This document shows, piece after piece, positions 1 to 64,000 of a DNA stretch of 64,000 bases. A program made the translations under genes and the position numbers. Location of the stretch: positions 1 to 64,000 of the forward strand of contig JAPPLM010000056.1 in NCBI GenBank assembly GCA_028874195.1, given 5' to 3'. The stretch comes from Chloroflexota bacterium (GTDB taxonomy: Bacteria; Chloroflexota; UBA11872; VXOZ01). Positions within the stretch are counted from its first letter, which is position 1; each line of letters opens with the position of its first letter. The notes beneath the pieces are model-generated. The model did no database searches. It was given only the letters and a program-made list of their open reading frames with translations, and was not told the origin of the DNA.

Positions 1-76
1 CGGTCACCAGCCCTTGACAGCCAAGACAGTTTCTGAGCTTGTCGAAGGGTGGACGCAGCAGCTTCACTTCCTGGGG

Positions 77-1672
77 CTAATCCGTATTCAAACGGCGTCC
101 GATTAACGGCATCCGCTGCCACACCGTCCGCGCTTCCGGTACACCAAGGAGCAGCGCGGCAACAACGTAGACGCCAAGCAATACGACGCCGTAGAGGACA
201 AGGCGGACGATTGCGGGCGATTCGGTAAGGGGAATGAGCCACTGCAACGCGCCGCCCACGCCTGCCGCGAGCAACGTGCAAAGAATCAGCGAAGGCATAC
301 CACCAAGAAACCGGAAATCCGGCACCCGCCGCGCCAGCAGCACCCACAGCCACACGGCCTCCAGCAAGACGGCAAGCGAGATGCCCAGCGCCAGGCCGCC
401 CTGCGCCAGCGGACGCATGAGCAGGTAAGCGAGCACGATGCCAAGTCCCATGCTCACGATGGCGATCAACACCGGCGTGCGTGTGTCCTTGAGGGCAAAG
501 AAGCCCCGGTTCAGCACTTCCACCGCGCCGTGGCCGGCGAGGCCGAGACCAAAGAACAGCAGCGCCCAGGCGGTGAGTTCAGTGGACGTGGCGTCGAATT
601 CGCCGCGCTCGAACAGCGCGGCAACGACGAGGGGCGCAAAGAGCATCAGTCCCGCCGCTGCCGGCAGCAGGAAGAAGAGCACCGTGCGGATGGCCGTGGT
701 AAGCTGACCGGCCAGCTCCGGCGTGGGGCCGTCCACGGCAGCCGCCGCAAACTGCGGAAACCACGCCCGCGCCACCGACATGCCGAACACCCCCAACGGC
801 AGCATCATCACGATCCAGGCGTAGTTCATTGCCGCCACCATTTCCTTGCCTAGCGTGGAAGCCATGGTGACCATGATGAAGATAAGGGAGAGATGGACGA
901 CAACGAGCCCCGCCATGCGCGGCACGGTGAGTTGGATCAAGCGCTTCAATGCCGGCAACTCGACGTTGAGTAGCGGCCGGTAGCCCGGACCCAAGGCGCG
1001 AAAGGCGGGAATCTGGACGAGGAAATGCAGAGCCGCGCCGATTACAACTCCCGCCGCCACACCGAGGATGCCCCACCACAGCGCCAGCACAATCGCGCCT
1101 ATGACGATTGCGAGGTTGTACAGCAAGGGGGAAAAGGAGGGCAACAGGAAGTGCTGCCGAGCGTGGAGGGTCGCCGTCAGCACTTCGCTGGCGGCAAGTA
1201 ACAGAGGCGAGAACGCGACAATGCCCAGGAGCATAACGGTGAGTCTCTGCCCTTCGCTGTCAAACCCTGGCGCAATGAGCGGAACAAGCCACGGGGCGAG
1301 CAGAATGATTACCGCGACAAAGAAGGCGAGAGCGATGATAACGGCATTGAGTACCGAGCTGGTAAAGGCACGCGTAGCGACGGGATCATCGCGCGCCAGC
1401 GCCTCGCGATAGAGCGGTATGTACGCGGAACTCAACGCGCCGCCCGCAAAAAGCAGGAATGCTAGGTCCGGCAACCGAAATGCCGCCACATAGGCGGCAA
1501 GTTCATCGGAAGTCCCGAAACGCGCGCTAATGGCAACCTCTCGCCCCAAGCCCAACACCCGCGAGAGCACATAGCTCACCATCAGGATGGTCGCGCCGCC
1601 GGCCACGGTGCTGCGACCGGTCCGCAGCCACGCAAACCTGCCGGAAGAATTCGCGCTATCGGAATCTGACAT
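77..1672 (-). CDS. murJ: Lipid II flippase MurJ
   Basis: This 531-residue polytopic membrane protein of the MurJ/MviN family is expected to flip lipid-linked peptidoglycan precursors across the cytoplasmic membrane. The N-terminus after a short polar leader reads SYVLSRVLGLGREVAISARFG, then FLLFAGGALSSAYIPLY, both typical of MurJ. Hydrophobic segments continue to the C-terminus, consistent with about 14 helices, and the length matches the family. The ATG at 1672 gives the polar leader MSDSDSANS. The gene stands alone: the next gene on this strand ends at 2081, some 400 nt upstream. Family assignment is confident; flippase activity is inferred from the family. Confidence 0.95.
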   Translation of the reverse strand: MSDSDSANSSGRFAWLRTGRSTVAGGATILMVSYVLSRVLGLGREVAISARFGTSDELAAYVAAFRLPDLAFLLFAGGALSSAYIPLYREALARDDPVATRAFTSSVLNAVIIALAFFVAVIILLAPWLVPLIAPGFDSEGQRLTVMLLGIVAFSPLLLAASEVLTATLHARQHFLLPSFSPLLYNLAIVIGAIVLALWWGILGVAAGVVIGAALHFLVQIPAFRALGPGYRPLLNVELPALKRLIQLTVPRMAGLVVVHLSLIFIMVTMASTLGKEMVAAMNYAWIVMMLPLGVFGMSVARAWFPQFAAAAVDGPTPELAGQLTTAIRTVLFFLLPAAAGLMLFAPLVVAALFERGEFDATSTELTAWALLFFGLGLAGHGAVEVLNRGFFALKDTRTPVLIAIVSMGLGIVLAYLLMRPLAQGGLALGISLAVLLEAVWLWVLLARRVPDFRFLGGMPSLILCTLLAAGVGGALQWLIPLTESPAIVRLVLYGVVLLGVYVVAALLLGVPEARTVWQRMPLIGRRLNTD

Positions 1673-2080
1673 GATCTAACCGGAAGCGAAAGAAAAAATC
1701 GCGGAAAGTAGAACGGCAAAGACCTAGAAATCACTACGAAAAGCATAACCCGTTCGCCCAGAGCCTGTCGAAGGGTGAACGGATACCGGCGGTAACAGAT
1801 CGCATCCGGCGTTCCCGCGGACTCCAAGCCTTTCATTGAGGACGTATCGGAAGGAAGCGGTTTGGGAGGTTGGTGAAACTGGGCAGTCCCTAGTCCGCTC
1901 TTGACGGTGCATTTAGGGACGAATCTCACTGCTCGAAGGCTCATTTTAAGAAGATCAAGGAATGCACCTAATGTGCCTTAGGGCCGACAAAGTCCAGGTT
2001 TGCCCGTTGTGGCTGTGTAGTCGCGACCGGCCCGAGCGGTAGTGCCGCCTAGAGCGAGGAGACGGAAAGAGAGGATAGCG
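1673..2080. other. Intergenic region upstream of murJ
   Basis: About 400 nt without a convincing gene. It should contain the murJ promoter, but I see no strong -35/-10 pair. It carries one copy of a short dispersed word (GAGCCTGTCGAAGGGTGAAC at 1761-1780) that recurs as GAGCTTGTCGAAGGGT at 35-50 and in reverse near 3650-3665. Short ORFs here have no recognisable domain. Confidence 0.5.
1761..1780. repeat. Short dispersed repeat with GTCGAAGGGT core
   Basis: GAGCCTGTCGAAGGGTGAAC occurs here. A near copy, GAGCTTGTCGAAGGGT, lies at 35-50, and the reverse complement core GTTCACCCTTCGAC lies at 3650-3663. This word is a common bacterial intergenic repeat fragment. It has no obvious hairpin of its own in these copies. 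Confidence 0.4.
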
Positions 2081-2908
2081 CTAAGGCCAGTGACTGGCGT
2101 GCATCAAAAGGTGATCGAACCGAGGATTGCCCCGCAAAGGGTCAAATACCTGAGAGGTCAAGAGGAAGAGGAGGGTCTTACCAAGATCAACGCTTGGCTC
2201 CCTTTCACTCAAAGAGGCTTCTAAATGCTGAAAAGCGCCGTCAAGATCGCCCTTCTCCAGACAACGTTTTGCCTTCCGGTAATGCATCAGGAAGTCTTCA
2301 CCGCCCCCGGCAAGACTGTCTTGCAGCGCCTGCTCAACCTCAACGTCACCGGCCATGGGATCGAGTGTGCCCTTCAGGTCTCCGTAGGCGCGTTGCGCAA
2401 GCGCACTGAAACGGGGATCCTTGCGCGCAGGGTCATACGTATCCGTGCTTAAGACAAGCAGGAGGGTTTCACCATGATCGAATTTGCCGACGACGGTCGT
2501 AGGATCTTTCAGGGATACGTCGAGATGCTCCAACGCTTCGCTTATGTCGCCGCACCCTACCAGGAACTTCGCCTGTTGGTAATTCAACATGAAGCTCCTG
2601 CCGTGCGCCACAAGTCCGGCGCGCACCGCCGACGCGGCCTCGTCATGCCTGCCCAGTGACTCCAAGACTCCAGCCAGATTGCTACAGGCGTTTGCAAGTA
2701 CCACGTCGCGTTCTTCTGGAGACGTTTTCGGCTTCGCATGCGCTCTACGCAAATCTACCGCTGCCTGTAGGTGCGTTAGCGCACGCTCGTAATCGCGTAT
2801 AGCGTTGTAGGCCAAGCCAAGTTCGTGGTGAATGTCGTCATTCGGCCCGCGTGAAGCAAGTTCTCGTTCCAAGCGGGGGAATGATTTCGTCATAGCGGCC
2901 TTCGGCAT
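2081..2908 (-). CDS. TPR-repeat protein, 3' part of a frameshifted HAAS-TPR gene
   Basis: Residues from about 12 onward (RLERELASRGPNDDIHHELG, then LAYNAIRDYERALTHLQAAV) form tetratricopeptide repeats. Further TPR-like helices follow (LGRHDEAASAVRAGLVAHG; KGDLDGAFQHLEASLSE). The first dozen residues are probably not native. The preceding gene, in another reading frame, ends with AEGRYDEIIP, which is the missing first helix of the first TPR. Removing one base from the five-G run at 2875-2879 (plus strand) joins the frames as AEGRYDEIIP-RLERELASRG and yields one protein of about 390 residues. TPRs mediate protein-protein contacts; no enzymatic motif is seen. It may be a pseudogene, an assembly indel, or slippage-dependent. 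Confidence 0.7.
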   Translation of the reverse strand: MPKAAMTKSFPRLERELASRGPNDDIHHELGLAYNAIRDYERALTHLQAAVDLRRAHAKPKTSPEERDVVLANACSNLAGVLESLGRHDEAASAVRAGLVAHGRSFMLNYQQAKFLVGCGDISEALEHLDVSLKDPTTVVGKFDHGETLLLVLSTDTYDPARKDPRFSALAQRAYGDLKGTLDPMAGDVEVEQALQDSLAGGGEDFLMHYRKAKRCLEKGDLDGAFQHLEASLSEREPSVDLGKTLLFLLTSQVFDPLRGNPRFDHLLMHASHWP

Positions 2909-3257
2909 ATTGATGGGGATACTTGCTGGTATGCGTCCAGATCATGAACTTCGGCCGGAATTGGATGTGACCTAGTTCAGGCAGCCACCAACTGAGTTTG
3001 GAGTAGAGATAGCGCAGCACCCACATCTTGCCAAAGTGGGCGCGAAGCAGGCCGCGGTTGAGTTCCGCAGCGTCGCCAAGCGACGCCACGGCTTCCCGCT
3101 CTGCACGCTTGCGCTCACTGCCCTGCGCTACCTTTTGCTCTATCGCGTCTTCCAGGTGCGCGCGCAGTTCGTCTCTGGCCTCACCGCGTTTTCGGAACGG
3201 CAGTCCCGCCACGGCTTTACGGAGAAACCGTTCCGTTTCCGGCGTCAAGCGCGCCAT
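2838..3257 (-). CDS. HAAS-domain protein, 5' part of a frameshifted HAAS-TPR gene
   Basis: The first 75 residues (ETERFLRKAVAGLPFRKRGE, ARDELRAHLEDAIEQKVAQG, then EAVASLGDAAELNRGLLRAH) match the HAAS/DUF1700-like helical domain that accompanies PadR regulators. A linker with a hydrophobic stretch (MWVLRYLYSKLSWWLPELG) follows. The frame ends soon after AEGRYDEII, which is the beginning of a TPR continued in the next frame. The gene overlaps the 3' end of padR (3217-3558) by about 40 nt, the usual PadR-HAAS operon arrangement. The terminal residues PLGTRTCFTRAE are probably out-of-frame noise. Confidence 0.7.
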   Translation of the reverse strand: MARLTPETERFLRKAVAGLPFRKRGEARDELRAHLEDAIEQKVAQGSERKRAEREAVASLGDAAELNRGLLRAHFGKMWVLRYLYSKLSWWLPELGHIQFRPKFMIWTHTSKYPHQYAEGRYDEIIPPLGTRTCFTRAE

Positions 3258-3558
3258 TGATAGCCTCCACCAGTGTGTGCCAGTGCTCGCGGCGTTCGGC
3301 CAGCGCCTTGCGGCCCCGCGCCGTCAGGCGATAGTAGCGGCGGCGCGGTCCGCGCGGGCTGTCTTGCCAGAAGGTCTCTACCAACTCTTCCGCCTCCAGG
3401 CGATGCAGCGCGGGGTAGAGCGTGCCCTCTTTGAACGTGAGCACGCCGTTGGTGCGCTCGCGCAGCGCCTCCGCAAGCTCAAACCCATACATCGGCCGCG
3501 CTGCCAGCAGGTCGAGCAGCAACAGGCTGGCCGTGCCTTTGCGTAATTCGCGTAACAT
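3217..3558 (-). CDS. PadR-family transcriptional regulator
   Basis: A winged-helix repressor of the PadR family. The start at 3558 gives MLRELRKGTASLLLLDLLAA, the canonical beginning, in preference to the ATG nine codons upstream. It continues with the HTH helices (RPMYGFELAEALRERTNGVL), the conserved FKEGTLYPALHRLEAEELV and the wing sequence GPRRRYYRLTARGRKALAER. The length of about 113 residues is normal. It overlaps the HAAS-domain gene, suggesting that this regulator controls its own operon in response to an unknown signal. Confidence 0.9.
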   Translation of the reverse strand: MLRELRKGTASLLLLDLLAARPMYGFELAEALRERTNGVLTFKEGTLYPALHRLEAEELVETFWQDSPRGPRRRYYRLTARGRKALAERREHWHTLVEAINGALDAGNGTVSP

Positions 3559-3563
3559 GTATA

Positions 3564-3574
3564 TAGAATATCTA
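3564..3574. promoter_or_regulatory. Possible PadR operator / promoter element
   Basis: TAGAATATCTA is an imperfect dyad (TAGA/TCTA arms) in an AT-rich patch directly upstream of the padR start. PadR proteins typically autoregulate by binding AT-rich dyads over their own promoter. Position is the main support; the site is short and could be chance. Confidence 0.3.
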
Positions 3575-3934
3575 GGTAGCGGCAAGAGTGCAAGACCTTC
3601 GAGGAAGTTTTCGCACAGGTTCTTCGGTCACATGCCCAGGGACACAGCCCGTTCACCCTTCGACTGGTTAGGGACAGCATGAATCAAGGCCTGCCCCGCA
3701 AGAGATTCGGGGCAGGAATCCAGAATATGCGCAACGAAGGTAGAAGCCGCGCCCCCGTACGAGGGCGAGCTTGCGCGGGAATGACAGGATTGACTACGAT
3801 TCATTTGCACAGTAATGACGGCGCACCAACGCAAGAACGCGATCAAGCCCGAATCTACTCATACCGCAAATAAACCTATATGCGAACGGTAGCCTATTCT
3901 TGAGACTCGAGGCAGCGCTGAGAGGAGCAGGACG
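3575..3934. other. Divergent intergenic region with repeat remnants
   Basis: This gap separates padR (minus) from the solute-binding protein (plus). Between 3715 and 3788 lies an expanded copy of the dRS3-like element: the left half (GGCAGGAATCCAG) and the right half (GCGCGGGAATGACAGG) are separated by about 45 nt. The reverse word GTTCACCCTTCGAC sits at 3650-3663. A ribosome-binding sequence GAGAGGAG precedes the 3935 start. No gene seen. Confidence 0.5.
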
Positions 3935-5254
3935 ATGCTTGGACGCAGAGCTTTGATGGCGAGTGCGGCCGCGCTGGCAGGTGGGTGCGGGCCTTTCGGA
4001 TCTTCCATGACGGTCCCGAGCCGGCCACAAGCAACCGCACTGACTTGGCACACGCTTGGTTTACCCGATCTCCTTGACCTGGGTGGAAGCCTTGAGGGTC
4101 ACAAGCAGAGAATCCAAGAGATAGTGGTTGCATTGGAGGAAGATGGAGAAAATCCCAATGGCCCGGCACGCGGAAGCTACACACTGACGGCGCGCATACC
4201 AGAGTATCCGGAGGAATTTTCAGAATCGACTTCCTTTAGCTTTGATGAGCTTGCAGAGTGGTTGGGCGGCCTTGAAGCGGATCTCTTCAGTGTGGATTCT
4301 TGGACGGCCCGAATCTTGGGGGAACGGGGCGTGATACTGCCCTTGGACCGGTTCATTGCCAATGATGAGCCGAAGTTTAGCCAGGAGTTTTACCCTTACG
4401 CGCTTGATCAGTTCCGGGAAGATGGCAAGCTCTACGCCTTGCCGATAAACGTGGATCCGCAATTGCTGCACTACGATGCTGCCTACTTTGCAGAGCAGGG
4501 GGTGCGGCCGGTGGACGAGAGTTGGGACTGGGACGACCTGGTGGAGAGTGCGGAGAGGCTGACACGGCGCGGTGAAGATGGCACCGTGACGCGCTGGGGG
4601 CTCATGCCGCAACTGAATGGTCTTTGGTGGGCGCTGTGGCAGAACGAAGCGGAACTGGCTGACCCGATAACGGGGCGGTGCCGCTTGCAGGATGCCACTG
4701 CCGGCGAAGCCCTCCAGTTCTGCCGCGACCTGCTGCACGAGCATCGCGTCGCTCCACCTGTAGGAGGCAACGACGTGTGGAGTGTATTCTCAGCGCCAGA
4801 TATATTGTCTACACCACGGGATTCGTTGCCAGCGATGATCTTTAGTCGGCACAATGTGTCGCCCCGCCCCGCTTACCGCTGGGCGGCCTTGCCTCGGGGC
4901 AGAGTGCGCAGCGTGCCGGTGGCTGCCGGCATGGGCCTCGCCATTGCCGCGCAGACAGAGCACACAGAGAAGGCGTATACGGCGTTGAAGGGTCTCCTCC
5001 AAACCCTGCAACGGTTTGTCGCCGTGCCTGCGCAGAAGGAAGCGGTCGCGCGTCTGGGGGAAATTCACCCAAGCCTGCTGCCGGAGGAGGTGACGGCGGT
5101 GCAGCGATCTTTGGAACATGGGCGCGCGATACCAGAAGACCTGCAGGCCTGGGCCGCTATGCACGACATCGTCGATGGTCTCGCGCGCGGTGACGAGGTG
5201 TCAGCCGTCGTCACCTCGGCCTGTACTACATTAGAGCGGGCTGTTCTGCGGTAG
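3935..5254 (+). CDS. Extracellular solute-binding lipoprotein (sugar ABC type)
   Basis: 439 residues resembling family 1 extracellular solute-binding proteins, which capture sugars for ABC importers. The N-terminus has two arginines, a hydrophobic stretch and a lipobox-like LAGGC with cysteine at 18. Body motifs include FSFDELAEWLGGLEADLFSV, a signature-like LYALPINVDPQLLHYDAAYF and DESWDWDDLVESAERLTR, all typical of the family. The tail has no extra domain. No permease or ATPase gene is adjacent, so the transporter must lie elsewhere or the protein has another role. Substrate unknown. Confidence 0.8.
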   Translation: MLGRRALMASAAALAGGCGPFGSSMTVPSRPQATALTWHTLGLPDLLDLGGSLEGHKQRIQEIVVALEEDGENPNGPARGSYTLTARIPEYPEEFSESTSFSFDELAEWLGGLEADLFSVDSWTARILGERGVILPLDRFIANDEPKFSQEFYPYALDQFREDGKLYALPINVDPQLLHYDAAYFAEQGVRPVDESWDWDDLVESAERLTRRGEDGTVTRWGLMPQLNGLWWALWQNEAELADPITGRCRLQDATAGEALQFCRDLLHEHRVAPPVGGNDVWSVFSAPDILSTPRDSLPAMIFSRHNVSPRPAYRWAALPRGRVRSVPVAAGMGLAIAAQTEHTEKAYTALKGLLQTLQRFVAVPAQKEAVARLGEIHPSLLPEEVTAVQRSLEHGRAIPEDLQAWAAMHDIVDGLARGDEVSAVVTSACTTLERAVLR

Positions 5255-5372
5255 ATAGAAAGTGAAATACTTCATCATTGCAAGTTTAGCAACATCTTCG
5301 AGCGCTTATAGATGCTTTTTAGACCCAAGAGCGTCGGCACGCGATCGCGTGGCTAGGAAGTCTGTATCCCTG

Positions 5373-5401
5373 TTTCGCATTCGAACGCCGTGCCGTATAA
5401 T
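5373..5401 (+). promoter_or_regulatory. Predicted guaB promoter
   Basis: A perfect -10 hexamer TATAAT lies at 5396-5401. The best -35 at 17-nt spacing is TTTCGC (5373-5378), a weak match. The start codon of guaB lies 57 nt further on, preceded by AGAGGAGG at 5443-5450. The gap after the upstream gene supports independent transcription of guaB. Confidence 0.5.
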
Positions 5402-5458
5402 GGGGGCAAGAGGACACAGCGAGCGTGAGCGTTTACTGCACCAGAGGAGGGACTGCCG

Positions 5459-7000
5459 GTGATACGGAATGATACCGCCGGGAGCGAGGGCATAGACACC
5501 ACTCTTGAGCCCCAAGCTCCGACCAGCGACCCCGTGTCCAATGCTAAGATGCTAAAGCACGGCCTAACCTTTGACGACGTTGTACTCATTCCCGACTATT
5601 CCGCTGTTCTGCCCAAAGACGCCGATACCCGCACGTGGCTGACTCCGTCCATCGCCCTCAATATCCCGCTCATCTCCGCCGCCATGGATACCGTGACCGA
5701 AGCGCGCCTGGCAATTGCCCTGGCGCGGGAAGGCGGCATTGGCGTCATTCACCGCAACTTGGAAATTGACGTGCAGGCTGCCGAGGTTGACAAGGTCAAA
5801 CGCTCGGAAGCCGGTATGATTGTGGACCCCATCACCCTGGGTCCCAATGCCACGGTGCGCCAGGCCGTGGACCTGATGGAACGCTACCATATCTCCGGCG
5901 TGCCCATCACCGAGAACGGCAAACTGGTGGGCATTCTCACCAACCGCGACATCCGCTTCGAAGAGAATCTCGACCAGCCGGTGCAGAACGTGATGACCAA
6001 AGAGGGTCTTATCACGGTTCCTGTTGGCACCACGCTGGAAGAGGCCAAGGATGTACTGCGCCGCCACCGCATCGAAAAAGTGCCGGTAGTTGACGGCAAC
6101 TTCATGCTCAAGGGCCTTATAACTGTTAAGGATATTGCCAAGAAGATCCAGTTTCCGTTGGCGACCAAGGACGAAAAAGGACGCCTGCGCGTGGGCGCGG
6201 CCGTCGGCACGAACGTCGAGGGCGTCAAGCGCGCGCAAGAGGTCGTTGAGGCGGGCGTTGACGTGCTGGTGCTCGATAGCGCTCACGGCCACTCGGCCGG
6301 CGTAATTGAGACGCTGCGCAAGTTCAAGACGTTGTTCGACGTGCCGGTGATCGCCGGTAACATCGCCACCGCAGCCGCGGCGGAAGACCTCATCAAGGCC
6401 GGCGCCGATGCGGTGAAAGTCGGCGTGGGGCCCGCTTCCATTTGCACGACGCGAGTCGTGACCGGTACCGGCGTGCCGCAGATTACGGCAATTGCCGACG
6501 TGACCGCCGTTGCCTCCCAGTACGGCATCCCCGTCATTGCCGACGGCGGCATTCAATACGCGGGCGACGTGGCCAAGGCCATCGCCGCCGGCGCGGACTC
6601 GGTCATGATCGGCTCCCTTTTCGCGGGTGTTGAAGAGAGTCCGGGCGAGGTGGTGCTCTACCAGGGCGAGCAGTTCAAGGAGTACCGCGGCATGGGCTCG
6701 CTGGGCGCCATGAAGGCGCGTACCGCCAGCCGCGACCGCTACTTCCAGGACTACATCGGCGAGGAAGCCAAGCTCGTGCCGGAAGGCATCGAGGGCCGCG
6801 TGCAGTACAAGGGCCCGCTCTCAGCCATGGTGATCCAACTCGTCGGCGGCCTCCGCCAGGCCATGGGCTACTGCGGCAATGCCACTATCCAGGAGATGAA
6901 GGAACACGCGCGCTTCGTCCGCATGACCGCCTCCGGCCTCCGCGAAGCCCACCCCCACGACGTGATCCTGACCAAGGAAGCGCCGAACTACTCGCGGTAA
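5459..7000 (+). CDS. guaB: Inosine-5'-monophosphate dehydrogenase
   Basis: IMPDH oxidises IMP to XMP with NAD, the committed step of GTP synthesis. The GTG start at 5459 follows AGAGGAGG by 8 nt. It adds about 30 residues before the usual beginning [20 protein letters not shown]. The TIM barrel is interrupted by a pair of CBS domains (roughly 120-230; [20 protein letters not shown] and [19 protein letters not shown]). The active-site loop [17 protein letters not shown] places the catalytic cysteine at about 329. The flap region [20 protein letters not shown] is intact. Length 513 is normal. It is monocistronic here. Confidence 0.98.
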
Positions 7001-7026
7001 TTGGCAAGATTGCTTCTTTTGGATAG

Positions 7027-7059
7027 GTCGATCTCTTACTTGGGTAGGCTGATCTCTTA
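7027..7059 (+). repeat. Direct repeats GATCTCTTA upstream of the R-M cassette
   Basis: GTCGATCTCTTA (7027-7038) and CTGATCTCTTA (7049-7059) are tandem near copies just before the methyltransferase start at 7076. A third copy, CTGATCTCTTA, lies at 8991-9001, immediately after the endonuclease reading frame. They could be cassette borders from insertion or recombination, or regulator-binding sites for R-M expression control. Confidence 0.5.
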
Positions 7060-7075
7060 ATGGGAACTTGACCAA

Positions 7076-8395
7076 ATGAGTGTCCAGGGTGTATTGGAAC
7101 TTGATGAGAAATCCTTCCGCGACCCCGCGTTTACTTCAAACCGTGAGGCGCCTGTCCATCGGTGGGTTCCCTGGATCGCAGGATATTCAAAGCATTTCGT
7201 TGCAGACGCAATCGCTCGCTACGCGAATTCGCGTAGTATCGTCCTCGATCCGTTTGCAGGTGTTGGAACCACGCTTATTGAAGCGGATCTCGCAGGGCAT
7301 GAAGTCATTGGCTTTGAGATAAATCCCTATGCCGCTTTCGCCGCGCAGACGAAGCTGAACGCACATCGCGTAAGCCCTGACTGTTTACGTAAAGCTGTGC
7401 AAGGATTTGGCACGTTCATGCGGAGTGCTCTCCGCAAGGGCAGAATGCCACACTCGAAACCCCCTCAGGGTTTTCGCACGCGCTCCCCGTTTTACAGTCC
7501 TAGAGTTCAGCATAAAGTGCTCTTGGCGCTAGATTTCATTGGCGAACAAGACACTCCAATTGCAGACCTCTTCCGGCTCGCGTTCGCTGCTTCTATGGTT
7601 GAATATTCCAACTATTCGTACGAACCAAGTCTAGGCCGCAAGGTGACCGTGGGACGTCCAGAGGTAGAAGACTTTCAAGTTACGGAATTGCTCGCCAAGA
7701 GAGTGTCGCAGATGGCAGATGACGTTGATTGGTATCGTCACACAAGACTGCCTGGTAAGCGACGAGATGGTCGCATTATCGAAGAGTCTTTCTTCGATGG
7801 ATACCAGCAGATTGAAGAGCATAGCGTAGACCTGCTAATCACTTCGCCTCCCTATCTAAATAACTATCATTACAACCGAAACACCCGTCCCCATCTGTAT
7901 TGGTTGGGCTATTGCAGTTCTCCGCAGGACTTTAAGCGCTTGGAGAAACTGAACTTTGGCACCTACTGGCAGAACGCCCGAGATCAGGAATATATCGAAC
8001 TCGATCCATCGATTGAGGATGTTGAAATTCGCCAGACGATTGAGTCGGTTAGGCAGAAGAACCCTGAGAAAGGCATATATGGCGGAACTGGTTGGGCCAA
8101 CTATGCAGCGCATTACTTCAACGACTGTCTACGCTTTGTTAACGGCGCAAACTGGTGCCTCCGGTCTGGTGCGACCGCGTTAGTAGTGATTGGGAACAGT
8201 ATTCTGCAGGGCGTACCTGTTCCAACTGACCAATTCCTTGCAAGAATTGCAGAAGCAAGTGGTTTCAAAATCGTTGGCATCCACGTTCCAAGAGAGGCTA
8301 GAGTGGGAAGTAGTATCGTTGATTCTAGCGTGCGTGCGGGATCGGGTAATGGCCACGGACTTTACGAAGCAATTGTTGAAATGCGCCGACTATGA
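7076..8395 (+). CDS. DNA amino-methyltransferase of an R-M system
   Basis: A 439-residue S-adenosylmethionine-dependent DNA methyltransferase, of the N6-adenine or N4-cytosine class. The cofactor motif DPFAGVGTT is at residues 58-66 and the catalytic motif TSPPY at 256-260, so the order is cofactor motif, target region, catalytic motif. Base composition is visibly less GC-rich than the neighbours, suggesting horizontal acquisition. Its stop overlaps the ATG of the downstream restriction endonuclease (ATGA at 8392-8395), so the two are translationally coupled. It should protect the site cut by that enzyme. The modified base cannot be settled from sequence. Confidence 0.9.
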   Translation: MSVQGVLELDEKSFRDPAFTSNREAPVHRWVPWIAGYSKHFVADAIARYANSRSIVLDPFAGVGTTLIEADLAGHEVIGFEINPYAAFAAQTKLNAHRVSPDCLRKAVQGFGTFMRSALRKGRMPHSKPPQGFRTRSPFYSPRVQHKVLLALDFIGEQDTPIADLFRLAFAASMVEYSNYSYEPSLGRKVTVGRPEVEDFQVTELLAKRVSQMADDVDWYRHTRLPGKRRDGRIIEESFFDGYQQIEEHSVDLLITSPPYLNNYHYNRNTRPHLYWLGYCSSPQDFKRLEKLNFGTYWQNARDQEYIELDPSIEDVEIRQTIESVRQKNPEKGIYGGTGWANYAAHYFNDCLRFVNGANWCLRSGATALVVIGNSILQGVPVPTDQFLARIAEASGFKIVGIHVPREARVGSSIVDSSVRAGSGNGHGLYEAIVEMRRL

Positions 8396-8984
8396 CCGTA
8401 GAACTCTACGATCCCCTAACCTACGACAACCTGATGGCCGGAATGGTTCTGCAATTTGAGAAACAACCCTTGGAACCGCTGAAGTCCATTGAGATTGCAA
8501 GTGGGCCGGGCATTACTCTCTGTTCTATACCGGAAACTTACCTGTCTACGATTCGATAACAGGGAGCGAATCACCTATATATGTGGGCAAAGCTGTTCCT
8601 CCAGGATCTCGCAAAGGGGAGGACGTAGATGTAAGCAAGCCAGCATTGCGAGGCAGAATCAGAGAGCATGCTCGGTCCATTGGACAGGTTCGAAACCTTG
8701 ATGTGTTCGACTTCTCGTGCCGATATCTGATCGTAGTTCCCGTTTGGATCACGTTGGCCGAGCGTTTCTTGATAGATCACTACAAGCCAGTTTGGAACCT
8801 GTGTTTGGAAGGCTTTGGCGATCACGATCCAGGTAGTGGTCGGCGGAATAGCCAACGCAGTTGGTGGGACACGCTTCATCCTGGACGAAAGTGGGCTGAT
8901 AAGCTCGCTATTGGTAGAAAGTCCGATGACGCCGAGAAAATGGTGGCCGACTTCTTCTCTACGCTGTCCAATGAGCGCGTGTAG
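8392..8984 (+). pseudogene. Eco29kI-family GIY-YIG restriction endonuclease, frameshifted
   Basis: Starts with ATG overlapping the methyltransferase stop (MTVELYDPLTYDNLMAGMVL). The frame runs for 41 codons to GPGI, then diverges. One missing T after ATT at 8512-8514 would restore GPGIYSLFYTGNLPVYD, and the rest follows in the +2 frame: SPIYVGKAVPPGSRKGE, ALRGRIREHARSI, then the family hallmarks PVWNLCLEGFGDHDPGSGRR and WWDTLHPGRKWA. Restored length is about 197 residues, close to the Eco29kI family. The indel hits the GIY motif of the GIY-YIG active site, so the enzyme should be inactive if the deletion is real. A sequencing error is the alternative. Confidence 0.85.
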
Positions 8985-8990
8985 TTGGCT

Positions 8991-9001
8991 CTGATCTCTT
9001 A
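8991..9001 (+). repeat. Third copy of CTGATCTCTTA closing the R-M cassette
   Basis: Identical over 11 bp to 7049-7059 and 6 nt past the endonuclease stop. With the upstream copies it brackets the whole cassette (about 1.9 kb), as expected for a target duplication or recombination junction. Confidence 0.5.
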
Positions 9002-9038
9002 GCCGTGTGAATCGACTCGGCCAGTGTCCTGTGTGACA

Positions 9039-9050
9039 ACGTTGCAACGT
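9039..9050. promoter_or_regulatory. Palindrome ACGTTGCAACGT, possible operator
   Basis: A perfect 12-bp palindrome about 75 nt upstream of the GH43-like gene. Its form (ACGTTG/CAACGT) resembles operators of LacI-family sugar regulators, but no such regulator is encoded nearby. Chance occurrence is possible. Confidence 0.3.
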
Positions 9051-9124
9051 GTTATGTGACTCCCAATTGTAACGGGTCAAACGGCGCAAGAATCTGTGTG
9101 ACTTGCTAATGGAAGCCATATAAG

Positions 9125-10471
9125 TTGAAGACTTCTCTCAATCCACCTCCTGAGTGGTACATACCTCGCATTTCCGCTATCAGCCCAACCGGCCCGGAGA
9201 TTGCGCTGGAGGTGGGGGAGACGGTTGAGCTCAGCGTAGAGATCGAGCCGTGGCAGACTCTGCCTGCCGAGCAGGACTGGCAGCGGCGGGCGGAGCCGGT
9301 GCTTTCCACGACGAACACTGCGCAGGACTGGTCGCGGGTGATGCTCTACATGCCGCGCGTGATCCGCGCCGACGGCGTGTATAAGATGTGGTATGTGGCC
9401 ACGTCCGGTCCGCCGCGGCCCGCCAACTGCCATCTGGGCTATGCCACGTCGGAAGACGGCATCCACTGGGAGGAGTATCCCGGTAATCCCATTGTCACCG
9501 ATGAAGACTTGCAGAACGCCGGCGGCTGGGGGTGGTGCTTTCAGAGTCCGTTCGTGCTCTACGATCTGGAAGAGCGCAAATATCGCATGTGGTTTTCCGC
9601 GTTGACACATTGGGAGCAAACGCAAGACGGCGAGCTTGTGGAGATGACGCAGCAGGTGGGCTATGCCGAGAGTCCGGACGGTATCGCGTGGGACATTCAC
9701 CCCGAGCCGGTCACGCGCAGCGGGCGTTGTGCCACGGTGATCCAGGAGGCCGACGGCACCTTCAACATGTGGGCGAACGCCCGGCCGGACGGCGATCCCG
9801 ATCCCAGTTCAATCTACGGCCACATCATGCTATTGCGCTCAGCCGACGGCATTCATTGGGAGGAAGTGGCCGATGTGATCCAGCCGCAAGGCATCTACAA
9901 GTCGTGTGTTTATCCTCACGTTATCCGCGACGGTCCGGGTTTCGTATTGTGGCACGGCGGCCACCGCGAGTCTCTGCGCGGCGACGTCGCCTTCGCCCGC
10001 GGTGCATTGGACGACGCCTACGGCGACTGGTTCGACCTCACGACCGCCCGCTCGGCAGACGGCCTGGCATGGACCGACCGGCCCGGGCTCCCCGTGTTTC
10101 CACCGAACGACGACAAAGACGCCTTCGACGCCCGCTACACGTCCACGCCCCACGTGCTCAAGCTGCCGGGCTGCTACGTGCTCTACTACTCCGCCCGCGA
10201 CATGCTGGAGGGCTGGCTGCAAGCCGACGGCACGCCTGGCCCCGGCCGCGGCTTCGCCTACCGCCACATCGGCTACGCTTCATTGGAAGCTGAGGAGCAC
10301 ACAGATTCAACGCTCAGCTATGCGTGGTCAATCGATGGGGTACCGACCACAGGGAGTACGGCCTCTCTCCCATTCTCTGCGCGGGAGGCCGGAAAGCACG
10401 ACGTCACGTGCCGCATCCAAAACGCCAATGGCAGTGCCGAATATACGTGGAAACTCATTGTGAACGATTAG
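9125..10471 (+). CDS. GH43-like beta-propeller protein with a split Ig/PKD-like domain
   Basis: 448 residues with a TTG start. An in-frame stop at 9107 leaves no alternative, and GGAAG sits 9 nt upstream. Residues 45-390 contain repeats of the five-bladed glycosidase type (MPRVIRADGVYKMWYVATSG; LGYATSEDGIHWEEYP; SPFVLYDLEERKYRMWFSAL; LLRSADGIHWEEVAD), as in GH43/GH32/GH117-like enzymes. The N-terminus (SPTGPEIALEVGETVELSVE) and the C-terminus (LSYAWSIDGVPTTGSTASL, then VTCRIQNANGSAEYTWKLIV) together look like one Ig/PKD-type domain, as if the propeller were inserted in it. No signal peptide is visible, which is odd for a PKD-like protein. Substrate unknown; catalytic acids were not assigned. 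Confidence 0.7.
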   Translation: MKTSLNPPPEWYIPRISAISPTGPEIALEVGETVELSVEIEPWQTLPAEQDWQRRAEPVLSTTNTAQDWSRVMLYMPRVIRADGVYKMWYVATSGPPRPANCHLGYATSEDGIHWEEYPGNPIVTDEDLQNAGGWGWCFQSPFVLYDLEERKYRMWFSALTHWEQTQDGELVEMTQQVGYAESPDGIAWDIHPEPVTRSGRCATVIQEADGTFNMWANARPDGDPDPSSIYGHIMLLRSADGIHWEEVADVIQPQGIYKSCVYPHVIRDGPGFVLWHGGHRESLRGDVAFARGALDDAYGDWFDLTTARSADGLAWTDRPGLPVFPPNDDKDAFDARYTSTPHVLKLPGCYVLYYSARDMLEGWLQADGTPGPGRGFAYRHIGYASLEAEEHTDSTLSYAWSIDGVPTTGSTASLPFSAREAGKHDVTCRIQNANGSAEYTWKLIVND

Positions 10472-10533
10472 CCTGTGGCGTCCCCTCTGTCGTACATCAA
10501 AAAGGGATCGCCAGCCACCTATGCATTGAGAGC

Positions 10534-10561
10534 GTAGGGGCACGACATATCGTGCCCCTAC
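10534..10561. repeat. 28-nt palindromic repeat (family C), likely bidirectional terminator
   Basis: Arms GTAGGGGCACGA and TCGTGCCCCTAC enclose about four nucleotides; here one arm base differs. It lies between the convergent GH43-like gene and the cytochrome gene, where a hairpin could end both transcripts. Further copies are at 15857-15882, 15896-15923 and 53838-53865. Confidence 0.7.
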
Positions 10562-10600
10562 AACGGTTCAAGCGCGCTTTCGACAGTGGGCGGAAAACAG

Positions 10601-11110
10601 CTACCGCTGCCGCGTGTCTTCCAATTCGGACTGAATCTCCTGGATATCCGCCGGCCAGGTGCTCTTGATGAAGGCGAGCACCGCCCAGATTTCGCCATCG
10701 CTCATTTTGTCTTCAAAGCCGGGCATGTTGCTCTTGTAGTCGCTGCCGACAACGGCGGTTGAGCCGTACTTGGTAACGTCGAACAGCAGCGCATCCGTGT
10801 GGTGCCAGGTGTGTCCGGTCACATCATGGGGCGGAGCGGGCAGAAAGCCGTTTTCATCGCGCTCGCGCCAGTTGGGCTGCCCTTCCAAGTTGGCGCCGTG
10901 GCAACTCGCGCAATGCAGTTTATACTGGACTTCACCGCGCCTCACCAGTTGCGCGTCAGTGGCATCCGCCCGCATGGGCTCGCCGCTGCCCCAGACGAAC
11001 AGCCATAAGGCCGCCAGGACGATTGCAACAACAACCAAAGCGGCAACCGCAATGAGAATTCTGGTATTTGGGGGCGGTCGACGCCCTTTCGCGGAGTTGC
11101 TCGTACTCAT
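10601..11110 (-). CDS. Membrane-anchored c-type cytochrome
   Basis: 169 residues: a basic cytoplasmic leader, a single membrane helix (about 18-40), then an extracytoplasmic cytochrome c domain. The heme-binding motif CASCH is at 67-71. A distal methionine ligand is probably in SNMPGFEDKM, followed by the closing helix DGEIWAVLAFIKSTWP. It resembles class I monoheme cytochromes that carry electrons in respiratory chains. No oxidase or dehydrogenase partner is adjacent. Partner unknown. Confidence 0.9.
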   Translation of the reverse strand: MSTSNSAKGRRPPPNTRILIAVAALVVVAIVLAALWLFVWGSGEPMRADATDAQLVRRGEVQYKLHCASCHGANLEGQPNWRERDENGFLPAPPHDVTGHTWHHTDALLFDVTKYGSTAVVGSDYKSNMPGFEDKMSDGEIWAVLAFIKSTWPADIQEIQSELEDTRQR

Positions 11111-11487
11111 ATGCCATCTACACGCAAGACGGTGCTAACTCAACGAGATTACGCTGAGATTTGTCTCGTACCAAGCCCAATACGAACGCTTTCACAGGTC
11201 AACGCCAGTCTCTCTGCGACCATAGTCAGCCAAGATCATTGTACTATGCCAGAGTATTCCAATACCTGGGCGGGGTATTAGTCAGGCGCATAACTAAAGC
11301 CCCCTTTGGCATTAGGCGGGCCGATTAGACGCGTTCTGCCGCGCACGCGCTTCTTTTAAAGGAATGCATGTTAGCAGATTTCTACTAGTACCTGCCGCAT
11401 TTGCGTGGCAAGCCTAGCAAATGATGGCGTACTATACAGACAACCTACACGTTAGGCAGCAATATTGAACGAAGAAAGCGAGCAACC
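11111..11487. other. Divergent intergenic region between cytochrome and Gfo/Idh gene
   Basis: About 375 nt between divergently transcribed genes, expected to hold both promoters. TACTAT around 11431 could be a -10 for the rightward gene, but no matching -35 is convincing. No repeat or gene seen. Confidence 0.4.
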
Positions 11488-12651
11488 ATGGCGACAACGA
11501 GCAGACCGATTGGGGTAGCCGTCCTCGGGTGCGGCAGCATTTCCCATCCTCATCTCGATGGGTGGCAGCGGTTGGCGCGAGACGGCGAGGCTCGGCTAGA
11601 GGTGGTTTGCGACACCGCGCGCGAGCGCGCCGAGGCCCAAGGGCAGCGGTATGGCGCGGCTGCTGCCGCCACCGACTATATGGAAGTCTTGCAACGTCCG
11701 GAAATCCAGGCCGTTGACATCTGCCTACCTCATCATTTGCATCTACCCGCCATACTGGCGGCTGCGGAGGCCGGCGTGCACGTGCTCTGCGAGAAGCCGC
11801 TGGTGCTGGATATGGACGAGGCTGTGGAGGCCATTCGCGCCTGCCGCGACGCCGGCGTAAAGCTCATGACCGCCGACCGCGACCGGTTCGAGCCGCCTGC
11901 CCGCGCGGTAAAGCGCATTCTCAACGCCGGGCTCATCGGCGACATTTACCATGTGCTCGAGCGTCACCTGCTCCACAAGGATGTAATCAGGCAGGGAGCC
12001 AGTGCGAACATGGGCTGGAAGCTCGGCAAAGCCACGGCGGGCGGCGGCGCGCTGCATCGCGACGGCTGTTATTACATCGACACCTTGCTCTTCTGGGAGG
12101 GCAGCGGCGTGAAACACGTCGCGGGCGCGGAGATCGATAATTTCCTCTGGGATACGGCGGAGATCGAGACCACCTCCCACGTGTTGTTCCGCTTCAATAG
12201 CGGCGCAATTGGCGTGTTTGAAATGGTGTGGTGCCTGCAGGGTCCGCAGCACCGCGAAATTTTTGTGTCGGGTAGTGAAGGATATATCAAGCTGGAAGGT
12301 GGAATCGGCCACGGCTCCGATGCCACGATCACGCTCTATAGCAATAAGATCCCGTGGCTGGCGTTTGACGATCCCCAGGTCGCCCAAGCCTTTGCCAATT
12401 GCACGTTCGAGCAACCCAGTCGCAACAATCCGGAGATGGCCAACGAAAAGCTCGTGATGCACGTGCCGTATGCGGGCGGCTTCACCGCCCAGGAGAAGGA
12501 GTTCCTGGCCGCCATCCGGGAGGACCGCGAACCGGAATCTAACGGCATCGACGGCGCGCGGTCGCTGGAAGTGGTGGAAGGCGCGTATCTCGCGGCGCAG
12601 GAGGGTCGGCGCATTGACTTTCCACTGCGGGACTGGGAGTCGCTGCGGTAG
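11488..12651 (+). CDS. Gfo/Idh/MocA-family NAD(P)-dependent oxidoreductase
   Basis: 387 residues. The N-terminal Rossmann fold begins VAVLGCGSISHPHLDGWQRL, and the family motif CEKPL lies at 101-105 with the lysine that takes part in catalysis. The C-terminal alpha/beta domain carries GGALHRDGCYYIDTLLFW. Members oxidise or reduce sugars, inositols and related polyols. ATG 11488 is preceded by GAAAGCGAG. An aldo/keto reductase follows on the same strand, suggesting a sugar or sugar-acid route. Substrate cannot be assigned. Confidence 0.93.
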   Translation: MATTSRPIGVAVLGCGSISHPHLDGWQRLARDGEARLEVVCDTARERAEAQGQRYGAAAAATDYMEVLQRPEIQAVDICLPHHLHLPAILAAAEAGVHVLCEKPLVLDMDEAVEAIRACRDAGVKLMTADRDRFEPPARAVKRILNAGLIGDIYHVLERHLLHKDVIRQGASANMGWKLGKATAGGGALHRDGCYYIDTLLFWEGSGVKHVAGAEIDNFLWDTAEIETTSHVLFRFNSGAIGVFEMVWCLQGPQHREIFVSGSEGYIKLEGGIGHGSDATITLYSNKIPWLAFDDPQVAQAFANCTFEQPSRNNPEMANEKLVMHVPYAGGFTAQEKEFLAAIREDREPESNGIDGARSLEVVEGAYLAAQEGRRIDFPLRDWESLR

Positions 12652-12793
12652 CTTTAAAAAAAGACGACGAGGAATACCGTCCCGCAGTTTGCTAGAGAAA
12701 TAATCCGCCTGGAACACGTGCTTTCAACCTACGAGTGCAAGGACTTTCGTGGGATTGCCTTCAATCTAAAATCGCCAAGAGAGGGAGTTGAAC

Positions 12794-13801
12794 ATGCGCT
12801 ATCGTCCGCTGGGCAACACAGGGCATCATGTTTCGGAAGTCGGCTTGGGCACGTATCCGTTGGGCGGCACGCTTATAACGAGCGGCAGCTACTGGACGGG
12901 CCCGGCCACGTACGGCGAAGTATTGCTCGAGACCGCGGTGGAGACGATCCACCACGGGCTGTCGCTGGGCGTCAACTTCATCGACACCGCGCCGGTGTAC
13001 TCGGAAGCTGAAGTCTACATTGCCGAGGCGTTGCGCCGGCGGCCCCAACACCTGAAGCACATGGAGGTCTTTGTCGAGACCAAGGGCGGCGAGCACGTCA
13101 GGCCGGTGGCCGACGGCGGTGACCCCGTTCTGGCGCGGGACTTTAGCCGCGAGGCCTTACGCGCCAGCGTGCTGCGCAGCAAGGAGCGCTTGCAGACGGA
13201 CCTCATCGAAGCTGTGCTCCTGCATAGTCCGGTCGCTGAGGAATTGGCAGAAGACCCGCTGGGCCTGCTCGTCGAGATGCGCGCAGAACGGCACATGGGG
13301 CACATTGGCGTCTCTGCCAGCGACACAACGGAAGCCATCCGCCTCATTGAGGAAGACGGCCGCGCGGAAATCATACAGATCGGGTTCAGCCTGCTGGAAC
13401 CGGATCCCACCGAGCGGCTCTTGCCTCTGGCGGAAGAGCGCGGCATCGCCATCGTCATCCGATCGCCGCTGGCCTCCGGCTTCCTCTCAGGCTCGTTCAC
13501 GGCGGACCATGAGTTTGGGCCGGACGACCACCGTAGTCTCATTCCGCGGGAACGGCTCGCGGAGCGTCTGCGGGAGGCGGAGTCGTTCATGTGGCTGGTC
13601 GAGGAAGGGATTGCCGAAAGCCTGAGCGAAGCCGCCCTGCGTTACATCCTCAGCTTCTCCGGAGTGACCTCAGTGATTCCCGGCGCCATGAATCCTGCGG
13701 AGCTCGAGCAGAATGTGGCGATTTCCGATCTTGGCCCCCTGCCGGAGGCGGCGCTGGCGCGCATTGTGGAGACGCAGCGGGAGTTGGGATTACTGAGTTA
13801 G
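12794..13801 (+). CDS. Aldo/keto reductase
   Basis: About 335 residues. The ATG at 12794 (MRYRPLGNTGHHVSEVGLGT) is preferred to a TTG two codons earlier because it gives the canonical beginning. The catalytic tetrad is complete: D64 and Y69 in FIDTAPVYSEAE, K97 in VETKGG, H144 in LLHSPV. It should reduce a carbonyl or oxidise an alcohol with NADP(H), and belongs to the subgroup acting on sugars and related compounds. It lies 136 nt after a Gfo/Idh gene, so co-regulation is plausible. Confidence 0.93.
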   Translation: MRYRPLGNTGHHVSEVGLGTYPLGGTLITSGSYWTGPATYGEVLLETAVETIHHGLSLGVNFIDTAPVYSEAEVYIAEALRRRPQHLKHMEVFVETKGGEHVRPVADGGDPVLARDFSREALRASVLRSKERLQTDLIEAVLLHSPVAEELAEDPLGLLVEMRAERHMGHIGVSASDTTEAIRLIEEDGRAEIIQIGFSLLEPDPTERLLPLAEERGIAIVIRSPLASGFLSGSFTADHEFGPDDHRSLIPRERLAERLREAESFMWLVEEGIAESLSEAALRYILSFSGVTSVIPGAMNPAELEQNVAISDLGPLPEAALARIVETQRELGLLS

Positions 13802-13860
13802 GGAGGACCAACGTCCTTGTATGAGGCCAGTGCGTCGGAATCGACTTCATCGCGGGCAGT

Positions 13861-13902
13861 GCACAATTGTGCGATGAGCGAGTTTTCAGCTCACGATTGT
13901 GC
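13861..13902. terminator. Stem-loop downstream of the aldo/keto reductase
   Basis: GCACAATTGTG pairs with CACGATTGTGC (one G-T pair) around a 20-nt loop. The left arm also contains the perfect palindrome GCACAATTGTGC. It sits 60 nt past the reductase stop. No T-run follows, so it may be a structural barrier or an operator rather than an intrinsic terminator. Confidence 0.4.
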
Positions 13903-13920
13903 TTGCCTCTTGCGCGCAGA

Positions 13921-13944
13921 GCGGGGGACAAGCCCCCGCGCTAC
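13921..13944 (-). repeat. Family A palindromic repeat
   Basis: GCGGGGG and CCCCCGC arms around a short ACAAG/CTTGT loop, followed by GCTAC in this orientation. The same element occurs at 18035-18060, 20961-20991, 26831-26860, 30539-30568, 39324-39352 and 45088-45118, always outside genes or at their edges. Confidence 0.8.
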
Positions 13945-13991
13945 AAGGGAAGCGGTCTGGACCGGTCATTCTTACGCAAGCGGTCGAAATC

Positions 13992-14025
13992 CGTCATTCC
14001 CGCGAAAGCGGGAATCCATCTTCTC
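13992..14025 (-). repeat. Family B dRS3-like palindromic repeat
   Basis: CGTCATTCCCGCGAAAGCGG followed by GAATCCATC: arms ATTCCCGC and GCGGGAAT around four bases. It has the general form ATTCCC-N8-GGGAAT known from dRS3 repeats in Neisseria and similar dispersed elements elsewhere. Other copies are at 18089-18120, 39411-39441 and, inside a coding region, at 48511-48547. Confidence 0.8.
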
Positions 14026-14337
14026 TTGCCCCCATAGCGCCGCCTTAGTGGGTAAATGCTCCTCGAAACGGCCTCGTGTCTTAGGCAGATTGCAATCGCA
14101 GCCCACGTGTGCGCACATCCAACAGGTTTGACTAACGCGAATGCATTGCATCTATCCACCGCTCCCGCCATAATACACTTACGGTTCACCCCCAATTCAT
14201 TTCGCGGCACGAAAGGAGGGCGCACAACAGGCAGGAATCCTATGGAGGTCCGAACGATGCTCTTACCAATCCGTGTTTGAGTACCGCTCTTATACACGTG
14301 TGACTTGACCTAATGGCAAGTCCCGGAGGTGAAGCAA

Positions 14338-15726
14338 ATGAAAACTGATGAACGCAAGACCAAATTGACACGACGCTCGATGCTTTGGCTGGGCGGCGGC
14401 ACGCTCGGCGCCATTGCCCTGGCTGCCTGCGGGCAGGCGACGATGCCCGCCGCGACGGACGATGCACCCGCGGCCGAAGAGAAAGAAGCGGAAGCCAAAG
14501 AGCCGGAGCCGCAGGCAGAGCCCGTTACCCTGGATTGGGCGCTCTGGGGCGACTCCACCTGGGTGGAAGCGGCGCAGGCCGGCGCCGATGCGTACACGGC
14601 AGACAACCCAAACGTCACTCTCAACGTCCTCGGCGTGAAGGACAGTCCGTCAGTCTACATTACGTCCTGGGTGGCCGGGTCCGGCCCCGACATTGCGATG
14701 ACGTGGGGTGTGAATCTCGTCCAAGCGGGACGGGAGGGACTGCTGCTCGACATGGATCCCTTCATCAAGCGCGACAGCTTTCCCATGGACGACTACATTC
14801 CCTTCCAGCTCGGCGCAATGCGCTGGCCGGAGACGGGTCAATACGGTCTGCCCATGTACATCAATGTCTACGTGCTCTGGTATAACAGGCAGGTCTTCGA
14901 TAAGAAGGGCCTGGCGTTCCCCGATGACAACTGGGGCTGGGACGAGTATCAGGATGCGATGCTCAGGCTAACCGACCGCCCGAACACCGTCTTTGGCGGC
15001 GTTGACGCGGGCTGGGGCCGCGGCATATGGAAGATCGTGCAAAACGGCGGCACTATTGTCGATCCGGAAAACGACCGCCACGCCACCTTCGATAGTCCGG
15101 AAGCCATTGAGGCCATGGAGTGGGTACACGCCCGCTTCCACCAGGACCGGAGCATGGTGCACGGTGAGGAGTGGGCGGCGCTGGACCGAAGCAAGGTCCA
15201 GGCCCTGATGCAGGGCACCTTGGCAACCTGGGAAGAAGGTTCGTGGGGGCCGGGGCAGTACTCGATAGACTACCCTGATAACGTCGCGGACTGGGACGTA
15301 GTCCCACTGCCCCAGGGCCCGGCGGCCCGCGCTACCCAGGGTTCCATCGACGCGTGGGTGGTTTGGGGAAACACCAAAGACCCGGATACGGCGTGGGACT
15401 TCATGAAATTCCTGCAGACCGATACCTATCTGGACTTGCAGTGCCAGATCGCCAGCATCCAGCATCCGCGCGCCTCGTTGCAGGACCGCTACATCAGCAT
15501 CATGAAAGAGAACTTCCCGGCGCTCGCGGACAAGAACCTCGACGCCTTCGCGCACCCCGTGCGCGGCAAGTACGCCTGGCCGAACGGCGGCCTGTTCCGC
15601 AAAGATGCCGAGGTCTTCGGGATCCTCGCGGAGGCCTGGCAGACAGCCATCGTCGAGGACAAGATCACGGTGGCGGAGGCGTTCACCGATGGCGCCGCGC
15701 GCGCCAACGCGCTGATGGCGGAGTGA
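14338..15726 (+). CDS. Extracellular solute-binding lipoprotein (sugar ABC type, Tat-like signal)
   Basis: About 462 residues from ATG 14338, which lies 8 nt after GGAGG; an upstream in-frame GTG is less likely. The signal has a twin-arginine pair (RRS at 12-14), a hydrophobic core and the lipobox LAAC with cysteine 31, then an Ala/Glu-rich linker. The mature part (WVAGSGPDIAMTWGVNLVQA; YGLPMYINVYVLWYNRQVFD; SIDAWVVWGNTKDPDTAWDF) matches family 1 sugar-binding proteins. No permease genes are adjacent. Substrate unknown. Confidence 0.9.
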   Translation: MKTDERKTKLTRRSMLWLGGGTLGAIALAACGQATMPAATDDAPAAEEKEAEAKEPEPQAEPVTLDWALWGDSTWVEAAQAGADAYTADNPNVTLNVLGVKDSPSVYITSWVAGSGPDIAMTWGVNLVQAGREGLLLDMDPFIKRDSFPMDDYIPFQLGAMRWPETGQYGLPMYINVYVLWYNRQVFDKKGLAFPDDNWGWDEYQDAMLRLTDRPNTVFGGVDAGWGRGIWKIVQNGGTIVDPENDRHATFDSPEAIEAMEWVHARFHQDRSMVHGEEWAALDRSKVQALMQGTLATWEEGSWGPGQYSIDYPDNVADWDVVPLPQGPAARATQGSIDAWVVWGNTKDPDTAWDFMKFLQTDTYLDLQCQIASIQHPRASLQDRYISIMKENFPALADKNLDAFAHPVRGKYAWPNGGLFRKDAEVFGILAEAWQTAIVEDKITVAEAFTDGAARANALMAE

Positions 15727-15856
15727 TTAGGGTAGGCGCCCAAACTCAAGGCGCTTGGCGGGTGCTCTGCATACGGCCTGCGCTCATTGGCGGCGGTGGG
15801 TATGATGTATTTGATGAACCGCCGCTAGGCGCGCCGCTCGAAACATGACGCTCCTG

Positions 15857-15882
15857 GTAGGGGCACGACATGTCGTGCTCAC
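15857..15882. repeat. Degenerate family C palindrome
   Basis: GTAGGGGCACGACATGTCGT then GCTCAC: the right arm is decayed compared with the perfect copy 14 nt downstream. The pair forms a tandem arrangement between the solute-binding protein and the MetE-like gene. Confidence 0.6.
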
Positions 15883-15895
15883 GTACAATGCGGTC

Positions 15896-15923
15896 GTAGG
15901 GGCACGATATATCGTGCCCCTAC
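15896..15923. repeat. Perfect 28-nt family C palindrome
   Basis: Arms GTAGGGGCACGA and TCGTGCCCCTAC around TATA, identical to the copy at 53838-53865. It can form a strong hairpin about 170 nt after the stop of the solute-binding protein and 38 nt before the next gene, so it may separate the two transcription units. Confidence 0.8.
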
Positions 15924-15960
15924 GTATGCGCGGTAGTCCGATTGAGAGAGATTGTTACGA

Positions 15961-16977
15961 ATGCTCGTTACCACTTCCGGTCGATTTCCCATTGTGAGCA
16001 ACGGTCAACACCCTTTGCGTGCGGCCGTTGAGGAGTGGCGGGCGCGGGTGACACCGACCCCCGAAGCCGCGTGGCAAGATACAGAACTGCGCGCCGTGCA
16101 GGCGGAGACCCAAGCGGAACTGCTGGCGGCGCAGAGCGAGGCCGGTGCGGACATCCTCGATACGGGCTATGTGCCTGTTTACGACGAATGGTTCCAAATG
16201 GCGCGGGCGGCGCCAGACCTCGAGGTCGCCGCCCCGCTGCGCTACCTCGATACGAACACGTACTACCACCATTGGGTCTTGGATAAAGTGCCGAAACGCA
16301 ATGGTGAAAGCCCCATTGTAAGCGCTTACCGCCACGCCGCATCGCTTACTGATGTGCCGCTCAAGCCGACGCTCTTTGGCCCGTATACAATCTATGCGTA
16401 TGCCGACCGGCAGGGGCCAGGGGATACACCGGAGGCTTTTGCTGCGCTGGTGGATATGTGGGCGGCGGACGTTGCTGCCTTGGCCGCGGCCGGAGCAAAG
16501 TACGTGCAGATCGAAGAGTCGGTAGTCCTCCGTCCCAAGCACCGGGCCGACTTTCCGCTGGTGGCACAGGCCGTGGAGCGCATAGCGAGCGCCGCCCCGG
16601 ATACCACAGTTGTCGTACACCTGGCGTGCGGCGAGATCGGCGATCTGCTGTTGCCGTTTCTCGAAATCCCCGGCCTGGGCGGGTTGGGACTGGACTTCAC
16701 CGACGCGTACCGCGCGCCGAATCTGGCTGCGCTCAAGCAATGGCGCGGCGACACATTCCTGCAGGCCGGCATTGCCGACGCCCGCAGCATCCGCGTGGAA
16801 ACCGAAGCGGACCTGCACGAGACCTTGAACGCGATTTCGGCAAACGTCCCGGCCGAGCGTTGCTGGGCCGCGCCGAGCACGACCTTGCTCCACCTGCCGC
16901 GCCATGCCGCATTCGAGAAGCTTGCCAAACTGGCGAGCGCGGCCCACTCATTCAACGGCAAGAGGACGCTGCCATGA
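15961..16977 (+). CDS. MetE-like protein lacking zinc ligands (first of a pair)
   Basis: About 338 residues from ATG 15961 (a TTG three codons upstream is possible). The TIM-barrel sequence resembles one half of cobalamin-independent methionine synthase (LKPTLFGPYTIYAYADRQG; AGAKYVQIEESVVLRP). The zinc site looks lost. Where MetE has H-x-C this has H220-LA-C223, the glutamate is replaced by D in GLGLDFTD, and the final cysteine is replaced by T in APSTTLLHLPR. Its stop overlaps the ATG of the next gene, whose product keeps the zinc ligands. It may be the non-catalytic partner, as the N-terminal barrel is in full MetE. Confidence 0.8.
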   Translation: MLVTTSGRFPIVSNGQHPLRAAVEEWRARVTPTPEAAWQDTELRAVQAETQAELLAAQSEAGADILDTGYVPVYDEWFQMARAAPDLEVAAPLRYLDTNTYYHHWVLDKVPKRNGESPIVSAYRHAASLTDVPLKPTLFGPYTIYAYADRQGPGDTPEAFAALVDMWAADVAALAAAGAKYVQIEESVVLRPKHRADFPLVAQAVERIASAAPDTTVVVHLACGEIGDLLLPFLEIPGLGGLGLDFTDAYRAPNLAALKQWRGDTFLQAGIADARSIRVETEADLHETLNAISANVPAERCWAAPSTTLLHLPRHAAFEKLAKLASAAHSFNGKRTLP

Positions 16978-17969
16978 GCCAACTTCCGATTCTGCCCATC
17001 TCCAGCATCGGCAGCTTGCCGAAACCGCCGGATCTCTTCCAAGCGGAGATGGCGCCGCTGGAGCAGCAGGACCGCGCCTGGATGCGCCAAGCCCAAGAAA
17101 CGGCGGTGGCAGACTGGCTTGCGACCCAGGAGTCCCTCGGCATTGACGTGCTCGTCGACGGCGAGCAGTACCGGCGTTCCATAACTACCTATTTCCTGGA
17201 AGGCTGGGGCTGCGCCGACATCGATCCTGATGCGGTATGGGTCTTGGACAACATGTACGGCCAGCGGGCCGTCATCAAGCGCCCGGCCACCGAGTCGCGC
17301 ACGCTGCTCCTCGATTGGTACCAATTCGCCGCCGCCCGCGCTCAGAGCGAATTGAAAGTCACCGTCACCGGCCCGTACACCTTGCGGGACTGGGTCTTCG
17401 ATCTCCACTATCCCGACCGCGCCGCTGCGGTGCTAGCTATGGCGGAGTACGTGCGGGAGGAGGTGCAGGCGCTCGTCGCGGCGGGCGTGCGCTACCTGCA
17501 AATCGACGAACCGGCGTTTGTTACCCGGTACGATCAGCCCGCCGAGCTTGACGTTGCCATCGAGGGCATGCGGCGCATCTGCGCCGGGCTGCCGGAGCAC
17601 GTCACCATCTTTACCCACATGTGCTACGGCGCTTTTCACGAGGTCTATCCCAAGATGCTGGAGTTGCCAGCGCAGGTCTTTTGCCTGGAGCTTGCTCACG
17701 TCGCGCCGGAAATGCTCGACATCCTGCGCCAGCATCCCTTTCCCGCCGACCGCGGCATGGGTTATGGCGTTGTGGATGCGCAGGACCCCCGTGTAGAATC
17801 GGTGGAGGAGATCGAGGCGCGCATTCGCTTGGCGCTAGAGTACTTCGCGCCGGAGCAATTGTGGATCAATCCTGATTGCGGGTTGCAGGTAGTTCCCCGG
17901 GAGTCTGCCGTTGCCAAGCTGGAGAATCTTGTGGCAGCGACACACCGCGTGCGCCAATCTCTGGCTTGA
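16974..17969 (+). CDS. MetE-like methyltransferase, zinc-binding (second of a pair)
   Basis: 331 residues from ATG 16974, overlapping the preceding stop (ATGA). It resembles the C-terminal catalytic barrel of MetE: SSIGSLPKPPDLFQAE at the start, VTVTGPYTLRDW, YLQIDEPAF, then the zinc ligands H215 and C217 in FTHMCYGAF, E239 in FCLELAHV and C302 in NPDCGLQVVPR. It probably transfers a methyl group to or from a thiol. At half the size of MetE (about 750 residues) it could be a core-MetE that uses another methyl donor, such as a methylated corrinoid or a natural product. Homocysteine as acceptor is not certain. Confidence 0.85.
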   Translation: MSQLPILPISSIGSLPKPPDLFQAEMAPLEQQDRAWMRQAQETAVADWLATQESLGIDVLVDGEQYRRSITTYFLEGWGCADIDPDAVWVLDNMYGQRAVIKRPATESRTLLLDWYQFAAARAQSELKVTVTGPYTLRDWVFDLHYPDRAAAVLAMAEYVREEVQALVAAGVRYLQIDEPAFVTRYDQPAELDVAIEGMRRICAGLPEHVTIFTHMCYGAFHEVYPKMLELPAQVFCLELAHVAPEMLDILRQHPFPADRGMGYGVVDAQDPRVESVEEIEARIRLALEYFAPEQLWINPDCGLQVVPRESAVAKLENLVAATHRVRQSLA

Positions 17970-18034
17970 ACGCCGGCATTGCGCAGTCTCTTCACGCCTT
18001 GAAAGTGCATAAGACCAAGGCTGAAGGGTATGCT

Positions 18035-18060
18035 GTAGCCTGGGGGCTTGTCCCCCGCTC
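18035..18060 (+). repeat. Family A palindromic repeat
   Basis: Variant copy GTAGCC-TGGGGGCTTGTCCCCCGC located 65 nt after the second MetE-like gene; could terminate that operon. It is followed by a family B element. Confidence 0.7.
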
Positions 18061-18088
18061 CGGGCGTGGCAAGCGCAACGATGTCAAG

Positions 18089-18158
18089 AGAAGATGGATT
18101 CCCGCTTTCGCGGGAATGACGTGGAAGCAAACCTAGCCAGCCCACGTGCGCGGGAATG
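18089..18158 (+). repeat. Family B dRS3-like repeat with trailing half copy
   Basis: A full copy (GGATTCCCGCTTTCGCGGGA then ATGAC) spans 18089-18120. A second right half, GTGCGCGGGAATGAC, lies at 18144-18158. The adjacent half copy suggests serial insertion or partial deletion. Confidence 0.7.
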
Positions 18159-18212
18159 ACGCAAATCATCTACAAATCTGCGTAACCATCGAGAATGCGA
18201 AAGGATGCCGAG

Positions 18213-18611
18213 ATGAGCCGACAAGACAGCGAGACCCATGTCAAGATTGTGGCGTGGTTGCACATTGTTCTCAGCGCTTTGGTGCTGCTTGTGACGGCGC
18301 TAGTCTTAATTGTGTTTTTAGGTATCGGGCTGTTGCTGGCTACCACCGATGAAGCGGCGGCTATGGGAATCTTTGCCGTGATTGCCACGATAGTTGGCGG
18401 GTTCCTCTTTCTCGTCTCCGTTCCAGGGCTGATAGGCGGCATCGGCCTGCTGCAGCGGCAGAACTGGGCGCGCATTCTTGTGCTCATCCTGAGCGTGCTC
18501 CAACTTTTCAACGTGCCCTTTGGCACGGCGGTTGGCGTATATTCGCTGTGGGTGCTCACGCGGGACGAAACGGCGGCGCTCTTTGGCGAATCGAGAGGCT
18601 GGAGTGAATAG
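18213..18611 (+). CDS. Small multi-pass membrane protein, function unknown
   Basis: About 132 residues from ATG 18213, with AAAGGA 8 nt before it. At least three hydrophobic segments are visible (WLHIVLSALVLLVTALVLIV; IFAVIATIVGGFLFLVSVPG; ILVLILSVLQLFNVPFGTAV). The C-terminal motif YSLWVLTRDETAALF is common in small DUF4064-like or DUF2127-like bacterial membrane proteins. Neither neighbour suggests a function. Confidence 0.75.
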   Translation: MSRQDSETHVKIVAWLHIVLSALVLLVTALVLIVFLGIGLLLATTDEAAAMGIFAVIATIVGGFLFLVSVPGLIGGIGLLQRQNWARILVLILSVLQLFNVPFGTAVGVYSLWVLTRDETAALFGESRGWSE

Positions 18612-18678
18612 ACAGCTCTTGCCGTAGCATACTGTAAGTCCAACGGAATTCCCTGCCACCCGCAAGGAGAAAAAGCAC

Positions 18679-19737
18679 ATGAGTGTAGCTTCGCGACCGT
18701 ATATCGATCCCGTGGAAGGGCTGATCGCCCGCGCCAAGGCGACCGCGGCGCCTATGAACCTGCCGACCGATGCCGCCGAATGGCGCGCGTGGCACGAGCG
18801 CACGCTGATTCAGGTGCGGGAGATGATCGGCCCCTATCCCGACCCCGTGGCACTCAACGTCGAGGTGGTCGAGCGCCACGATGAGGGCAGCTATATTCGC
18901 GAGAAGATCTACTATGATAGCGAAGCCTTCGCCACCGTGCCCGCTTGGCTCCTCACGCCTAAGGACATCAAAGCAGGCGAACGGCGGCCGGGCATTCTCT
19001 GCGCCCACGGTCACGGGCGCGGCAAGGATGACGCTGCCGGCGTGCTGCCGCCGGCAGACCACCCTGACTACGCGGGGCAAGTGAAGCGGAAGTCCGGCGT
19101 GGATTATGCCCATCAGCTCGCCGAGCGCGGCTACGTGTGCCTCGCACCTGACTGGCGGGGCTTCGGTGAACGGTTGGGCCCGGAGGAGTGGCGGCGCAAT
19201 TCCCGCGACGGTTGCAATGCGCTCTATCTCGGCTACGGCTATCTGGGCTTCCAGTTGCTCGCGCTCGATATCTGGGACGGCATGCGCGGCATCGACCTGC
19301 TGCAGGGTCTACCAAATGTAGACGCCGACCGCATCGGCATGATCGGCCTTTCCTTTGGCGGCACGATGACCACATATCTCTCGGCCTTGGATGAGCGCGT
19401 CCGCTGCGCCGACATTGTCTGCTACCTCAGCACGCTGTGGGATGCCATCGGCCATCGCGGCCGGGGCAATACGTGCGGCTCGCAGTTTGCGCGCGGCCTC
19501 CTGACCTTCGGCGACATTGCCTCCGTGGCCGGTCTCATTGCGCCGCGCCCGTGCCTCGTGGAGGTCGGCGAACTGGACGACTGCTTTGTGAAGGACGATG
19601 CGCTGCGCTGCTATGCCGACGTGGAGCGCATTTACGCCGCCGCAGGAGCCGCTGACAGACTGGACTTGGACCTGCACCCCGGCGGCCACGCCTTTAGCGG
19701 CGCGAAGGCCTTCGACTGGTTTGCGCGGTGGTTGTAG
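18679..19737 (+). CDS. Alpha/beta hydrolase (dienelactone hydrolase / acetyl-xylan-esterase-like)
   Basis: 352 residues. After an N-terminal helical part, the fold has RRPGILCAHGHGRGKDDAAG, GYVCLAPDWRGFGERLGP and the nucleophile elbow GLSFGG with S225. The catalytic acid is probably in VGELDDCFVKDD, and the histidine is H337 in PGGHAFSG. The long insertion with YLGFQLLALDIWDGMRGIDL is typical of the esterase group acting on sugar esters or lactones. No signal peptide, so it is cytoplasmic. ATG 18679 follows AAGGAG. Substrate is inferred only broadly. Confidence 0.9.
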   Translation: MSVASRPYIDPVEGLIARAKATAAPMNLPTDAAEWRAWHERTLIQVREMIGPYPDPVALNVEVVERHDEGSYIREKIYYDSEAFATVPAWLLTPKDIKAGERRPGILCAHGHGRGKDDAAGVLPPADHPDYAGQVKRKSGVDYAHQLAERGYVCLAPDWRGFGERLGPEEWRRNSRDGCNALYLGYGYLGFQLLALDIWDGMRGIDLLQGLPNVDADRIGMIGLSFGGTMTTYLSALDERVRCADIVCYLSTLWDAIGHRGRGNTCGSQFARGLLTFGDIASVAGLIAPRPCLVEVGELDDCFVKDDALRCYADVERIYAAAGAADRLDLDLHPGGHAFSGAKAFDWFARWL

Positions 19738-19917
19738 GTTGACCTGTGTATAGGCCGTCCAATGTACTGGTGGATTTGACCGCTAGTACAAGCCAATAGT
19801 GGCGCCGTTGCATAGTTGGCACTGAAATTCCAGCTTGACAGTAAGCATTGCCAGTTCTACCATCAAAGGCAAGTAGACCTCCAATTCCCCAGTATTTGGC
19901 CGCATGAGGACAGCACA

Positions 19918-20796
19918 ATGGTACAAGCGCAGGATGCGGGAACCGCCACGGAACTCAAGTTCGACCAATATGAGGGCGATCCCTACAACGATCAACTCTA
20001 CCGCTATGACAACTGTGCCGCTGGGCTGGCCAGCATCGATGAATTCTCCGAAGAGCACGTGGCGTTCTATCGAGAGACTGGTTTCCTCGTGATTCAGCAG
20101 GTGTTTACGCCTGCTGAGGTAGAGGATGCGCTGGCGGGCTTCACCGATCTCGTGATCGGCAAGCACCCCGAATTCGTAGGCGTGCAGTTCGAGGCTGCAT
20201 CTAAGAAATATGTCCGCACCTTGTCGCAAGAGCAGCAACTCGATTGCGTGCGCAAGCTGCAGCTCTTTGTGCAATTTGAACCGCGCATGGAAGCCATGGC
20301 GTGGCATCCCAATTTGCAGCGGGTCGTTAGCCGCCTCCTGGAAGCTGAGCCCGAGCTCTTTGCCGACCAGGCGCTGAGCAAGCCCCCCGGCATCGGACGC
20401 GAAAAGCCCTGGCACCAGGATCACGCCTTCTTCAATCTGCCCATGGGCACGCCCATCGTCGGCACGTGGACGGCGCTGGACGCCGCCACCCTGGAAAACG
20501 GCTGTATGCACGTGAAACCCGGCACGCACAAAGAAGGGCCGGTAGTGCATTTCCGGCGGCGCGACTGGCAAATCTGCGACGACCACCTCGACCTCAACCG
20601 TGACGTAGCGGTGCCGCTCCCACCCGGCGGCGTGCTCTTTTTCGATGGTCTCATGCACCACGGCACACCCGCCAATCGCAGCGAGAGCCGGCGTCGCGCG
20701 CTCCAATTCCACTTCATTCCCGCAGGCACGGAGCGCATTGAGCAGGAAGACCGCATGGCGGTGTTCGGGAGCGAGGGCAAGGACGTCGATTGCTGA
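19918..20796 (+). CDS. Phytanoyl-CoA dioxygenase (PhyH)-family protein
   Basis: About 293 residues from ATG 19918, with GAGGAC upstream; the longer frame from 19816 lacks similarity at its start. It is a non-heme Fe(II)/2-oxoglutarate oxygenase: the metal-binding H166-x-D168 is in PWHQDHAFF, the distal histidine is 247 or 248 in GLMHHGTPANRS, and the following arginine can bind 2-oxoglutarate. FYRETGFLVIQQVFTPAEVE is the standard N-terminal start. It hydroxylates an unknown small molecule. It is separated from the hydrolase by 180 nt. Confidence 0.92.
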   Translation: MVQAQDAGTATELKFDQYEGDPYNDQLYRYDNCAAGLASIDEFSEEHVAFYRETGFLVIQQVFTPAEVEDALAGFTDLVIGKHPEFVGVQFEAASKKYVRTLSQEQQLDCVRKLQLFVQFEPRMEAMAWHPNLQRVVSRLLEAEPELFADQALSKPPGIGREKPWHQDHAFFNLPMGTPIVGTWTALDAATLENGCMHVKPGTHKEGPVVHFRRRDWQICDDHLDLNRDVAVPLPPGGVLFFDGLMHHGTPANRSESRRRALQFHFIPAGTERIEQEDRMAVFGSEGKDVDC

Positions 20797-20960
20797 TTAC
20801 GTTTGTTGACGGAGTTGTCCAGGCCGCGCGCTCCATGTCATACACTTGACAGCAATGAGAGTCCCCCACACTGTCCGTGACCGGAACTGCTGGCGCAGGC
20901 CATAACCCCTTAACCAGAGTCGTATGCGCGCTGGCACGGTATCTGGGGGGAGTATCCATC

Positions 20961-20991
20961 GTAGCGCGGGGGCTTGTCCCCCGCCTCTTGG
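20961..20991 (+). repeat. Family A palindromic repeat
   Basis: Complete copy (GCGGGGG / CCCCCGC arms) with trailing CTCTTGG, immediately upstream of the PAS sensor gene. It lies inside a spurious 5' extension of that reading frame, which argues for the later start codon. Confidence 0.8.
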
Positions 20992-21030
20992 CGGCGTGGG
21001 GGCTGGAAACAAGCAAAGCGAACTTCATCT

Positions 21031-23658
21031 ATGCTGGCAGTCTTGCAGAGCAACCCCATGCGCACCGCTGCTTACGCTGCGGCTTTCGCTCTCCCAGCAG
21101 CAGTGCATGTCACGCGCTTCAGCGCCTATGCGACTGCCGGCGAGGCGCTCTATGCCTTTGGCGGCATCCTGACGGCAGCGGTAGCGCTGGTGTGCGGGGG
21201 ACAGGCTTTGGAGCGCTTTCGCGCGACGCGACGCGACGCGTTTCTGCTCGTCAGCGCGGGACTGTGGACTGCCGCCGTACTGCACCTGCTTCACTTTGCG
21301 GCGTCCTCCGGCGTACTCGGCCCTGCTGGATCCACAATCCTGGCAGCCGCACTGCTGAGAGGCGCGCTGCTTCCGACGCTTTTCTTCAGTCTCTTCCTCG
21401 TCTTGAGCCTCCTCGCGAGCAGGCAGACTCGGCCATCCACCGCGCAGCCGGGCGGCGTATACCTGGCTGCCGCGACGCTGGCCTTCATCGTAGCCGTCGG
21501 CGCGCTGGTGATCCCAATTCCGCAGCCAGCCGATTTGCTAACAGTGCTGGGTCAGCCGTTTCCGTCCCTCACGGCCCAACCTGGATTCTTTCTCGTTGCC
21601 GCTCTCACCATCGTTGGCATTGCTGAGCTACTGCGGCGCGGCAGTTGGCGCACGGAGCCTTTTGCTCGCTGGCTGCTGGCCGCGCTGTTAGTCTCACTTG
21701 TGGCTCTGGCACGTTTTCCGCTGCTCTTGGCATGGCCGCTGGAAGTCATGCTTGTGCTCGCGCAGGGCCTTACCGTGGCGAGTTACATTTGCGCAGTCGT
21801 GGGAATGGTCGTGGCAGCGCCCGCGCGCGCAGCTACCGCGCAGGCAACCGTGAAAGCGCAGAGGCCGGAGCCGGTTGACACCGCCGCTCAAACCAGCCCC
21901 AGCCAGGCGGACGGGCAGCCCGTACGCGCGCCGGAGCTTGCCCTGCGCGACCTGCAAGCCCGCCATCGCGCGCTGCGCAACGCTACCGACGGCTTGCTCG
22001 TCGGCGTACGCCAAGACGGCACTATCACTGATTGGAAACCGGCCGCAGACTTCGGTCCCACGGCCTCACCGAGCGACCTCTTGGACAAGCATGTTGCAGC
22101 AGTCCTGCCTTCCGACCAGGCCGAGACGATACTGCGCGCCGTTGCAAACGTCTTTGCATCCGGCAAGACGGAGCGCCTGCACTACAGTGTCGCAGACGGC
22201 AGCCTGGCCCTGGAAGGTCTCGTGGCGCCGCACGCTGCCGATCAAGTGCTGTGCATCATCCGAGACCATTCCGCACAGGCGCGGACTCTCCAGGAGTTGG
22301 ATGAGCAGCGCCGGGCGGCAGATTCCTTGCGGCGGGTTACGGGAGACTGGCTCATTCGCATCACGCGGGCGGGCATCATTCAAGACCTACAGCCGCCGGC
22401 CGCTGCAGAGTTGGCATCTTACGCGGAGATGTTCGCCGGCAAGCACCTGCAAGAGGTCTTTCAAGGCGATGATGTTTCGCCCCTTGTCGGAGCAGCGGAG
22501 ACGGCGCTGACAAGCCGCGAGCTACAAGAGTTCACTTTCCTGAGACAGAGCGGCCAGGTGCTGGCGGTACGTATTGCCTCGTATGACGATGAGTCAGCGC
22601 TCTGCCTGCTCCGTGATACTACGGAACTGAGCGACTTATCGGCCCAGCTCCAAGAGAGCGAGGAAACGAACCAAGCGCTGCGCGCGCATCTCGACCAACT
22701 ACAACGCGAGCAAGTCGCTGCGCTAAGTCAGGCAGAGACTGCAAACCGCGTCCTGCGCGAACTGCTGCCGGACCTCGTGCTCCGCGTGCGCGCTGACGGA
22801 ACAATTCTAGAGTGGAAGCCAGCCGAAAGCTTTGGCCCGCGCGAGTCCGCCGCTATCGTAAGCGCCAAGGTGCGGGAGGCGTTGCCGGTCGATCTGGCAT
22901 CGCAAATCATGGCAGCTATGGAGCGCGCGCAGAGCGACGGACAGCCGCAGCGTTTCGCGTGCCATCCGGTGGGCGGACAGGTGCTGGCAGGCGGCGTCGC
23001 CGCCCTAACGGACGATCAGTACCTCTGCGTGGTGCGCGATCAAACGCAGCAGAAGCAATTGGAAGCAGCCCTCGTGCAACAGGCGGCGGTGCTCGCCCAG
23101 GAGATACGGGCGAAGCTCGAGGCAGAGTTCCTGCGCTCACTGCGATCTGAGAACGACGTATTGCGGGCGCACTTGCTGCGCATCGCGGACCTGGCACGGG
23201 AAAGCGGCAGCGGCGCTGACCCCACGGTTACCGGCGGCACAAGGGGCACAACCGCTGCGGTTCCGGAACAATCCCAGGTTAGCGGTATTCCCGCGCAGGA
23301 GAGCAGCCAAGCGACTGAGCCCGCGCCACAACCCCGGAAGCCGGCCGGATCGTCATCGCTGCCGCCGCCGCCGTCGGCACTGCAGGCCGCAGCCAGACCC
23401 ATATCTGCGCCCGATCCGACGCATAAAGTCGATAGTCTTGCAGACGGAGAAGCACCCGAACGCGCCGCCGCAACTGTCGCCGACAACGCGCCGCGCATCC
23501 CCGCCGGCGAAGAGTCGGCAGAGGCTTTGGCCGAGGCGCAGACGGCCGTGGCAACACAAGAAGAGACGTTGCCCAATTCAAGAGTGACCGCAAACGGACA
23601 ACAGGAGAGCAAGGCAGCGACCAACGGACAACCTACGGAGGATGAACGCCCTGCCTAG
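21031..23658 (+). CDS. Membrane sensor protein with three PAS domains and no output domain
   Basis: About 875 residues from ATG 21031 (ATG 21058 also possible); an upstream TTG lies in a repeat and is rejected. Seven or eight hydrophobic helices fill the first 260 residues, like a MASE-type sensor. Three PAS-like domains follow, at about 315-400 (LLVGVRQDGTITDWKPAADF), 430-520 (WLIRITRAGIIQDLQPPAAA) and 575-670 (LVLRVRADGTILEWKPAESF). The second and third are separated by a coiled coil. The tail (about 150 residues) is Pro/Ala/Glu-rich low complexity. No histidine-kinase, GGDEF, EAL or HTH domain follows, and no kinase is encoded next door. It may signal through a partner. Confidence 0.75.
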   Translation: MLAVLQSNPMRTAAYAAAFALPAAVHVTRFSAYATAGEALYAFGGILTAAVALVCGGQALERFRATRRDAFLLVSAGLWTAAVLHLLHFAASSGVLGPAGSTILAAALLRGALLPTLFFSLFLVLSLLASRQTRPSTAQPGGVYLAAATLAFIVAVGALVIPIPQPADLLTVLGQPFPSLTAQPGFFLVAALTIVGIAELLRRGSWRTEPFARWLLAALLVSLVALARFPLLLAWPLEVMLVLAQGLTVASYICAVVGMVVAAPARAATAQATVKAQRPEPVDTAAQTSPSQADGQPVRAPELALRDLQARHRALRNATDGLLVGVRQDGTITDWKPAADFGPTASPSDLLDKHVAAVLPSDQAETILRAVANVFASGKTERLHYSVADGSLALEGLVAPHAADQVLCIIRDHSAQARTLQELDEQRRAADSLRRVTGDWLIRITRAGIIQDLQPPAAAELASYAEMFAGKHLQEVFQGDDVSPLVGAAETALTSRELQEFTFLRQSGQVLAVRIASYDDESALCLLRDTTELSDLSAQLQESEETNQALRAHLDQLQREQVAALSQAETANRVLRELLPDLVLRVRADGTILEWKPAESFGPRESAAIVSAKVREALPVDLASQIMAAMERAQSDGQPQRFACHPVGGQVLAGGVAALTDDQYLCVVRDQTQQKQLEAALVQQAAVLAQEIRAKLEAEFLRSLRSENDVLRAHLLRIADLARESGSGADPTVTGGTRGTTAAVPEQSQVSGIPAQESSQATEPAPQPRKPAGSSSLPPPPSALQAAARPISAPDPTHKVDSLADGEAPERAAATVADNAPRIPAGEESAEALAEAQTAVATQEETLPNSRVTANGQQESKAATNGQPTEDERPA

Positions 23659-23747
23659 CGGCGGCGATGTGGTTTTCAGTTACAATACGCTGCAAGAGCA
23701 TCAAAAGCGACCCTGAGCCTCAGCACATTTACGAGGAGATTCGACAA

Positions 23748-24692
23748 ATGCAACTCGCATTACATTCGGTGAGCTACGCCGGCGTATGGCCGGGCCAAGA
23801 GCGACTAACTTTGGAAGAGTTCGTTCCCCGCGCGGCGGCGCTGGGTTTCAAGGGCGTCATGCTCGTCGCGAAGCGCCCCCATCTATCCCTGCTCGACTAT
23901 CCCTCGCATCAACCCGAAAAGCGTCAGGCTGTGCGCGCGCTGCTGGCAGAACACGATCTCCGCGTGCACTCGCTAGCGGGCTACAACGACTTTACCGTCG
24001 GCCCTGACCGGCCGGACGTGCCCTTCTGGGAGCATCAGATCGTCTACATCGCCGAACTGGCGGCTCTGGCCCGCGATCTCGACTGTCCCGCGATCCGCAT
24101 CTTCACCGGCTACAACCGTGACGGCCTTTCGTACGACGCGGGTTGGACGAGCGTGGTCACCGGCCTGCAAGAGGCGGCGCGCTTGGCCGCCGATTTTGGT
24201 GTCGTCCTGACAGTGCAAAACCATCACGACATCGCCGTAGACTACGAGAGCATGTATCAACTGCTCTCCGAAGTAGACCACCCCAACTGCCGCGCGGCCT
24301 TCGACGCGTGGTCGCCGGCCGTGCAAGGGCTGCACAGTGATGAACTGGCGGCAGCGGTACGCCGCATGGCCCCCTTCACTGCCTACACGACGGTTGCCGA
24401 CTACGTGGCCCTACCGCGCTACCGCTACGAGCCCGCACTGGTGAACTACGTTGAGGAACCGGCGCGCATGTTGGGAGTGCCGCTGGGTGAAGGTCTGATA
24501 GATTACGGCACCTTCTTCGACACGCTCATCGAGACGGGCTACACCGGCACGGTAGCGTACGAGATGTGCTCATCTCTACGCAATGGCGGCAGCCTGGAAA
24601 GTCTGGACGCCTACGCGCGGCAATTCCAGGAATACATGGCGCCATATGTCGAGAAGGCAACCACCGGAGTCACTGCAGCGGCAACGCGCTAG
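23748..24692 (+). CDS. Sugar phosphate isomerase/epimerase-like TIM barrel
   Basis: 314 residues from ATG 23748 after ACGAGGAGA; the frame opens further upstream without similarity. AP_endonuc_2/IolE-like TIM barrel: LHSVSYAGVWPGQERLTLEE, AAALGFKGVMLVAKRPHLSL, the metal-site region VVLTVQNHHDIAVDYESMYQ, NCRAAFDAWSPAVQG and TGYTGTVAYEMCS with a late glutamate. Such enzymes isomerise or epimerise free or phosphorylated sugars or inositols with a divalent metal. It begins 90 nt after the PAS gene and precedes a peptide-type binding protein. Substrate unknown. Confidence 0.88.
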   Translation: MQLALHSVSYAGVWPGQERLTLEEFVPRAAALGFKGVMLVAKRPHLSLLDYPSHQPEKRQAVRALLAEHDLRVHSLAGYNDFTVGPDRPDVPFWEHQIVYIAELAALARDLDCPAIRIFTGYNRDGLSYDAGWTSVVTGLQEAARLAADFGVVLTVQNHHDIAVDYESMYQLLSEVDHPNCRAAFDAWSPAVQGLHSDELAAAVRRMAPFTAYTTVADYVALPRYRYEPALVNYVEEPARMLGVPLGEGLIDYGTFFDTLIETGYTGTVAYEMCSSLRNGGSLESLDAYARQFQEYMAPYVEKATTGVTAAATR

Positions 24693-24759
24693 GCGCTCTC
24701 GCCTCAATTGCGAGGCCTCGGGGAATCTGAATCCGGATCATCACCTGAGAGGCTGTTAG

Positions 24760-26490
24760 TTGAACACGTCCCGAAAGCTCGTTCTCGTCACCTTCCTGGC
24801 GCTCGCGCTCGTTGCGTGCGGCGACGTAGGCATGGCGCCAGTCACGCCCGCGACTCCTGAGGAAGAGCGCGTCCTTACCATTCGCTATTGGCAAGCGCCT
24901 ACCTTGCCGTTCCCGTACCTCGCCGCCGGCTTCAAGGATAGAGACGCGGGTGCGATTACTTTGGAGCCGCTGGCCAACTACGCTCCGGACGGCAACCTCG
25001 TGCCAAGACTAGCCGTGGAAATCCCCACTCTGGAGAACGGCGGCGTCTCCCAGGACCTGCTGACGATCACGTGGAGGCTGAGAGAAGGCGTGCGCTGGTC
25101 GGACGGCAGCGCCATGACGGCCGAGGACGCGGTGTTTACGTGGCGGTACTGTGCGGATGAAGCGACCGGCTGCACCAAGCGGGACACGTTTGGCGGTATC
25201 GTCGCTGTCGAGGCTCTCGATGAACGCACGGTGAAGATAACTTTCGACAAACCAACGCCCTATCCCTACACGGCCTTCGTCGGCGCAAACACGCCGATCA
25301 TAAGCAGAGCGCAGTTCTCCGGCTGCGTTGGCGCCGCCGCCAGGACCTGCGAAGCGCAGAACACGCTGCCAATCGGCACCGGCGCGTACCGCATCGTGAC
25401 GTTTGCGCCCAACGAAGGCGCGGTGTACGAGCGCAATCCTCACTACCGTGGGGAGCCGGCCTACTTCGACCGGGTGGTCTTGCAGGGCGGCGGGGACGCG
25501 CTGGAGGCGGCGCGGTCCGTCCTCGTGACCGGTGAGGTCGATCACGCGTGGAACATGCAAGTGGAGCCGGACGCTCTGCGGGAGATGGAAGCGAACGGAC
25601 TCGGCAAGGTTTCTAACGTGTTCGCCAGCCGGGTCGAGCGCATCGTCTTGAACCAGACAAATCCGGACCCCGCGCTGGGCGAAGACCGCTCGGAGTATCT
25701 CGATGGGCAGAACCCCCACCCGTTCCTGACCTTTACGCCCATCGCCCAAGCGATGTCCATGGCGATAGACCGCACCATCATCGCTGAGCAACTCTATGGC
25801 TTCACCGCGATACCCGCGTGCAATCTCATTACTGCACCTTCCCAATACTCTTCCACCGCAAACGACGACTGCCTCGTCCAGGACATCGATGGCGCTAAGA
25901 AGCTCTTGGATGATAACGGCGTGGTCGACAGCGACGGTGACGGCATTCGCGAGTACAATGGCATTCCGCTGCGGATTACCTATCAGACCACTGCAAACCC
26001 CATCAGGCAGGCTACCCAAGCCCTCATCCAAGGCTGGTGGCAAGAGATCGGCATTGAGACCGTGCTCATTCAACATGACGCCGGTGTCTTCTTCGGCGGT
26101 GACCCGGCCGTCCACGAGGAGAAATCGTATCTTCGGTTCTTCGCGGACGTGCAGATGTACACCGAGATCTCTGGAGTAGATCCTCAGCAATACCTCTCAA
26201 GAGGACTTTGCAGAAATGTCCAGACACGTGAGAACGGTTGGTCCAGTGGCAATAACACCCGCATGTGCAATGCGGAGTACGATGAGACCTTTGCCCAACT
26301 TGCCCAAACCCCGCTGGGGCCGGAGCGCGAGGCGCTGGTACAGCAACTCAACGATATCCTCATTCAGAACTACTACGTGATTCCCCTCGTAAACCGGGGC
26401 TCGGTGTCGGCAACCCTGAACACGTTGCGAGGGGTCCGGAAAAACGCCTGGGACAGCGAGACGTGGAACATCGCCGAGTGGCGGCGCTGA
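24760..26490 (+). CDS. Family 5 extracellular solute-binding lipoprotein (peptide/oligopeptide type)
   Basis: 576 residues with a TTG start at 24760, 7 nt after GAGAGG. Lipoprotein signal with lipobox LVAC (cysteine 20). The family 5 signature region is clear: LTITWRLREGVRWSDGSAMT, AEDAVFTWRY, and later PIGTGAYRIVTFAPNEGAVY and MSMAIDRTIIAEQLYG. These proteins bind peptides, and sometimes sugars or nickel, for Dpp/Opp importers. No permease is adjacent. A complete Dpp-type system is encoded at 51.8-58.3 kb with its own binding protein, so this may be an alternative receptor. Confidence 0.92.
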   Translation: MNTSRKLVLVTFLALALVACGDVGMAPVTPATPEEERVLTIRYWQAPTLPFPYLAAGFKDRDAGAITLEPLANYAPDGNLVPRLAVEIPTLENGGVSQDLLTITWRLREGVRWSDGSAMTAEDAVFTWRYCADEATGCTKRDTFGGIVAVEALDERTVKITFDKPTPYPYTAFVGANTPIISRAQFSGCVGAAARTCEAQNTLPIGTGAYRIVTFAPNEGAVYERNPHYRGEPAYFDRVVLQGGGDALEAARSVLVTGEVDHAWNMQVEPDALREMEANGLGKVSNVFASRVERIVLNQTNPDPALGEDRSEYLDGQNPHPFLTFTPIAQAMSMAIDRTIIAEQLYGFTAIPACNLITAPSQYSSTANDDCLVQDIDGAKKLLDDNGVVDSDGDGIREYNGIPLRITYQTTANPIRQATQALIQGWWQEIGIETVLIQHDAGVFFGGDPAVHEEKSYLRFFADVQMYTEISGVDPQQYLSRGLCRNVQTRENGWSSGNNTRMCNAEYDETFAQLAQTPLGPEREALVQQLNDILIQNYYVIPLVNRGSVSATLNTLRGVRKNAWDSETWNIAEWRR

Positions 26491-27071
26491 ATGGTGTAGT
26501 TCAAGACTCAAGACCTGAACAGTTTAGTTTCACAGATTCGCGCTTGCCCGACTATGACGGTTTGAGCGCCGCTTCATCTTTCGTAGCGCGGGGTTTGTCC
26601 CCAATGTTGTCGCATTAACTTTCTTGGCAAGGAACATGGCACTCTCATTGCCTTACATTTCCGGTAGCGCAGGTTTGCATCTCGCCGGGAGTGCGGGCGT
26701 CTCGCCCGCAGACGTCTTCTCCCCCGTAGCCCGCAAGTTTGCCACCTGTGGACGCGGCGCACGATCAAGGACAGTGCCAGCAACCCCCTCAATCCGCTGC
26801 GGCGATGCAGTTTTGCAAGCCGCATGATGCCAAGAGGCGGGGGACAAGCCCCCGCGCTACTTTAATGCGACAGCATTAGGGCTTGTCCCCCGCTCTTTGC
26901 TATCCTAGCCTGGCTACCTTGACAGATAAGATGGATTCCGCGCCCCGGTACGGGGCGATTTTTCACGGGAATGACGGACAGTTCACTGCCTGCCCCTGAT
27001 ATCATTGACGAACCACCTCTCTTAGAGTCACCATTACTTCAACTACTCACAATCGATCACGGAGGAATGCT
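26491..27071. other. Intergenic repeat cluster
   Basis: About 580 nt filled with repeat copies: a family A variant at 26582-26605, GTAGCGCAGGTTTGCAT at 26663-26679 (also seen at 41420), a full family A element in reverse at 26831-26860, another half with TTAATGCGACAGCATTAGGG at 26862-26897, and an expanded dRS3-like element at 26931-26975. The word TTAATGCGACAGCATT recurs at 41579-41594. A Shine-Dalgarno GGAGG precedes the next gene. No gene seen. Confidence 0.6.
26831..26897. repeat. Two head-to-head family A palindromes
   Basis: A reverse copy (26831-26860) and a forward copy ending in CTTGTCCCCCGCTCTT (26881-26897) face each other around TTAATGCGACAGCATTAGGG. The same composite junction, TTAATGCGACAGCATTGGGG plus CTTGCCCCCGCTCT, occurs near 41579-41612. 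That suggests the pair is itself a mobile or duplicating unit. Confidence 0.65.
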
Positions 27072-28268
27072 ATGTCTGAGGAAGTTGGTTTCGTCACTAT
27101 GGGGCAATCGTCCGGGCGGGAGGACGTGCCGGAGATAGGCGTGGGGATGTTGGGTTACGCCTTCATGGGCAAGGCGCATAGCAACGCTTTTCGCAAGATT
27201 CCCTACATGGTGGAGCCTTTGCCGGCCGTGCCCGCGCTCATTGCCCTTTGCGGACGCAACGAGGCCGCGGTACAGGAGGCCGCCGCCCGCTATGGCTACC
27301 AGCGCCATTGCACCGACTGGCGCGATCTGATTCAAGATGACTCCATCCAGCTCTTCGACAACGGCGGCCCCAACGACACGCACGCCGAGCCGTGCATCGC
27401 CGCCGCCGAGGCCGGCAAACACATCATCTGCGAGAAGCCGCTGGCGCGCACGGCCGCGGAAGCCAAGCCGATGTTGGAAGCGGTGCAGAAGGCCGGCGTG
27501 AAGCACGCCTGCGCCTTCAACTACCGCTTTGTGCCGGCCCTGCGGCTGGCCCGCGAGATGATCGAGCGCGGCGAGTTGGGGCGGATCTTCCACTTTCGGG
27601 CGGTCTACCTGCAAGAGTGGATCATGGACCCGCAGTTCCCCATGGTCTGGCGTCTGAAGAAGGACATCGCCGGCAGCGGCGCGCTGGGCGATCTCGGCGC
27701 GCACATCATCGATCTCGCGCGCTTCCTCGTCGGCGAGCCTACCGCCGTCTCCGGCCTCACGCAGACCTTCATCAAGGAACGCCCCACCGACGACGGCGGG
27801 CGGGACACGGTGGACGTGGATGACGCGTTTGTCTCGCTGGTGCAGTTTGAGAACGGCGCGATCGGCACCCTGGAGGCGAGCCGCTACGCCAACGGCCGCA
27901 AGAACCACCAGCGCATCGAGATCAACGGCTCCAAGGGCAGCATCGTCTTCAACATGGAACGGCTCAATGAGTTAGAGGTCCATCTGAGTGATACTGAGCC
28001 GGGCAGCCATACCCAGGGATTTCGGCAGGTGCTCGTCACCGAGGCCGATCACCCCTTCTGGAAGTACTGGTGGCCCCACGGCCACATCATCGGCTGGGAA
28101 CACACTTTCGTGCACGAGCTCACCCACCTGCTCGACGCCATCGTGAACGATACGGAAGTCGCGCCTTACGCCGCCGACTTCGAGGACGGCTACCGTGCCG
28201 CCGTAATCTGCGATGCAGTGCTGGAGTCCAACGCCAACGGCGGCGGGCTGGTGCCGATTCAATACTAA
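27072..28268 (+). CDS. Gfo/Idh/MocA-family oxidoreductase
   Basis: 398 residues. Rossmann start GVGMLGYAFMGKAHSNAFRK, motif CEKPLARTAAEAK, the family GGxxxDLGAHxxDLA region as GALGDLGAHIIDLARFLVGE, and the substrate-domain tail ANGGGLVPI. It belongs to the subgroup often found with IolE-like isomerases in sugar or inositol oxidation. ATG 27072 follows CGGAGGAATGCT. It is translationally linked (2-nt gap) to a small antitoxin-like gene and followed by an isomerase-like gene. Substrate unknown. Confidence 0.93.
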   Translation: MSEEVGFVTMGQSSGREDVPEIGVGMLGYAFMGKAHSNAFRKIPYMVEPLPAVPALIALCGRNEAAVQEAAARYGYQRHCTDWRDLIQDDSIQLFDNGGPNDTHAEPCIAAAEAGKHIICEKPLARTAAEAKPMLEAVQKAGVKHACAFNYRFVPALRLAREMIERGELGRIFHFRAVYLQEWIMDPQFPMVWRLKKDIAGSGALGDLGAHIIDLARFLVGEPTAVSGLTQTFIKERPTDDGGRDTVDVDDAFVSLVQFENGAIGTLEASRYANGRKNHQRIEINGSKGSIVFNMERLNELEVHLSDTEPGSHTQGFRQVLVTEADHPFWKYWWPHGHIIGWEHTFVHELTHLLDAIVNDTEVAPYAADFEDGYRAAVICDAVLESNANGGGLVPIQY

Positions 28269-28270
28269 GG

Positions 28271-28507
28271 ATGGCGGTTTTGAAAGAGATTGAAGCCGCA
28301 GAATTCAAGAAGCACTTTCTTGAATTGCTGGAAAATTTAGGCTCAGACGGCCTGATCATCACGCGAAAAGGCGTCCCCGTGGCCCGAGTTTTGCCATACA
28401 GCGGCAATGATGGCGACCTCATTGGCAGCCTGCGAGGCAAACTGAGCATCAAGGGCGACATTTTCACCACAGGTTGCCACTGGAAGGCAGACTCAAGCAA
28501 CAAATGA
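28271..28507 (+). CDS. Phd/YefM-type antitoxin-like protein without adjacent toxin
   Basis: 78 residues from ATG 28271, only 2 nt after the preceding stop. MAVLKEIEAAEFKKHFLELL, then ENLGSDGLIITRKGVPVARV, matches the N-terminal DNA-binding fold of Phd/YefM antitoxins, with the typical GVPVARVLPY strand. The C-terminal toxin-binding part (GSLRGKLSIKGDIFTT) is short. No PIN, Doc or RelE toxin gene follows; the next gene is an isomerase. It could be an orphan antitoxin or a small DNA-binding regulator of the sugar operon. Confidence 0.75.
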   Translation: MAVLKEIEAAEFKKHFLELLENLGSDGLIITRKGVPVARVLPYSGNDGDLIGSLRGKLSIKGDIFTTGCHWKADSSNK

Positions 28508-28567
28508 GCGTGAAGGCAAGGAAATATTCACCGCAACAAAGCGCAAGTGTAGCAGGAGGCACGAACG

Positions 28568-29536
28568 ATGAAACTCGGCGTATTGACGGTCTTGTTGGGC
28601 GACCTGCCCTTTGAAGAGGCGTTGGACTACCTCCGCGACCTGGGAATACAGGCGGTGGAGATCGGTTGCGGCAATTACCCCGGCAACGCGCATTGTGATC
28701 CCGATAAGCTGCTTAACGACGACAAGGCCTGCGACGCGTTTCTCAACGCCGTAACCAGCCGCGACATAGAGATTTGCGCCCTGGCCGCGCACGGCAATCC
28801 GCTGCACCCCAACCCCAAGATTGCCCGCGCGCACATCGAGACCCAGCGCAAGACCATTCAATTGGCACAAAAGCTGGGTGTGGAGACCATAGTGGGCTTC
28901 TCCGGCTGTCCCGGCGACTCTGAGGGATCCAAGTATCCCAACTGGGTCACCTGCCCCTGGCCGACGGACTATCTGGAGATTCTGGAGTGGCAGTGGGAGC
29001 AGAAGGTCATTCCGTACTGGAAGGAAGAGGCCGACTTCTTGCGGGAGCACAACGCGAGAATAGCCCTGGAAATGCACCCCGGTTTTGTGGTCTACAATTC
29101 CGAGACCTGCCTACAGTTGCGCGATGCCTGCGGCCCCGAAATCGGCGCCAACCTGGATCCCAGCCACCTCTTCTGGCAGGGCTGCGACATCATCGCCGTC
29201 ATTCGCGAGCTTGGCGAGGCCGGCGCGCTCTATCACTTCCACGCCAAGGACACCAAGGTGCATCCCCTGAACGCGGCCAAGCACGGCGTGTTGGACACGA
29301 AGCCCTACACCGATGAGATCAACCGCTCGTGGCTATTCCGCAGCGTCGGCTACGGCCACGATTACGGCTACTGGAAAGACATCGTGAGCGAACTCCGCCT
29401 CGTCGGCTACGACGGCGTGCTCTCCATCGAGCACGAGGACAGCCTGATGTCATCCAACGAGGGCCTGGAAAAAGGCGTCAAGTTCCTCAAAGACATTCTC
29501 ATCTTCGAGCAACCCGGCACCGCCTATTGGGCCTAG
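28568..29536 (+). CDS. Sugar phosphate isomerase/epimerase-like TIM barrel
   Basis: 322 residues, ATG 28568 after AGGAGG. TIM barrel of the xylose-isomerase-like superfamily: KLGVLTVLLGDLPFEEALDY, LGIQAVEIGCGNYPGNAHCD, ALEMHPGFVVYNSETCLQLR, IGANLDPSHLFWQGCDIIAV, YHFHAKDTKVHP and YDGVLSIEHEDSLMS contain the conserved Glu, Asp and His metal ligands in order. It acts with the upstream Gfo/Idh oxidoreductase in a sugar or inositol route by inference. Its stop codon shares a CTAG with the stop of the convergent gene. Confidence 0.92.
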   Translation: MKLGVLTVLLGDLPFEEALDYLRDLGIQAVEIGCGNYPGNAHCDPDKLLNDDKACDAFLNAVTSRDIEICALAAHGNPLHPNPKIARAHIETQRKTIQLAQKLGVETIVGFSGCPGDSEGSKYPNWVTCPWPTDYLEILEWQWEQKVIPYWKEEADFLREHNARIALEMHPGFVVYNSETCLQLRDACGPEIGANLDPSHLFWQGCDIIAVIRELGEAGALYHFHAKDTKVHPLNAAKHGVLDTKPYTDEINRSWLFRSVGYGHDYGYWKDIVSELRLVGYDGVLSIEHEDSLMSSNEGLEKGVKFLKDILIFEQPGTAYWA

Positions 29537-30369
29537 GGGCTTTCGATCTGCGCCGCGCACTCGCGGAGATAGCGAATCCCCTCACGCGCCTGCACTTCCG
29601 CATGAGGCTCGAACTCGAAGATCTCGATTGAGACGTAGCCGTCGTAACCGGTGTCGTGCAGGGCCTGCATGATGGGCACGAAGTCGGTATCGCCGAAGCT
29701 CGGCCCTTTCATGTTCTCATCGTTGGCGTGAAAGTGCGGAAACTCGCCGGCATGCGCGCGGATGATATCGGCAGGCGGTTCATCTTCGCCGCTTTCCATG
29801 GCTTTCACGTCGAGGTGGAGCTTGAACGCGGGGTGGTTGACACGGCGCACGAGGTCGGCGCCTTCCGCCGCTGTGGTAATGAACTTGCACAGTGGCGGGG
29901 CCAGCGGCTCGATGGCGATGATGGTACCGGCTTGCTGTGCCTCATCGCAGACGCTCTGAAAAACGTCCGCGGCATACGCCATGCCCTGCTCGTAGCTCAC
30001 GCCGTCCGGCAGGTTGCGCTGGTTCGGCGAGCCGAAGATCAGGTACGGCGCGTTCATGTCGTGACCGAGGGCGATCAAGCCGCGCAAGTAATCGGTAGTG
30101 CGCTGCCGCACCGCCTGATCGGGGTCGGTGAGGTGCAAGCCGTCGGGTCCGACAAGCAGCCAGTGCAACCCTATGATCTCGATACCGGTATTGGCCGCGG
30201 CCTGCCGCGCGCCTGCCCGCTGCTCAGCGGATATGTCAAAGACCGACTGCTCGAACGTAAACGGCGCGGCTTCAACCCCCTCATAGCCGAGTTCTGCCAG
30301 ATAGTCGCAGATGCGGGCGAATTCCCAGTCCTCGAAGGCTTCGTTGCAGAACGCATACCGGAATGCCAT
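29533..30369 (-). CDS. Sugar phosphate isomerase/epimerase-like TIM barrel
   Basis: About 278 residues from ATG 30369 (MAFRYAFCNEAFEDWEFARI); the upstream extension to 30522 has no similarity. Motifs: LAELGYEGVEAAPFTFEQS, IEIIGLHWLLVGPDGLHLTD, IAIEPLAPPLCKFITTAAEG, FKLHLDVKAMESGEDEPPAD, FHANDENMKGPSFGDTDF, YVSIEIFEFEPHAE, with Glu/Asp/His/Glu ligands. The C-terminus resembles hydroxypyruvate isomerase or epimerase proteins. It is convergent with the previous isomerase; both stop codons are read from CTAG at 29533-29536. Substrate unknown. Confidence 0.9.
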   Translation of the reverse strand: MAFRYAFCNEAFEDWEFARICDYLAELGYEGVEAAPFTFEQSVFDISAEQRAGARQAAANTGIEIIGLHWLLVGPDGLHLTDPDQAVRQRTTDYLRGLIALGHDMNAPYLIFGSPNQRNLPDGVSYEQGMAYAADVFQSVCDEAQQAGTIIAIEPLAPPLCKFITTAAEGADLVRRVNHPAFKLHLDVKAMESGEDEPPADIIRAHAGEFPHFHANDENMKGPSFGDTDFVPIMQALHDTGYDGYVSIEIFEFEPHAEVQAREGIRYLRECAAQIESP

Positions 30370-30674
30370 AACGTATCTATCCTTGCGTATCGTCAGATGT
30401 ATCTTGGCGGCAATAATACCATGATGCCCACAGCACCGCCGGGTCACTGCGGCGGGCATTCGTTTCGTCAGGGACGGGCTTTTTCGTCCCTTATGTGCGC
30501 CATCAGGAGATAGCGCGAACAAGCCCGTTCAATCCGCCGTAGCGCGGGGGCTTGTCCCCCGCCTCCTGTGCCGGGGCGACGCCATGCGCCGCGCGAAGCG
30601 AATTCGTGAAGTTAAGCAATCCGCCATGCGTGAGATTCAGAATTCCTGAGGAATTCGGAGTCCCACCGATCATC
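30370..30674. other. Intergenic region with a family A repeat
   Basis: About 305 nt between two minus-strand genes. A complete family A palindrome lies at 30539-30568. The sequence nearest the isomerase start may carry its promoter. No gene seen. Confidence 0.5.
30539..30568 (+). repeat. Family A palindromic repeat
   Basis: Full copy with GTAGC lead and CTCCTG tail, identical in its core to 20961-20984 and 45088-45111. Confidence 0.8.
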
Positions 30675-31682
30675 CTAAAGGGTGACTTCCCGGTCCTCGC
30701 GTGCCGACGTATACATGGCTTCCAGCAACTCCACGGACCGGCGTCCTTCCGGCCCGCTGCAGGCGACCTGCTTGCCGTGAACTATCGCGCCAATCATGTC
30801 CTCGACGATGTTTCCTGGTCCGGGCGGGAGTTGCGCCGGATCAGGTAAACCGCCGTCAGGGTCGTCCACGAACGCCCACGTCGTAATGTCCTCTTGCCGC
30901 ATCTGGATGGTGCCGTCGGTGCCGTGGATTTCATGCTCGTGGCCCAGGCCGCCGTACACGGTAGTTGTTGTCTGAATGACGCCCCACGCGCCGGACGCAT
31001 AGGTGACCAACGCCTCCATAGCGTCTTCGGTCTCGATGTCGTGGTTGAAGACATTGATGCGCGCCCGCACGCTTTGCACGGGCCCCATGAACCAGAGGGT
31101 CTGATCGATGCCGTGAATGCCCTGGTTCGCCGCCGAGCCGCCGCCGTCGTACTGCCACGTGCCGCGCCAGCCCGGCGGGTTGCCGCCGGCGAAGTAACTG
31201 TCTGCGCGGTACCACTTCAGCCGGAAGTCGCCAAAGATGGGGCGGCCGAGCCTGCCGGCATCGATGGCCTGCTTGATCAAGCGCGTGCCGAGCTCATAGC
31301 GGCGCTGGAAGTCCACGGCCAGGATCTTGCCGCTCTCCTCACCCGCGGCAATCACCTGGTCGATCTTCGCCGTGGAGACGTCCATGGGCTTGGTCGTAAA
31401 GGTGTGCTTGCCCGCCTGGAGGCTCTCGATAGCCAGGTCGCCGTGGGTGCCGCTGGGGGTGAAAATGCCAACGGCGTCGATATCCTGCCGCTCCAGCAGC
31501 GCGCGGTGGTCGGTGTGCCACTCGCACCCGTATTCCGCCGCCTGCGCCGTGGCCAGCGACTCCTGCAGGTCGCACACCGCCACCAACTCCGCCCCCGCCG
31601 TCGTGGCCGCCTGCTTCACCCGCGACTTGCCTACGCCGAGGCCGATAATGCCAAACCGAACCGGATCATGCTGTGACGCCAT
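30675..31682 (-). CDS. Gfo/Idh/MocA-family oxidoreductase
   Basis: 335 residues. Rossmann start VRFGIIGLGVGKSRVKQAAT; the usual EKP is replaced by TKP in HTFTTKPMDVSTAKIDQVI. The C-terminal domain includes DGGGSAANQGIHGIDQTLWF with the catalytic-type DxGxHxID motif as NQGIHGID. Members use NAD(P) with sugars or polyols. ATG 31682 is preceded by GAGGAGG (reading the minus strand). It probably belongs with the neighbouring isomerase-like genes, 300 nt downstream on the same strand. Confidence 0.92.
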   Translation of the reverse strand: MASQHDPVRFGIIGLGVGKSRVKQAATTAGAELVAVCDLQESLATAQAAEYGCEWHTDHRALLERQDIDAVGIFTPSGTHGDLAIESLQAGKHTFTTKPMDVSTAKIDQVIAAGEESGKILAVDFQRRYELGTRLIKQAIDAGRLGRPIFGDFRLKWYRADSYFAGGNPPGWRGTWQYDGGGSAANQGIHGIDQTLWFMGPVQSVRARINVFNHDIETEDAMEALVTYASGAWGVIQTTTTVYGGLGHEHEIHGTDGTIQMRQEDITTWAFVDDPDGGLPDPAQLPPGPGNIVEDMIGAIVHGKQVACSGPEGRRSVELLEAMYTSAREDREVTL

Positions 31683-31996
31683 GACAATTGAACCTCCTCA
31701 AAGTGGACTCAAGTTAGATGTGATACAGACCAATTTGGTCGCGCCTCTACTGCGATCTACTCCCTCCTATTCAGGGAAAATACTACCATAGTCGTAGTTG
31801 ACGGCTCTGTAACTGATCGCAACTGCATACATTCCAGTTGGAACTACAGGTGTGGTTAGCTTGCAGGCCGTGATTCCTTGACAATCGGGAATGGTAGCGG
31901 TTGTATAGGAATACTGGCACATAACAGTAACAGCACATTTCTAGGACGTAATCTCAATACTCCAAACTTGGCTGCAACAGATTCAGGGAATTGTCG
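31683..31996. other. Divergent intergenic region
   Basis: About 310 nt between the Gfo/Idh gene and the AAA ATPase. Composition is more AT-rich than usual here and continues into the ATPase pair. It contains a perfect -35 TTGACA at 31878. No repeat family member is present. Confidence 0.5.
31878..31907 (+). promoter_or_regulatory. Possible promoter of the AAA/DUF4276 operon
   Basis: TTGACA at 31878-31883 is a perfect -35. The -10 at 17-18 nt spacing is poor (TTGTAT or TGTATA). The start codon lies about 90 nt downstream. Supported mainly by the -35 and location. Confidence 0.35.
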
Positions 31997-33190
31997 ATGG
32001 ATGGTACGAGAGTTATCAGATCAGTTCAATTGCTGAACATCCTCTCCTATGGACCCAATACTCCTGAATTTGAACTGGGGCCTCTCAACGTCATCATTGG
32101 TCCGAATGCTTCAGGTAAGTCAAACCTACTTGAATCACTGTCACTCATTGCCGCCGCACCCAGGGACATTCAGGCGCCACTGCGTGAGGGCGGGGGCATA
32201 CAGGAGTGGACATGGAAAGGAGCCCCTGAGCCCCCTGTGGCAACTGTTCGAGTTACCGTTGGAGTCCCCAATGGGACTATGCCGCTAAGATATGGGCTCT
32301 ACTTCCGCGAATTTGTAGCGCGATTCATGCTGCTTGATGAAATTGTCGAGGATGCGGCCTCATCTACGCCCGGCAAGGAGCCCTACTCCTTTTATCAGTT
32401 CAATCTAGGCATACCGGAATTCAACGTCATTGATAGAGAATCATCAGTGCGGCGCTTTATCCGGGACCAAGACGTAAGGCAGGATCAGTCAATACTTTCA
32501 CAGCGGCGAGACCCATTTACTTATCCAGAATTGACGTATCTAGCAACTCTGTTTGAGCGCATGCGCTTTTACCGAGAATTTCAACTTGGACAGAATACGC
32601 CGCTACGCCGACCGCAACAGGCCGATCTTCCACAGGATTATCTGTCGGAGGACGGTTCCAACCTCGCAGTGGTATTGAGTCATTTGCTAAACCAGCCACA
32701 ATTCAAGGCGTGGTTGCTTCACCAGTTGGAGGACTTCTATCCATCGGTCAGGGACATTCAAGTCGTCGTTCTAGGTGGCAGCGTTCAAGTATCCTTCCAT
32801 GAAGAAGGGTTGCAACATCCCGTACCATCTTCTCGTTTGTCCGATGGAACACTACGTTTCCTCTGCTTGCTCGTTACTCTCTTCAGTCCTGAGCCGCCTC
32901 CTGTCATTTGTATCGAGGAGCCTGAAATGGGGCTGCATCCTGATGTAATTCCGCACTTGGCGAAACTCCTGGTCGAAGCTTCCAAACGCAGCCAAGTCAT
33001 CGTTACAACGCACTCCGACATTCTCGTCGATGCGTTGACCGATACGCCAGAGGCCGTGGTCATTTGCGAGAAAGTCGATGGGGCGACGCAACTTCGGCGC
33101 CTTAACGCGAACGATCTCAAAGTCTGGCTGGAGAAGTACCGGCTTGGCGAACTCTGGACAAGCGGACACCTTGGGGGGAACCTCTATTGA
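31997..33190 (+). CDS. AAA ATPase (OLD/RecF-like), defence-associated type
   Basis: About 397 residues; ATG 31997 is favoured over TTG 31991 by spacing from CAGGGAA. ABC/SMC-like ATPase: Walker A GPNASGKS (35-42), Walker B VICIEEPEMGLHP (from 303), H-switch TTHSDIL (H339). The middle is a variable helical insertion (FERMRFYREFQLGQ; LNQPQFKAWLLHQLEDFYPS). It lacks the TOPRIM nuclease of OLD proteins, but the overlapping downstream gene encodes a DUF4276 TOPRIM-like protein, so the activities are split over two subunits. Lower GC than neighbours suggests acquisition. A defence role is inferred from family context, not shown. Confidence 0.88.
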   Translation: MDGTRVIRSVQLLNILSYGPNTPEFELGPLNVIIGPNASGKSNLLESLSLIAAAPRDIQAPLREGGGIQEWTWKGAPEPPVATVRVTVGVPNGTMPLRYGLYFREFVARFMLLDEIVEDAASSTPGKEPYSFYQFNLGIPEFNVIDRESSVRRFIRDQDVRQDQSILSQRRDPFTYPELTYLATLFERMRFYREFQLGQNTPLRRPQQADLPQDYLSEDGSNLAVVLSHLLNQPQFKAWLLHQLEDFYPSVRDIQVVVLGGSVQVSFHEEGLQHPVPSSRLSDGTLRFLCLLVTLFSPEPPPVICIEEPEMGLHPDVIPHLAKLLVEASKRSQVIVTTHSDILVDALTDTPEAVVICEKVDGATQLRRLNANDLKVWLEKYRLGELWTSGHLGGNLY

Positions 33191-33798
33191 GCGTCAAAGT
33201 GTATGTGGAAGGCGGAGGCAATAGTAAGTCGCTCAAGTCATATTGCCGTAGAGGCTTTAGTGAATTCGTTGCAAAGGCGGGGCTGGCTGGCAACATGCCT
33301 AGTATCGTGGCCTGCGGCAGTCGGAACGACGCATTCGACGACTTTAAGACCGCGCTCGCTATTGGAAGCGAAACCGCCCTGTTGCTAGTCGACGCAGAGG
33401 GGCCGGTAAGTGTGCCGGCAACCGCTGCAAAGCCTTGGCAGCATCTTAATGTCCGTGACAATTGGAATAGACCAAAGAATGCTGCCGACGACCAGTGCCA
33501 TCTCATGGTGCAAGTCATGGAATCGTGGTTCCTTGCCGACACCGCCACACTCAAGGATTACTTCCGCCAAGGGTTTCGAGAGGGATCACTACCACAGAAT
33601 CCAAATGTAGAGGAAATCTCCAAGCAAGACGTTGAGCGAGGACTAAAGCAGGCGACGCGTACTTCTAGCAAGGGCGAGTATTCCAAGGGAGGACATAGCT
33701 TCGAAATCTTGGCGGATTTGGATCCTGCAGAGATCCGGACTAGATCACAATATGCAGACCGCTTCCTCTCTACTCTTGAGCGTTTGTGCCAAACTTGA
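33187..33798 (+). CDS. DUF4276 (TOPRIM-like) partner of the AAA ATPase
   Basis: 203 residues with a TTG start overlapping the ATPase stop (TTGA). The N-terminal strand VKVYVEGGGNSKSLKSYCRR provides the acidic residue E8, and LLLVDAEGPV provides D69 and E71, the E...DxE pattern of TOPRIM-like folds. DQCHLMVQVMESWFLADTAT is the conserved DUF4276 motif. The basic C-terminus (SSKGEYSKGGHSFEILADLD) is also conserved in the family. Such proteins occur next to AAA ATPases in defence islands. A nuclease or effector role is inference. Confidence 0.85.
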   Translation: MSVKVYVEGGGNSKSLKSYCRRGFSEFVAKAGLAGNMPSIVACGSRNDAFDDFKTALAIGSETALLLVDAEGPVSVPATAAKPWQHLNVRDNWNRPKNAADDQCHLMVQVMESWFLADTATLKDYFRQGFREGSLPQNPNVEEISKQDVERGLKQATRTSSKGEYSKGGHSFEILADLDPAEIRTRSQYADRFLSTLERLCQT

Positions 33799-33876
33799 CC
33801 CCCCTTATCCTCTGCCAGCCTTCTCCCTCCCACTAAATGCAAGAACAGAATAGAGAGGGCTTGGCCTTGCCCTCCA

Positions 33877-34716
33877 CTATTCTGCCAACGGCGCGGCGGT
33901 GTCGGCGTCGGCGGTGATCAGGGCGTCCGGGTGTTCTTGCAGCAGGGTGGCAGGGTAGGCGTTGGAGACCTCGCCGAGAAGGGCGATGCGCAGTATGGCT
34001 TTCTGCCAGTCGCCGCCGTCGCAGTAGAGCCGGATGCGGCGGGATGCCAGGATGTCTTTCATGCCGATGGTTATCGCCATAGGCGGAAAGGTATGGAAAT
34101 TGCCTCCCACGCGGCGGATCGAGTTCATCACCATCGTTTCCGGCGCCAGCGGCAGGACGCGGGTGCGTGAGTTGCGGAATTCTTCCAGCGTCACCTGATA
34201 GAAGCGGCTGATTGGCGGTTCGTTGAAGGCCACATGGCCGTGGATGCCGATGCCGCCGTAACAAGAGTCGATGCCGCCGAGCGCGGCGATGGTCTCACTC
34301 ACCTCATCGATGCGCTCGATGCGCGGAAAGTAGACGTGGTCGTCGGGGATGCGCAGACCGGCATCGAGCCGCGCGAAGAACTCTCTGCGCATGTACCCCT
34401 CGAAACTCAGCGGATGGTCGAGCGGGATGGAGCGCCCTTCCCAGTCGCAGTACTCGTCCATGTTGAACGTCCACACGTTCCGCCACGAAATGCGTTCGCG
34501 ATTGCAGAGCTCGGCCAGCACGGGGAACTGCCCGATTGGTCCCACGGGCAAGATCAACCGCGTCGGCTCACCGGCGGCGTTGCGGGACTTGATCTCGTCG
34601 GCAATCTCGCGGGCAAACGCCGTATAGAGCGCGGCGCGGTCCGGCACGACGCGCAGCGCCGCCTTTGCCTGGCGTTGCAGGGTTTCCGTAGGAAGCTGCA
34701 TCCAGGTGTCAATCAT
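33877..34716 (-). CDS. nagB: Glucosamine-6-phosphate deaminase/isomerase-like protein
   Basis: About 279 residues from ATG 34716; an upstream GTG at 34743 is possible. Motifs of the NagB/6-phosphogluconolactonase superfamily: TRLILPVGPIGQFPVLAELC, VWTFNMDEYCD (catalytic Asp), and GGIGIHGHVAFNEPP, where NagB has GGIGxDGHIAFNEP. SRTRVLPLAPETMVMNSIR and MAITIGMKDILASRRIRLY are also typical. It would convert glucosamine-6-phosphate to fructose-6-phosphate and ammonia. The H-for-D change and long N-terminus leave some doubt about substrate. Confidence 0.85.
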   Translation of the reverse strand: MIDTWMQLPTETLQRQAKAALRVVPDRAALYTAFAREIADEIKSRNAAGEPTRLILPVGPIGQFPVLAELCNRERISWRNVWTFNMDEYCDWEGRSIPLDHPLSFEGYMRREFFARLDAGLRIPDDHVYFPRIERIDEVSETIAALGGIDSCYGGIGIHGHVAFNEPPISRFYQVTLEEFRNSRTRVLPLAPETMVMNSIRRVGGNFHTFPPMAITIGMKDILASRRIRLYCDGGDWQKAILRIALLGEVSNAYPATLLQEHPDALITADADTAAPLAE

Positions 34717-35304
34717 GGGACTAATTTCCCTGCCGCGAACCACTTAACTTAGTGTGAATTTCAAGCGCCAAGAGGTGTGCCGTCTAACCGAAACTTTCGA
34801 TCTCTGGCAATTGCGCTCATATCCCGAGCGCGCCTCTATCGCATTAGTCACCTAAGTCTGTTATCCTGTGGTGGGCAAACCGTCACAAAGACCCGTCCGC
34901 AGATCTTGAATGACAGGATGTGCGCAGAGTAGTGAGGTTTGCTGATCCCGTCGCGCTTGGGCGTTTCTATTTCATAAGGGATTATAGCGCATTGAGCAGT
35001 TCGCGCGTGCGCTTGTTAGTTCCGTGTCAATATGCCTGTCGCGTGACTCTGGATATATCGATACGTGCCAAAGCTAAGAGTGCTGTACACTGGTGTACTG
35101 ACGTGACTCGCTTGATCGCAGGATTCTCCCACGCAGAAGCCCGGCCACTGGTCAAGTACACAGGCTGCCCTCACTTTCGTACAATGAAGTTGTTGTACGG
35201 TCCTGTTTGGCAAGAGACGTAGTCGGCCACCAACATAGGCAAGGTAGCGCAGCCAGTTAGCGGTTAATAAGGGGGCGCTCCCGGTCTGCCGTGGAGTGGA
35301 ATGT
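34717..35304. other. Long intergenic region upstream of rodZ-like gene
   Basis: Almost 590 nt between divergent genes with no convincing gene, tRNA or repeat element. TATAGC near 34983 and the pentamer-rich 35085-35105 (GTACACTGGTGTAC, a near-palindrome) may be regulatory. Small ORFs have no domain. Confidence 0.45.
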
Positions 35305-36153
35305 ATGCAAGAGCTCCAGCGAATTGGAGAGACGCTACGCGTGGCGCGGTTGGCGAAAGGTGTCTCACTGGAGGAGGCTGCCGCAGCCACGCGCATCCGT
35401 CGCTCCGCATTGCAGGCATTGGAGTCCGACGATTTCGATGCGCTGCCCGCATCCGTCTACACCCGTGGGTTTCTGGTCAACTATGCCCGCTACCTGGGAC
35501 TGATTGCGGAAGAGATCGCTGAAGAATTCGACCGCCAGCAACGCGAGCGCGCCGAACCCTTGCAATCAGCGGCACAGGAAGAACCGGAGCAGCGGTTTTC
35601 TCTGTTCAGTTCCAAGTTCCTGTGGGCGTTTGTGCTCTTGATTGCGCTTGGCGTTATTATGAACTTCCTCTACCAGGAGTTCTTGTCAGCAGGCCCGGCG
35701 CCTGAGCCCACAGAAGTTGCGGAGGCTCCCACCAGCGCACCCACGCCGGTAGCCGAGACAACCCCGCTTCCCACTGCGACCCCTATTCCTACCCCTTCGC
35801 CGACGCCATTGCCGTCGCCAATACCCACGCCAATCACCGGCGTAAACGTCACCCTGCGGGCGACGACCCAGCAGGTCTGGCTGGGCGTGACGGTAGACGG
35901 AACGACCGTGTTCGCAGGCACTATCGGCCCCGAGACCAATCAAGGCACGGAACCGCTGTCGTGGTCCGCCGGGGAGAGCATATCCATTCTCTTCGGGCGC
36001 ACCGGTGGGGTCGAACTCATCCTAAACGAGCGCGAAATCGAATCATTGATAGAAAGCCGAGACCCGGTAACTTTCCAGGCGGTCAAAACAGACGCTGGAG
36101 AAATAGAAATCACCGTCAGCATACGTGGCACACCGGTCCCAAGTTCGCAATGA
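35305..36153 (+). CDS. rodZ: RodZ-like helix-turn-helix membrane protein
   Basis: About 282 residues from ATG 35305. The N-terminal HTH_25 domain (IGETLRVARLAKGVSLEEAA through ASVYTRGFLVNYARYLGL) is classic RodZ. One membrane helix follows (about 105-127, FLWAFVLLIALGVIMNFLYQ), then a Pro/Thr-rich linker (TPIPTPSPTPLPSPIPTP) and a C-terminal DUF4115-type beta domain (RATTQQVWLGVTVDGTTVFA; NEREIESLIESRDPVTF). RodZ links the MreB cytoskeleton to cell-wall growth. pgsA follows 530 nt later. Whether this paralogue works with MreB is inferred. Confidence 0.9.
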   Translation: MQELQRIGETLRVARLAKGVSLEEAAAATRIRRSALQALESDDFDALPASVYTRGFLVNYARYLGLIAEEIAEEFDRQQRERAEPLQSAAQEEPEQRFSLFSSKFLWAFVLLIALGVIMNFLYQEFLSAGPAPEPTEVAEAPTSAPTPVAETTPLPTATPIPTPSPTPLPSPIPTPITGVNVTLRATTQQVWLGVTVDGTTVFAGTIGPETNQGTEPLSWSAGESISILFGRTGGVELILNEREIESLIESRDPVTFQAVKTDAGEIEITVSIRGTPVPSSQ

Positions 36154-36684
36154 CAATTGCGCGGCAGCGCGCGCCTGCAGGTAGCGGCAGTCTGGCCGGG
36201 GTGTGAGCGGGAATGGGTAGGAGACGTATGCACCGCCAGGCATTCCCTATCCAAACTGGCGAGTGATTTTTCGTAAACCGCGGCTATCCGCGTTCAGCAC
36301 CCCCTATCTGCTCCGCGCGACGCCGGTATTGGTGTGCAGGTGGCGGATCGCTGTCCTCTCTTACCAGCGCCAAAGCCTGTGCCTTCACACAAGTGCCTCA
36401 AACCCAGTGTCCGGTCAACGGGAATAGACTACGTTGCGCTATTTCCCGTCGCAGATTCGCGCGAGTGCAGCACACTGAATGCAATAACCTGCTGAGCCGC
36501 TGGGCAAAGCTGGCGGGAACGGAACCGTTCAAGAGTTGGTGCGCCTGTGCTTGTCAGGCTGTGCAAGCGCCGGCCGCTGGCATCCGCTTGGGGTTGCCGC
36601 GCCGCTGTGATAGCGGTATCGTGAGAAGCCAGGATCAAGCAGCACGGCAGGCGGCACAGCGCTGTACCGTGAGAGGAATCCTTT
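36154..36684. other. Long intergenic gap between rodZ and pgsA
   Basis: About 530 nt in the middle of an otherwise same-strand cluster. I find no recognisable protein or tRNA. Dyads such as GCGGCTATCCGC (36281-36292) suggest structured RNA, but no known riboswitch motif was recognised. A ribosome-binding GAGAGGAAT precedes pgsA. Confidence 0.4.
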
Positions 36685-37275
36685 ATGCCGGTTGGCTATG
36701 CCACGCAGTTGACGCTGTTACGTATCGCGCTTGCGCCTCTCATCATGTATCTCGTCATTTGGGGCGAGGGCACGCCGCGCTGGTATTGGCTGGCAGCCGC
36801 ACTACTCGCGGTAGCGGCGGCAACGGACTGGCTTGACGGTTTCGTGGCCCGCCGCAGCGCGACGGTCACGGCGGTCGGGGCCTCGCTCGATCTCGTGGCG
36901 GATAAGGTGCTCGTCGTGGTCGTCTTGATCGCGCTCGTGCAAGTTGGGCTTCTACCCGGCTGGTGGGCGGCGGTAGTCATCAGCCGCGAGATGGCGGTGA
37001 CCGGCCTGCGCGCGCAAGCTGCCGAAAAAGACATTGCCATTCCGGCAGGCCGCGTGGGCAAGCTCAAGACCGGCGTAACGTTCATCGCGTTGGTCGTGTT
37101 GCTCGTCTGGCAAAGCATCGTGAGCGACATTCTCCTTGGCCTTGCCTTAATCCTCACGGTCTATTCCGGAGCGGAATACTTCTATAGCGGAATTCGCAAA
37201 ATTCGCGAGGCAGGCAGCGCCCCGCCCGCAAGTTCTGAAACACAGACGACTCATGAGGAGGTACGTGTGAAATGA
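36685..37275 (+). CDS. pgsA: CDP-diacylglycerol--glycerol-3-phosphate 3-phosphatidyltransferase
   Basis: 196 residues of the CDP-alcohol phosphatidyltransferase family. The diagnostic motif starts at D48 (DWLDGFVARR) and continues ATVTAVGASLDLVADKV, supplying the D-x2-D-G-x2-A-R-x-G-x3-D-x3-D ligands. Several membrane helices are present, and the length is normal. It makes phosphatidylglycerophosphate for phosphatidylglycerol synthesis. Its stop overlaps the ATG of the next gene (ATGA at 37272), so it is co-translated with a dehydrogenase. Confidence 0.93.
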   Translation: MPVGYATQLTLLRIALAPLIMYLVIWGEGTPRWYWLAAALLAVAAATDWLDGFVARRSATVTAVGASLDLVADKVLVVVVLIALVQVGLLPGWWAAVVISREMAVTGLRAQAAEKDIAIPAGRVGKLKTGVTFIALVVLLVWQSIVSDILLGLALILTVYSGAEYFYSGIRKIREAGSAPPASSETQTTHEEVRVK

Positions 37276-38162
37276 AAGTCGCCTTCATCGGTCTCGGCAC
37301 GATGGGCATGCACATGGCGGTCAACCTGCGCAAGGCGGGTCATGACGTCTATGCGTATAACCGTACGCGCAGCAAGGCGGAGGCGTTTGTCGCGTCCGGC
37401 GGCACGTTGGTGGAAAGCCCCCGGGAAGCGGCAGAGCGCGCCGACTTCGTGCTCTCCTGCGTTTCGATGCCGGAAGACGTAGAGGAAGTATTCTTAGGAG
37501 ACGCGGGCGCTATTCACGGTTCGCGTGCGGGACAGGTATTCGTAGACCACAGCACCATAGACCCAGCCACCGCCACACGTGTAGGCGCCGTGCTTGCCGA
37601 GCGGCAAGTACAGTTCATCGATGCCCCCATAAGTGGTGGCCCCATGGGAGCAGAGGCGGGAACGCTTGCCATCATGGCGGGAGGGGACGCGGACGCGTTC
37701 GCCAAAGCCGAGCCGCTCTTCCAGGCCATGGGCGAGAACATCTTTCACGTCGGCCCTCTCGGCGCCGGCTCTGTGGTTAAACTGCAAAACCAATTGCTCG
37801 TCGGCATCAATCTGGCCGGTATTGTGGAAGCAATGGTGCTGGGAGCCAAAAACGGCGTAGACCCCGAAACGTCCTATCAAGTGCTCGGTACCGCCATGGG
37901 CGATAGCCGCATGCTGCATCGCGCCATGCCCGATTTTATCCTGGAGCGCAACTTCGACCCGGCATTCGCGATCAAGCTTCTCGTAAAAGATCTGCGTCTC
38001 GCCACGCAGCTTGGGCAACAGGCGAGCGTACGCATGCTGCTCAGCAACCTTACGCAGCTAGTCTATGAAGAGGCAATCGCGCAGGGACTCGCCGACGAGG
38101 ACCAGACGGCGGTCGTTAAGCCTTTGGAGGAGCTTGCCAAGGTGGAGGTAGCCAAGGCGTGA
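37272..38162 (+). CDS. 3-hydroxyisobutyrate dehydrogenase-family oxidoreductase
   Basis: 296 residues of the beta-hydroxyacid dehydrogenase family. The nucleotide motif GLGTMG opens the protein (MKVAFIGLGTMGMHMAVNLR). The substrate-binding DAPISGGPMGAEAGTLAIM and the catalytic lysine K170 in GSVVKLQNQLLVGINL are intact. It oxidises a 3-hydroxyacid (hydroxyisobutyrate, tartronate semialdehyde or similar) with NAD(P). It overlaps both neighbours (pgsA by 4 nt, the next gene by 4 nt), so the three form a tight operon. Confidence 0.92.
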   Translation: MKVAFIGLGTMGMHMAVNLRKAGHDVYAYNRTRSKAEAFVASGGTLVESPREAAERADFVLSCVSMPEDVEEVFLGDAGAIHGSRAGQVFVDHSTIDPATATRVGAVLAERQVQFIDAPISGGPMGAEAGTLAIMAGGDADAFAKAEPLFQAMGENIFHVGPLGAGSVVKLQNQLLVGINLAGIVEAMVLGAKNGVDPETSYQVLGTAMGDSRMLHRAMPDFILERNFDPAFAIKLLVKDLRLATQLGQQASVRMLLSNLTQLVYEEAIAQGLADEDQTAVVKPLEELAKVEVAKA

Positions 38163-39271
38163 GCGCGCCGAGTACAGGCGCGAGCGCGCCCGGCAAGGGC
38201 GCGAAAGTACCGCACGCGTCGCCAACTGCCACGCAGCGTATTCCCGCACCACGCCTTGAGCAATTTGCGCGGGACGTACTTGTGCAGGCGGGCATCCCGG
38301 TGGAGCATGCGGCACAGTCGGCCCGTCACCTCGTGCTGTGCGACCTGCGCGGCGTTGAATCGCATGGTATAACCCGCCTCTCTGCCCTGGTGCAGCGTAT
38401 CCGCAACGGCGTCGTCAACGCCAACGCAAACATCCACGTGGAGCGCCAGCGCGCTGCCTCCGCGTTGGTCAATGGCGATAATGGGCTGGGCGTGCCGGTC
38501 AGCACGTATGCCACACAACTGGCCATTCGCCTCGCGCGGGAGCAGGGCATTGGCACGGTGGGCGTCCACAACAGCAACCACTTCGGCATGGCGGCCGATT
38601 ACGCCCTGCAGATGGCGGATACCGCGTGCCTCGGGATCGTGACGACGAATTCCAGTCCGGCCCTGGTGCCCTGGGGCGCGGCCAGGAAGTTCCTGGGCAC
38701 GAACCCCGTCTGCTTTGGCGCGCCGGCCCACGAATCGCCGCTTATCCTGGACATGGCGACGAGCGTCGTGGCTATGGGACACGTCGTCCTGGCGGAAAAG
38801 CGCGGAGAATCCATTCCAGACTCCTGGGCGGTCGGGCCCGACGGTTTGCCGACTACCGACCCTACACTGGCCAGGCAGGGAGGGGTGCGTCCGCTGGCAG
38901 ACTACAAAGGCTCCGGACTGGCGTTGATGGTGGAGGTCTTCACGTCGCTGCTCACCGGCGCGACCCTGGGCATACATGCCGCGGGCTTCTTTAGCGACAT
39001 GACCCGGCCCGCCGACGTTGCCCACCTCTTCATTGCCATCGACATTGCGGCATTCGTAGACCTCGAGTCTTTCAAGGAGCGCATGCAAACGCTCTTGACG
39101 GAAATGCGGGAGTTGCCCCTGGCGCCGGGATTCGACCGCGTCACCCTGCCCGGCGAAATCGAGCACGAGCGTACGCAAGAGCGGCTGGCGGCAGGTGTCC
39201 CACTTGACCCGGCCGTGCTCGCCGACCTTCAGCAACTCTCTGCGCAGACCGGCGTGGCCTTGGAAACATAA
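38159..39271 (+). CDS. Malate/L-lactate dehydrogenase-family oxidoreductase
   Basis: 370 residues with a GTG start overlapping the preceding stop (GTGA). Belongs to the Ldh_2 family (malate/L-sulfolactate/ureidoglycolate dehydrogenases), distinct from classical LDH. Motifs: CDLRGVESHGITRLSALVQR, the catalytic-region GTVGVHNSNHFGMAADYALQ, GTNPVCFGAPAHESPLILDM, ATSVVAMGHVVLAEKRGESI, and KGSGLALMVEVFTSLLTGA. It oxidises a 2-hydroxyacid with NAD(P). With the preceding HIBADH-like enzyme it may process a hydroxyacid; the link with pgsA is unexplained. Confidence 0.92.
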   Translation: MSAPSTGASAPGKGAKVPHASPTATQRIPAPRLEQFARDVLVQAGIPVEHAAQSARHLVLCDLRGVESHGITRLSALVQRIRNGVVNANANIHVERQRAASALVNGDNGLGVPVSTYATQLAIRLAREQGIGTVGVHNSNHFGMAADYALQMADTACLGIVTTNSSPALVPWGAARKFLGTNPVCFGAPAHESPLILDMATSVVAMGHVVLAEKRGESIPDSWAVGPDGLPTTDPTLARQGGVRPLADYKGSGLALMVEVFTSLLTGATLGIHAAGFFSDMTRPADVAHLFIAIDIAAFVDLESFKERMQTLLTEMRELPLAPGFDRVTLPGEIEHERTQERLAAGVPLDPAVLADLQQLSAQTGVALET

Positions 39272-39323
39272 GCGCTGCGCGGTCGTGACGCGGAATTGCC
39301 GGCAGCGGCCCACGGGCGGCACA

Positions 39324-39352
39324 GTAGCGCGGGGGCTTGTCCCCCGCTTGGG
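39324..39352 (+). repeat. Family A palindromic repeat
   Basis: Complete copy about 50 nt after the Ldh-family gene; likely ends that operon. Confidence 0.8.
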
Positions 39353-39410
39353 ACACATTAGCCGTAGCCCCCGTGCCCCGACACGGGAGGGGGTGCACGA
39401 GCGTGGAGGG

Positions 39411-39441
39411 GATGGATTCCCGCTTTCGCGGGAATGACGGA
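39411..39441 (+). repeat. Family B dRS3-like repeat
   Basis: GATGGATTCCCGCTTTCGCG then GGAATGACGGA. Identical over most of its length to 18094-18120; the same strand orientation as the copy at 18089. Confidence 0.8.
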
Positions 39442-39578
39442 CGAGGGCGCTGATTGGTCTGTCCATCAAGACAAGAGTGTTAGACCAATAGAGGCATTCG
39501 GTACATCTGCACAGCAGAGAGGGAATAGCCCTTGCAAAGCCAAACCAACATTGTCCGCAACCCCCCGGTCTGCGTGTA

Positions 39579-41393
39579 ATGGCACTCCCAGCCTTTGAAC
39601 GCCAGGTTCTCGTCGAACGCGCTTTCCGTGTCTTAGAGGAAGGCGCGAGCGCGATGAGTGTTGCGGCTCTTGCACAGGCCGCGATGCAAATGAACGGTGA
39701 ACTGCCTGCTCCCCTGCTGCGCCTCATCGAAGAGAAACTCGTTGCCGACGGCCGCTTCGTCCAGGATGCCGCCGGCAACTGGGGCTTGGCGCAGTGGCAG
39801 CAGAATACCGAAGACTCGCTCGCCACACAGGTTTTCGTGGTGCTCGACGTCGAAACCACCGGCGGCATAGCGGGACGCCACCGCATCATCGAGTTGGGCG
39901 CGGTGCGCATCTGCAACGGCGAGGAGATTGCTCACTTCAATTCCCTCGTCAATCCCGGGCAACGGGTAAGCAAGCGCATCTGGCAGCTCACCGGCATTAG
40001 CGACGACATGCTGTGCGATGCGCCGTCAGCCGGTCCGGTGCTCGATGAACTCTACGCCTTCATCGACCACGTACCGGTCGTGGGGCATAACGTCGCCGCC
40101 GATCTCAATTTCCTGCTGAGCGAGGCGCTTTGGACGAAGCGTCGTCCGCTGGCCAACCTCACCATCGACACGGTGCTCCTGAGCGCGCGGCTCTTCCCTG
40201 AGATCAAGCGGCCGAGCCTGGAACGTCTGGCGCGCTACTTTGGCCTGAACGATGCGCCTAAGCACCGCGCGCTCACCGATGCCCGCGTCACCGCCCAGTG
40301 CTTTGCGCGTCTCCTCGCTCAGGTTCCCGATGGGCACCGAGCGAGCATGCGGACGTTCGTGGACTGGATGGAAGACGGTCAAGGGCAGCGCCTGCCCGTC
40401 CGCCGCGCCGCGCTGCAGGCCCAGATTCGAGTCATTCCCGCGCTGCCTGGCGTCTATATCTTTCGGGATAGCGACGGGGCCGTGCTCTACGCGGGAAAGT
40501 CGAAATCGCTCCAGCGTCGCGTGCGCAGCCACCTTTCAAACCCCGACCGGCTCTTCGACGGCATGATTGAACGCCTTGACCGCATTGACTTCGAGATTAC
40601 GGGCTCCGAGTTCGAGGCGCTGCTGCGCGAAGCGCAGATCATCCAGGAGTTGCAACCTGTTTATAACGTGCAGCAGCAGTACCGCCCGCTACAGCCCTAC
40701 GTCCGCGTGTGGCGCAGCCAGCAGGCCGGCATAAAGGTGCGCACGAGCAGCCGGTTGCGGCCGGATGATGCGGCGTACTTTGGTCCTTACCGCAACCGGG
40801 CGGCCGCGGCTTGGAATGCGCGCGTGGCCCGCCGTCTCTTGGACGCCACAGCCGCTCTTTCGGCGCAAGATCAGGCGAACCTCGTCTTTCAGTTCCTATC
40901 CGAGGGGCCGGAAGCCGTCGTTGACCGGTGGCAGGACCGCGATTCTCCCGCTGCTGCCGGGGCGCTGCAAATCCTGCGCCGCCTCCGCGCCCACCACCGC
41001 CCGCTCTCAGGAGGGTTTGCCGGACACACCATCCTACTCATCTATCCGGCGGATCCGCCGGGCAAGGTGCATCTCTTCTTCGTGCGCAACGGCCAGATGC
41101 TGGGACGGGAAACCCTCGCGCCGGCAACGGAAGCAGTGCTGGAAGAAACGCTGCGCGGGCATTTTGCCCACTACCTCTCGTTGCCCGAAAGCGCGGCGTC
41201 TGCCGATACCATTCGCCACTTCATACTGCAGTGGGTCTATCAGCACCGCGACGATCCGGCCGTCATCCCTATCAATCCCGCCTGTGTGCAGGATGCCATG
41301 GCAGCAGCAAGCAAACGGCTGGAGCGCCTCGGCGTGGTGGAGCCTGTCACGATGGGTGGTTCAGCAACCGTGCAAGAAACGCTGCTTGGCTAG
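39579..41393 (+). CDS. DnaQ-like exonuclease fused to a UvrC-like GIY-YIG nuclease
   Basis: 604 residues. After a winged-helix-like N-terminus (1-75) comes a DEDDh exonuclease: D90 and E92 in LDVETTG, GHNVAADLNFL, and the histidine and aspartate of KHRALTDARVT. From about 285 a UvrC N-terminal nuclease domain begins with the GIY motif G291-V-Y in PGVYIFRDSDGAVLYAGKSK and RRVRSHLSNPDR. It continues with LLREAQIIQELQPVYNVQQQ, while the region after it does not resemble the UvrC C-terminus. The two-nuclease architecture is known mainly from actinobacteria. A DNA repair role is likely; the substrate is unknown. Confidence 0.9.
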   Translation: MALPAFERQVLVERAFRVLEEGASAMSVAALAQAAMQMNGELPAPLLRLIEEKLVADGRFVQDAAGNWGLAQWQQNTEDSLATQVFVVLDVETTGGIAGRHRIIELGAVRICNGEEIAHFNSLVNPGQRVSKRIWQLTGISDDMLCDAPSAGPVLDELYAFIDHVPVVGHNVAADLNFLLSEALWTKRRPLANLTIDTVLLSARLFPEIKRPSLERLARYFGLNDAPKHRALTDARVTAQCFARLLAQVPDGHRASMRTFVDWMEDGQGQRLPVRRAALQAQIRVIPALPGVYIFRDSDGAVLYAGKSKSLQRRVRSHLSNPDRLFDGMIERLDRIDFEITGSEFEALLREAQIIQELQPVYNVQQQYRPLQPYVRVWRSQQAGIKVRTSSRLRPDDAAYFGPYRNRAAAAWNARVARRLLDATAALSAQDQANLVFQFLSEGPEAVVDRWQDRDSPAAAGALQILRRLRAHHRPLSGGFAGHTILLIYPADPPGKVHLFFVRNGQMLGRETLAPATEAVLEETLRGHFAHYLSLPESAASADTIRHFILQWVYQHRDDPAVIPINPACVQDAMAAASKRLERLGVVEPVTMGGSATVQETLLG

Positions 41394-41759
41394 AGAAGCG
41401 TAGCGCGCCTCGCGTCCCCGTAGCGCAGGTTTGCAACCTGCGTCCGCCTGTCGCACGTTGTTCCTGTGATTGGGTGCTTCTCTTCACTGCCACAACGCTG
41501 GGGTTGCCCCTCACCCCGGTCTATACACCACCCCAGGGGGAGGGAGCAATGTGCCCCAATGAGCGTACCGCCTTGACCTTAATGCGACAGCATTGGGGCT
41601 TGCCCCCGCTCTGGACCCCGTGCACGCGGTGCGGAGAAGATGGATTCCGCACCCCCGCACCGGGGCGAGCTTGCGCGCAAAAGACAGCCCGGAGTGCATC
41701 GCGCCTGACACCGGTGCGCGTGCTGTCTCAGGAACCATCCTCAAGGCTAACCTGACGCC
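41394..41759. other. Intergenic repeat cluster
   Basis: About 365 nt of repeat remnants: palindrome CGCAGGTTTGCAACCTGCG (41424-41442), a family D element with CCTCACCCCGGTCTATAC (41509-41526), the composite TTAATGCGACAGCATTGGGG with CTTGCCCCCGCTCT (41579-41612), and an expanded dRS3-like element (41639-41690). The last is organised like the one at 26931. No gene seen. Confidence 0.6.
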
Positions 41760-42170
41760 TCACCGCCGGCGCTTCTGTATCTCGGCGCGCTCCTCCGGCG
41801 TCAGATTGACGATGAAGAGAATGCCCGTAACCAGCGCGGGAAGCGCGGCGAAGCACCAGACCAGCATGTCCGCGACGCTCTGCATCCGCACGACGAGCAG
41901 AGAAGAGAGCAGGAACCCCGCGATCAGCCAATACACGCCGCCCGCCAGCGGATGACGGCGGGTCGCGATGCCCCCCGCAATCCCAATGCCTACCGGTATG
42001 AAGTGCACGACCAGGCTATCCTGCGGGAGGTCGGGGATGCCTATCCACGGACCCACCCCCACAATGCCCCAGACAAAGATCCAGAGCAGCATCAACGCCC
42101 AAGCAAAGCGGCGGTAGTGCTGAATGCGAGGCGACGGCTCTGTGGCGTTCTTCTTTTCTCCCTTGGGCAT
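41760..42170 (-). CDS. Small multi-pass membrane protein, function unknown
   Basis: About 136 residues from ATG 42170 (MPKGEKKN). Four hydrophobic segments are visible: RFAWALMLLWIFVWGIVGVG, SLVVHFIPVGIGIAGGIATR, LAGGVYWLIAGFLLSSLLVV, ADMLVWCFAALPALVTGILF. The C-terminal tail is charged (TPEERAEIQKRRR). No recognised family, and no informative neighbour. Confidence 0.7.
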   Translation of the reverse strand: MPKGEKKNATEPSPRIQHYRRFAWALMLLWIFVWGIVGVGPWIGIPDLPQDSLVVHFIPVGIGIAGGIATRRHPLAGGVYWLIAGFLLSSLLVVRMQSVADMLVWCFAALPALVTGILFIVNLTPEERAEIQKRRR

Positions 42171-42520
42171 AACTGCCACTGCCTTTCGTATACTTTGCTG
42201 CTCTGTCCTTATTGCTACACTGCATTGTCTATTCTACATTGAGGACAGAGGGGGCTCGCTTTCGTCATTCCCTGTAAATGTTGACTAATTCGTTGACAGA
42301 TTTGGAGAAAGTAAACGGTAGTTCTCGTGTGGTTTCTTGACCACAACACATGTCATTCCGAACGAAGCGCAGCGAAGTGAGGAATCTAAAGCACTGCCCT
42401 GCACTATCAACATCTCTAGATTCCGCGAACCCTGTTCGACGCTACGCTCGGAATGACATTTGCCTACATCTGTCAGCTGGGGAGAGGGCCGGGGTGAGGG
42501 GAGATTAGTGTCGATCCGGC
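42171..42520. other. Intergenic region with a MITE-like inverted repeat
   Basis: About 350 nt; the middle is occupied by a large inverted repeat (42351-42458), followed at 42479-42507 by a family D fragment (GGGGAGAGGGCCGGGGTGAG). No gene seen. Confidence 0.55.
42351..42458. repeat. Large inverted repeat (family E, MITE-like)
   Basis: TGTCATTCCGAACGAAGCGC with GGAATCT on the left is mirrored on the right by AGATTCC and GCTCGGAATGACA, giving imperfect arms of about 35-45 nt around a short loop. The TGTCATTCCGA termini match a type of dispersed bacterial repeat. It lies 60 nt from the neighbouring SDR gene and contains no ORF. Confidence 0.65.
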
Positions 42521-43294
42521 CTACTCAACCGGAGCCAATGCTATCTGCGCCGTCGTGCCGCCATCCACGTAGATCACTTGCCCGGTGACGAAGTCGGCTC
42601 CGTCGGATGACAAGAATGCCGCGACTTTACCGATGTCCGCAGGCCGGCCCACGCGTCCCCACGGCACCTGGCGGGCGCCTTTCTCAGTAGTGTATTCCGG
42701 TTTGTCGAAGTAGCGCGGCACCTCGATGAGACCCGGTCCAATGGTATTCACCCGGACACCATGCGGCGCGAGTTCGATCGCCAGCGTGCGGGTCAGCGCG
42801 TTCACGGCGCCCTTCGTACCGGCATACGCCACGTGCAGCGGATAGCCCGCGTACCCGTGCACGGAGGAGATGTTGACGATACTGCCCCCGCCGCGTGCCA
42901 GCATGTGGGGCAGCGCCTGTTGCGCGCAGAAGAAATACCCGCGCACGTTCAGATCGAACATCAGGTTATAGTGCGCTTCCGTGGTCTCCGCAAACGGTGT
43001 CTCCACGGTGACACCGGCATTGTTGATGAGAATGTCGAGGCCGCCGAGACCCGCCGCGGCCTCGTCCACGGCGCGGCGGCACTCGGCAACGTCGGTCAGG
43101 TCAGCCTCGATTGGGATGGCCGCGCCGCCGCCCTTCTCTATAGCCGCCACGGTCTCTTGCCCGCCGGCCACGCTATCGGCATAGTAGTGCACCGCCACCA
43201 CCGCCCCCTGGCGGGCAAGCTCCAACGCAATGCCCTGACCGATGCCAATGCCCGCGCCGGTTACTAGGGCACGTCGCCCGTCAAGTGCGCTCAT
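42521..43294 (-). CDS. Short-chain dehydrogenase/reductase
   Basis: 257 residues with complete SDR motifs: [10 protein letters not shown] cofactor loop, NNAG, the catalytic YAGTK (Tyr and Lys), and [16 protein letters not shown]. The C-terminal [20 protein letters not shown] is typical of the classical 3-ketoacyl-ACP reductase/glucose dehydrogenase subgroup. It probably oxidises or reduces a sugar or hydroxy compound with NAD(P). It is monocistronic here; the substrate is unknown. Confidence 0.93.
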
Positions 43295-43486
43295 CGTAAA
43301 CTCCTTTGCTCATCGCAAGTCAGGAATATCTGTTAATTGGGACTCTTCCTATCGTCAACTTGCCAGAAACGTCTCTTGTGATTTTACGCGATAGACAGGA
43401 TATCACTTGCACCGGAAGTACCGACTCATGCGCCTGCACAATGTGCGTATCAGCCTGCCGTCTCCGGCAACGCGCAAATCAATATA

Positions 43487-44866
43487 TCAGGATTGAGACG
43501 ATACTTGAGCGACGAGCGGGCGGATATCGTCCCACTCCTCAATGTGTTCAAGATCGGTAAAGACGGATTCTGCCGTTTCTGCGTCCAGTGGATGGTGTGC
43601 GTACACGGCGCACGCGAGGAATTTCGCTAAGCGTTCCGACCGCGTCAGCGGCAAGCTCGGTTCGCCCTTGATGTCGGTGTGGGTGATGGCTGCCTGTCTC
43701 CCGTCTTGCAGCCGCAGCGTGAGGCGTTCGTGCGTGCCGGGTTCGGCGTCGGACAAGCGGTGCACGCGAATCCGTTCGGCTAGCATTTGCACATCCGTCG
43801 CTGCGCGCACCGCTTCAGGCGCGAAGTCGGGAAGTCCAGGCGGGCCGTGCAACAGCGCAAAGGCCACCGTCCACTGCGCGCTGAATTGCGCGTCCACCTG
43901 CGGATTCTGCCGTATGCGGAACGGCTGACCGATTAGCGCGTGGGCGCGCGGATGCAGCCAGGCATCCACGGCGACAATGGTTGTCGGATCGAACGGCTGC
44001 AACTGCGCTTTGGCCTCCAGCGCCATGTCAATCGGCCGGTGCGCCGCCCGGCAGCACGGGTACGGCTTCAGGGCGATGTCGTCCACGGAGAAGCGCTCGC
44101 CGAGTCCTGCCGTGAGAATGGCCGCGTCACCCTTGCCGCCGCCAAAGAGCGCGTGGAGTCCAAAGGCGCCTGTCATAAGCGCACGCGGGCCGGTGACGCC
44201 AATTCCCGCTAGCGCCGCGGCATGCACCCCCGCCCGCGCGCTGAAGGCCGGTGTCAGGCGCTTCGCGATAGTTCCTTCCAGCAGCCCCTGCCGGTTGCCT
44301 TGTGCCTGGGTGTAGGCCAGCCCGACGGCATTGGCGATACCCTCTGCCGGCAAACCGAGCAGCTTCCCGCTGACCGCCGCTGCGCCCAGCCCGCCAAAGA
44401 CCGCCGTTGGCAGCCAACCCACGTGCATGTGGGGCAGCACGGAAAGACCGAGGCGAATCTGCAACTCCGCCGCGCCGACAAGGGCGGTGATGAGGTCGCG
44501 TCCCGCAAGCGGCTGGTTAAGGCTCTCGGCGGTGGCAAGCGCCGCGGGCAGGAGCGTCACGTAGATATGTTGATTTGAAGCGCGGTGGGAATCGTCGAAG
44601 TCGTGGGCGTGGATCATGGCCGCGTTCAGCCAGGCCGCCGTCGGCGCGGGCAGGCGGTGACCGTATCCAAGGACCGTCGCCTCAGGCGCGCCGCCCCATT
44701 GCACGTGGCGCGCTACGATTTCCGGGGTCAAGGGCGCCGCCGATCCAGCCAGGGCACACGCTAAAGCGTCAGCGATCTGCCTCTTGGTCGCTGCTACCGT
44801 GACCGGCGGCAGGTCCTCGTACCGCAGTTCGGACACGAATGAGACGAGCGCTTCTACAGGTTCCAT
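43487..44866 (-). CDS. MmgE/PrpD-family protein
   Basis: About 459 residues from ATG 44866 (MEPVEALVSFVSELRYEDLP); the long upstream extension has no similarity. Motifs of the family: TKRQIADALACALAGSAAPL, TAAWLNAAMIHAHDFDDSHR, LSVLPHMHVGWLPTAVFGGL, LGERFSVDDIALKPYPCCRA. Members include 2-methylcitrate dehydratase (PrpD) and cis-aconitate decarboxylase relatives. This one is generic; no methylcitrate-cycle partners are adjacent. It is probably a lyase acting on a small carboxylic acid. Confidence 0.9.
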   Translation of the reverse strand: MEPVEALVSFVSELRYEDLPPVTVAATKRQIADALACALAGSAAPLTPEIVARHVQWGGAPEATVLGYGHRLPAPTAAWLNAAMIHAHDFDDSHRASNQHIYVTLLPAALATAESLNQPLAGRDLITALVGAAELQIRLGLSVLPHMHVGWLPTAVFGGLGAAAVSGKLLGLPAEGIANAVGLAYTQAQGNRQGLLEGTIAKRLTPAFSARAGVHAAALAGIGVTGPRALMTGAFGLHALFGGGKGDAAILTAGLGERFSVDDIALKPYPCCRAAHRPIDMALEAKAQLQPFDPTTIVAVDAWLHPRAHALIGQPFRIRQNPQVDAQFSAQWTVAFALLHGPPGLPDFAPEAVRAATDVQMLAERIRVHRLSDAEPGTHERLTLRLQDGRQAAITHTDIKGEPSLPLTRSERLAKFLACAVYAHHPLDAETAESVFTDLEHIEEWDDIRPLVAQVSSQS

Positions 44867-45431
44867 CTTGGCATTTCCCGGTCGCCTTGCCTCTTGTAAT
44901 CGCTTGCTACGCACAGACCCTTGCCAATATGCCTGTTTCGCTAGCTTTGTCTGTATGAGAGCAAGGGACTGCGCGCGGCCTGCCAGCCTCCATACGCGCC
45001 GTGTCGCCACCGCCGCGCGGGCGACTAAGCACCTTGCCACAGTTAATGTTCACTTGCCAGTGTACGCTCGATGTTTGCAATCCGTTAGTAGCGCGGGGGC
45101 TTGTCCCCCGCTTCTTGGCGCGAAACGTAAACACTATCTCAGGCAAGATGCTTAGCGTGCGTTGTCTTTGCCAGCGTGTGAGGAATCGTGCCGGCCGGTT
45201 CCCCTTTGGAATCCTCTACCAAACGGGACAACTTTGCAAAACCCTCAACGGTAGCGCGGTAAGCCATCTCTTGAAAAAGGGAAAAAAGGCGCGTCCGTTG
45301 ACGTCCACCGCGCGCGGTCTTCAAGATTGCAGCCTATATCTACTAATCCCCCTGCCCGTCGCAATTGACGCTGCTGGGAACGGCTTCGTATAATGCAAGG
45401 GAGTCACGCGTGACGTGATACAGCGTGGCTG
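44867..45431. other. Intergenic region upstream of the tRNA pair
   Basis: About 565 nt. It contains a family A palindrome (45088-45118) and the 5' flank of the MmgE/PrpD gene. Small ORFs on the minus strand (for example 45139-45324) are unrecognised, and one at 45343-45594 is the reverse of the first tRNA. Confidence 0.45.
45088..45118 (+). repeat. Family A palindromic repeat
   Basis: Full copy with CTTCTTGG tail, like the one at 20961. Confidence 0.8.
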
Positions 45432-45504
45432 GGGCCCATAGCTCAGCGGTTAGAGCTGCTCCCTCATAAGGAGAAGGTCCCTGGTTCGAATCCAGGTGGG
45501 CCCA
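45432..45504 (+). tRNA. tRNA with CAT anticodon (Met or lysidine Ile2)
   Basis: 73 nt. The acceptor GGGCCCA pairs with TGGGCCC, D-arm GCTC/GAGC, and T-arm CCTGG-TTCGAAT-CCAGG is perfect. The anticodon loop is CTCATAA, giving CAT. The top pair of the anticodon stem is a G-A mismatch. It lacks three G-C pairs at the loop base, so it is not the initiator: elongator tRNA-Met or tRNA-Ile2. CCA is not encoded. Confidence 0.9.
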
Positions 45505-45605
45505 CTTGTCTGTGCCAGTCGGACGCTCCACGCGAGGCAAGTGTGCGAGCAGGCCAGCCTCGCACCTTTCAACGTGATTCTGGCAGGCGTTCACCTCCGC
45601 TCTTG

Positions 45606-45677
45606 TTCCCTCTCCTTGGGGAGAGGGTTAGAGCCTGCCCCGTACGCCGATACACAGTATCGGATGATACGGGGGTG
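45606..45677. repeat. Family D repeat between the tRNAs
   Basis: CCCTCTCCTTGGGGAGAGGG hairpin (about 45609-45628), followed by unrelated sequence and GGGGGTGAGGGGA, a dispersed element seen in partial form at 41509-41548 and 42479-42507. It may separate the two tRNA transcription units. Confidence 0.5.
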
Positions 45678-45736
45678 AGGGGATCCGTCATTGCGGAAGC
45701 ATGTAAGATCGGTACGTGACCGGCGCAGGCTCAATC

Positions 45737-45811
45737 GGCGGGGTAGCTCAAAGGCAGAGCGGGGGACTCATAAGCCCTAGGTTGTGAGTTCGAGTCTCAC
45801 CCCCGCCACCA
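45737..45811 (+). tRNA. tRNA with CAT anticodon (Met or lysidine Ile2), CCA encoded
   Basis: Acceptor GGCGGGG pairs with CCCCGCC, the D-arm is GCTC/GAGC, and the T-arm GTGAG-TTCGAGT-CTCAC is perfect. Loop CTCATAA gives anticodon CAT. CCA is encoded at 45809-45811, unlike the first tRNA. The anticodon stem has one G-T pair and one A-G mismatch next to the loop. No initiator signature, so it is the other of elongator Met or Ile2, or a decaying paralogue. Confidence 0.85.
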
Positions 45812-45814
45812 CAC

Positions 45815-45864
45815 AACGCAAAAGCACCTATCAAACACGCTGCACCCCAGCGTGCTTTTGCGTT
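45815..45864 (+). terminator. Stem-loop after the tRNA
   Basis: AACGCAAAAGCAC (45815-45827) and GTGCTTTTGCGTT (45852-45864) pair perfectly over 13 bp. The loop contains a second small stem (GCTG/CAGC). It starts 3 nt after the CCA end and is followed by TTAAG, so it probably terminates or processes the tRNA transcript. Confidence 0.7.
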
Positions 45865-45985
45865 TAAGTAATGTGCTTATATCTCCGTTCGACACAATTC
45901 GGCCGTAAAGAGGTTGCCAAAGATCAATCCGACTGAATTTCTTGCTCTGGCAGCTATGATATACTGGCCGCAAAGAGGATTGCGT

Positions 45986-46747
45986 ATGGCCTACAAATCT
46001 GCAATCGAATGGACCGACGCAACCTGGAACCCCGTTACCGGCTGCACCAAAGTCTCGCGAGGCTGCGATAACTGCTACGCTGAGCGCATCGCCGAACGGT
46101 TTCGTGGGACCCCCGGACACTCCTATGAAAGAGGGTTCGATCTTACGCTCCGCCCGGAGCGGCTAGACCAACCCCTTTCGTGGAAACGGCCGCGAATGAT
46201 CTTTGTGAATTCGATGAGCGACCTGTTCCACAAAGATATTCCAACGCAATTCATCGATAGCATATTCGACATCATGGAGACGGCTGATTGGCATGTCTTC
46301 CAGATACTCACCAAGCGCAGTTCCCTCATGAGGGATTACTTGCGGCGGCGATATGGATCTACTCTTGCGCCGCGGCATATCTGGTGCGGCGTTTCCGTTG
46401 AAGACAGCAGAGCGACCGCAAGGATACAGCACCTAAGAGACGCGCCAATCTCGATTCGGTTCCTCTCAGTAGAACCACTTCTGGGACCTCTAGGAGAGAT
46501 AGATCTTACAGGCATCTCTTGGGTCATCGTCGGTGGGGAAAGCGGCCCGAATGCCCGACCCATGAAGCCGGAGTGGGTGCTTGAAGTCCGAAATCTCTGC
46601 AAGCAAGAAAAGGTTCCCTTCTTCTTTAAGCAGTGGGGCGGCCAGACGCCGAAATCGGGTGGACGACTGCTTGAGGGCGTTGAACATAATGCCACCCCAA
46701 CGTATCTGAGGGAGGAGAACATGGATGTCCTTCCAGTGGCACGTTAA
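45986..46747 (+). CDS. DUF5131 / phage Gp37-Gp68-like three-cysteine protein
   Basis: About 253 residues from ATG 45986 (MAYKSAIEWTDATWNPVTGC); the frame open upstream has no similarity. Three cysteines (C20, C27, C30; pattern C-x6-C-x2-C in TGCTKVSRGCDNCYAE) probably bind a metal or Fe-S cluster, resembling a radical-SAM-like arrangement. Other conserved motifs: RMIFVNSMSDLFHKDIP, FQILTKRSSLM, WCGVSVED, RFLSVEPLLGP, WVIVGGESGPNARPM. This phage-linked family is found next to TcmP, and here the TcmP gene overlaps its 3' end. Exact reaction unknown. Confidence 0.9.
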   Translation: MAYKSAIEWTDATWNPVTGCTKVSRGCDNCYAERIAERFRGTPGHSYERGFDLTLRPERLDQPLSWKRPRMIFVNSMSDLFHKDIPTQFIDSIFDIMETADWHVFQILTKRSSLMRDYLRRRYGSTLAPRHIWCGVSVEDSRATARIQHLRDAPISIRFLSVEPLLGPLGEIDLTGISWVIVGGESGPNARPMKPEWVLEVRNLCKQEKVPFFFKQWGGQTPKSGGRLLEGVEHNATPTYLREENMDVLPVAR

Positions 46748-47990
46748 CGATCCACCTCCCACTATTGAGGAGCATAGCAGGGCTAAGCTCACGGTCCTAC
46801 GCGATTATCTTCGCAAATACTTCAACAGACTGGGCTCTATACCCGCTCGCGATGAATTCAGGCTCGATCTTGTTGATGGCTTCGCCGGAGGCGGCACATT
46901 CCAAGATGGTGACAGTATTGTACCCGGTACGCCTCTGATCATGCTGGAGGAATTTGATGATGCACAAAAGAGACTGAACCAAGGACGCAATAAGCCCCTC
47001 CATTTCAATTGCAAATTCCACTTTGTTGATGTACAACCGGACCACACTGAGCACCTTAGGAAGGTACTAGCTGAGCGCGGGTACCTTGGTGATGACTACA
47101 AGATCGACACCCACGACAGAAGATTCGAGGATGTAGCCGACGACATCATTGCAGACATCCGTAGTCGGCAACCTCGAGCGGGACGTGCGATTTTCCTCTT
47201 GGACCAATGCGGTTTCTCACGAGTATCGTTGGATCTGGTTGCCCGAATTCTTAGTATGCTGCCTGGGGCAGAAGTTATTCTGACATTCGCGGCAGACGTA
47301 TTAATCAACTTCTTAAATGAGAGGCCGCAGTTTATTCAGGCGGTTGCTCGGCTTGACTTGACGGAATCGCAAATTCACGAAATGATCCAACTCAGGAACG
47401 GTGACGGGGGAAAGGCACTTGTCCAAAGAGTACTACGGAACCACATTCGCAACATAACAGGTGCAACCTACGACACACCCTTTTATCTTGAACCCCAGAA
47501 GTCACGCCGCGAACTCTGGTTTCTTCACCTCTCTCGGCATCCAACAGCGCGTGACGTGATGATCCAGTGTCACTGGGACAATTCCAATACATTCAAGCAC
47601 TACGGCCCAGGTGGCTTGGACATGCTTGGATGGGACGCATTGAAAACCGGGAATATCCCACTATTTAATTTCAAAAGACTTGACGAAGAGCAGATGGTGG
47701 AGCAACTTCTCGATTCAATGCCTTTAGAGCTAGACGCTCTAGCGGGAGACAACCCGATTACTGTAAACGCGGTGCGTCACATACTTGCCAACAGGAGTGC
47801 GGCGAGGTTTTCAGATCTTGACAGAGTAATTCTCAGGCTTGCTCAGGAGAGGGAGTTCGATATTCTTACCCCCGAGCTCAAGGAGCGATCACGCAACTTA
47901 CAACGACTCAACCCAACTGATCTGATTGCTGTGCCCACCACGCGACAGTTTTCTATTCTTTCACGCCGACGGCAGGAGACAGAGTCTTAA
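46725..47990 (+). CDS. tcmP: Three-Cys-motif partner protein TcmP
   Basis: 421 residues, ATG 46725 overlapping the upstream gene by 23 nt, after GGGAGGAG. TcmP-type proteins accompany the DUF5131 three-cysteine protein. Motifs: LDLVDGFAGGGTFQDGDSIV resembles a SAM-methyltransferase nucleotide loop (GFAGGG). HFVDVQPDHTEHLRKVL follows as in Rossmann methyltransferases, then AIFLLDQCGFSRVSLDLVAR. The C-terminus is helical. It ends 2 nt before the convergent Type ISP gene. The biochemical role is unknown; the pair may modify or sense nucleic acids, as inference from family context. Confidence 0.88.
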   Translation: MSFQWHVNDPPPTIEEHSRAKLTVLRDYLRKYFNRLGSIPARDEFRLDLVDGFAGGGTFQDGDSIVPGTPLIMLEEFDDAQKRLNQGRNKPLHFNCKFHFVDVQPDHTEHLRKVLAERGYLGDDYKIDTHDRRFEDVADDIIADIRSRQPRAGRAIFLLDQCGFSRVSLDLVARILSMLPGAEVILTFAADVLINFLNERPQFIQAVARLDLTESQIHEMIQLRNGDGGKALVQRVLRNHIRNITGATYDTPFYLEPQKSRRELWFLHLSRHPTARDVMIQCHWDNSNTFKHYGPGGLDMLGWDALKTGNIPLFNFKRLDEEQMVEQLLDSMPLELDALAGDNPITVNAVRHILANRSAARFSDLDRVILRLAQEREFDILTPELKERSRNLQRLNPTDLIAVPTTRQFSILSRRRQETES

Positions 47991-47992
47991 GT

Positions 47993-50900
47993 TCAAGCTG
48001 TCAGCAATAGCATAGCCCCGATGCGTCTGGCGGTGTCGGTGAAGTGTTGCACTTCATCGGGCTTGAGGGAGCGGCCGAGAACGGGGAGTTCGCGGTAGGA
48101 GAGCCATTTTTTGAGGACTTGGTAGCCGCCGAGCTTGTAGTGCCAGACGTGGGCGGGGACGTTGCGCCAGTAGGCGCGGTCGTTGAGGTAGATGTCGTAG
48201 GTGGTTGCGCCGAGCATGGCGATGGTGTCGCCGAGGGCCTCGCGTTCGGCGGGAGTGTAGGCGCGCTCGATCGCCTTGCCCTGGCCGGGCATGACGGCTT
48301 CGCCGCTGCCAAAGTGACCCCAGCCGGCGGTGAGGGCAAAGTCGTCAGCGGTCATGTTGCGGTCGTCGGTGGTGGCGGGCACGGCGATGGCGGCGATTTC
48401 GGGTCGCAAGGTTCCCGTGGTGACGCCGGGGACGGGGATGTCGGAGTCGAGGAGGTGGGCCAGTGTGCGGCCGCGGGCGGCAGAGGCGGCCAAGGCCTGC
48501 GCCGCGTCGGAGGCCGGATGGATTCCCGTTTTCACGGGAATGACGGACTCATCCGCGCTGGCGAGTTCGGGCCAGCCGGGCAGCGGGATGCGCGGCCACT
48601 CCATGCGCAGGGCGCCGGCGTTGGCCGCGCGGTAGGCGGGATCGTGGAGCACGTCGAGCGCGTGGTAGAAGAGGTCTTCCACGCCCAGGCCGAGACGGTC
48701 GAGGTAGCGCTGCGCGGCAGGCGAGAGGTTGGGAATACGCTTGACTGTTGATGCGTCGGCTCCGAGGCCGATATCCCGGGTCCAGGCAGGAAAGAAACTG
48801 GATAATCCGTTGCCAAAGTTGTCCGCAAGATTGTAGGTTAGTGTTCCCCGTGAAAATCCTTCCCGGGCTTCTCTTTCTCGCGCTTCGAGCCAAACGTTCC
48901 CCTTGAATACATGCGGCTTATATTTTTCGCGTTTCTCGTCAAGCAGTTTTGTTTCCGATTCCCAATAGAGCCAGCGGGTGTCGAAAGGCCTGTATGTATA
49001 ACGCATGAAACCGCTTTCAATCGGCCCTCCACGATCAAGCAGCGCGCTGCGCACGGCGCGGGCGTTGTACCGCGCCGTACTTTGCATCACGCCCGGATAG
49101 CGCCGCGCAATCTCCTCATGGCTTAGTTCCGCAGCGAAGTAGTCTGCGACCCGCGCCTGGAGCCGGTCGAGATCCATGTCAACCAGAAACGAGTCGCGGC
49201 TGGTCTTGACTCCCGGATACGAGGTCGGGAAGAGATCAGGCAGCGCGGGCCAGCCGAACCAGTCCTCGCTGACTGCTATCGGCTTGAACGGCAATCCAAG
49301 CCGTATATCGGGTTCGAGCTTCGCATACCCCGAATCCATTGTGGGAGCATCCAGGCTATCCAGCAGCGCTTGCCGTCTCTCATCTGCCCGCGCTTGGTCA
49401 AAGCCGCGGTACAGGACGTGTTTGCCTTCAGTTGAACTGGCAGACGTTTTCGATAATAGCGTGATACTTGTGCCTATCCTTATGCCGGGTGACTTTCCGC
49501 TAATCGAAAAAACCGTTTCACTTGTCCGTCCGTCGGGCGCATATTCCGAAATGATACGGTCGCCGTGCAGGTTATCGATGCGGATGATGTCAAACGCCTC
49601 CAGGTAGCGTTCCCGCATACCGGTGAACGAGAGCCCGTCGAGCCAGGAATAGTTGGAGATGAAGCAGACGACGCCTTGGCCGGTTTTCTCGGCGATGCGG
49701 CGTTCGGCCATGCGGAAGAAGCGGACGTAGAGGTCGTTCAGCCCCTGTCCTTCCGGGCGGCGCACGCGCTTGGTGGCGCGGTAGGCCTCCGAGAGCTCCC
49801 GTTCCTCGTCCACGGCCATACCGGCGAAGCCGTTGTAAGGCGGATTGCCGAGCACCACCAGGATGGGCTTCTCTTGTTTGACCGAGTTCGCCCGCTCGCG
49901 CTCCTCTTCTAGCTCGGGGAACGGCAACGCCTTCCATCCTGACGGCTCCCAGCCGGTGAGGGCGTTGGTGAGGAAGATACCGGCGCGCTCGTCGCCGTCT
50001 TCCGCTAAAGGCGCGTCAAGGGCCTGCATAGTGAGGCCGACCTGAAGGTGCGCCACGACGAACGGGGCGGGCATGATCTCGAAGCCGAAGACCCTCTGCG
50101 TGGCGGCCTGCTTTACCTGTGCGCCGGTGAGCGCGCCCACGCGGCTTTGAAGATTCTCCGCGATGCGCCGCAGCGTCTCGGCCAGGTACGCGCCGGTGCC
50201 GCAGCAGGGATCGAGCACGTAGACGTTCTCCGCCGCCAGTCCGTCGGCAATGCCGAGATCGTCTTTGAGCGCCTTGTCCACCCGCGCCACCATGTAGCGC
50301 ACCACCTCCACAGGGGTGTACCACACGCCCAGTTGCTTGCGCAGGGCGGGATCGAAGGCTTCCAGGAACGGCTCGTAGAAGTACGGCACCGCTTCGCCTT
50401 CGCTGAAACGCTTGAAGAAGGCTTCCCGATCCACGCGATCAAGCGCGGCGGCGGTCCAGTTAAGCACCTCGACCAACCCCAGCGATTGCAGGCGGGCGGG
50501 GTCGGAGAGTTGCTGAAAGAGCGCCCGCAATACCGGCGCGCGCAAGTGCCAAACGGCAGTGCGCCATTCGAATGCGCCGGCAGGCGGCGGGACTGCCCGC
50601 GACCACAACACCCAGGCGGAAAAGACGCCGTAGAAGAGCGTTTGCACCAGCGTTGACCGGAAAAAGGCGGCACCCCTCTCGCCCTCAAATCGGACACCGA
50701 GCGCTTCTTCAAGCGCCTCGCGCACCGCTGTCAGGGACGGCGTGTCGCCCGCCGCCTCAACCCGTGCCAAGCCGTCGCGGGCGTAGGAGGCCAGCAGCCA
50801 CGCCAGGTCGCGCGGCTCAGCCAGCACCGCACGGTGCGAGAGCGCGCGGCAAAGATACTCGCCCAGTCCCGCGCCAACCTCGCGGGCAAAGGCGCGGGGC

Positions 50901-51391
50901 GTGTGCAAGCGCTCATCGAATTCGTCCGCGCTCTCTGCCAGCCGGAAGGTCTCAAGCGTAGCCGGCCGACCTTGCGCATCCTCACCGAGCAAAACGAAAT
51001 CACGGCAGTTCGTCACCAGCACGAGCCGGTAACGCTCCCAATACCGGCTTACTTGGTCGCTTGCGGCGGTCACCCATGCATCGTCTCCGAGCGGCTTGAC
51101 CTCCACCACGCCTCGCTCCGGCAAATCTCCGCTCGATTTCTTGCCCGCTTTCGAGGACGAGCCAGAAGACTTACGTTTCAAATAGAGGCCAAAATCGGGA
51201 TGTCCCGCGCCTTGGTCAGCCATGTCGCTAACACAGTGAACCTTGGACTTGAGGGTGTCACCAATGGCGTTCAATAGGATAGATAGCGGCGGGTAGAGCG
51301 AGCGTTCGTCAGTCGCTCCGCCGGACGCGCGTATCCGTCGCACGTCGATAAAGTAGTTTTCAACTGCGGTTATTAGTTTCTTCGAATTCAT
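47993..51391 (-). CDS. Type ISP-like restriction-modification enzyme (single-chain, no helicase seen)
   Basis: 1132 residues. The N-terminus has a PD-(D/E)xK-like nuclease: D66 in GHPDFGLYLKR, then E97 and K99 in VVEVKPLGDD. Then a helical linker, and an N6-adenine methyltransferase with cofactor motif DPCCGTGAY (D394) and catalytic NPPY (516-519). The rest resembles the target-recognition C-terminal part of Type ISP proteins (PFDTRWLYWE; FYHALDVLHDPAYR). It lacks the SF2 helicase of LlaBIII-like enzymes, so it may belong to a shorter relative. Residues 948-959 are encoded by an in-frame dRS3-like repeat. The gene is convergent with TcmP. Confidence 0.88.
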   Translation of the reverse strand: MNSKKLITAVENYFIDVRRIRASGGATDERSLYPPLSILLNAIGDTLKSKVHCVSDMADQGAGHPDFGLYLKRKSSGSSSKAGKKSSGDLPERGVVEVKPLGDDAWVTAASDQVSRYWERYRLVLVTNCRDFVLLGEDAQGRPATLETFRLAESADEFDERLHTPRAFAREVGAGLGEYLCRALSHRAVLAEPRDLAWLLASYARDGLARVEAAGDTPSLTAVREALEEALGVRFEGERGAAFFRSTLVQTLFYGVFSAWVLWSRAVPPPAGAFEWRTAVWHLRAPVLRALFQQLSDPARLQSLGLVEVLNWTAAALDRVDREAFFKRFSEGEAVPYFYEPFLEAFDPALRKQLGVWYTPVEVVRYMVARVDKALKDDLGIADGLAAENVYVLDPCCGTGAYLAETLRRIAENLQSRVGALTGAQVKQAATQRVFGFEIMPAPFVVAHLQVGLTMQALDAPLAEDGDERAGIFLTNALTGWEPSGWKALPFPELEEERERANSVKQEKPILVVLGNPPYNGFAGMAVDEERELSEAYRATKRVRRPEGQGLNDLYVRFFRMAERRIAEKTGQGVVCFISNYSWLDGLSFTGMRERYLEAFDIIRIDNLHGDRIISEYAPDGRTSETVFSISGKSPGIRIGTSITLLSKTSASSTEGKHVLYRGFDQARADERRQALLDSLDAPTMDSGYAKLEPDIRLGLPFKPIAVSEDWFGWPALPDLFPTSYPGVKTSRDSFLVDMDLDRLQARVADYFAAELSHEEIARRYPGVMQSTARYNARAVRSALLDRGGPIESGFMRYTYRPFDTRWLYWESETKLLDEKREKYKPHVFKGNVWLEAREREAREGFSRGTLTYNLADNFGNGLSSFFPAWTRDIGLGADASTVKRIPNLSPAAQRYLDRLGLGVEDLFYHALDVLHDPAYRAANAGALRMEWPRIPLPGWPELASADESVIPVKTGIHPASDAAQALAASAARGRTLAHLLDSDIPVPGVTTGTLRPEIAAIAVPATTDDRNMTADDFALTAGWGHFGSGEAVMPGQGKAIERAYTPAEREALGDTIAMLGATTYDIYLNDRAYWRNVPAHVWHYKLGGYQVLKKWLSYRELPVLGRSLKPDEVQHFTDTARRIGAMLLLTA
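48511..48547 (+). repeat. Family B dRS3-like repeat in-frame inside the Type ISP gene
   Basis: GGATGGATTCCCGTTTTCAC then GGGAATGACGGAC. It reads through as ESVIPVKTGIHP (residues 948-959) on the minus strand, in a poorly conserved linker between LPGWPELASAD and AAQALAASAARGRTLAHLL. It is the same element as at 13992, 18089 and 39411, which are all intergenic. Confidence 0.8.
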
Positions 51392-51767
51392 GTACGTCGT
51401 CTAGACATATTTGAGAATTTCATCCTCATGCCTCATCACTTAGCTGCGATTCAGAGGGAGTCCCATACCCGCTGACCATGCTATCAGGCTATGGATATAT
51501 TGTCGTCTCGTGATTGCCAGAGATGCCGATAGAAGCCCCATTAGCAAATGCGAAGTCTGCCGAGACAGAATACTTGACGAGGGCATTTCAGCGTGTACAC
51601 TATGGACTCAAATCGTGTAACTGCAGCAGCTTCTTGCACAGGGGGTTTTCCCGCGCGCTAGAACGGGTGGAGCGACCTTAAGAAATAGAGAAAAGTGTTT
51701 GGATTCGTGCGGTTCAGTTCAGCGAGAAGTGCTGCAAGAGGGATAGTTTTGCAAGGGAGGAAACACG
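51392..51767. other. Divergent intergenic region before the dpp-type operon
   Basis: About 375 nt with the Type ISP start on one side. A candidate promoter sits at 51574-51601 and a ribosome-binding GGGAGGAAAC before the binding-protein gene. No repeat family member or additional gene seen. Confidence 0.5.
51574..51601 (+). promoter_or_regulatory. Predicted promoter of the oligopeptide transporter operon
   Basis: TTGACG (51574-51579) and TACACT (51596-51601) with a 16-nt spacer, about 165 nt upstream of the GTG start of the binding-protein gene. Confidence 0.45.
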
Positions 51768-53747
51768 GTGTTTAGATCATTGTGGATGAGAGCGGCCGTT
51801 TTCTTGGCCGCCATCTTTGTTGCGCTTGCGCTCGCGTCGTGCGCGCAGGAAGCGCCGGCCGCGCCGGAGGCCATGCCGGAGAAGGAAGCGGTTGAAGCCC
51901 CGGCGGAGATGGGCCCCAAGGTCTATCGCATGGGCATCTTCGAAGAGCCCATTTCACGCAATTTCTGGAACTACTACGGCGGCCCCGGCGGCTCGGTGTG
52001 GACGCAATACGTCCTGAGCGGTTGGGCCGGCGCGCTCTATGGCTACTCGGACCAGAACTTCGAGTGGGTCCCGAGCCTGGCGGCGGACTTCCCGACGGAC
52101 CTCGCGAAAGAGACCGTGGACGGCACTGAGTACTGGACCACCGAGGTGCCAATCAGACAGGGCATCATGTGGAGCGACGGCGAGGAGCTTAACGCGGACG
52201 ACATCATCTTCACGGCGCACACCGTGCTCGAGATGGGCATCAGCGGTAACTTCGGTGCCGTGGTCGACCCCGCCTTCCTCGACCGCATTGAGGCCATGGA
52301 CAGCCATCGCATCAAGATCTTCTTCAAGGCGGCCGACGCCGAGGGCAATCCCCAGACGCCCGGCCTGAGCATCTGGCAATTCGGCCTGGCCTTCATGCCG
52401 ATTCTGCCGGAGCACTACTGGGCTCCCGTGGTGGCAGAGGCCAAGAAGGCCGGCGAACCGGAGGCACAAATCGAGGCGCTCATGGCGCACGTGCCTGAGA
52501 ACGATCCTACCCTGGGCGGCTTCACGTTCGGCAAGTGGGAACCGGGCGCCTTCTTCGAGAACAGCCGGGCCGACAACTACTACGCCACCGGCTCCGTCAT
52601 CACGCGGTATGCCAGCGGCGTATTGCAGGAAGTCAACGAGCGGCTGGGCTACACCGCCACGTACTTCGGCGAGGCCGGTGGTGACAAGGAATTGGAGTAC
52701 ACGGTTGGCCCCCACGTGGATTCCGCTCTCTTCAGCATCTATGGCAACCAGGATGCCGCTATCCTGGCGCTGACCAAAGGCGACATCGACTACGTCTTCA
52801 ATCCCCTTGGTCTGGAGAAGGGCTTCCGCGAGCGCATTCAAGCGGCGGGCGACCTGGAAATCGTCTCCAATCTGGACAACGGCATGTTCTACCTGGGCTT
52901 CAACGTGCGTAAGGAGCCCATGAGCATCCGCGAGTTCCGGCAAGCGGTGGCGATCATGATCGACAAGGAGTTTGTCACCCAGACCGTGCTGCAGGGCGCG
53001 GCCATCCCTGCCTATTCCATGGTGCCGTCCGGTAACGCGGCCTGGTTCAACGCCGATACGGCCAAACTCGGCCAGGGCCTGAGCAGAGGCGAGCGGCTCA
53101 CGCAAGCCGTTGAATTGCTCAAGAGCGCCGGCTTTACCTATGAAGAAGAGCCGGAAATCAGCGAGGACGGCAACTTCGTGGCCAAGGCGGGCAAGGGTCT
53201 CAAAATGCCCGACGGCTCGGACGTGCCGGCCCTAACGATCATCGCGCCCAGCGCGGGCTACGATCCGCTGCGCGCCACGTTCGCCATCTGGATCGAGCGC
53301 TGGTTGAATGACGTCGGCATTCCGGTGCGCGCCAACCTGACCGGCTTCAACGTCATTGTGGGCGTGCTGTTCAGCGAGACCGTGCAAGAAGACCTTGACA
53401 TGTGGATCCTGGGCTGGAGCCTGAGCCTCTTCCCGGACTACTTGGAGACCTTCTTCAACGGCCGCCGCGCGCCGGAGAATGACGGCGGCTACAACTGGGG
53501 CGGCTACGCCAACCCGGATTACGACACCATCTCCTTCGACCTGCTCTCTGAGACTACCATCGAAGGGGCGCGTGAAAAGGTATTCCAGTTACAGGAATTC
53601 CTTGCCGAAGACCTGCCCTATGTGACGCTGTTCACCATTCCAAAGTTGGATTCCTACCGGCCATCCAGTGTCGACTTCCCGTACACTGAGGTCCTGGGCG
53701 GCTTGGAAGGTGTGAGCGGCATGCAGACGGCGGTGCAGGTCAAGTAA
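51768..53747 (+). CDS. dppA: Family 5 solute-binding lipoprotein of peptide ABC importer
   Basis: 659 residues, GTG start 8 nt after GGGAGG. Lipobox LASC (cysteine 25), then an Ala/Pro/Glu-rich linker (EAPAAPEAMPEKEAVEAPAE). Family 5 features: EVPIRQGIMWSDGEELNADD, IIFTAHTVLEMG, PMSIREFRQAVAIMIDKEFV and DLDMWILGWSLSLFPDYLET. Longer than typical DppA (about 530), with an extended middle. Permease and ATPase genes follow after 464 nt, making this the cognate receptor. Peptide specificity cannot be read from sequence. Confidence 0.92.
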   Translation: MFRSLWMRAAVFLAAIFVALALASCAQEAPAAPEAMPEKEAVEAPAEMGPKVYRMGIFEEPISRNFWNYYGGPGGSVWTQYVLSGWAGALYGYSDQNFEWVPSLAADFPTDLAKETVDGTEYWTTEVPIRQGIMWSDGEELNADDIIFTAHTVLEMGISGNFGAVVDPAFLDRIEAMDSHRIKIFFKAADAEGNPQTPGLSIWQFGLAFMPILPEHYWAPVVAEAKKAGEPEAQIEALMAHVPENDPTLGGFTFGKWEPGAFFENSRADNYYATGSVITRYASGVLQEVNERLGYTATYFGEAGGDKELEYTVGPHVDSALFSIYGNQDAAILALTKGDIDYVFNPLGLEKGFRERIQAAGDLEIVSNLDNGMFYLGFNVRKEPMSIREFRQAVAIMIDKEFVTQTVLQGAAIPAYSMVPSGNAAWFNADTAKLGQGLSRGERLTQAVELLKSAGFTYEEEPEISEDGNFVAKAGKGLKMPDGSDVPALTIIAPSAGYDPLRATFAIWIERWLNDVGIPVRANLTGFNVIVGVLFSETVQEDLDMWILGWSLSLFPDYLETFFNGRRAPENDGGYNWGGYANPDYDTISFDLLSETTIEGAREKVFQLQEFLAEDLPYVTLFTIPKLDSYRPSSVDFPYTEVLGGLEGVSGMQTAVQVK

Positions 53748-54211
53748 CAGCCCACGGTCGTTACGCCGAAATCGATGCCTGCTGGCGTTGGTTTCATCAA
53801 GGATTGGCCGTAGCTGCGCGCACTACGAGACGCAGCAGTAGGGGCACGATATATCGTGCCCCTACTCTTGTCTATGGCTCGCACCCGCACCCTGGGAAGT
53901 GCCGGCATCGAGCGCACCGAAGGCGTTGCACAGCCCGTGCCAGCGGACGCGAAGGCTCCCTCTTCCTGGATTGGGTCGGTGTGAGCGGGTGTCCGCACCG
54001 TACCGCCTAGCTTGCGTGGCTCGTCAGAGCCGCACAAGGGCTACCCAAGTGCATATCGTGACCGCACACCAACGCCGGATCTGCGGTCTCGCGCGCGGCT
54101 TCAACACAAGTTTCTGCCTTTCCTCGCTTTGCCAATGGTCGGTTTGACTGCATGACCGCGAGCGTGAATAATGAGGCGCAATGGCCTGTTGGAAAAGGGT
54201 GGTGACGGCGG
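53748..54211. other. Gap between binding protein and permease genes
   Basis: About 464 nt with a perfect family C palindrome at 53838-53865, likely reducing read-through from the binding-protein gene so that it is made in excess over the permeases. Small ORFs are unrecognised. Confidence 0.55.
53838..53865. repeat. Perfect 28-nt family C palindrome
   Basis: Identical to 15896-15923. Arms GTAGGGGCACGA and TCGTGCCCCTAC around TATA. Located 90 nt after the binding-protein stop, where differential mRNA ends are expected in such operons. Confidence 0.8.
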
Positions 54212-55360
54212 ATGGCTCGCTATCTCATTAGCAGAACGCTGCAGATTCTGCTGACGCTATTCGCGTTCATTTGCATTGTCTACTTCATCGTCAATGCGCA
54301 GCCGGGCGACATCAGCAACGTATATGCGATGAATCCCGAATTGCCGCCGGACGCCCGGGAGCGGCTGCAAAGCCAGTTTGGGCTCAACGAGCCGCTCTGG
54401 AAGCAATTCCTCGTATACGTGAGAAACGTCTTTACCGGCAGTTTCGGCGTATCGTTCAGCTTCTATCCCCGCACCGTCGCCGACGTCATTGCCGAGCGCC
54501 TGCCGCGCACCGTTGCGCTCTTCTTTACCGCCACGGTGTTTTCGTTCTACCTGGGATTCCTCTTGGGCAAGATCATTGCCTGGAAGCGCGGCGGCTGGAC
54601 CGAGTACGCAACCACCATTGGCGGCGTGACGCTCTACACGGTCTTCACGCCTTGGTTCGCCCTCATGATGATCTGGCTCTTCGCCTTCAAGGCGGGGTGG
54701 TTTCCCATTGGCAAGTTTCTTGACCCCGTTCTCTGGCGAGATGCCCCGATTGAGGCGAACACGCTTTTCGGCCGCATGATGCTCACAGCGCTGGCACTTT
54801 CCATTATCGTATTCGTCGTCTTTGTCATTACCACGCGGCTCCGTATCGGGGGGGCGCGGCTCATCCAACTTGGCAGCATTGTCGTGAGCATAGGGATAAT
54901 GCTCGGAGCCTGGCGGCTGACCGGTCACGGCCATCTCGCCTGGGACATCGTCAAGCACATGGTCTTGCCGGTATTCACGCTTACCCTTATCAGCTTTGCC
55001 GGCACCATGCTGCTCACGCGCAACAGCATGCTGGAGACCATGCGCGAGGACTTCGTGCTGGCGGCCCGGGCCAAGGGCCTGCCGGAAAAGGCCGTCCGCG
55101 ATAAACACGTGGCGCGCAACGCGCTGCTGCCGGTGGTGACCAGCCTCGTCTTCAGCTTGGCGTTTGCCGTGGACGGCGGCGTCATCATCGAGTCGGTCTT
55201 CTCGTGGCCCGGCATGGGGCAAACGCTGGTGTCGGCGGCAGTAGCTGAAGACTTGCCCTTAGCTGTCGGCGCGTTCGTATTTGTAGGCATCTTCGTCCTG
55301 CTGGCCCACCTGGCGGTGGACGTGATCTACGTCTTTTTGGACCCAAGGATTAGGTACTAG
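54212..55360 (+). CDS. dppB: Peptide ABC transporter permease, DppB-like
   Basis: 382 residues, longer than the usual 310-340. Standard parts: MARYLISRTLQILLTLFAFI, PGDISNVYAMNPELPPDARE, ERLQSQFGLNEPLWKQFLVY, and the EAA loop AARAKGLPEKAVRDKHVARN with ALLPVVTSLVFSLAFAVDGG. About residues 185-240 hold two extra hydrophobic segments (MMLTALALSIIVFVVFVITT; LIQLGSIVVSIGIMLGAWRL) between the ordinary third and fourth helices. Integral membrane half of the importer. Its last base is the first base of dppC. Confidence 0.92.
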   Translation: MARYLISRTLQILLTLFAFICIVYFIVNAQPGDISNVYAMNPELPPDARERLQSQFGLNEPLWKQFLVYVRNVFTGSFGVSFSFYPRTVADVIAERLPRTVALFFTATVFSFYLGFLLGKIIAWKRGGWTEYATTIGGVTLYTVFTPWFALMMIWLFAFKAGWFPIGKFLDPVLWRDAPIEANTLFGRMMLTALALSIIVFVVFVITTRLRIGGARLIQLGSIVVSIGIMLGAWRLTGHGHLAWDIVKHMVLPVFTLTLISFAGTMLLTRNSMLETMREDFVLAARAKGLPEKAVRDKHVARNALLPVVTSLVFSLAFAVDGGVIIESVFSWPGMGQTLVSAAVAEDLPLAVGAFVFVGIFVLLAHLAVDVIYVFLDPRIRY

Positions 55361-56310
55361 TGGCTGTAGACGTTGCCCCCCAAAGCGCAGCGCCCTCGAT
55401 CCGGAAGGTACGGCTCACCCTGTTCATGCGGAGCCTGCGCGAAAACTGGTCGCTCTTTCTCGGCACGCGCATTGGCGTAATCGGCCTCGTGATTATCATA
55501 TTCTATCTGGTGCTCGCCCTGGCCCATCCGATCCTCATGAACACGGTTTGGGAGGAGCGAGTCTACGATCCCGTTGTCGGCTATGCGTTTGACGAGACCC
55601 GCCAACCCGCACCCCCCAGCCGCAACCACCTGCTCGGAACCGATCCCCTGGGCCGGGATGTATTGAGTCAACTCATGCACAGCGCGCGGACGGAGTTCCT
55701 GCTGGGGCTGCTTGCTGCGGTCGTCACCGTCACCATCGGCACGACCGTCGGGGCGGTTGCGGCGTACTATGGCGGCATCATCGATACGATATTGATGCGA
55801 TTCGCCGACCTCATGGTCATGATGCCGGGAATCAGCATCCTCATCGTCTTAAGTGCACTAATCGGCGTAGAGCACTTTGAACTGGCGCTCATCATCGGCA
55901 TCCTCTCCGGTTTCGGCGGTGCGAGTATTCTCTTGAAGTCCCAGGCGCTTTCCGTGGTTGTCAAGCCGTACATCGACGCCGCCCGCGCCGCGGGCGGCGG
56001 TCCGCTGCACATCATCTTCATACACATTGTCCCAAATCTCCTGCCGCTCTCGTTCCTCTACATGATGTTCACGGTCACCGGCGCCATCTTTTCGGAAGCG
56101 ATCTTGAGCTTCTTGGGCCTCTTGGACGTGCGCATGAGTTGGGGCCTCATGATCCACACCACCGAAGCTGCCGGCTACTTGCTGCAGGTCGGCGCCTACT
56201 GGTGGCTGATCTTCCCGGCCAGTCTCTCCATTACCCTGCTCTGCACATCGTTCTACCTGGTAGGACGAGCCATGGATGAGATCGTCAACCCGAGGTTGCG
56301 GCGCCTATGA
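55360..56310 (+). CDS. dppC: Peptide ABC transporter permease, DppC-like
   Basis: 316 residues, GTG start sharing one base with the previous stop. Typical: RKVRLTLFMRSLRENWSLFL, HLLGTDPLGRDVLSQLMHSA, RTEFLLGLLAAVVTVTIGTT, VGAVAAYYGGIIDTILMRFA, the EAA motif region YIDAARAAGGGPLHIIFIHI, and ISWGLMIH-like LDVRMSWGLMIHTTEAAG. Forms the second half of the importer pore. Its stop overlaps the next ATG (ATGA). Confidence 0.93.
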   Translation: MAVDVAPQSAAPSIRKVRLTLFMRSLRENWSLFLGTRIGVIGLVIIIFYLVLALAHPILMNTVWEERVYDPVVGYAFDETRQPAPPSRNHLLGTDPLGRDVLSQLMHSARTEFLLGLLAAVVTVTIGTTVGAVAAYYGGIIDTILMRFADLMVMMPGISILIVLSALIGVEHFELALIIGILSGFGGASILLKSQALSVVVKPYIDAARAAGGGPLHIIFIHIVPNLLPLSFLYMMFTVTGAIFSEAILSFLGLLDVRMSWGLMIHTTEAAGYLLQVGAYWWLIFPASLSITLLCTSFYLVGRAMDEIVNPRLRRL

Positions 56311-57272
56311 GCGGTTACCCCCTGCTAGCCGTCGAAGACCTCACGATGCACTACCAAACCCGTGCGGGCGAGGTGTGCGCGGTAGACGGCGTTTCGCTCT
56401 CGCTGGAGAGAGGCCAGTCGCTGGGACTGGTGGGTGAATCCGGTTGCGGTAAGTCGTCTCTCGCCCTCGCACTCTTAAGGCTCCAGCCGGAGAATGCCCA
56501 GATATTGCGAGGCAAGGTTCTGCTGGACGGCGTAGACCTGGTGTCACTCTCTGAAGAAGAGATGCGCACGTACCGCTGGAACCGCATTGCCATGGTATTC
56601 CAGTCCGCCATGAACGCACTGGACCCGGTGTATCGAGTCGGCGACCAGATTATCGAGGCTTTGGAACAACACAGCAATGCTGCCCGCCAAGACATGGTGG
56701 ATCGCGTGGGCGAACTATACAAGCTTGTAAACCTCTCTCCCAACTTCATTCAGCGCTATCCCCACGAATACAGCGGCGGCATGAAACAGCGCGCCATCAT
56801 CGCCATGGCGCTGGCATGCGAACCGGACCTCATCATTGCGGACGAGCCTACTACGGCCCTGGATGTCATTGTGCAGGACCACATTCTGCGTGAGTTTGGG
56901 AACATTCGTAAAGAGCTCAACATGAGCATGCTCTACATTTCCCATGATATGGCCGTCATTGCCGAGGTGAGCGACGTTGTCGCCGTCATGTATGCGGGCA
57001 AGATTGTGGAGTACGGCACGGCTGAGGAAGTGTTCAATAAGCCCATCCATCCTTACACGCGGGCGTTGATGTCGGCATTTCCCAGCGTAACCGGCGAGAA
57101 GCACGAACTAGCGACGCTGGGCGGCGAGCCGCCGAACCCTCTGGACTTGCCATCCGGTTGCCACTTCCATCCGCGCTGCCCGTTCGCGACAGACATGTGC
57201 GCGGAGCAGGAGCCGCCAACGGTGCGCCGCGGCGACCACTGGGCCGACTGCTGGAATCCACCGGAGGACTAA
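56307..57272 (+). CDS. dppD: Peptide ABC transporter ATPase, DppD-like
   Basis: 321 residues. Walker A GESGCGKSS (about 43-51), signature YSGGMKQRAIIAMAL, Walker B LIIADEPTTALDV and an H-loop in LYISHDMAVIAEV. The C-terminus carries the oligopeptide/dipeptide transporter extension CHFHPRCPFATDMCAEQEPP. Couples ATP hydrolysis to uptake, working as a heterodimer with DppF encoded 4 nt downstream. Confidence 0.95.
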   Translation: MSGYPLLAVEDLTMHYQTRAGEVCAVDGVSLSLERGQSLGLVGESGCGKSSLALALLRLQPENAQILRGKVLLDGVDLVSLSEEEMRTYRWNRIAMVFQSAMNALDPVYRVGDQIIEALEQHSNAARQDMVDRVGELYKLVNLSPNFIQRYPHEYSGGMKQRAIIAMALACEPDLIIADEPTTALDVIVQDHILREFGNIRKELNMSMLYISHDMAVIAEVSDVVAVMYAGKIVEYGTAEEVFNKPIHPYTRALMSAFPSVTGEKHELATLGGEPPNPLDLPSGCHFHPRCPFATDMCAEQEPPTVRRGDHWADCWNPPED

Positions 57273-57276
57273 GGCA

Positions 57277-58299
57277 ATGGCCGCAGCCGCACAACCGACC
57301 TCCTCCAACGAGGACCGCCCCTTGCTCCAGGTCGAAGGGTTGCGCAAGCACTTTCCCGCCGGCGCCTCACGATTCAGGCGCAACGAACGCTTCATTCACG
57401 CGGTTGACGACGTCAACTTCACCCTGGGGAGAGGTGAAAGTCTGGGGCTGGTCGGTGAATCCGGGTGCGGCAAGACTACCACCGGCAAGATGCTGGTTCG
57501 CCTGATAGACCCCACTGACGGACACGTGATATTTGACGACGGTACCGGCGAACCAACGGATATCGCGACGCTGCGCGGCAAGCCGCTGAAGGAATTCAGA
57601 AAACACGCGCAGATGATCTTCCAAGACCCCTACGAATCGATGAACCCCCGGCGCACGATATTTGATACCATCGCCGAGCCCTTGCAGGTTCAAGACATCG
57701 GCACATTGGTGGATCGCCTGGATCGCGTGATGGAGATGCTCGCTCTCGTCGGCCTCACGCCGCCGCGCACGTTCCTTTTTCGCTACCCGCACGAACTGTC
57801 CGGCGGTCAGCGCCAGCGCGTGGCTATCGCGAGAGCCCTCATCGTCGAACCGTCGTTCGTCGTGGCCGACGAGCCGACCTCGATGCTGGATGTCTCCGTA
57901 CGAACCGGCGTGATGCAGCTCATGGCAGATTTGGCGAGCGGTCTGGGGATCGGCTACCTCTACATCACCCACGACCTGGCGGTGGCCCGGTATATGTGCA
58001 GCCGCATCGCGGTCATGTATCTCGGCAAGATCGTCGAAATCGGCGACACGGAGGAAATTCTGCGCAGCCCACAGCACCCCTATACCCAGGCGTTGCTCTC
58101 CGCGGTGCCGGTGCCGGATCCGACGGTGTCGCGCGAAGCGGTCAAGATCAAAGGCGGCGTTACCACGCTGATAAACCCCCCGGCCCAATGCCGCTTCTAC
58201 CCGCGCTGTCCCATCGCCGACGACTACTGCGAAACCAACGACCACCCGCCCCTGGAACGCAAAGGCCAGGAGCAGGAAGTCTCCTGCTACAAGGCGTAG
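57277..58299 (+). CDS. dppF: Peptide ABC transporter ATPase, DppF-like
   Basis: 340 residues. Walker [12 protein letters not shown], signature [15 protein letters not shown], Walker [17 protein letters not shown]-loop [12 protein letters not shown]. The C-terminal [20 protein letters not shown] is the usual extension. Last gene of the operon; the next gene is on the opposite strand after 346 nt. Confidence 0.95.
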
Positions 58300-58645
58300 A
58301 GTTTCGATTCCTGTCTGGTAGCACTCCGATTATTCACACCGTCTGATTCGCTGCCCGCAGTTTCTGTAGGTACCACAAAGGCACGGTGAGTTCCTCTATT
58401 CCGAGGCAAGCAGCGCGTGCACTTAGCCGTCATCGGCGCCGACAAACTCATCGCCCCAAGTCACAGTGGGTGAACTCATTGATTCTCCTGGTGCAAACAA
58501 CACCTCAGCACCCCGCGGTCAGTGTTTTGAGGGCGCAAGCATGTCCATCTTGAGAGAACCGTTGACCGCGACGTAGCCGACAGTCATTGGAGAGGCCTAA
58601 GGGGTCCGCATTGTGCCGAGCCAGTAAATCAACGTTTGCATTCAC
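58300..58645. other. Intergenic gap after the peptide transporter operon
   Basis: About 345 nt between convergent genes. No clear T-tailed hairpin, repeat family member or gene seen. Confidence 0.45.
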
Positions 58646-60895
58646 TTAATTGCGGCTTCGCTGTTCCAGTTTGCTTTGAGCCTCCGATGTGTAAACCACA
58701 AGAGCATGCGCAATGGCATTAGACCTTCTATAGGTCGGAGCGTTCTCCACAGTAGTGAAATAGATGACGCCTTGGCTAACAGTTGGCGAAAAGAACGCCT
58801 TGCCGCCTGCCTCATAATGCCAATAGGCTTTGCCAGTCAAGGCATCGAGCGCGTGCAGGGTGCCGTTATCCGATACGGCGTACAATACGCCCTTGACGAC
58901 CCTCGGTGTTACCAAATTGAACGAATGAGCTTCCGACAAACCACCAATCTGATACCGCCACAGTTCTGCACCGTTAGCAGCATTCAGGGCAATGACGTCG
59001 CCAAATGAAGATGCAAGGTATACGACACCTTCATAGACAACCGGGGTCGTAAGAACCCTAGCGTATTCCGGATCAGACTTGAGACCGCTAACAAGCTTCC
59101 CCTTCCTTAAAGGAAGCGTCGACTCTAGGTTGATTCGGATGTGCCAAATCTTTTTACCGGTCGCTGCCTCCAGTGCATACACATTCCCAATCCCTCCTGT
59201 CACATAGAGCACGCCATCACTGACCGCAGGAGAGAACCCATCCATGCTGGACACCTGCTGCTGCCACCGTATCTGCCCTGATCTGGAATCTATCGCAAGC
59301 AAGTCCCCAACGTAGGTAACAACATAGACCAAACCACCTCCAACCGCAGGGGGTGTAAAATACCCTCGACCCTTACTGTCAAAGCGCCAAAGCACTTCCC
59401 CACTACTGCTGTCCAATGCGGTGAGGCGGCCATCGAAGGAATCTGAACCAACGGAACTTACGTAAACGACCTCGTGGTCCAATGCCACAAAGGTTTCCGG
59501 TCCTCTCGTTCTTAGCTTCCATAGCAGTTTCCCTGTCGTGGCGTCCAATGCATAGACATGGCCGTCCTTCGAGCTGGCGAAGACCACACCGCCATCACTC
59601 GTCAGGGGAGGCATCGTAGGATGTCCGTCCATCTGGAAGCGCCAATATGGTGTTCCATTCGCAGAATCTATTGCATATAGGTAGCCATTAGGTAAGACAA
59701 AGTGAATTGAGTTCTGCCCATCCGCCGCAGTGGATGGAATATCGGAACCAGTAGCATAGCGCCAAATGATGTCTCCAGTGCCGGCATCGAGCGCATAGAC
59801 ATGGCCGTCGTCCGCACCCACATAGGCCACACCGTCAGCCACCTCTGGGGACGAGTAGATTCTATAGCCGATCTGGAAGCGCCAAAGGAGTTTCCCGTTT
59901 GCTGCATCCAACGCGTTGATCGAGCCGCCTCTCCCACCGACAAAAAACACGCCGTCGCTCACTGCCAAAGAGTGCGATTTCCTATCACTCATCTGGGTGC
60001 GCCAAAGAAGCTCGCCGGTCTCGGCTGCGAGTGAATACGCATGGCCCCAATATGAACTGGCAAGTATCACACCCTCATGAAACAAAGGAATGGCAGGCAC
60101 AAGATCTTCTGCCATAAAATCCCAGAGCTCTTTTCCGGTTGTAGCATCGAGCGCTGAGAGCCCAAAGTGACGCTGGCTGACGTAGACCACTCCGCCCACT
60201 ACCAGTGGAGAAGGAACCCACGCCTGCCAATAGACCTTCGTAACTGCTCTGCCCCACTTGAATTCTCCGGTCTCAGCGTCCAGGGCGTAAATGAAACCGT
60301 CATTGGGAATTACATAAACGGCACCGTCTGCTACTGTTGGCGAACCGAGAACCTCGGCCGCAGTCTTGTAGCGCCAGCGCAGGTCACCGGTCGCGGCATC
60401 CAGCGCATACACATGCCTATCGCTTGATCCCACATAAACTACGCCATTAGCCAACGTCGGCGAAGAGTATACATCACCCTCCGTGAGAAAACGCCAAAGC
60501 AGTTTCCCAGTCGAAGCATTGAGTGCGTAGACGTGGTCATCAAGCGAACCAATATACACGTTGCCGTCAGCAACCGCAGGGGAAGAAGATACGTCGTCTC
60601 CTGTCCTGAATCGCCACAGCAATTCCCCGGTAGCAGCTTGCAGCGCGTACACGTAGCCATCGTATGAGCCAAAGTAAACCACGCCATTAGCCACTTTCGG
60701 TGTGGATCGCACCGCACCACCAAACTCGTAACGCCATAGCAGACTTCCAGGTTCGTCAGTCACTTGGGAAGATCGAACCGACCCCGGTGGAGTAGAAGCA
60801 CATGCGACAAGACCGCATGTTACAAGGGCAAGTGTTAGGCATTTCAAGATGCCCACTACGGCTCTGCCCCTATTGTCCAATCTAATCAGTTTCAT
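58646..60895 (-). CDS. PQQ-like beta-propeller repeat lipoprotein
   Basis: 749 residues. Lipoprotein signal with lipobox LVAC (cysteine 32), so it is anchored outside the cytoplasmic membrane. The rest is about 15 repeats of roughly 40-45 residues, each with V-x-x-G-x-V-Y and A-L-x-x-x-T-G-K-x-L-W (for example VYALDAATGDLRWRYKT). That is enough for two propellers of 7-8 blades. The PQQ-binding tryptophans and dehydrogenase residues of quinoprotein enzymes are not evident, so it is more like BamB than a dehydrogenase. A scaffold or binding role is inferred. Confidence 0.85.
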   Translation of the reverse strand: MKLIRLDNRGRAVVGILKCLTLALVTCGLVACASTPPGSVRSSQVTDEPGSLLWRYEFGGAVRSTPKVANGVVYFGSYDGYVYALQAATGELLWRFRTGDDVSSSPAVADGNVYIGSLDDHVYALNASTGKLLWRFLTEGDVYSSPTLANGVVYVGSSDRHVYALDAATGDLRWRYKTAAEVLGSPTVADGAVYVIPNDGFIYALDAETGEFKWGRAVTKVYWQAWVPSPLVVGGVVYVSQRHFGLSALDATTGKELWDFMAEDLVPAIPLFHEGVILASSYWGHAYSLAAETGELLWRTQMSDRKSHSLAVSDGVFFVGGRGGSINALDAANGKLLWRFQIGYRIYSSPEVADGVAYVGADDGHVYALDAGTGDIIWRYATGSDIPSTAADGQNSIHFVLPNGYLYAIDSANGTPYWRFQMDGHPTMPPLTSDGGVVFASSKDGHVYALDATTGKLLWKLRTRGPETFVALDHEVVYVSSVGSDSFDGRLTALDSSSGEVLWRFDSKGRGYFTPPAVGGGLVYVVTYVGDLLAIDSRSGQIRWQQQVSSMDGFSPAVSDGVLYVTGGIGNVYALEAATGKKIWHIRINLESTLPLRKGKLVSGLKSDPEYARVLTTPVVYEGVVYLASSFGDVIALNAANGAELWRYQIGGLSEAHSFNLVTPRVVKGVLYAVSDNGTLHALDALTGKAYWHYEAGGKAFFSPTVSQGVIYFTTVENAPTYRRSNAIAHALVVYTSEAQSKLEQRSRN

Positions 60896-61004
60896 ACTGT
60901 ATAATTCGACCTAAGGGAAGTTCGGTTGACGCTCTCAACGCACTTCAATTTAGCAAACCCCAGTGCAGGCGTATAAGTGCGTTTCGCAGCTACCAGCTAC
61001 TTCG

Positions 61005-62150
61005 TCAAATGTCCACCACCGCGCCGGTGTCGTCGCGGAGGTTCTTGAAATAGTAGAAGCTGCGGGGCGGGTTGGCGGCGATGACGTCTTCGTCCAGGTC
61101 GACGCCCAGGCCGGGCGTATCCGGCACGTGCAGGTAGCCGTCCTTAATCTGCCACGGCTCTTTGACAACCCGGTCGCGGTAGGGCTGGCTGGGCACGTAT
61201 TCCAGCGTGAGGTAGTTGGGCACGCTCATGCCGATGTGCGCCGCGGCGGCGGTTGAAAGCGGCCCCATGGGGTTGTGCGGCGCGACGAGCACGTGGTGCA
61301 CCTCGGCGAGCGCGGCGATCTTCTTGACCTCGGTGATGCCGCCAGCGTGGCAGAGGTCCGGCTGGATCACGTCCACGTATTGGCCAGCGAGAAGGGGCGC
61401 GAATTGCCACTTGGTGAAATAGCGTTCGCCGGTGGCTAGGTCGATGCCCAGTTCGCGTGCGGTTTCGCGCACAGGCCGAAACGCCTCGATGTTATCGGGC
61501 GGCACCGGCTCCTCGAAGAACGTGATGCGGCTATCCTTCACGGCGTGCAATTGGCGCACGGCCTGCGCCGGACGGCTCCTGCCGTGGTTATCGATCATCA
61601 GATCAACGTCGCGTCCAACGGCCTGGCGCAAGATGGCGATGCGTTCGCCCAGGAGCGCCGCGGCCTGATGGTCGCCCATGGGTTCGTCCGTAGCCCACGC
61701 ACCGGTCTTCAGGGCGGTGAAACCGGCGCCCACGAGTTGTGCCGCTTCCCGCGCGATGCGGTCGGCCTCGTAGATGCCGACATGCGTATACAGACGGATG
61801 CGGTCGCGAGCCGGGCCGCCGAGCAGGTGGTAGACCGGCGCGCCGTAATGCTTGCCCTTGATGTCCCACAGGGCCTGGTCTATGCCTGAAATGGCCGTGT
61901 TGATGACCACGCCGCCTTTCCAGAAGCCGTCCCTGTAGAGCGATTGCCAGAGCCGCTCGGTCTCCAGCGGGTCCTTGCCGATAAGCAACTCGCCAAGCTG
62001 TCCGATGCACGTGCGCACCGTGGCGTCCTTGCCCTCCAGGGTCGCCTCGCCCCAGCCGTAGAGCTCCGGCTCGTCAGTGGAGATCTTCACAAAGACCCAG
62101 TTACGTGGCTCTCCCCACATGATGAACGTGTCTACCGCAGTAATACGCAT
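61005..62150 (-). CDS. Enolase-superfamily acid-sugar dehydratase (galactonate/mannonate dehydratase-like)
   Basis: 381 residues of the mandelate racemase/muconate lactonizing group. N-terminal capping domain MRITAVDTFIMWGEPRNWVF. Barrel ligands D187 in LMIDNHGR, E213 in FFEEPVPP and E242 in ATGERYF. The D-x-H pair (D187-x-H189) and H292 in VAPHNPMGP are the catalytic bases of the dehydratases. It dehydrates an aldonic acid to a 2-keto-3-deoxy acid, feeding a sugar-acid pathway. Downstream aldolase and kinase are not in the window. Exact substrate unknown. Confidence 0.9.
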   Translation of the reverse strand: MRITAVDTFIMWGEPRNWVFVKISTDEPELYGWGEATLEGKDATVRTCIGQLGELLIGKDPLETERLWQSLYRDGFWKGGVVINTAISGIDQALWDIKGKHYGAPVYHLLGGPARDRIRLYTHVGIYEADRIAREAAQLVGAGFTALKTGAWATDEPMGDHQAAALLGERIAILRQAVGRDVDLMIDNHGRSRPAQAVRQLHAVKDSRITFFEEPVPPDNIEAFRPVRETARELGIDLATGERYFTKWQFAPLLAGQYVDVIQPDLCHAGGITEVKKIAALAEVHHVLVAPHNPMGPLSTAAAAHIGMSVPNYLTLEYVPSQPYRDRVVKEPWQIKDGYLHVPDTPGLGVDLDEDVIAANPPRSFYYFKNLRDDTGAVVDI

Positions 62151-62452
62151 GGAAACGTCTCCTTCTGCTGTGAACTTGGGCGTGTTAGCTTGTCATTGAC
62201 GCGAGAATTAGACAGCAAACAGCTCTTTATTTGTATGTTGAAGAAAGCCTGCACATGAGTGAATGTAAGCAGGTAACGCGAGAGGCGCGTCGTCCGTCAT
62301 TAGGTGACCCAGCACGGCAGTGCTGGCTGCATCGTGCGGGAGTACAGCACCCCTCGCGCCCGTATGTCGCTCCGAACAGATACCTGGGCAGGCCAACGGC
62401 CCGCATCTGCACGTGTGGAGGACACCACCAGTATGCCAGGAAAGAGAAGGTC
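62151..62452. other. Intergenic region before the IS110 remnant
   Basis: About 300 nt between the dehydratase (minus) and the transposase fragment (plus). It probably includes the left part of the former IS110-type element, but I see no terminal inverted repeat, as expected for that family. Confidence 0.45.
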
Positions 62453-62671
62453 ATGGAAGTGGTCGCAGGCATCGACGTAGTCCAGGCAATCGATGTGGGG
62501 AAAGCGCAACTCGACATCTCGGTCGCGTCCGGCCGCGCGCGGAGCTTTGCCAATAGCGCGATAGGCACCACCGCCCTGGTGCGCTGGCTGCAACGTGAGG
62601 GCGTCACGGCGTCGCTCTGGGAAAGAAATGTGCACGAAAAAACTCAAGAGCTTGCAACAGCAACTGCCTGA
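62453..62671 (+). pseudogene. IS110-family transposase fragment
   Basis: Starts MEVVAGIDV, then IDVGKAQLDISVASGRARSF and TALVRWLQREGVTAS: this is the N-terminal DEDD domain of IS110 transposases. The first catalytic aspartate motif GIDV is followed by an extra IDV (VVQAIDVGKAQ), an apparent 15-nt partial duplication. Similarity ends after about 55 residues, with an unrelated tail and stop; the rest of the transposase is missing. A dead insertion-sequence remnant. Confidence 0.8.
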
Positions 62672-62723
62672 AAGTCTATAGTTAAGAGACTAGGAGAGAG
62701 ATCCTGTCGTTACTGGAAGCCAT

Positions 62724-63542
62724 ATGAGCGCTATTCCGCACTACATCATGAGCAAGGACAACCCGCAGATAAAGCGGGTGCGGGCGCTGCTGCAGTCGTC
62801 GCGGCAGCGGCGCAAAGAGGGAGCGTTTGTCGTGGAAGGCGTGCGCTTGGTGGAGGAGGCGCTGGCTGCCGCTCGCGTGACCGCGCTATACGTCTGTCCT
62901 GAGTTGCTCGCCTCCCACGCCCGCAGCCGCGCCTTCCATGACAGCTTGGATGGGGATGGCGTCTACACTCTCATCCACATCGCGCCGGATGTCTTTGCGG
63001 CGCTAGCCGATACGGCCACGCCTCAGGGTGTGGTGGCGGTGTGTTCGCTACCGGAAGACGCCGCGCTGGCGCCTCAGGCCACACTGGCAGTGCTTCTCGA
63101 TGGCGTGCAAGACCCGGGGAACGCGGGCATGATCCTGCGCGCCGCTGCCGCCGCTAATGCCGACGGTGTGCTCTTTGGACCCGGCAGCGTGGATCCATAT
63201 AACCCTAAGGTCCTGCGGGGAGCAATGGGCGCTCATTTTCGCACGACGCTGCTCAGCCTCCGCGGCGAGGAAGACATGCATGCCGTTGCCGGCAGGTTTA
63301 CGCAACGTATCGTGGCGGCGGCGCGGGACGGGGAACGGTACGATACGCTAGATTGGACCGAGCCGACCTTGCTGATCGTGGGCGCTGAGGCCCACGGCGC
63401 CAGCGACTTAGGCAGAAGCTTGCAAACCGCCGCGGCCTCGATCCCGCTAGCGCGGGGCGTGGAGTCCTTGAACGTCGGCATGGCCGCGGGTGTTTTGCTC
63501 TTCGAGGCCGTGCGGCAGCGTCTGAACGCCTCAGAAGCGTAA
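62724..63542 (+). CDS. SpoU/TrmH-family rRNA 2'-O-methyltransferase
   Basis: 272 residues. N-terminal substrate-binding region (NPQIKRVRALLQSSRQRRKE, GAFVVEGVRLVEEALAA), then the knotted SPOUT domain: DGVQDPGNAGMILRAAAAAN (motif 1, N-x-G-x3-R), LLIVGAEAHGASD (motif 2) and ESLNVGMAAGVLLFE (motif 3), containing the catalytic-type residues. Methylates the 2'-hydroxyl of an RNA nucleotide, probably in rRNA; target site unknown. Start ATG 62724 after GGAAG. Confidence 0.93.
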   Translation: MSAIPHYIMSKDNPQIKRVRALLQSSRQRRKEGAFVVEGVRLVEEALAAARVTALYVCPELLASHARSRAFHDSLDGDGVYTLIHIAPDVFAALADTATPQGVVAVCSLPEDAALAPQATLAVLLDGVQDPGNAGMILRAAAAANADGVLFGPGSVDPYNPKVLRGAMGAHFRTTLLSLRGEEDMHAVAGRFTQRIVAAARDGERYDTLDWTEPTLLIVGAEAHGASDLGRSLQTAAASIPLARGVESLNVGMAAGVLLFEAVRQRLNASEA

Positions 63543-63647
63543 TGTCGGCACGGGCGGGGAAGAAGGCCGCGCGCCAGCCAAGTGTGTCCAGCGTCTCGGC
63601 AGCAATTCGCGTTGCACTCTAGCTAGTTGTAGGAAGGAAAGTCACGG

Positions 63648-64000
63648 ATGGCACAGGACTCTGTGTTCATAGAAGGCATGCGCATCACCGCCCATGTCGG
63701 CGTAACGGCAGAAGAGCGCGACACGCGCCAAATCTTGCGTTTCGACCTGGAATTGCGCTGCGATCTGCACCGGGCGGGGGAGAGCGACGATATCGGTCAC
63801 GTGATCGACTACGGGGCCGTCTACCAACACGTCGTCACCGTGGTGGAGAGCACACCCTGCAAGCTCCTGGAACACTTGGCGTCCAAAGTCGCCGCCGCGC
63901 TGTTAGCGGCCTTCCCCGCGTGCGAAGAGGTGCGCATCCGCGTTGGCAAACCGGCCCTCTTTCCCACTACGGGCCGATCCGGCATGCCGGGAGTGGAGAT
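63648..64000 (+). CDS. folB: Dihydroneopterin aldolase, partial at window end
   Basis: Open at the right edge; about 117 codons are visible from ATG 63648 after GGAAGGAAAG. FIEGMRITAHVGVTAEERDT is the family start with the conserved glutamate. It continues RQILRFDLELRCDL, the active-site segment DDIGHVIDYGAVYQHVVTVV (Tyr and catalytic region), FKLLEHLA-like CKLLEHLASKVAAALLA, and EVRIRVGKPALFPTTGRS. It catalyses retro-aldol cleavage of dihydroneopterin in folate biosynthesis. The gene probably ends just beyond the window. Confidence 0.93.
   Translation, partial: MAQDSVFIEGMRITAHVGVTAEERDTRQILRFDLELRCDLHRAGESDDIGHVIDYGAVYQHVVTVVESTPCKLLEHLASKVAAALLAAFPACEEVRIRVGKPALFPTTGRSGMPGVE

Follow-up and report, generated by a model that had tools for sequence, protein, structure and literature searches.

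The window analysed here, 64,000 nucleotides of a Chloroflexota genome, encodes a single-chain restriction-modification (R-M) enzyme in which ten codons are supplied by a palindromic repeat that is mostly found between genes (Table 1). Pfam models for N6_Mtase, Eco57I and Type_ISP_C were found in this protein, with the specificity domain Type_ISP_C (PF18135) matching at E 8e-36. The best PADLOC models are REase_MTase_IIG (E 4e-89), and the closest solved chain is PDB 7lo5 (E 9e-30); 7lo5/DrdV belongs to the Type IIG/IIL R-M enzymes. The motif GHPDF...GVVEVK, read from the N-terminal sequence, suggests a putative PD-(D/E)xK nuclease. In order, the layout comprises this putative PD-(D/E)xK-like nuclease region, an N6-adenine methyltransferase and a Type_ISP_C specificity region. 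Type ISP enzymes (LlaGI/LlaBIII) and Type IIG/IIL enzymes have the same nuclease-like N-terminus, an adenine methyltransferase and a related C-terminal specificity domain. In contrast to Type ISP enzymes, in which a superfamily 2 helicase-like ATPase separates the nuclease from the methyltransferase, the host enzyme is much shorter, and no helicase model was found in it with Pfam at E 1e-3. Since no helicase was found, the protein does not qualify as a complete Type ISP enzyme, and by its domain content it is best described as Type IIG-like. An earlier note on this DNA had called it a Type ISP enzyme; that name fits the C-terminal domain, but not the protein as a whole, which lacks a detectable helicase and finds its best PADLOC and PDB matches among Type IIG-like enzymes.

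The gene is also a mosaic, with residues 620–850 swapping between lineages. The corresponding stretch of the window (48842–49534) shows mosaic identity among relatives in the specificity region, which suggests domain swapping. Adjoining the R-M gene, a DUF5131 gene overlaps a TcmP-like gene (45914–47990), and the PADLOC matches of this pair are candidate defence pairs (PDC-M30/M41).

Table 1. Positions of the R-M gene, the coding repeat, its intergenic copies and other genes that contain REPs
Feature	Position	Strand	Basis
Host gene: single-chain Type IIG-like R-M enzyme, 1132 aa	47993..51391	(-)	Pfam, PADLOC, PDB, motif
Variable linker 1, residues 942–962	48506..48568	(-)	alignment, relatives' REPs, low-confidence coil in AlphaFold models
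CGTC-1 type REP (dRS3-like), in-frame	48517..48547	(-)	family matches, ORF translation, conservation profile, fold
Intergenic copy of coding element	13993..14016	(-)	pattern match
Intergenic copy of coding element	18097..18120	(+)	pattern match
Intergenic copy of coding element	39415..39438	(+)	pattern match
UvrA with CGTC-REP insert	L144 / L215, contig C15 of the same genome, ~39200–40800; also L217–L220, L223		
3HCDH/ECH fusion, REP segment MDSRFHGNDG...RHSRESGSPSD	L143 / L260–L265		

The earlier note had reported a dRS3-like palindrome that is translated in frame within the R-M gene. This reading is borne out: the minus-strand codons from 48544 to 48515 encode VIPVKTGIHP, residues 950–959 of a frame that stays open over 1132 amino acids. 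The palindrome proper (ATTCCCGTTTTCACGGGAAT, 48522–48541) displays the core pattern ATTCCC N8 GGGAAT and sits inside a 31-bp unit with the plus-strand sequence GATGGATTCCCGTTTTCACGGGAATGACGGA. It is intact and folds into an 8-bp stem with a 4-nt loop. On the coding strand, the element is laid out as CGTC-ATTCCCGT-GAAA-ACGGGAAT-CCA, and the last bases of the CGTC tag adjoin the stem. The three intergenic copies that had been cited at 13992, 18089 and 39411 are present (Table 1).

This element belongs to a large family. Perfect cores occur 108 times in the 3.5 Mb genome (81 contigs), compared to about 0.15 expected from base composition and none for the reversed pattern, so the element is not a product of chance. 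A longer asymmetric pattern with up to 3 mismatches affords 258 matches on both strands versus 7 in the control, and the window holds nine matches with up to 2 mismatches versus 1.9 expected, a number that none of 100 shuffles reached. Across 99 genomic copies, the profile of conservation stands near 2 bits within some 31 bp and is flat outside, which marks a REP unit with sharp ends; the edges of the coding unit match this profile. An unpaired CGTC tag at one end (CCGTC-ATTCCC on the coding strand) is nearly invariant in the 99 copies, and the other end carries a CCA tail (GGGAAT-CCA). Together with an 8-bp stem that begins with AT, a 4-nt loop and many dispersed, mostly intergenic copies, these are the features by which CGTC-1 REPs have been described (Di Nocera, De Gregorio, Rocco 2013, PMC3733652), and judged by them the coding element is a CGTC-1 REP. 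The same authors equate CGTC-1 with dRS3 of Neisseria and RPE-6 of Rickettsia conorii. Since CGTC-1 covers both, the likeness to dRS3 and the likeness to the protein-coding palindromes of Rickettsia, both drawn in the earlier note, refer to one known kind of element, and the comparison with Rickettsia is apt.

Other repeats are also found in the window. GTAG palindromes (GTAGGGGCACGATATATCGTGCCCCTAC), perfect or near-perfect, lie at 10534–10561, 15857–15924 and 53837–53866, and the genome contains about 49 copies. A separate repeat, GTAGCGCGGGGGCTTGTCCCCCGC, is present in five copies (18028, 20954, 30532, 39317 and 45081). Finally, a composite repeat (26925–26979 and 41634–41687) looks like a CGTC element that encloses a CGCCCCG hairpin, and is similar to a split element in the R-M genes of two genus-mates (L018 and L021).

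The coding element lies in a stretch that we call linker 1. Homologues of the R-M enzyme were aligned in 100 rows, in which several loci are duplicates of one genome. The R-M sequence of L046 is the same as that of locus L018 from genus-mate G001. In 64 of these rows, both flanks align, linker 1 consists of six residues and VIPVKTGIHP is missing; they come from Gammaproteobacteria, Alphaproteobacteria, Binatota, Gemmatimonadota, Acidobacteria, Nitrospira, cyanobacteria and some Chloroflexota. Most distant homologues hence show the pattern that the earlier note had proposed as support for an insertion, and none of those aligned contains the residues without the palindrome. We also considered that the ten residues might be ancestral and resemble the element by chance. 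Nothing was found in favour of this idea, and we rejected it as having next to no probability, because the residues correspond to an intact member of a family with more than 100 copies and are absent from the six-residue linkers.

In REP-bearing genera, linker 1 ranges from 21 to 78 residues and contains CGTC singles, CGTC pairs, GTAG palindromes or CGTC elements split by a hairpin. The linker of the window's enzyme measures 21 residues. That of genus-mate L033 measures 78 and ends with an identical SVIPVKTGIHPASD in the same codons, while L018 and L021 have 50 residues with a CGTC element that is split by a second hairpin. All three genus-mates contain in addition the GTAG palindrome GTAGGGGCGGTTCGCGAACCGCCCCTAC, read as GRGGSRTAPT. 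Within genus g3, linker 1 holds a CGTC pair in L027 and L028 (VIPVKTGIQ...DWIPASAGMT) and a GTAG-type sequence in L017 and L032; in L030 (genus g9), it holds VIPAKAGIQ. CGTC sequences also occur in a second linker near residue 1053, in L021 and L030 and, in degenerate form, in L017. In L030/L104 a stop codon follows directly after the REP, so the REP region of L030 may damage its gene and not every insertion may be benign.

The presence of the same element in L033 bears on two further points. The first is assembly: repeats break assemblies, and this metagenome-derived genome is in 81 contigs, which could raise the suspicion that a repeat was wrongly joined into the gene. However, the gene is intact and lies inside a 92,891-bp contig, and L033, which has the element in the same codons, comes from another genome. 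We rejected misassembly as exceedingly improbable on these grounds. The second point is age. The earlier note had spoken of a recent insertion, which stands at the level of the genus but not of the species, since the insertion is common to genus-mates and the element in L033 is identical. No genus-mate is known to have an empty site, so the exact ends of the insertion and any target duplication are unreadable.

The same note had placed the element in a linker of low conservation. Indeed, residues 942–962 vary in length among relatives and appear as low-confidence coil in AlphaFold models. The mean pLDDT is modest (61.5 at full length, 69.5 for a model of residues 740–1132). Residues 936–962 fall below 50 in the full-length model, and in the shorter model the block with the element is coil (mean about 56) that is followed directly by a confident helix. 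This is consistent with a flexible linker 1, as an indication rather than proof. Since a PDB fold search with the C-terminal model gave no significant match, structure contributes just this low-confidence coil.

Genus g5, from the same family as g3, has 0–1 CGTC copies and 0 GTAG copies per genome. Its linker 1 consists of 19 residues, with no REP peptide in 11 of 11 copies examined. REP peptides are thus found in linker 1 of 9/10 REP-bearing genomes with a readable homologue versus 0/11 REP-free gene copies (Fisher p ~3e-5, uncorrected for relatedness), where the p value serves as an indication, since the units are related by descent and genomes are counted on one side and gene copies on the other. 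In a tree of the C-terminal region, the window's genus forms a clade with support 1.0. Its nearest relatives have six-residue linkers, from which it follows that the insertions in this genus are separate from those in g3.

This tree also bears on the idea that linker and REP were gained together by recombination between R-M genes, instead of by insertion of a REP into the host gene. The mosaic structure of the enzyme would fit such an origin, as would the GTAG palindrome at a similar place in two families, in g1 (L018) and g3 (L017), so part of what is shared may stem from exchange of genes. As the source of the coding element, recombination appears unlikely to us: the genus clade is separated from g3, its neighbours have short linkers, and the CGTC elements of g3 differ.

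We then turn to the distribution of the family with respect to genes. A census of regions cut around some 100 listed copies, plus the window, yielded 123 elements with up to 2 mismatches, window included. An element was counted as in-gene when the frame is coding on both sides as judged by a model of codon usage that had been trained on this genome, with no gene caller involved. By this measure only 7 of 112 evaluable elements lie inside genes, compared to 48% of positions picked at random from these regions, which indicates that the element is mainly kept out of genes. The seven fall in four genes, coding for the R-M enzyme, UvrA, a 3-hydroxyacyl-CoA dehydrogenase/enoyl-CoA hydratase fusion (3HCDH/ECH) and a DUF2298 membrane protein, and the frame stays open in all four. 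Their readings (VIPVKTGIHP, HSRESGSPS, MDSRFHGND and SFPRKRES) use several frames, so no frame is special. The surviving in-gene copies sit where an in-frame insert is tolerated.

UvrA provides the most extended case. All six genomes of the genus carry a REP-built insert at one site (query residue 244), and the region from flank to flank measures about 50 residues in G005, 66 in G001, 84 in G004, 151 in G002, 164 in the window's genome and about 330 in G003. The frames, read directly, are open in all inserts. In families f3 and f5, UvrA aligns through without an insert. From other phyla, REPs in uvrA had already been described. The 3HCDH/ECH fusion likewise contains a REP-built segment of variable length in every genus-mate where the site is readable. 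CGTC-1 REPs occur predominantly as head-to-head dimers (PMC3733652), and CGTC pairs are present in UvrA and 3HCDH. The DUF2298 protein (L174 / L244–L248) is different in that it contains a perfect REP without a change in length. Since its genus-mates align without gaps and have partly similar sequence in register with the REP, this copy is not clearly a new insertion; to judge from the alignment, a decayed ancestral REP, or replacement or conversion, would be just as likely.

These loops raise the question as to whether the inserts are kept by selection, either because they form hairpins in DNA or mRNA or because the peptide serves as a flexible spacer by which the specificity region is tuned. 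The element is identical in the window and L033 while neighbouring protein regions are 83–93% identical, UvrA and 3HCDH/ECH retain REP-built loops in every genus-mate with a readable site, and Di Nocera et al. (2013, PMC3733652) have speculated on REPs in repair genes. On the other hand, the loops vary freely among species in length and sequence (21–78 residues in the R-M enzyme, about 50 to about 330 in UvrA), their reading frames differ, and homologues without them conserve the remaining protein. We consider maintenance by selection improbable, and surmise that the inserts are neutral or nearly so. A broader proposal would be that REPs are a standing source of protein sequence in this genus, with the loops of UvrA, 3HCDH/ECH and the R-M enzyme capturing, multiplying and keeping them in frame, maybe with a function. 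If this doubtful proposal is true, REPs would have given rise to segments that reach about 330 residues, vary from one species to the next, and are probably disordered and possibly functional.

The most convincing account, which we hold to be very probably correct, is that a CGTC-1 REP entered the R-M linker in an ancestor of the genus and survived there, and that other REPs struck the linker elsewhere. A non-coding repeat of 30–31 bp would have spread through this Chloroflexota genome, and one copy would have come to lie in the C-terminal specificity region, within a linker that is flexible and probably exposed. Its survival there would be due to a length that yields ten codons, to frames that are mostly open and to a linker in which changes in length are tolerated. 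In other lineages, REPs of both superfamilies would have struck linker 1 and the second linker some 100 residues downstream, which suggests that this part of the enzyme, presumably an expressed protein, tolerates REP insertion repeatedly. In the simplest terms, a non-autonomous REP would insert into a tolerant loop, and selection against loss of frame would act as the filter. Such a scheme presupposes a mobilising activity. RAYT proteins are not supported in this role for CGTC REPs, since the Y1 transposase model PF01797 has no match in the CGTC-rich genera g3, g8 and g9. The window's own genome has two PF01797 matches, and palindromes with arms of at least 9 bp were not found beside them.

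In-frame REPs within genes are already known, and examples were listed by Di Nocera et al. (2013, PMC3733652). The element described here shares with the published CGTC-1 REPs the tag, stem, loop and CCA tail, a mostly intergenic location with occasional in-frame copies, and the lack of a dedicated, matched tyrosine transposase. In that survey, Chloroflexi are listed for GTAG repeats but are not among the five phyla with CGTC repeats; here, CGTC REPs occur in Chloroflexota, and one linker was struck by both kinds. GTAG REPs, hypothesized to be mobilised by RAYT, are represented by GTAGGGGCGGTTCGCGAACCGCCCCTAC in the same linker of relatives, whereas the coding element of the window is of the CGTC kind. 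To our knowledge, coding CGTC REPs in Chloroflexota are new. The same holds for a single linker that unrelated REP families occupy in separate lineages, set against a control genus free of REPs, and for a UvrA loop built of REPs that has grown throughout the genus. UvrA with species-specific loops also provides an example, open to testing, of parasitic DNA that is tolerated by a core repair protein.

Protein-coding palindromes were at first described as peculiar to Rickettsia, and were later reported from a few other bacteria. RPE-4, RPE-6 and RPE-7 are likewise palindromes that are read in frame in orthologous genes, and from species to species, neighbouring sites are occupied by different groups (R. 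japonica genome paper, PMC3767692), as is the case in the linker of the R-M enzyme. The ATGAC motif that is frequent in these elements is also part of the Chloroflexota element. The authors of that study left undecided whether such sites are insertion hotspots or reflect divergence from one insert. The Chloroflexota case bears on this question and brings a natural control in the form of a sister genus that lacks both REPs and the peptides. Since the occupants of the R-M linker include unrelated palindromes, GTAG as well as CGTC, comparison of these sequences favours an insertion hotspot over a single insert that diverged.
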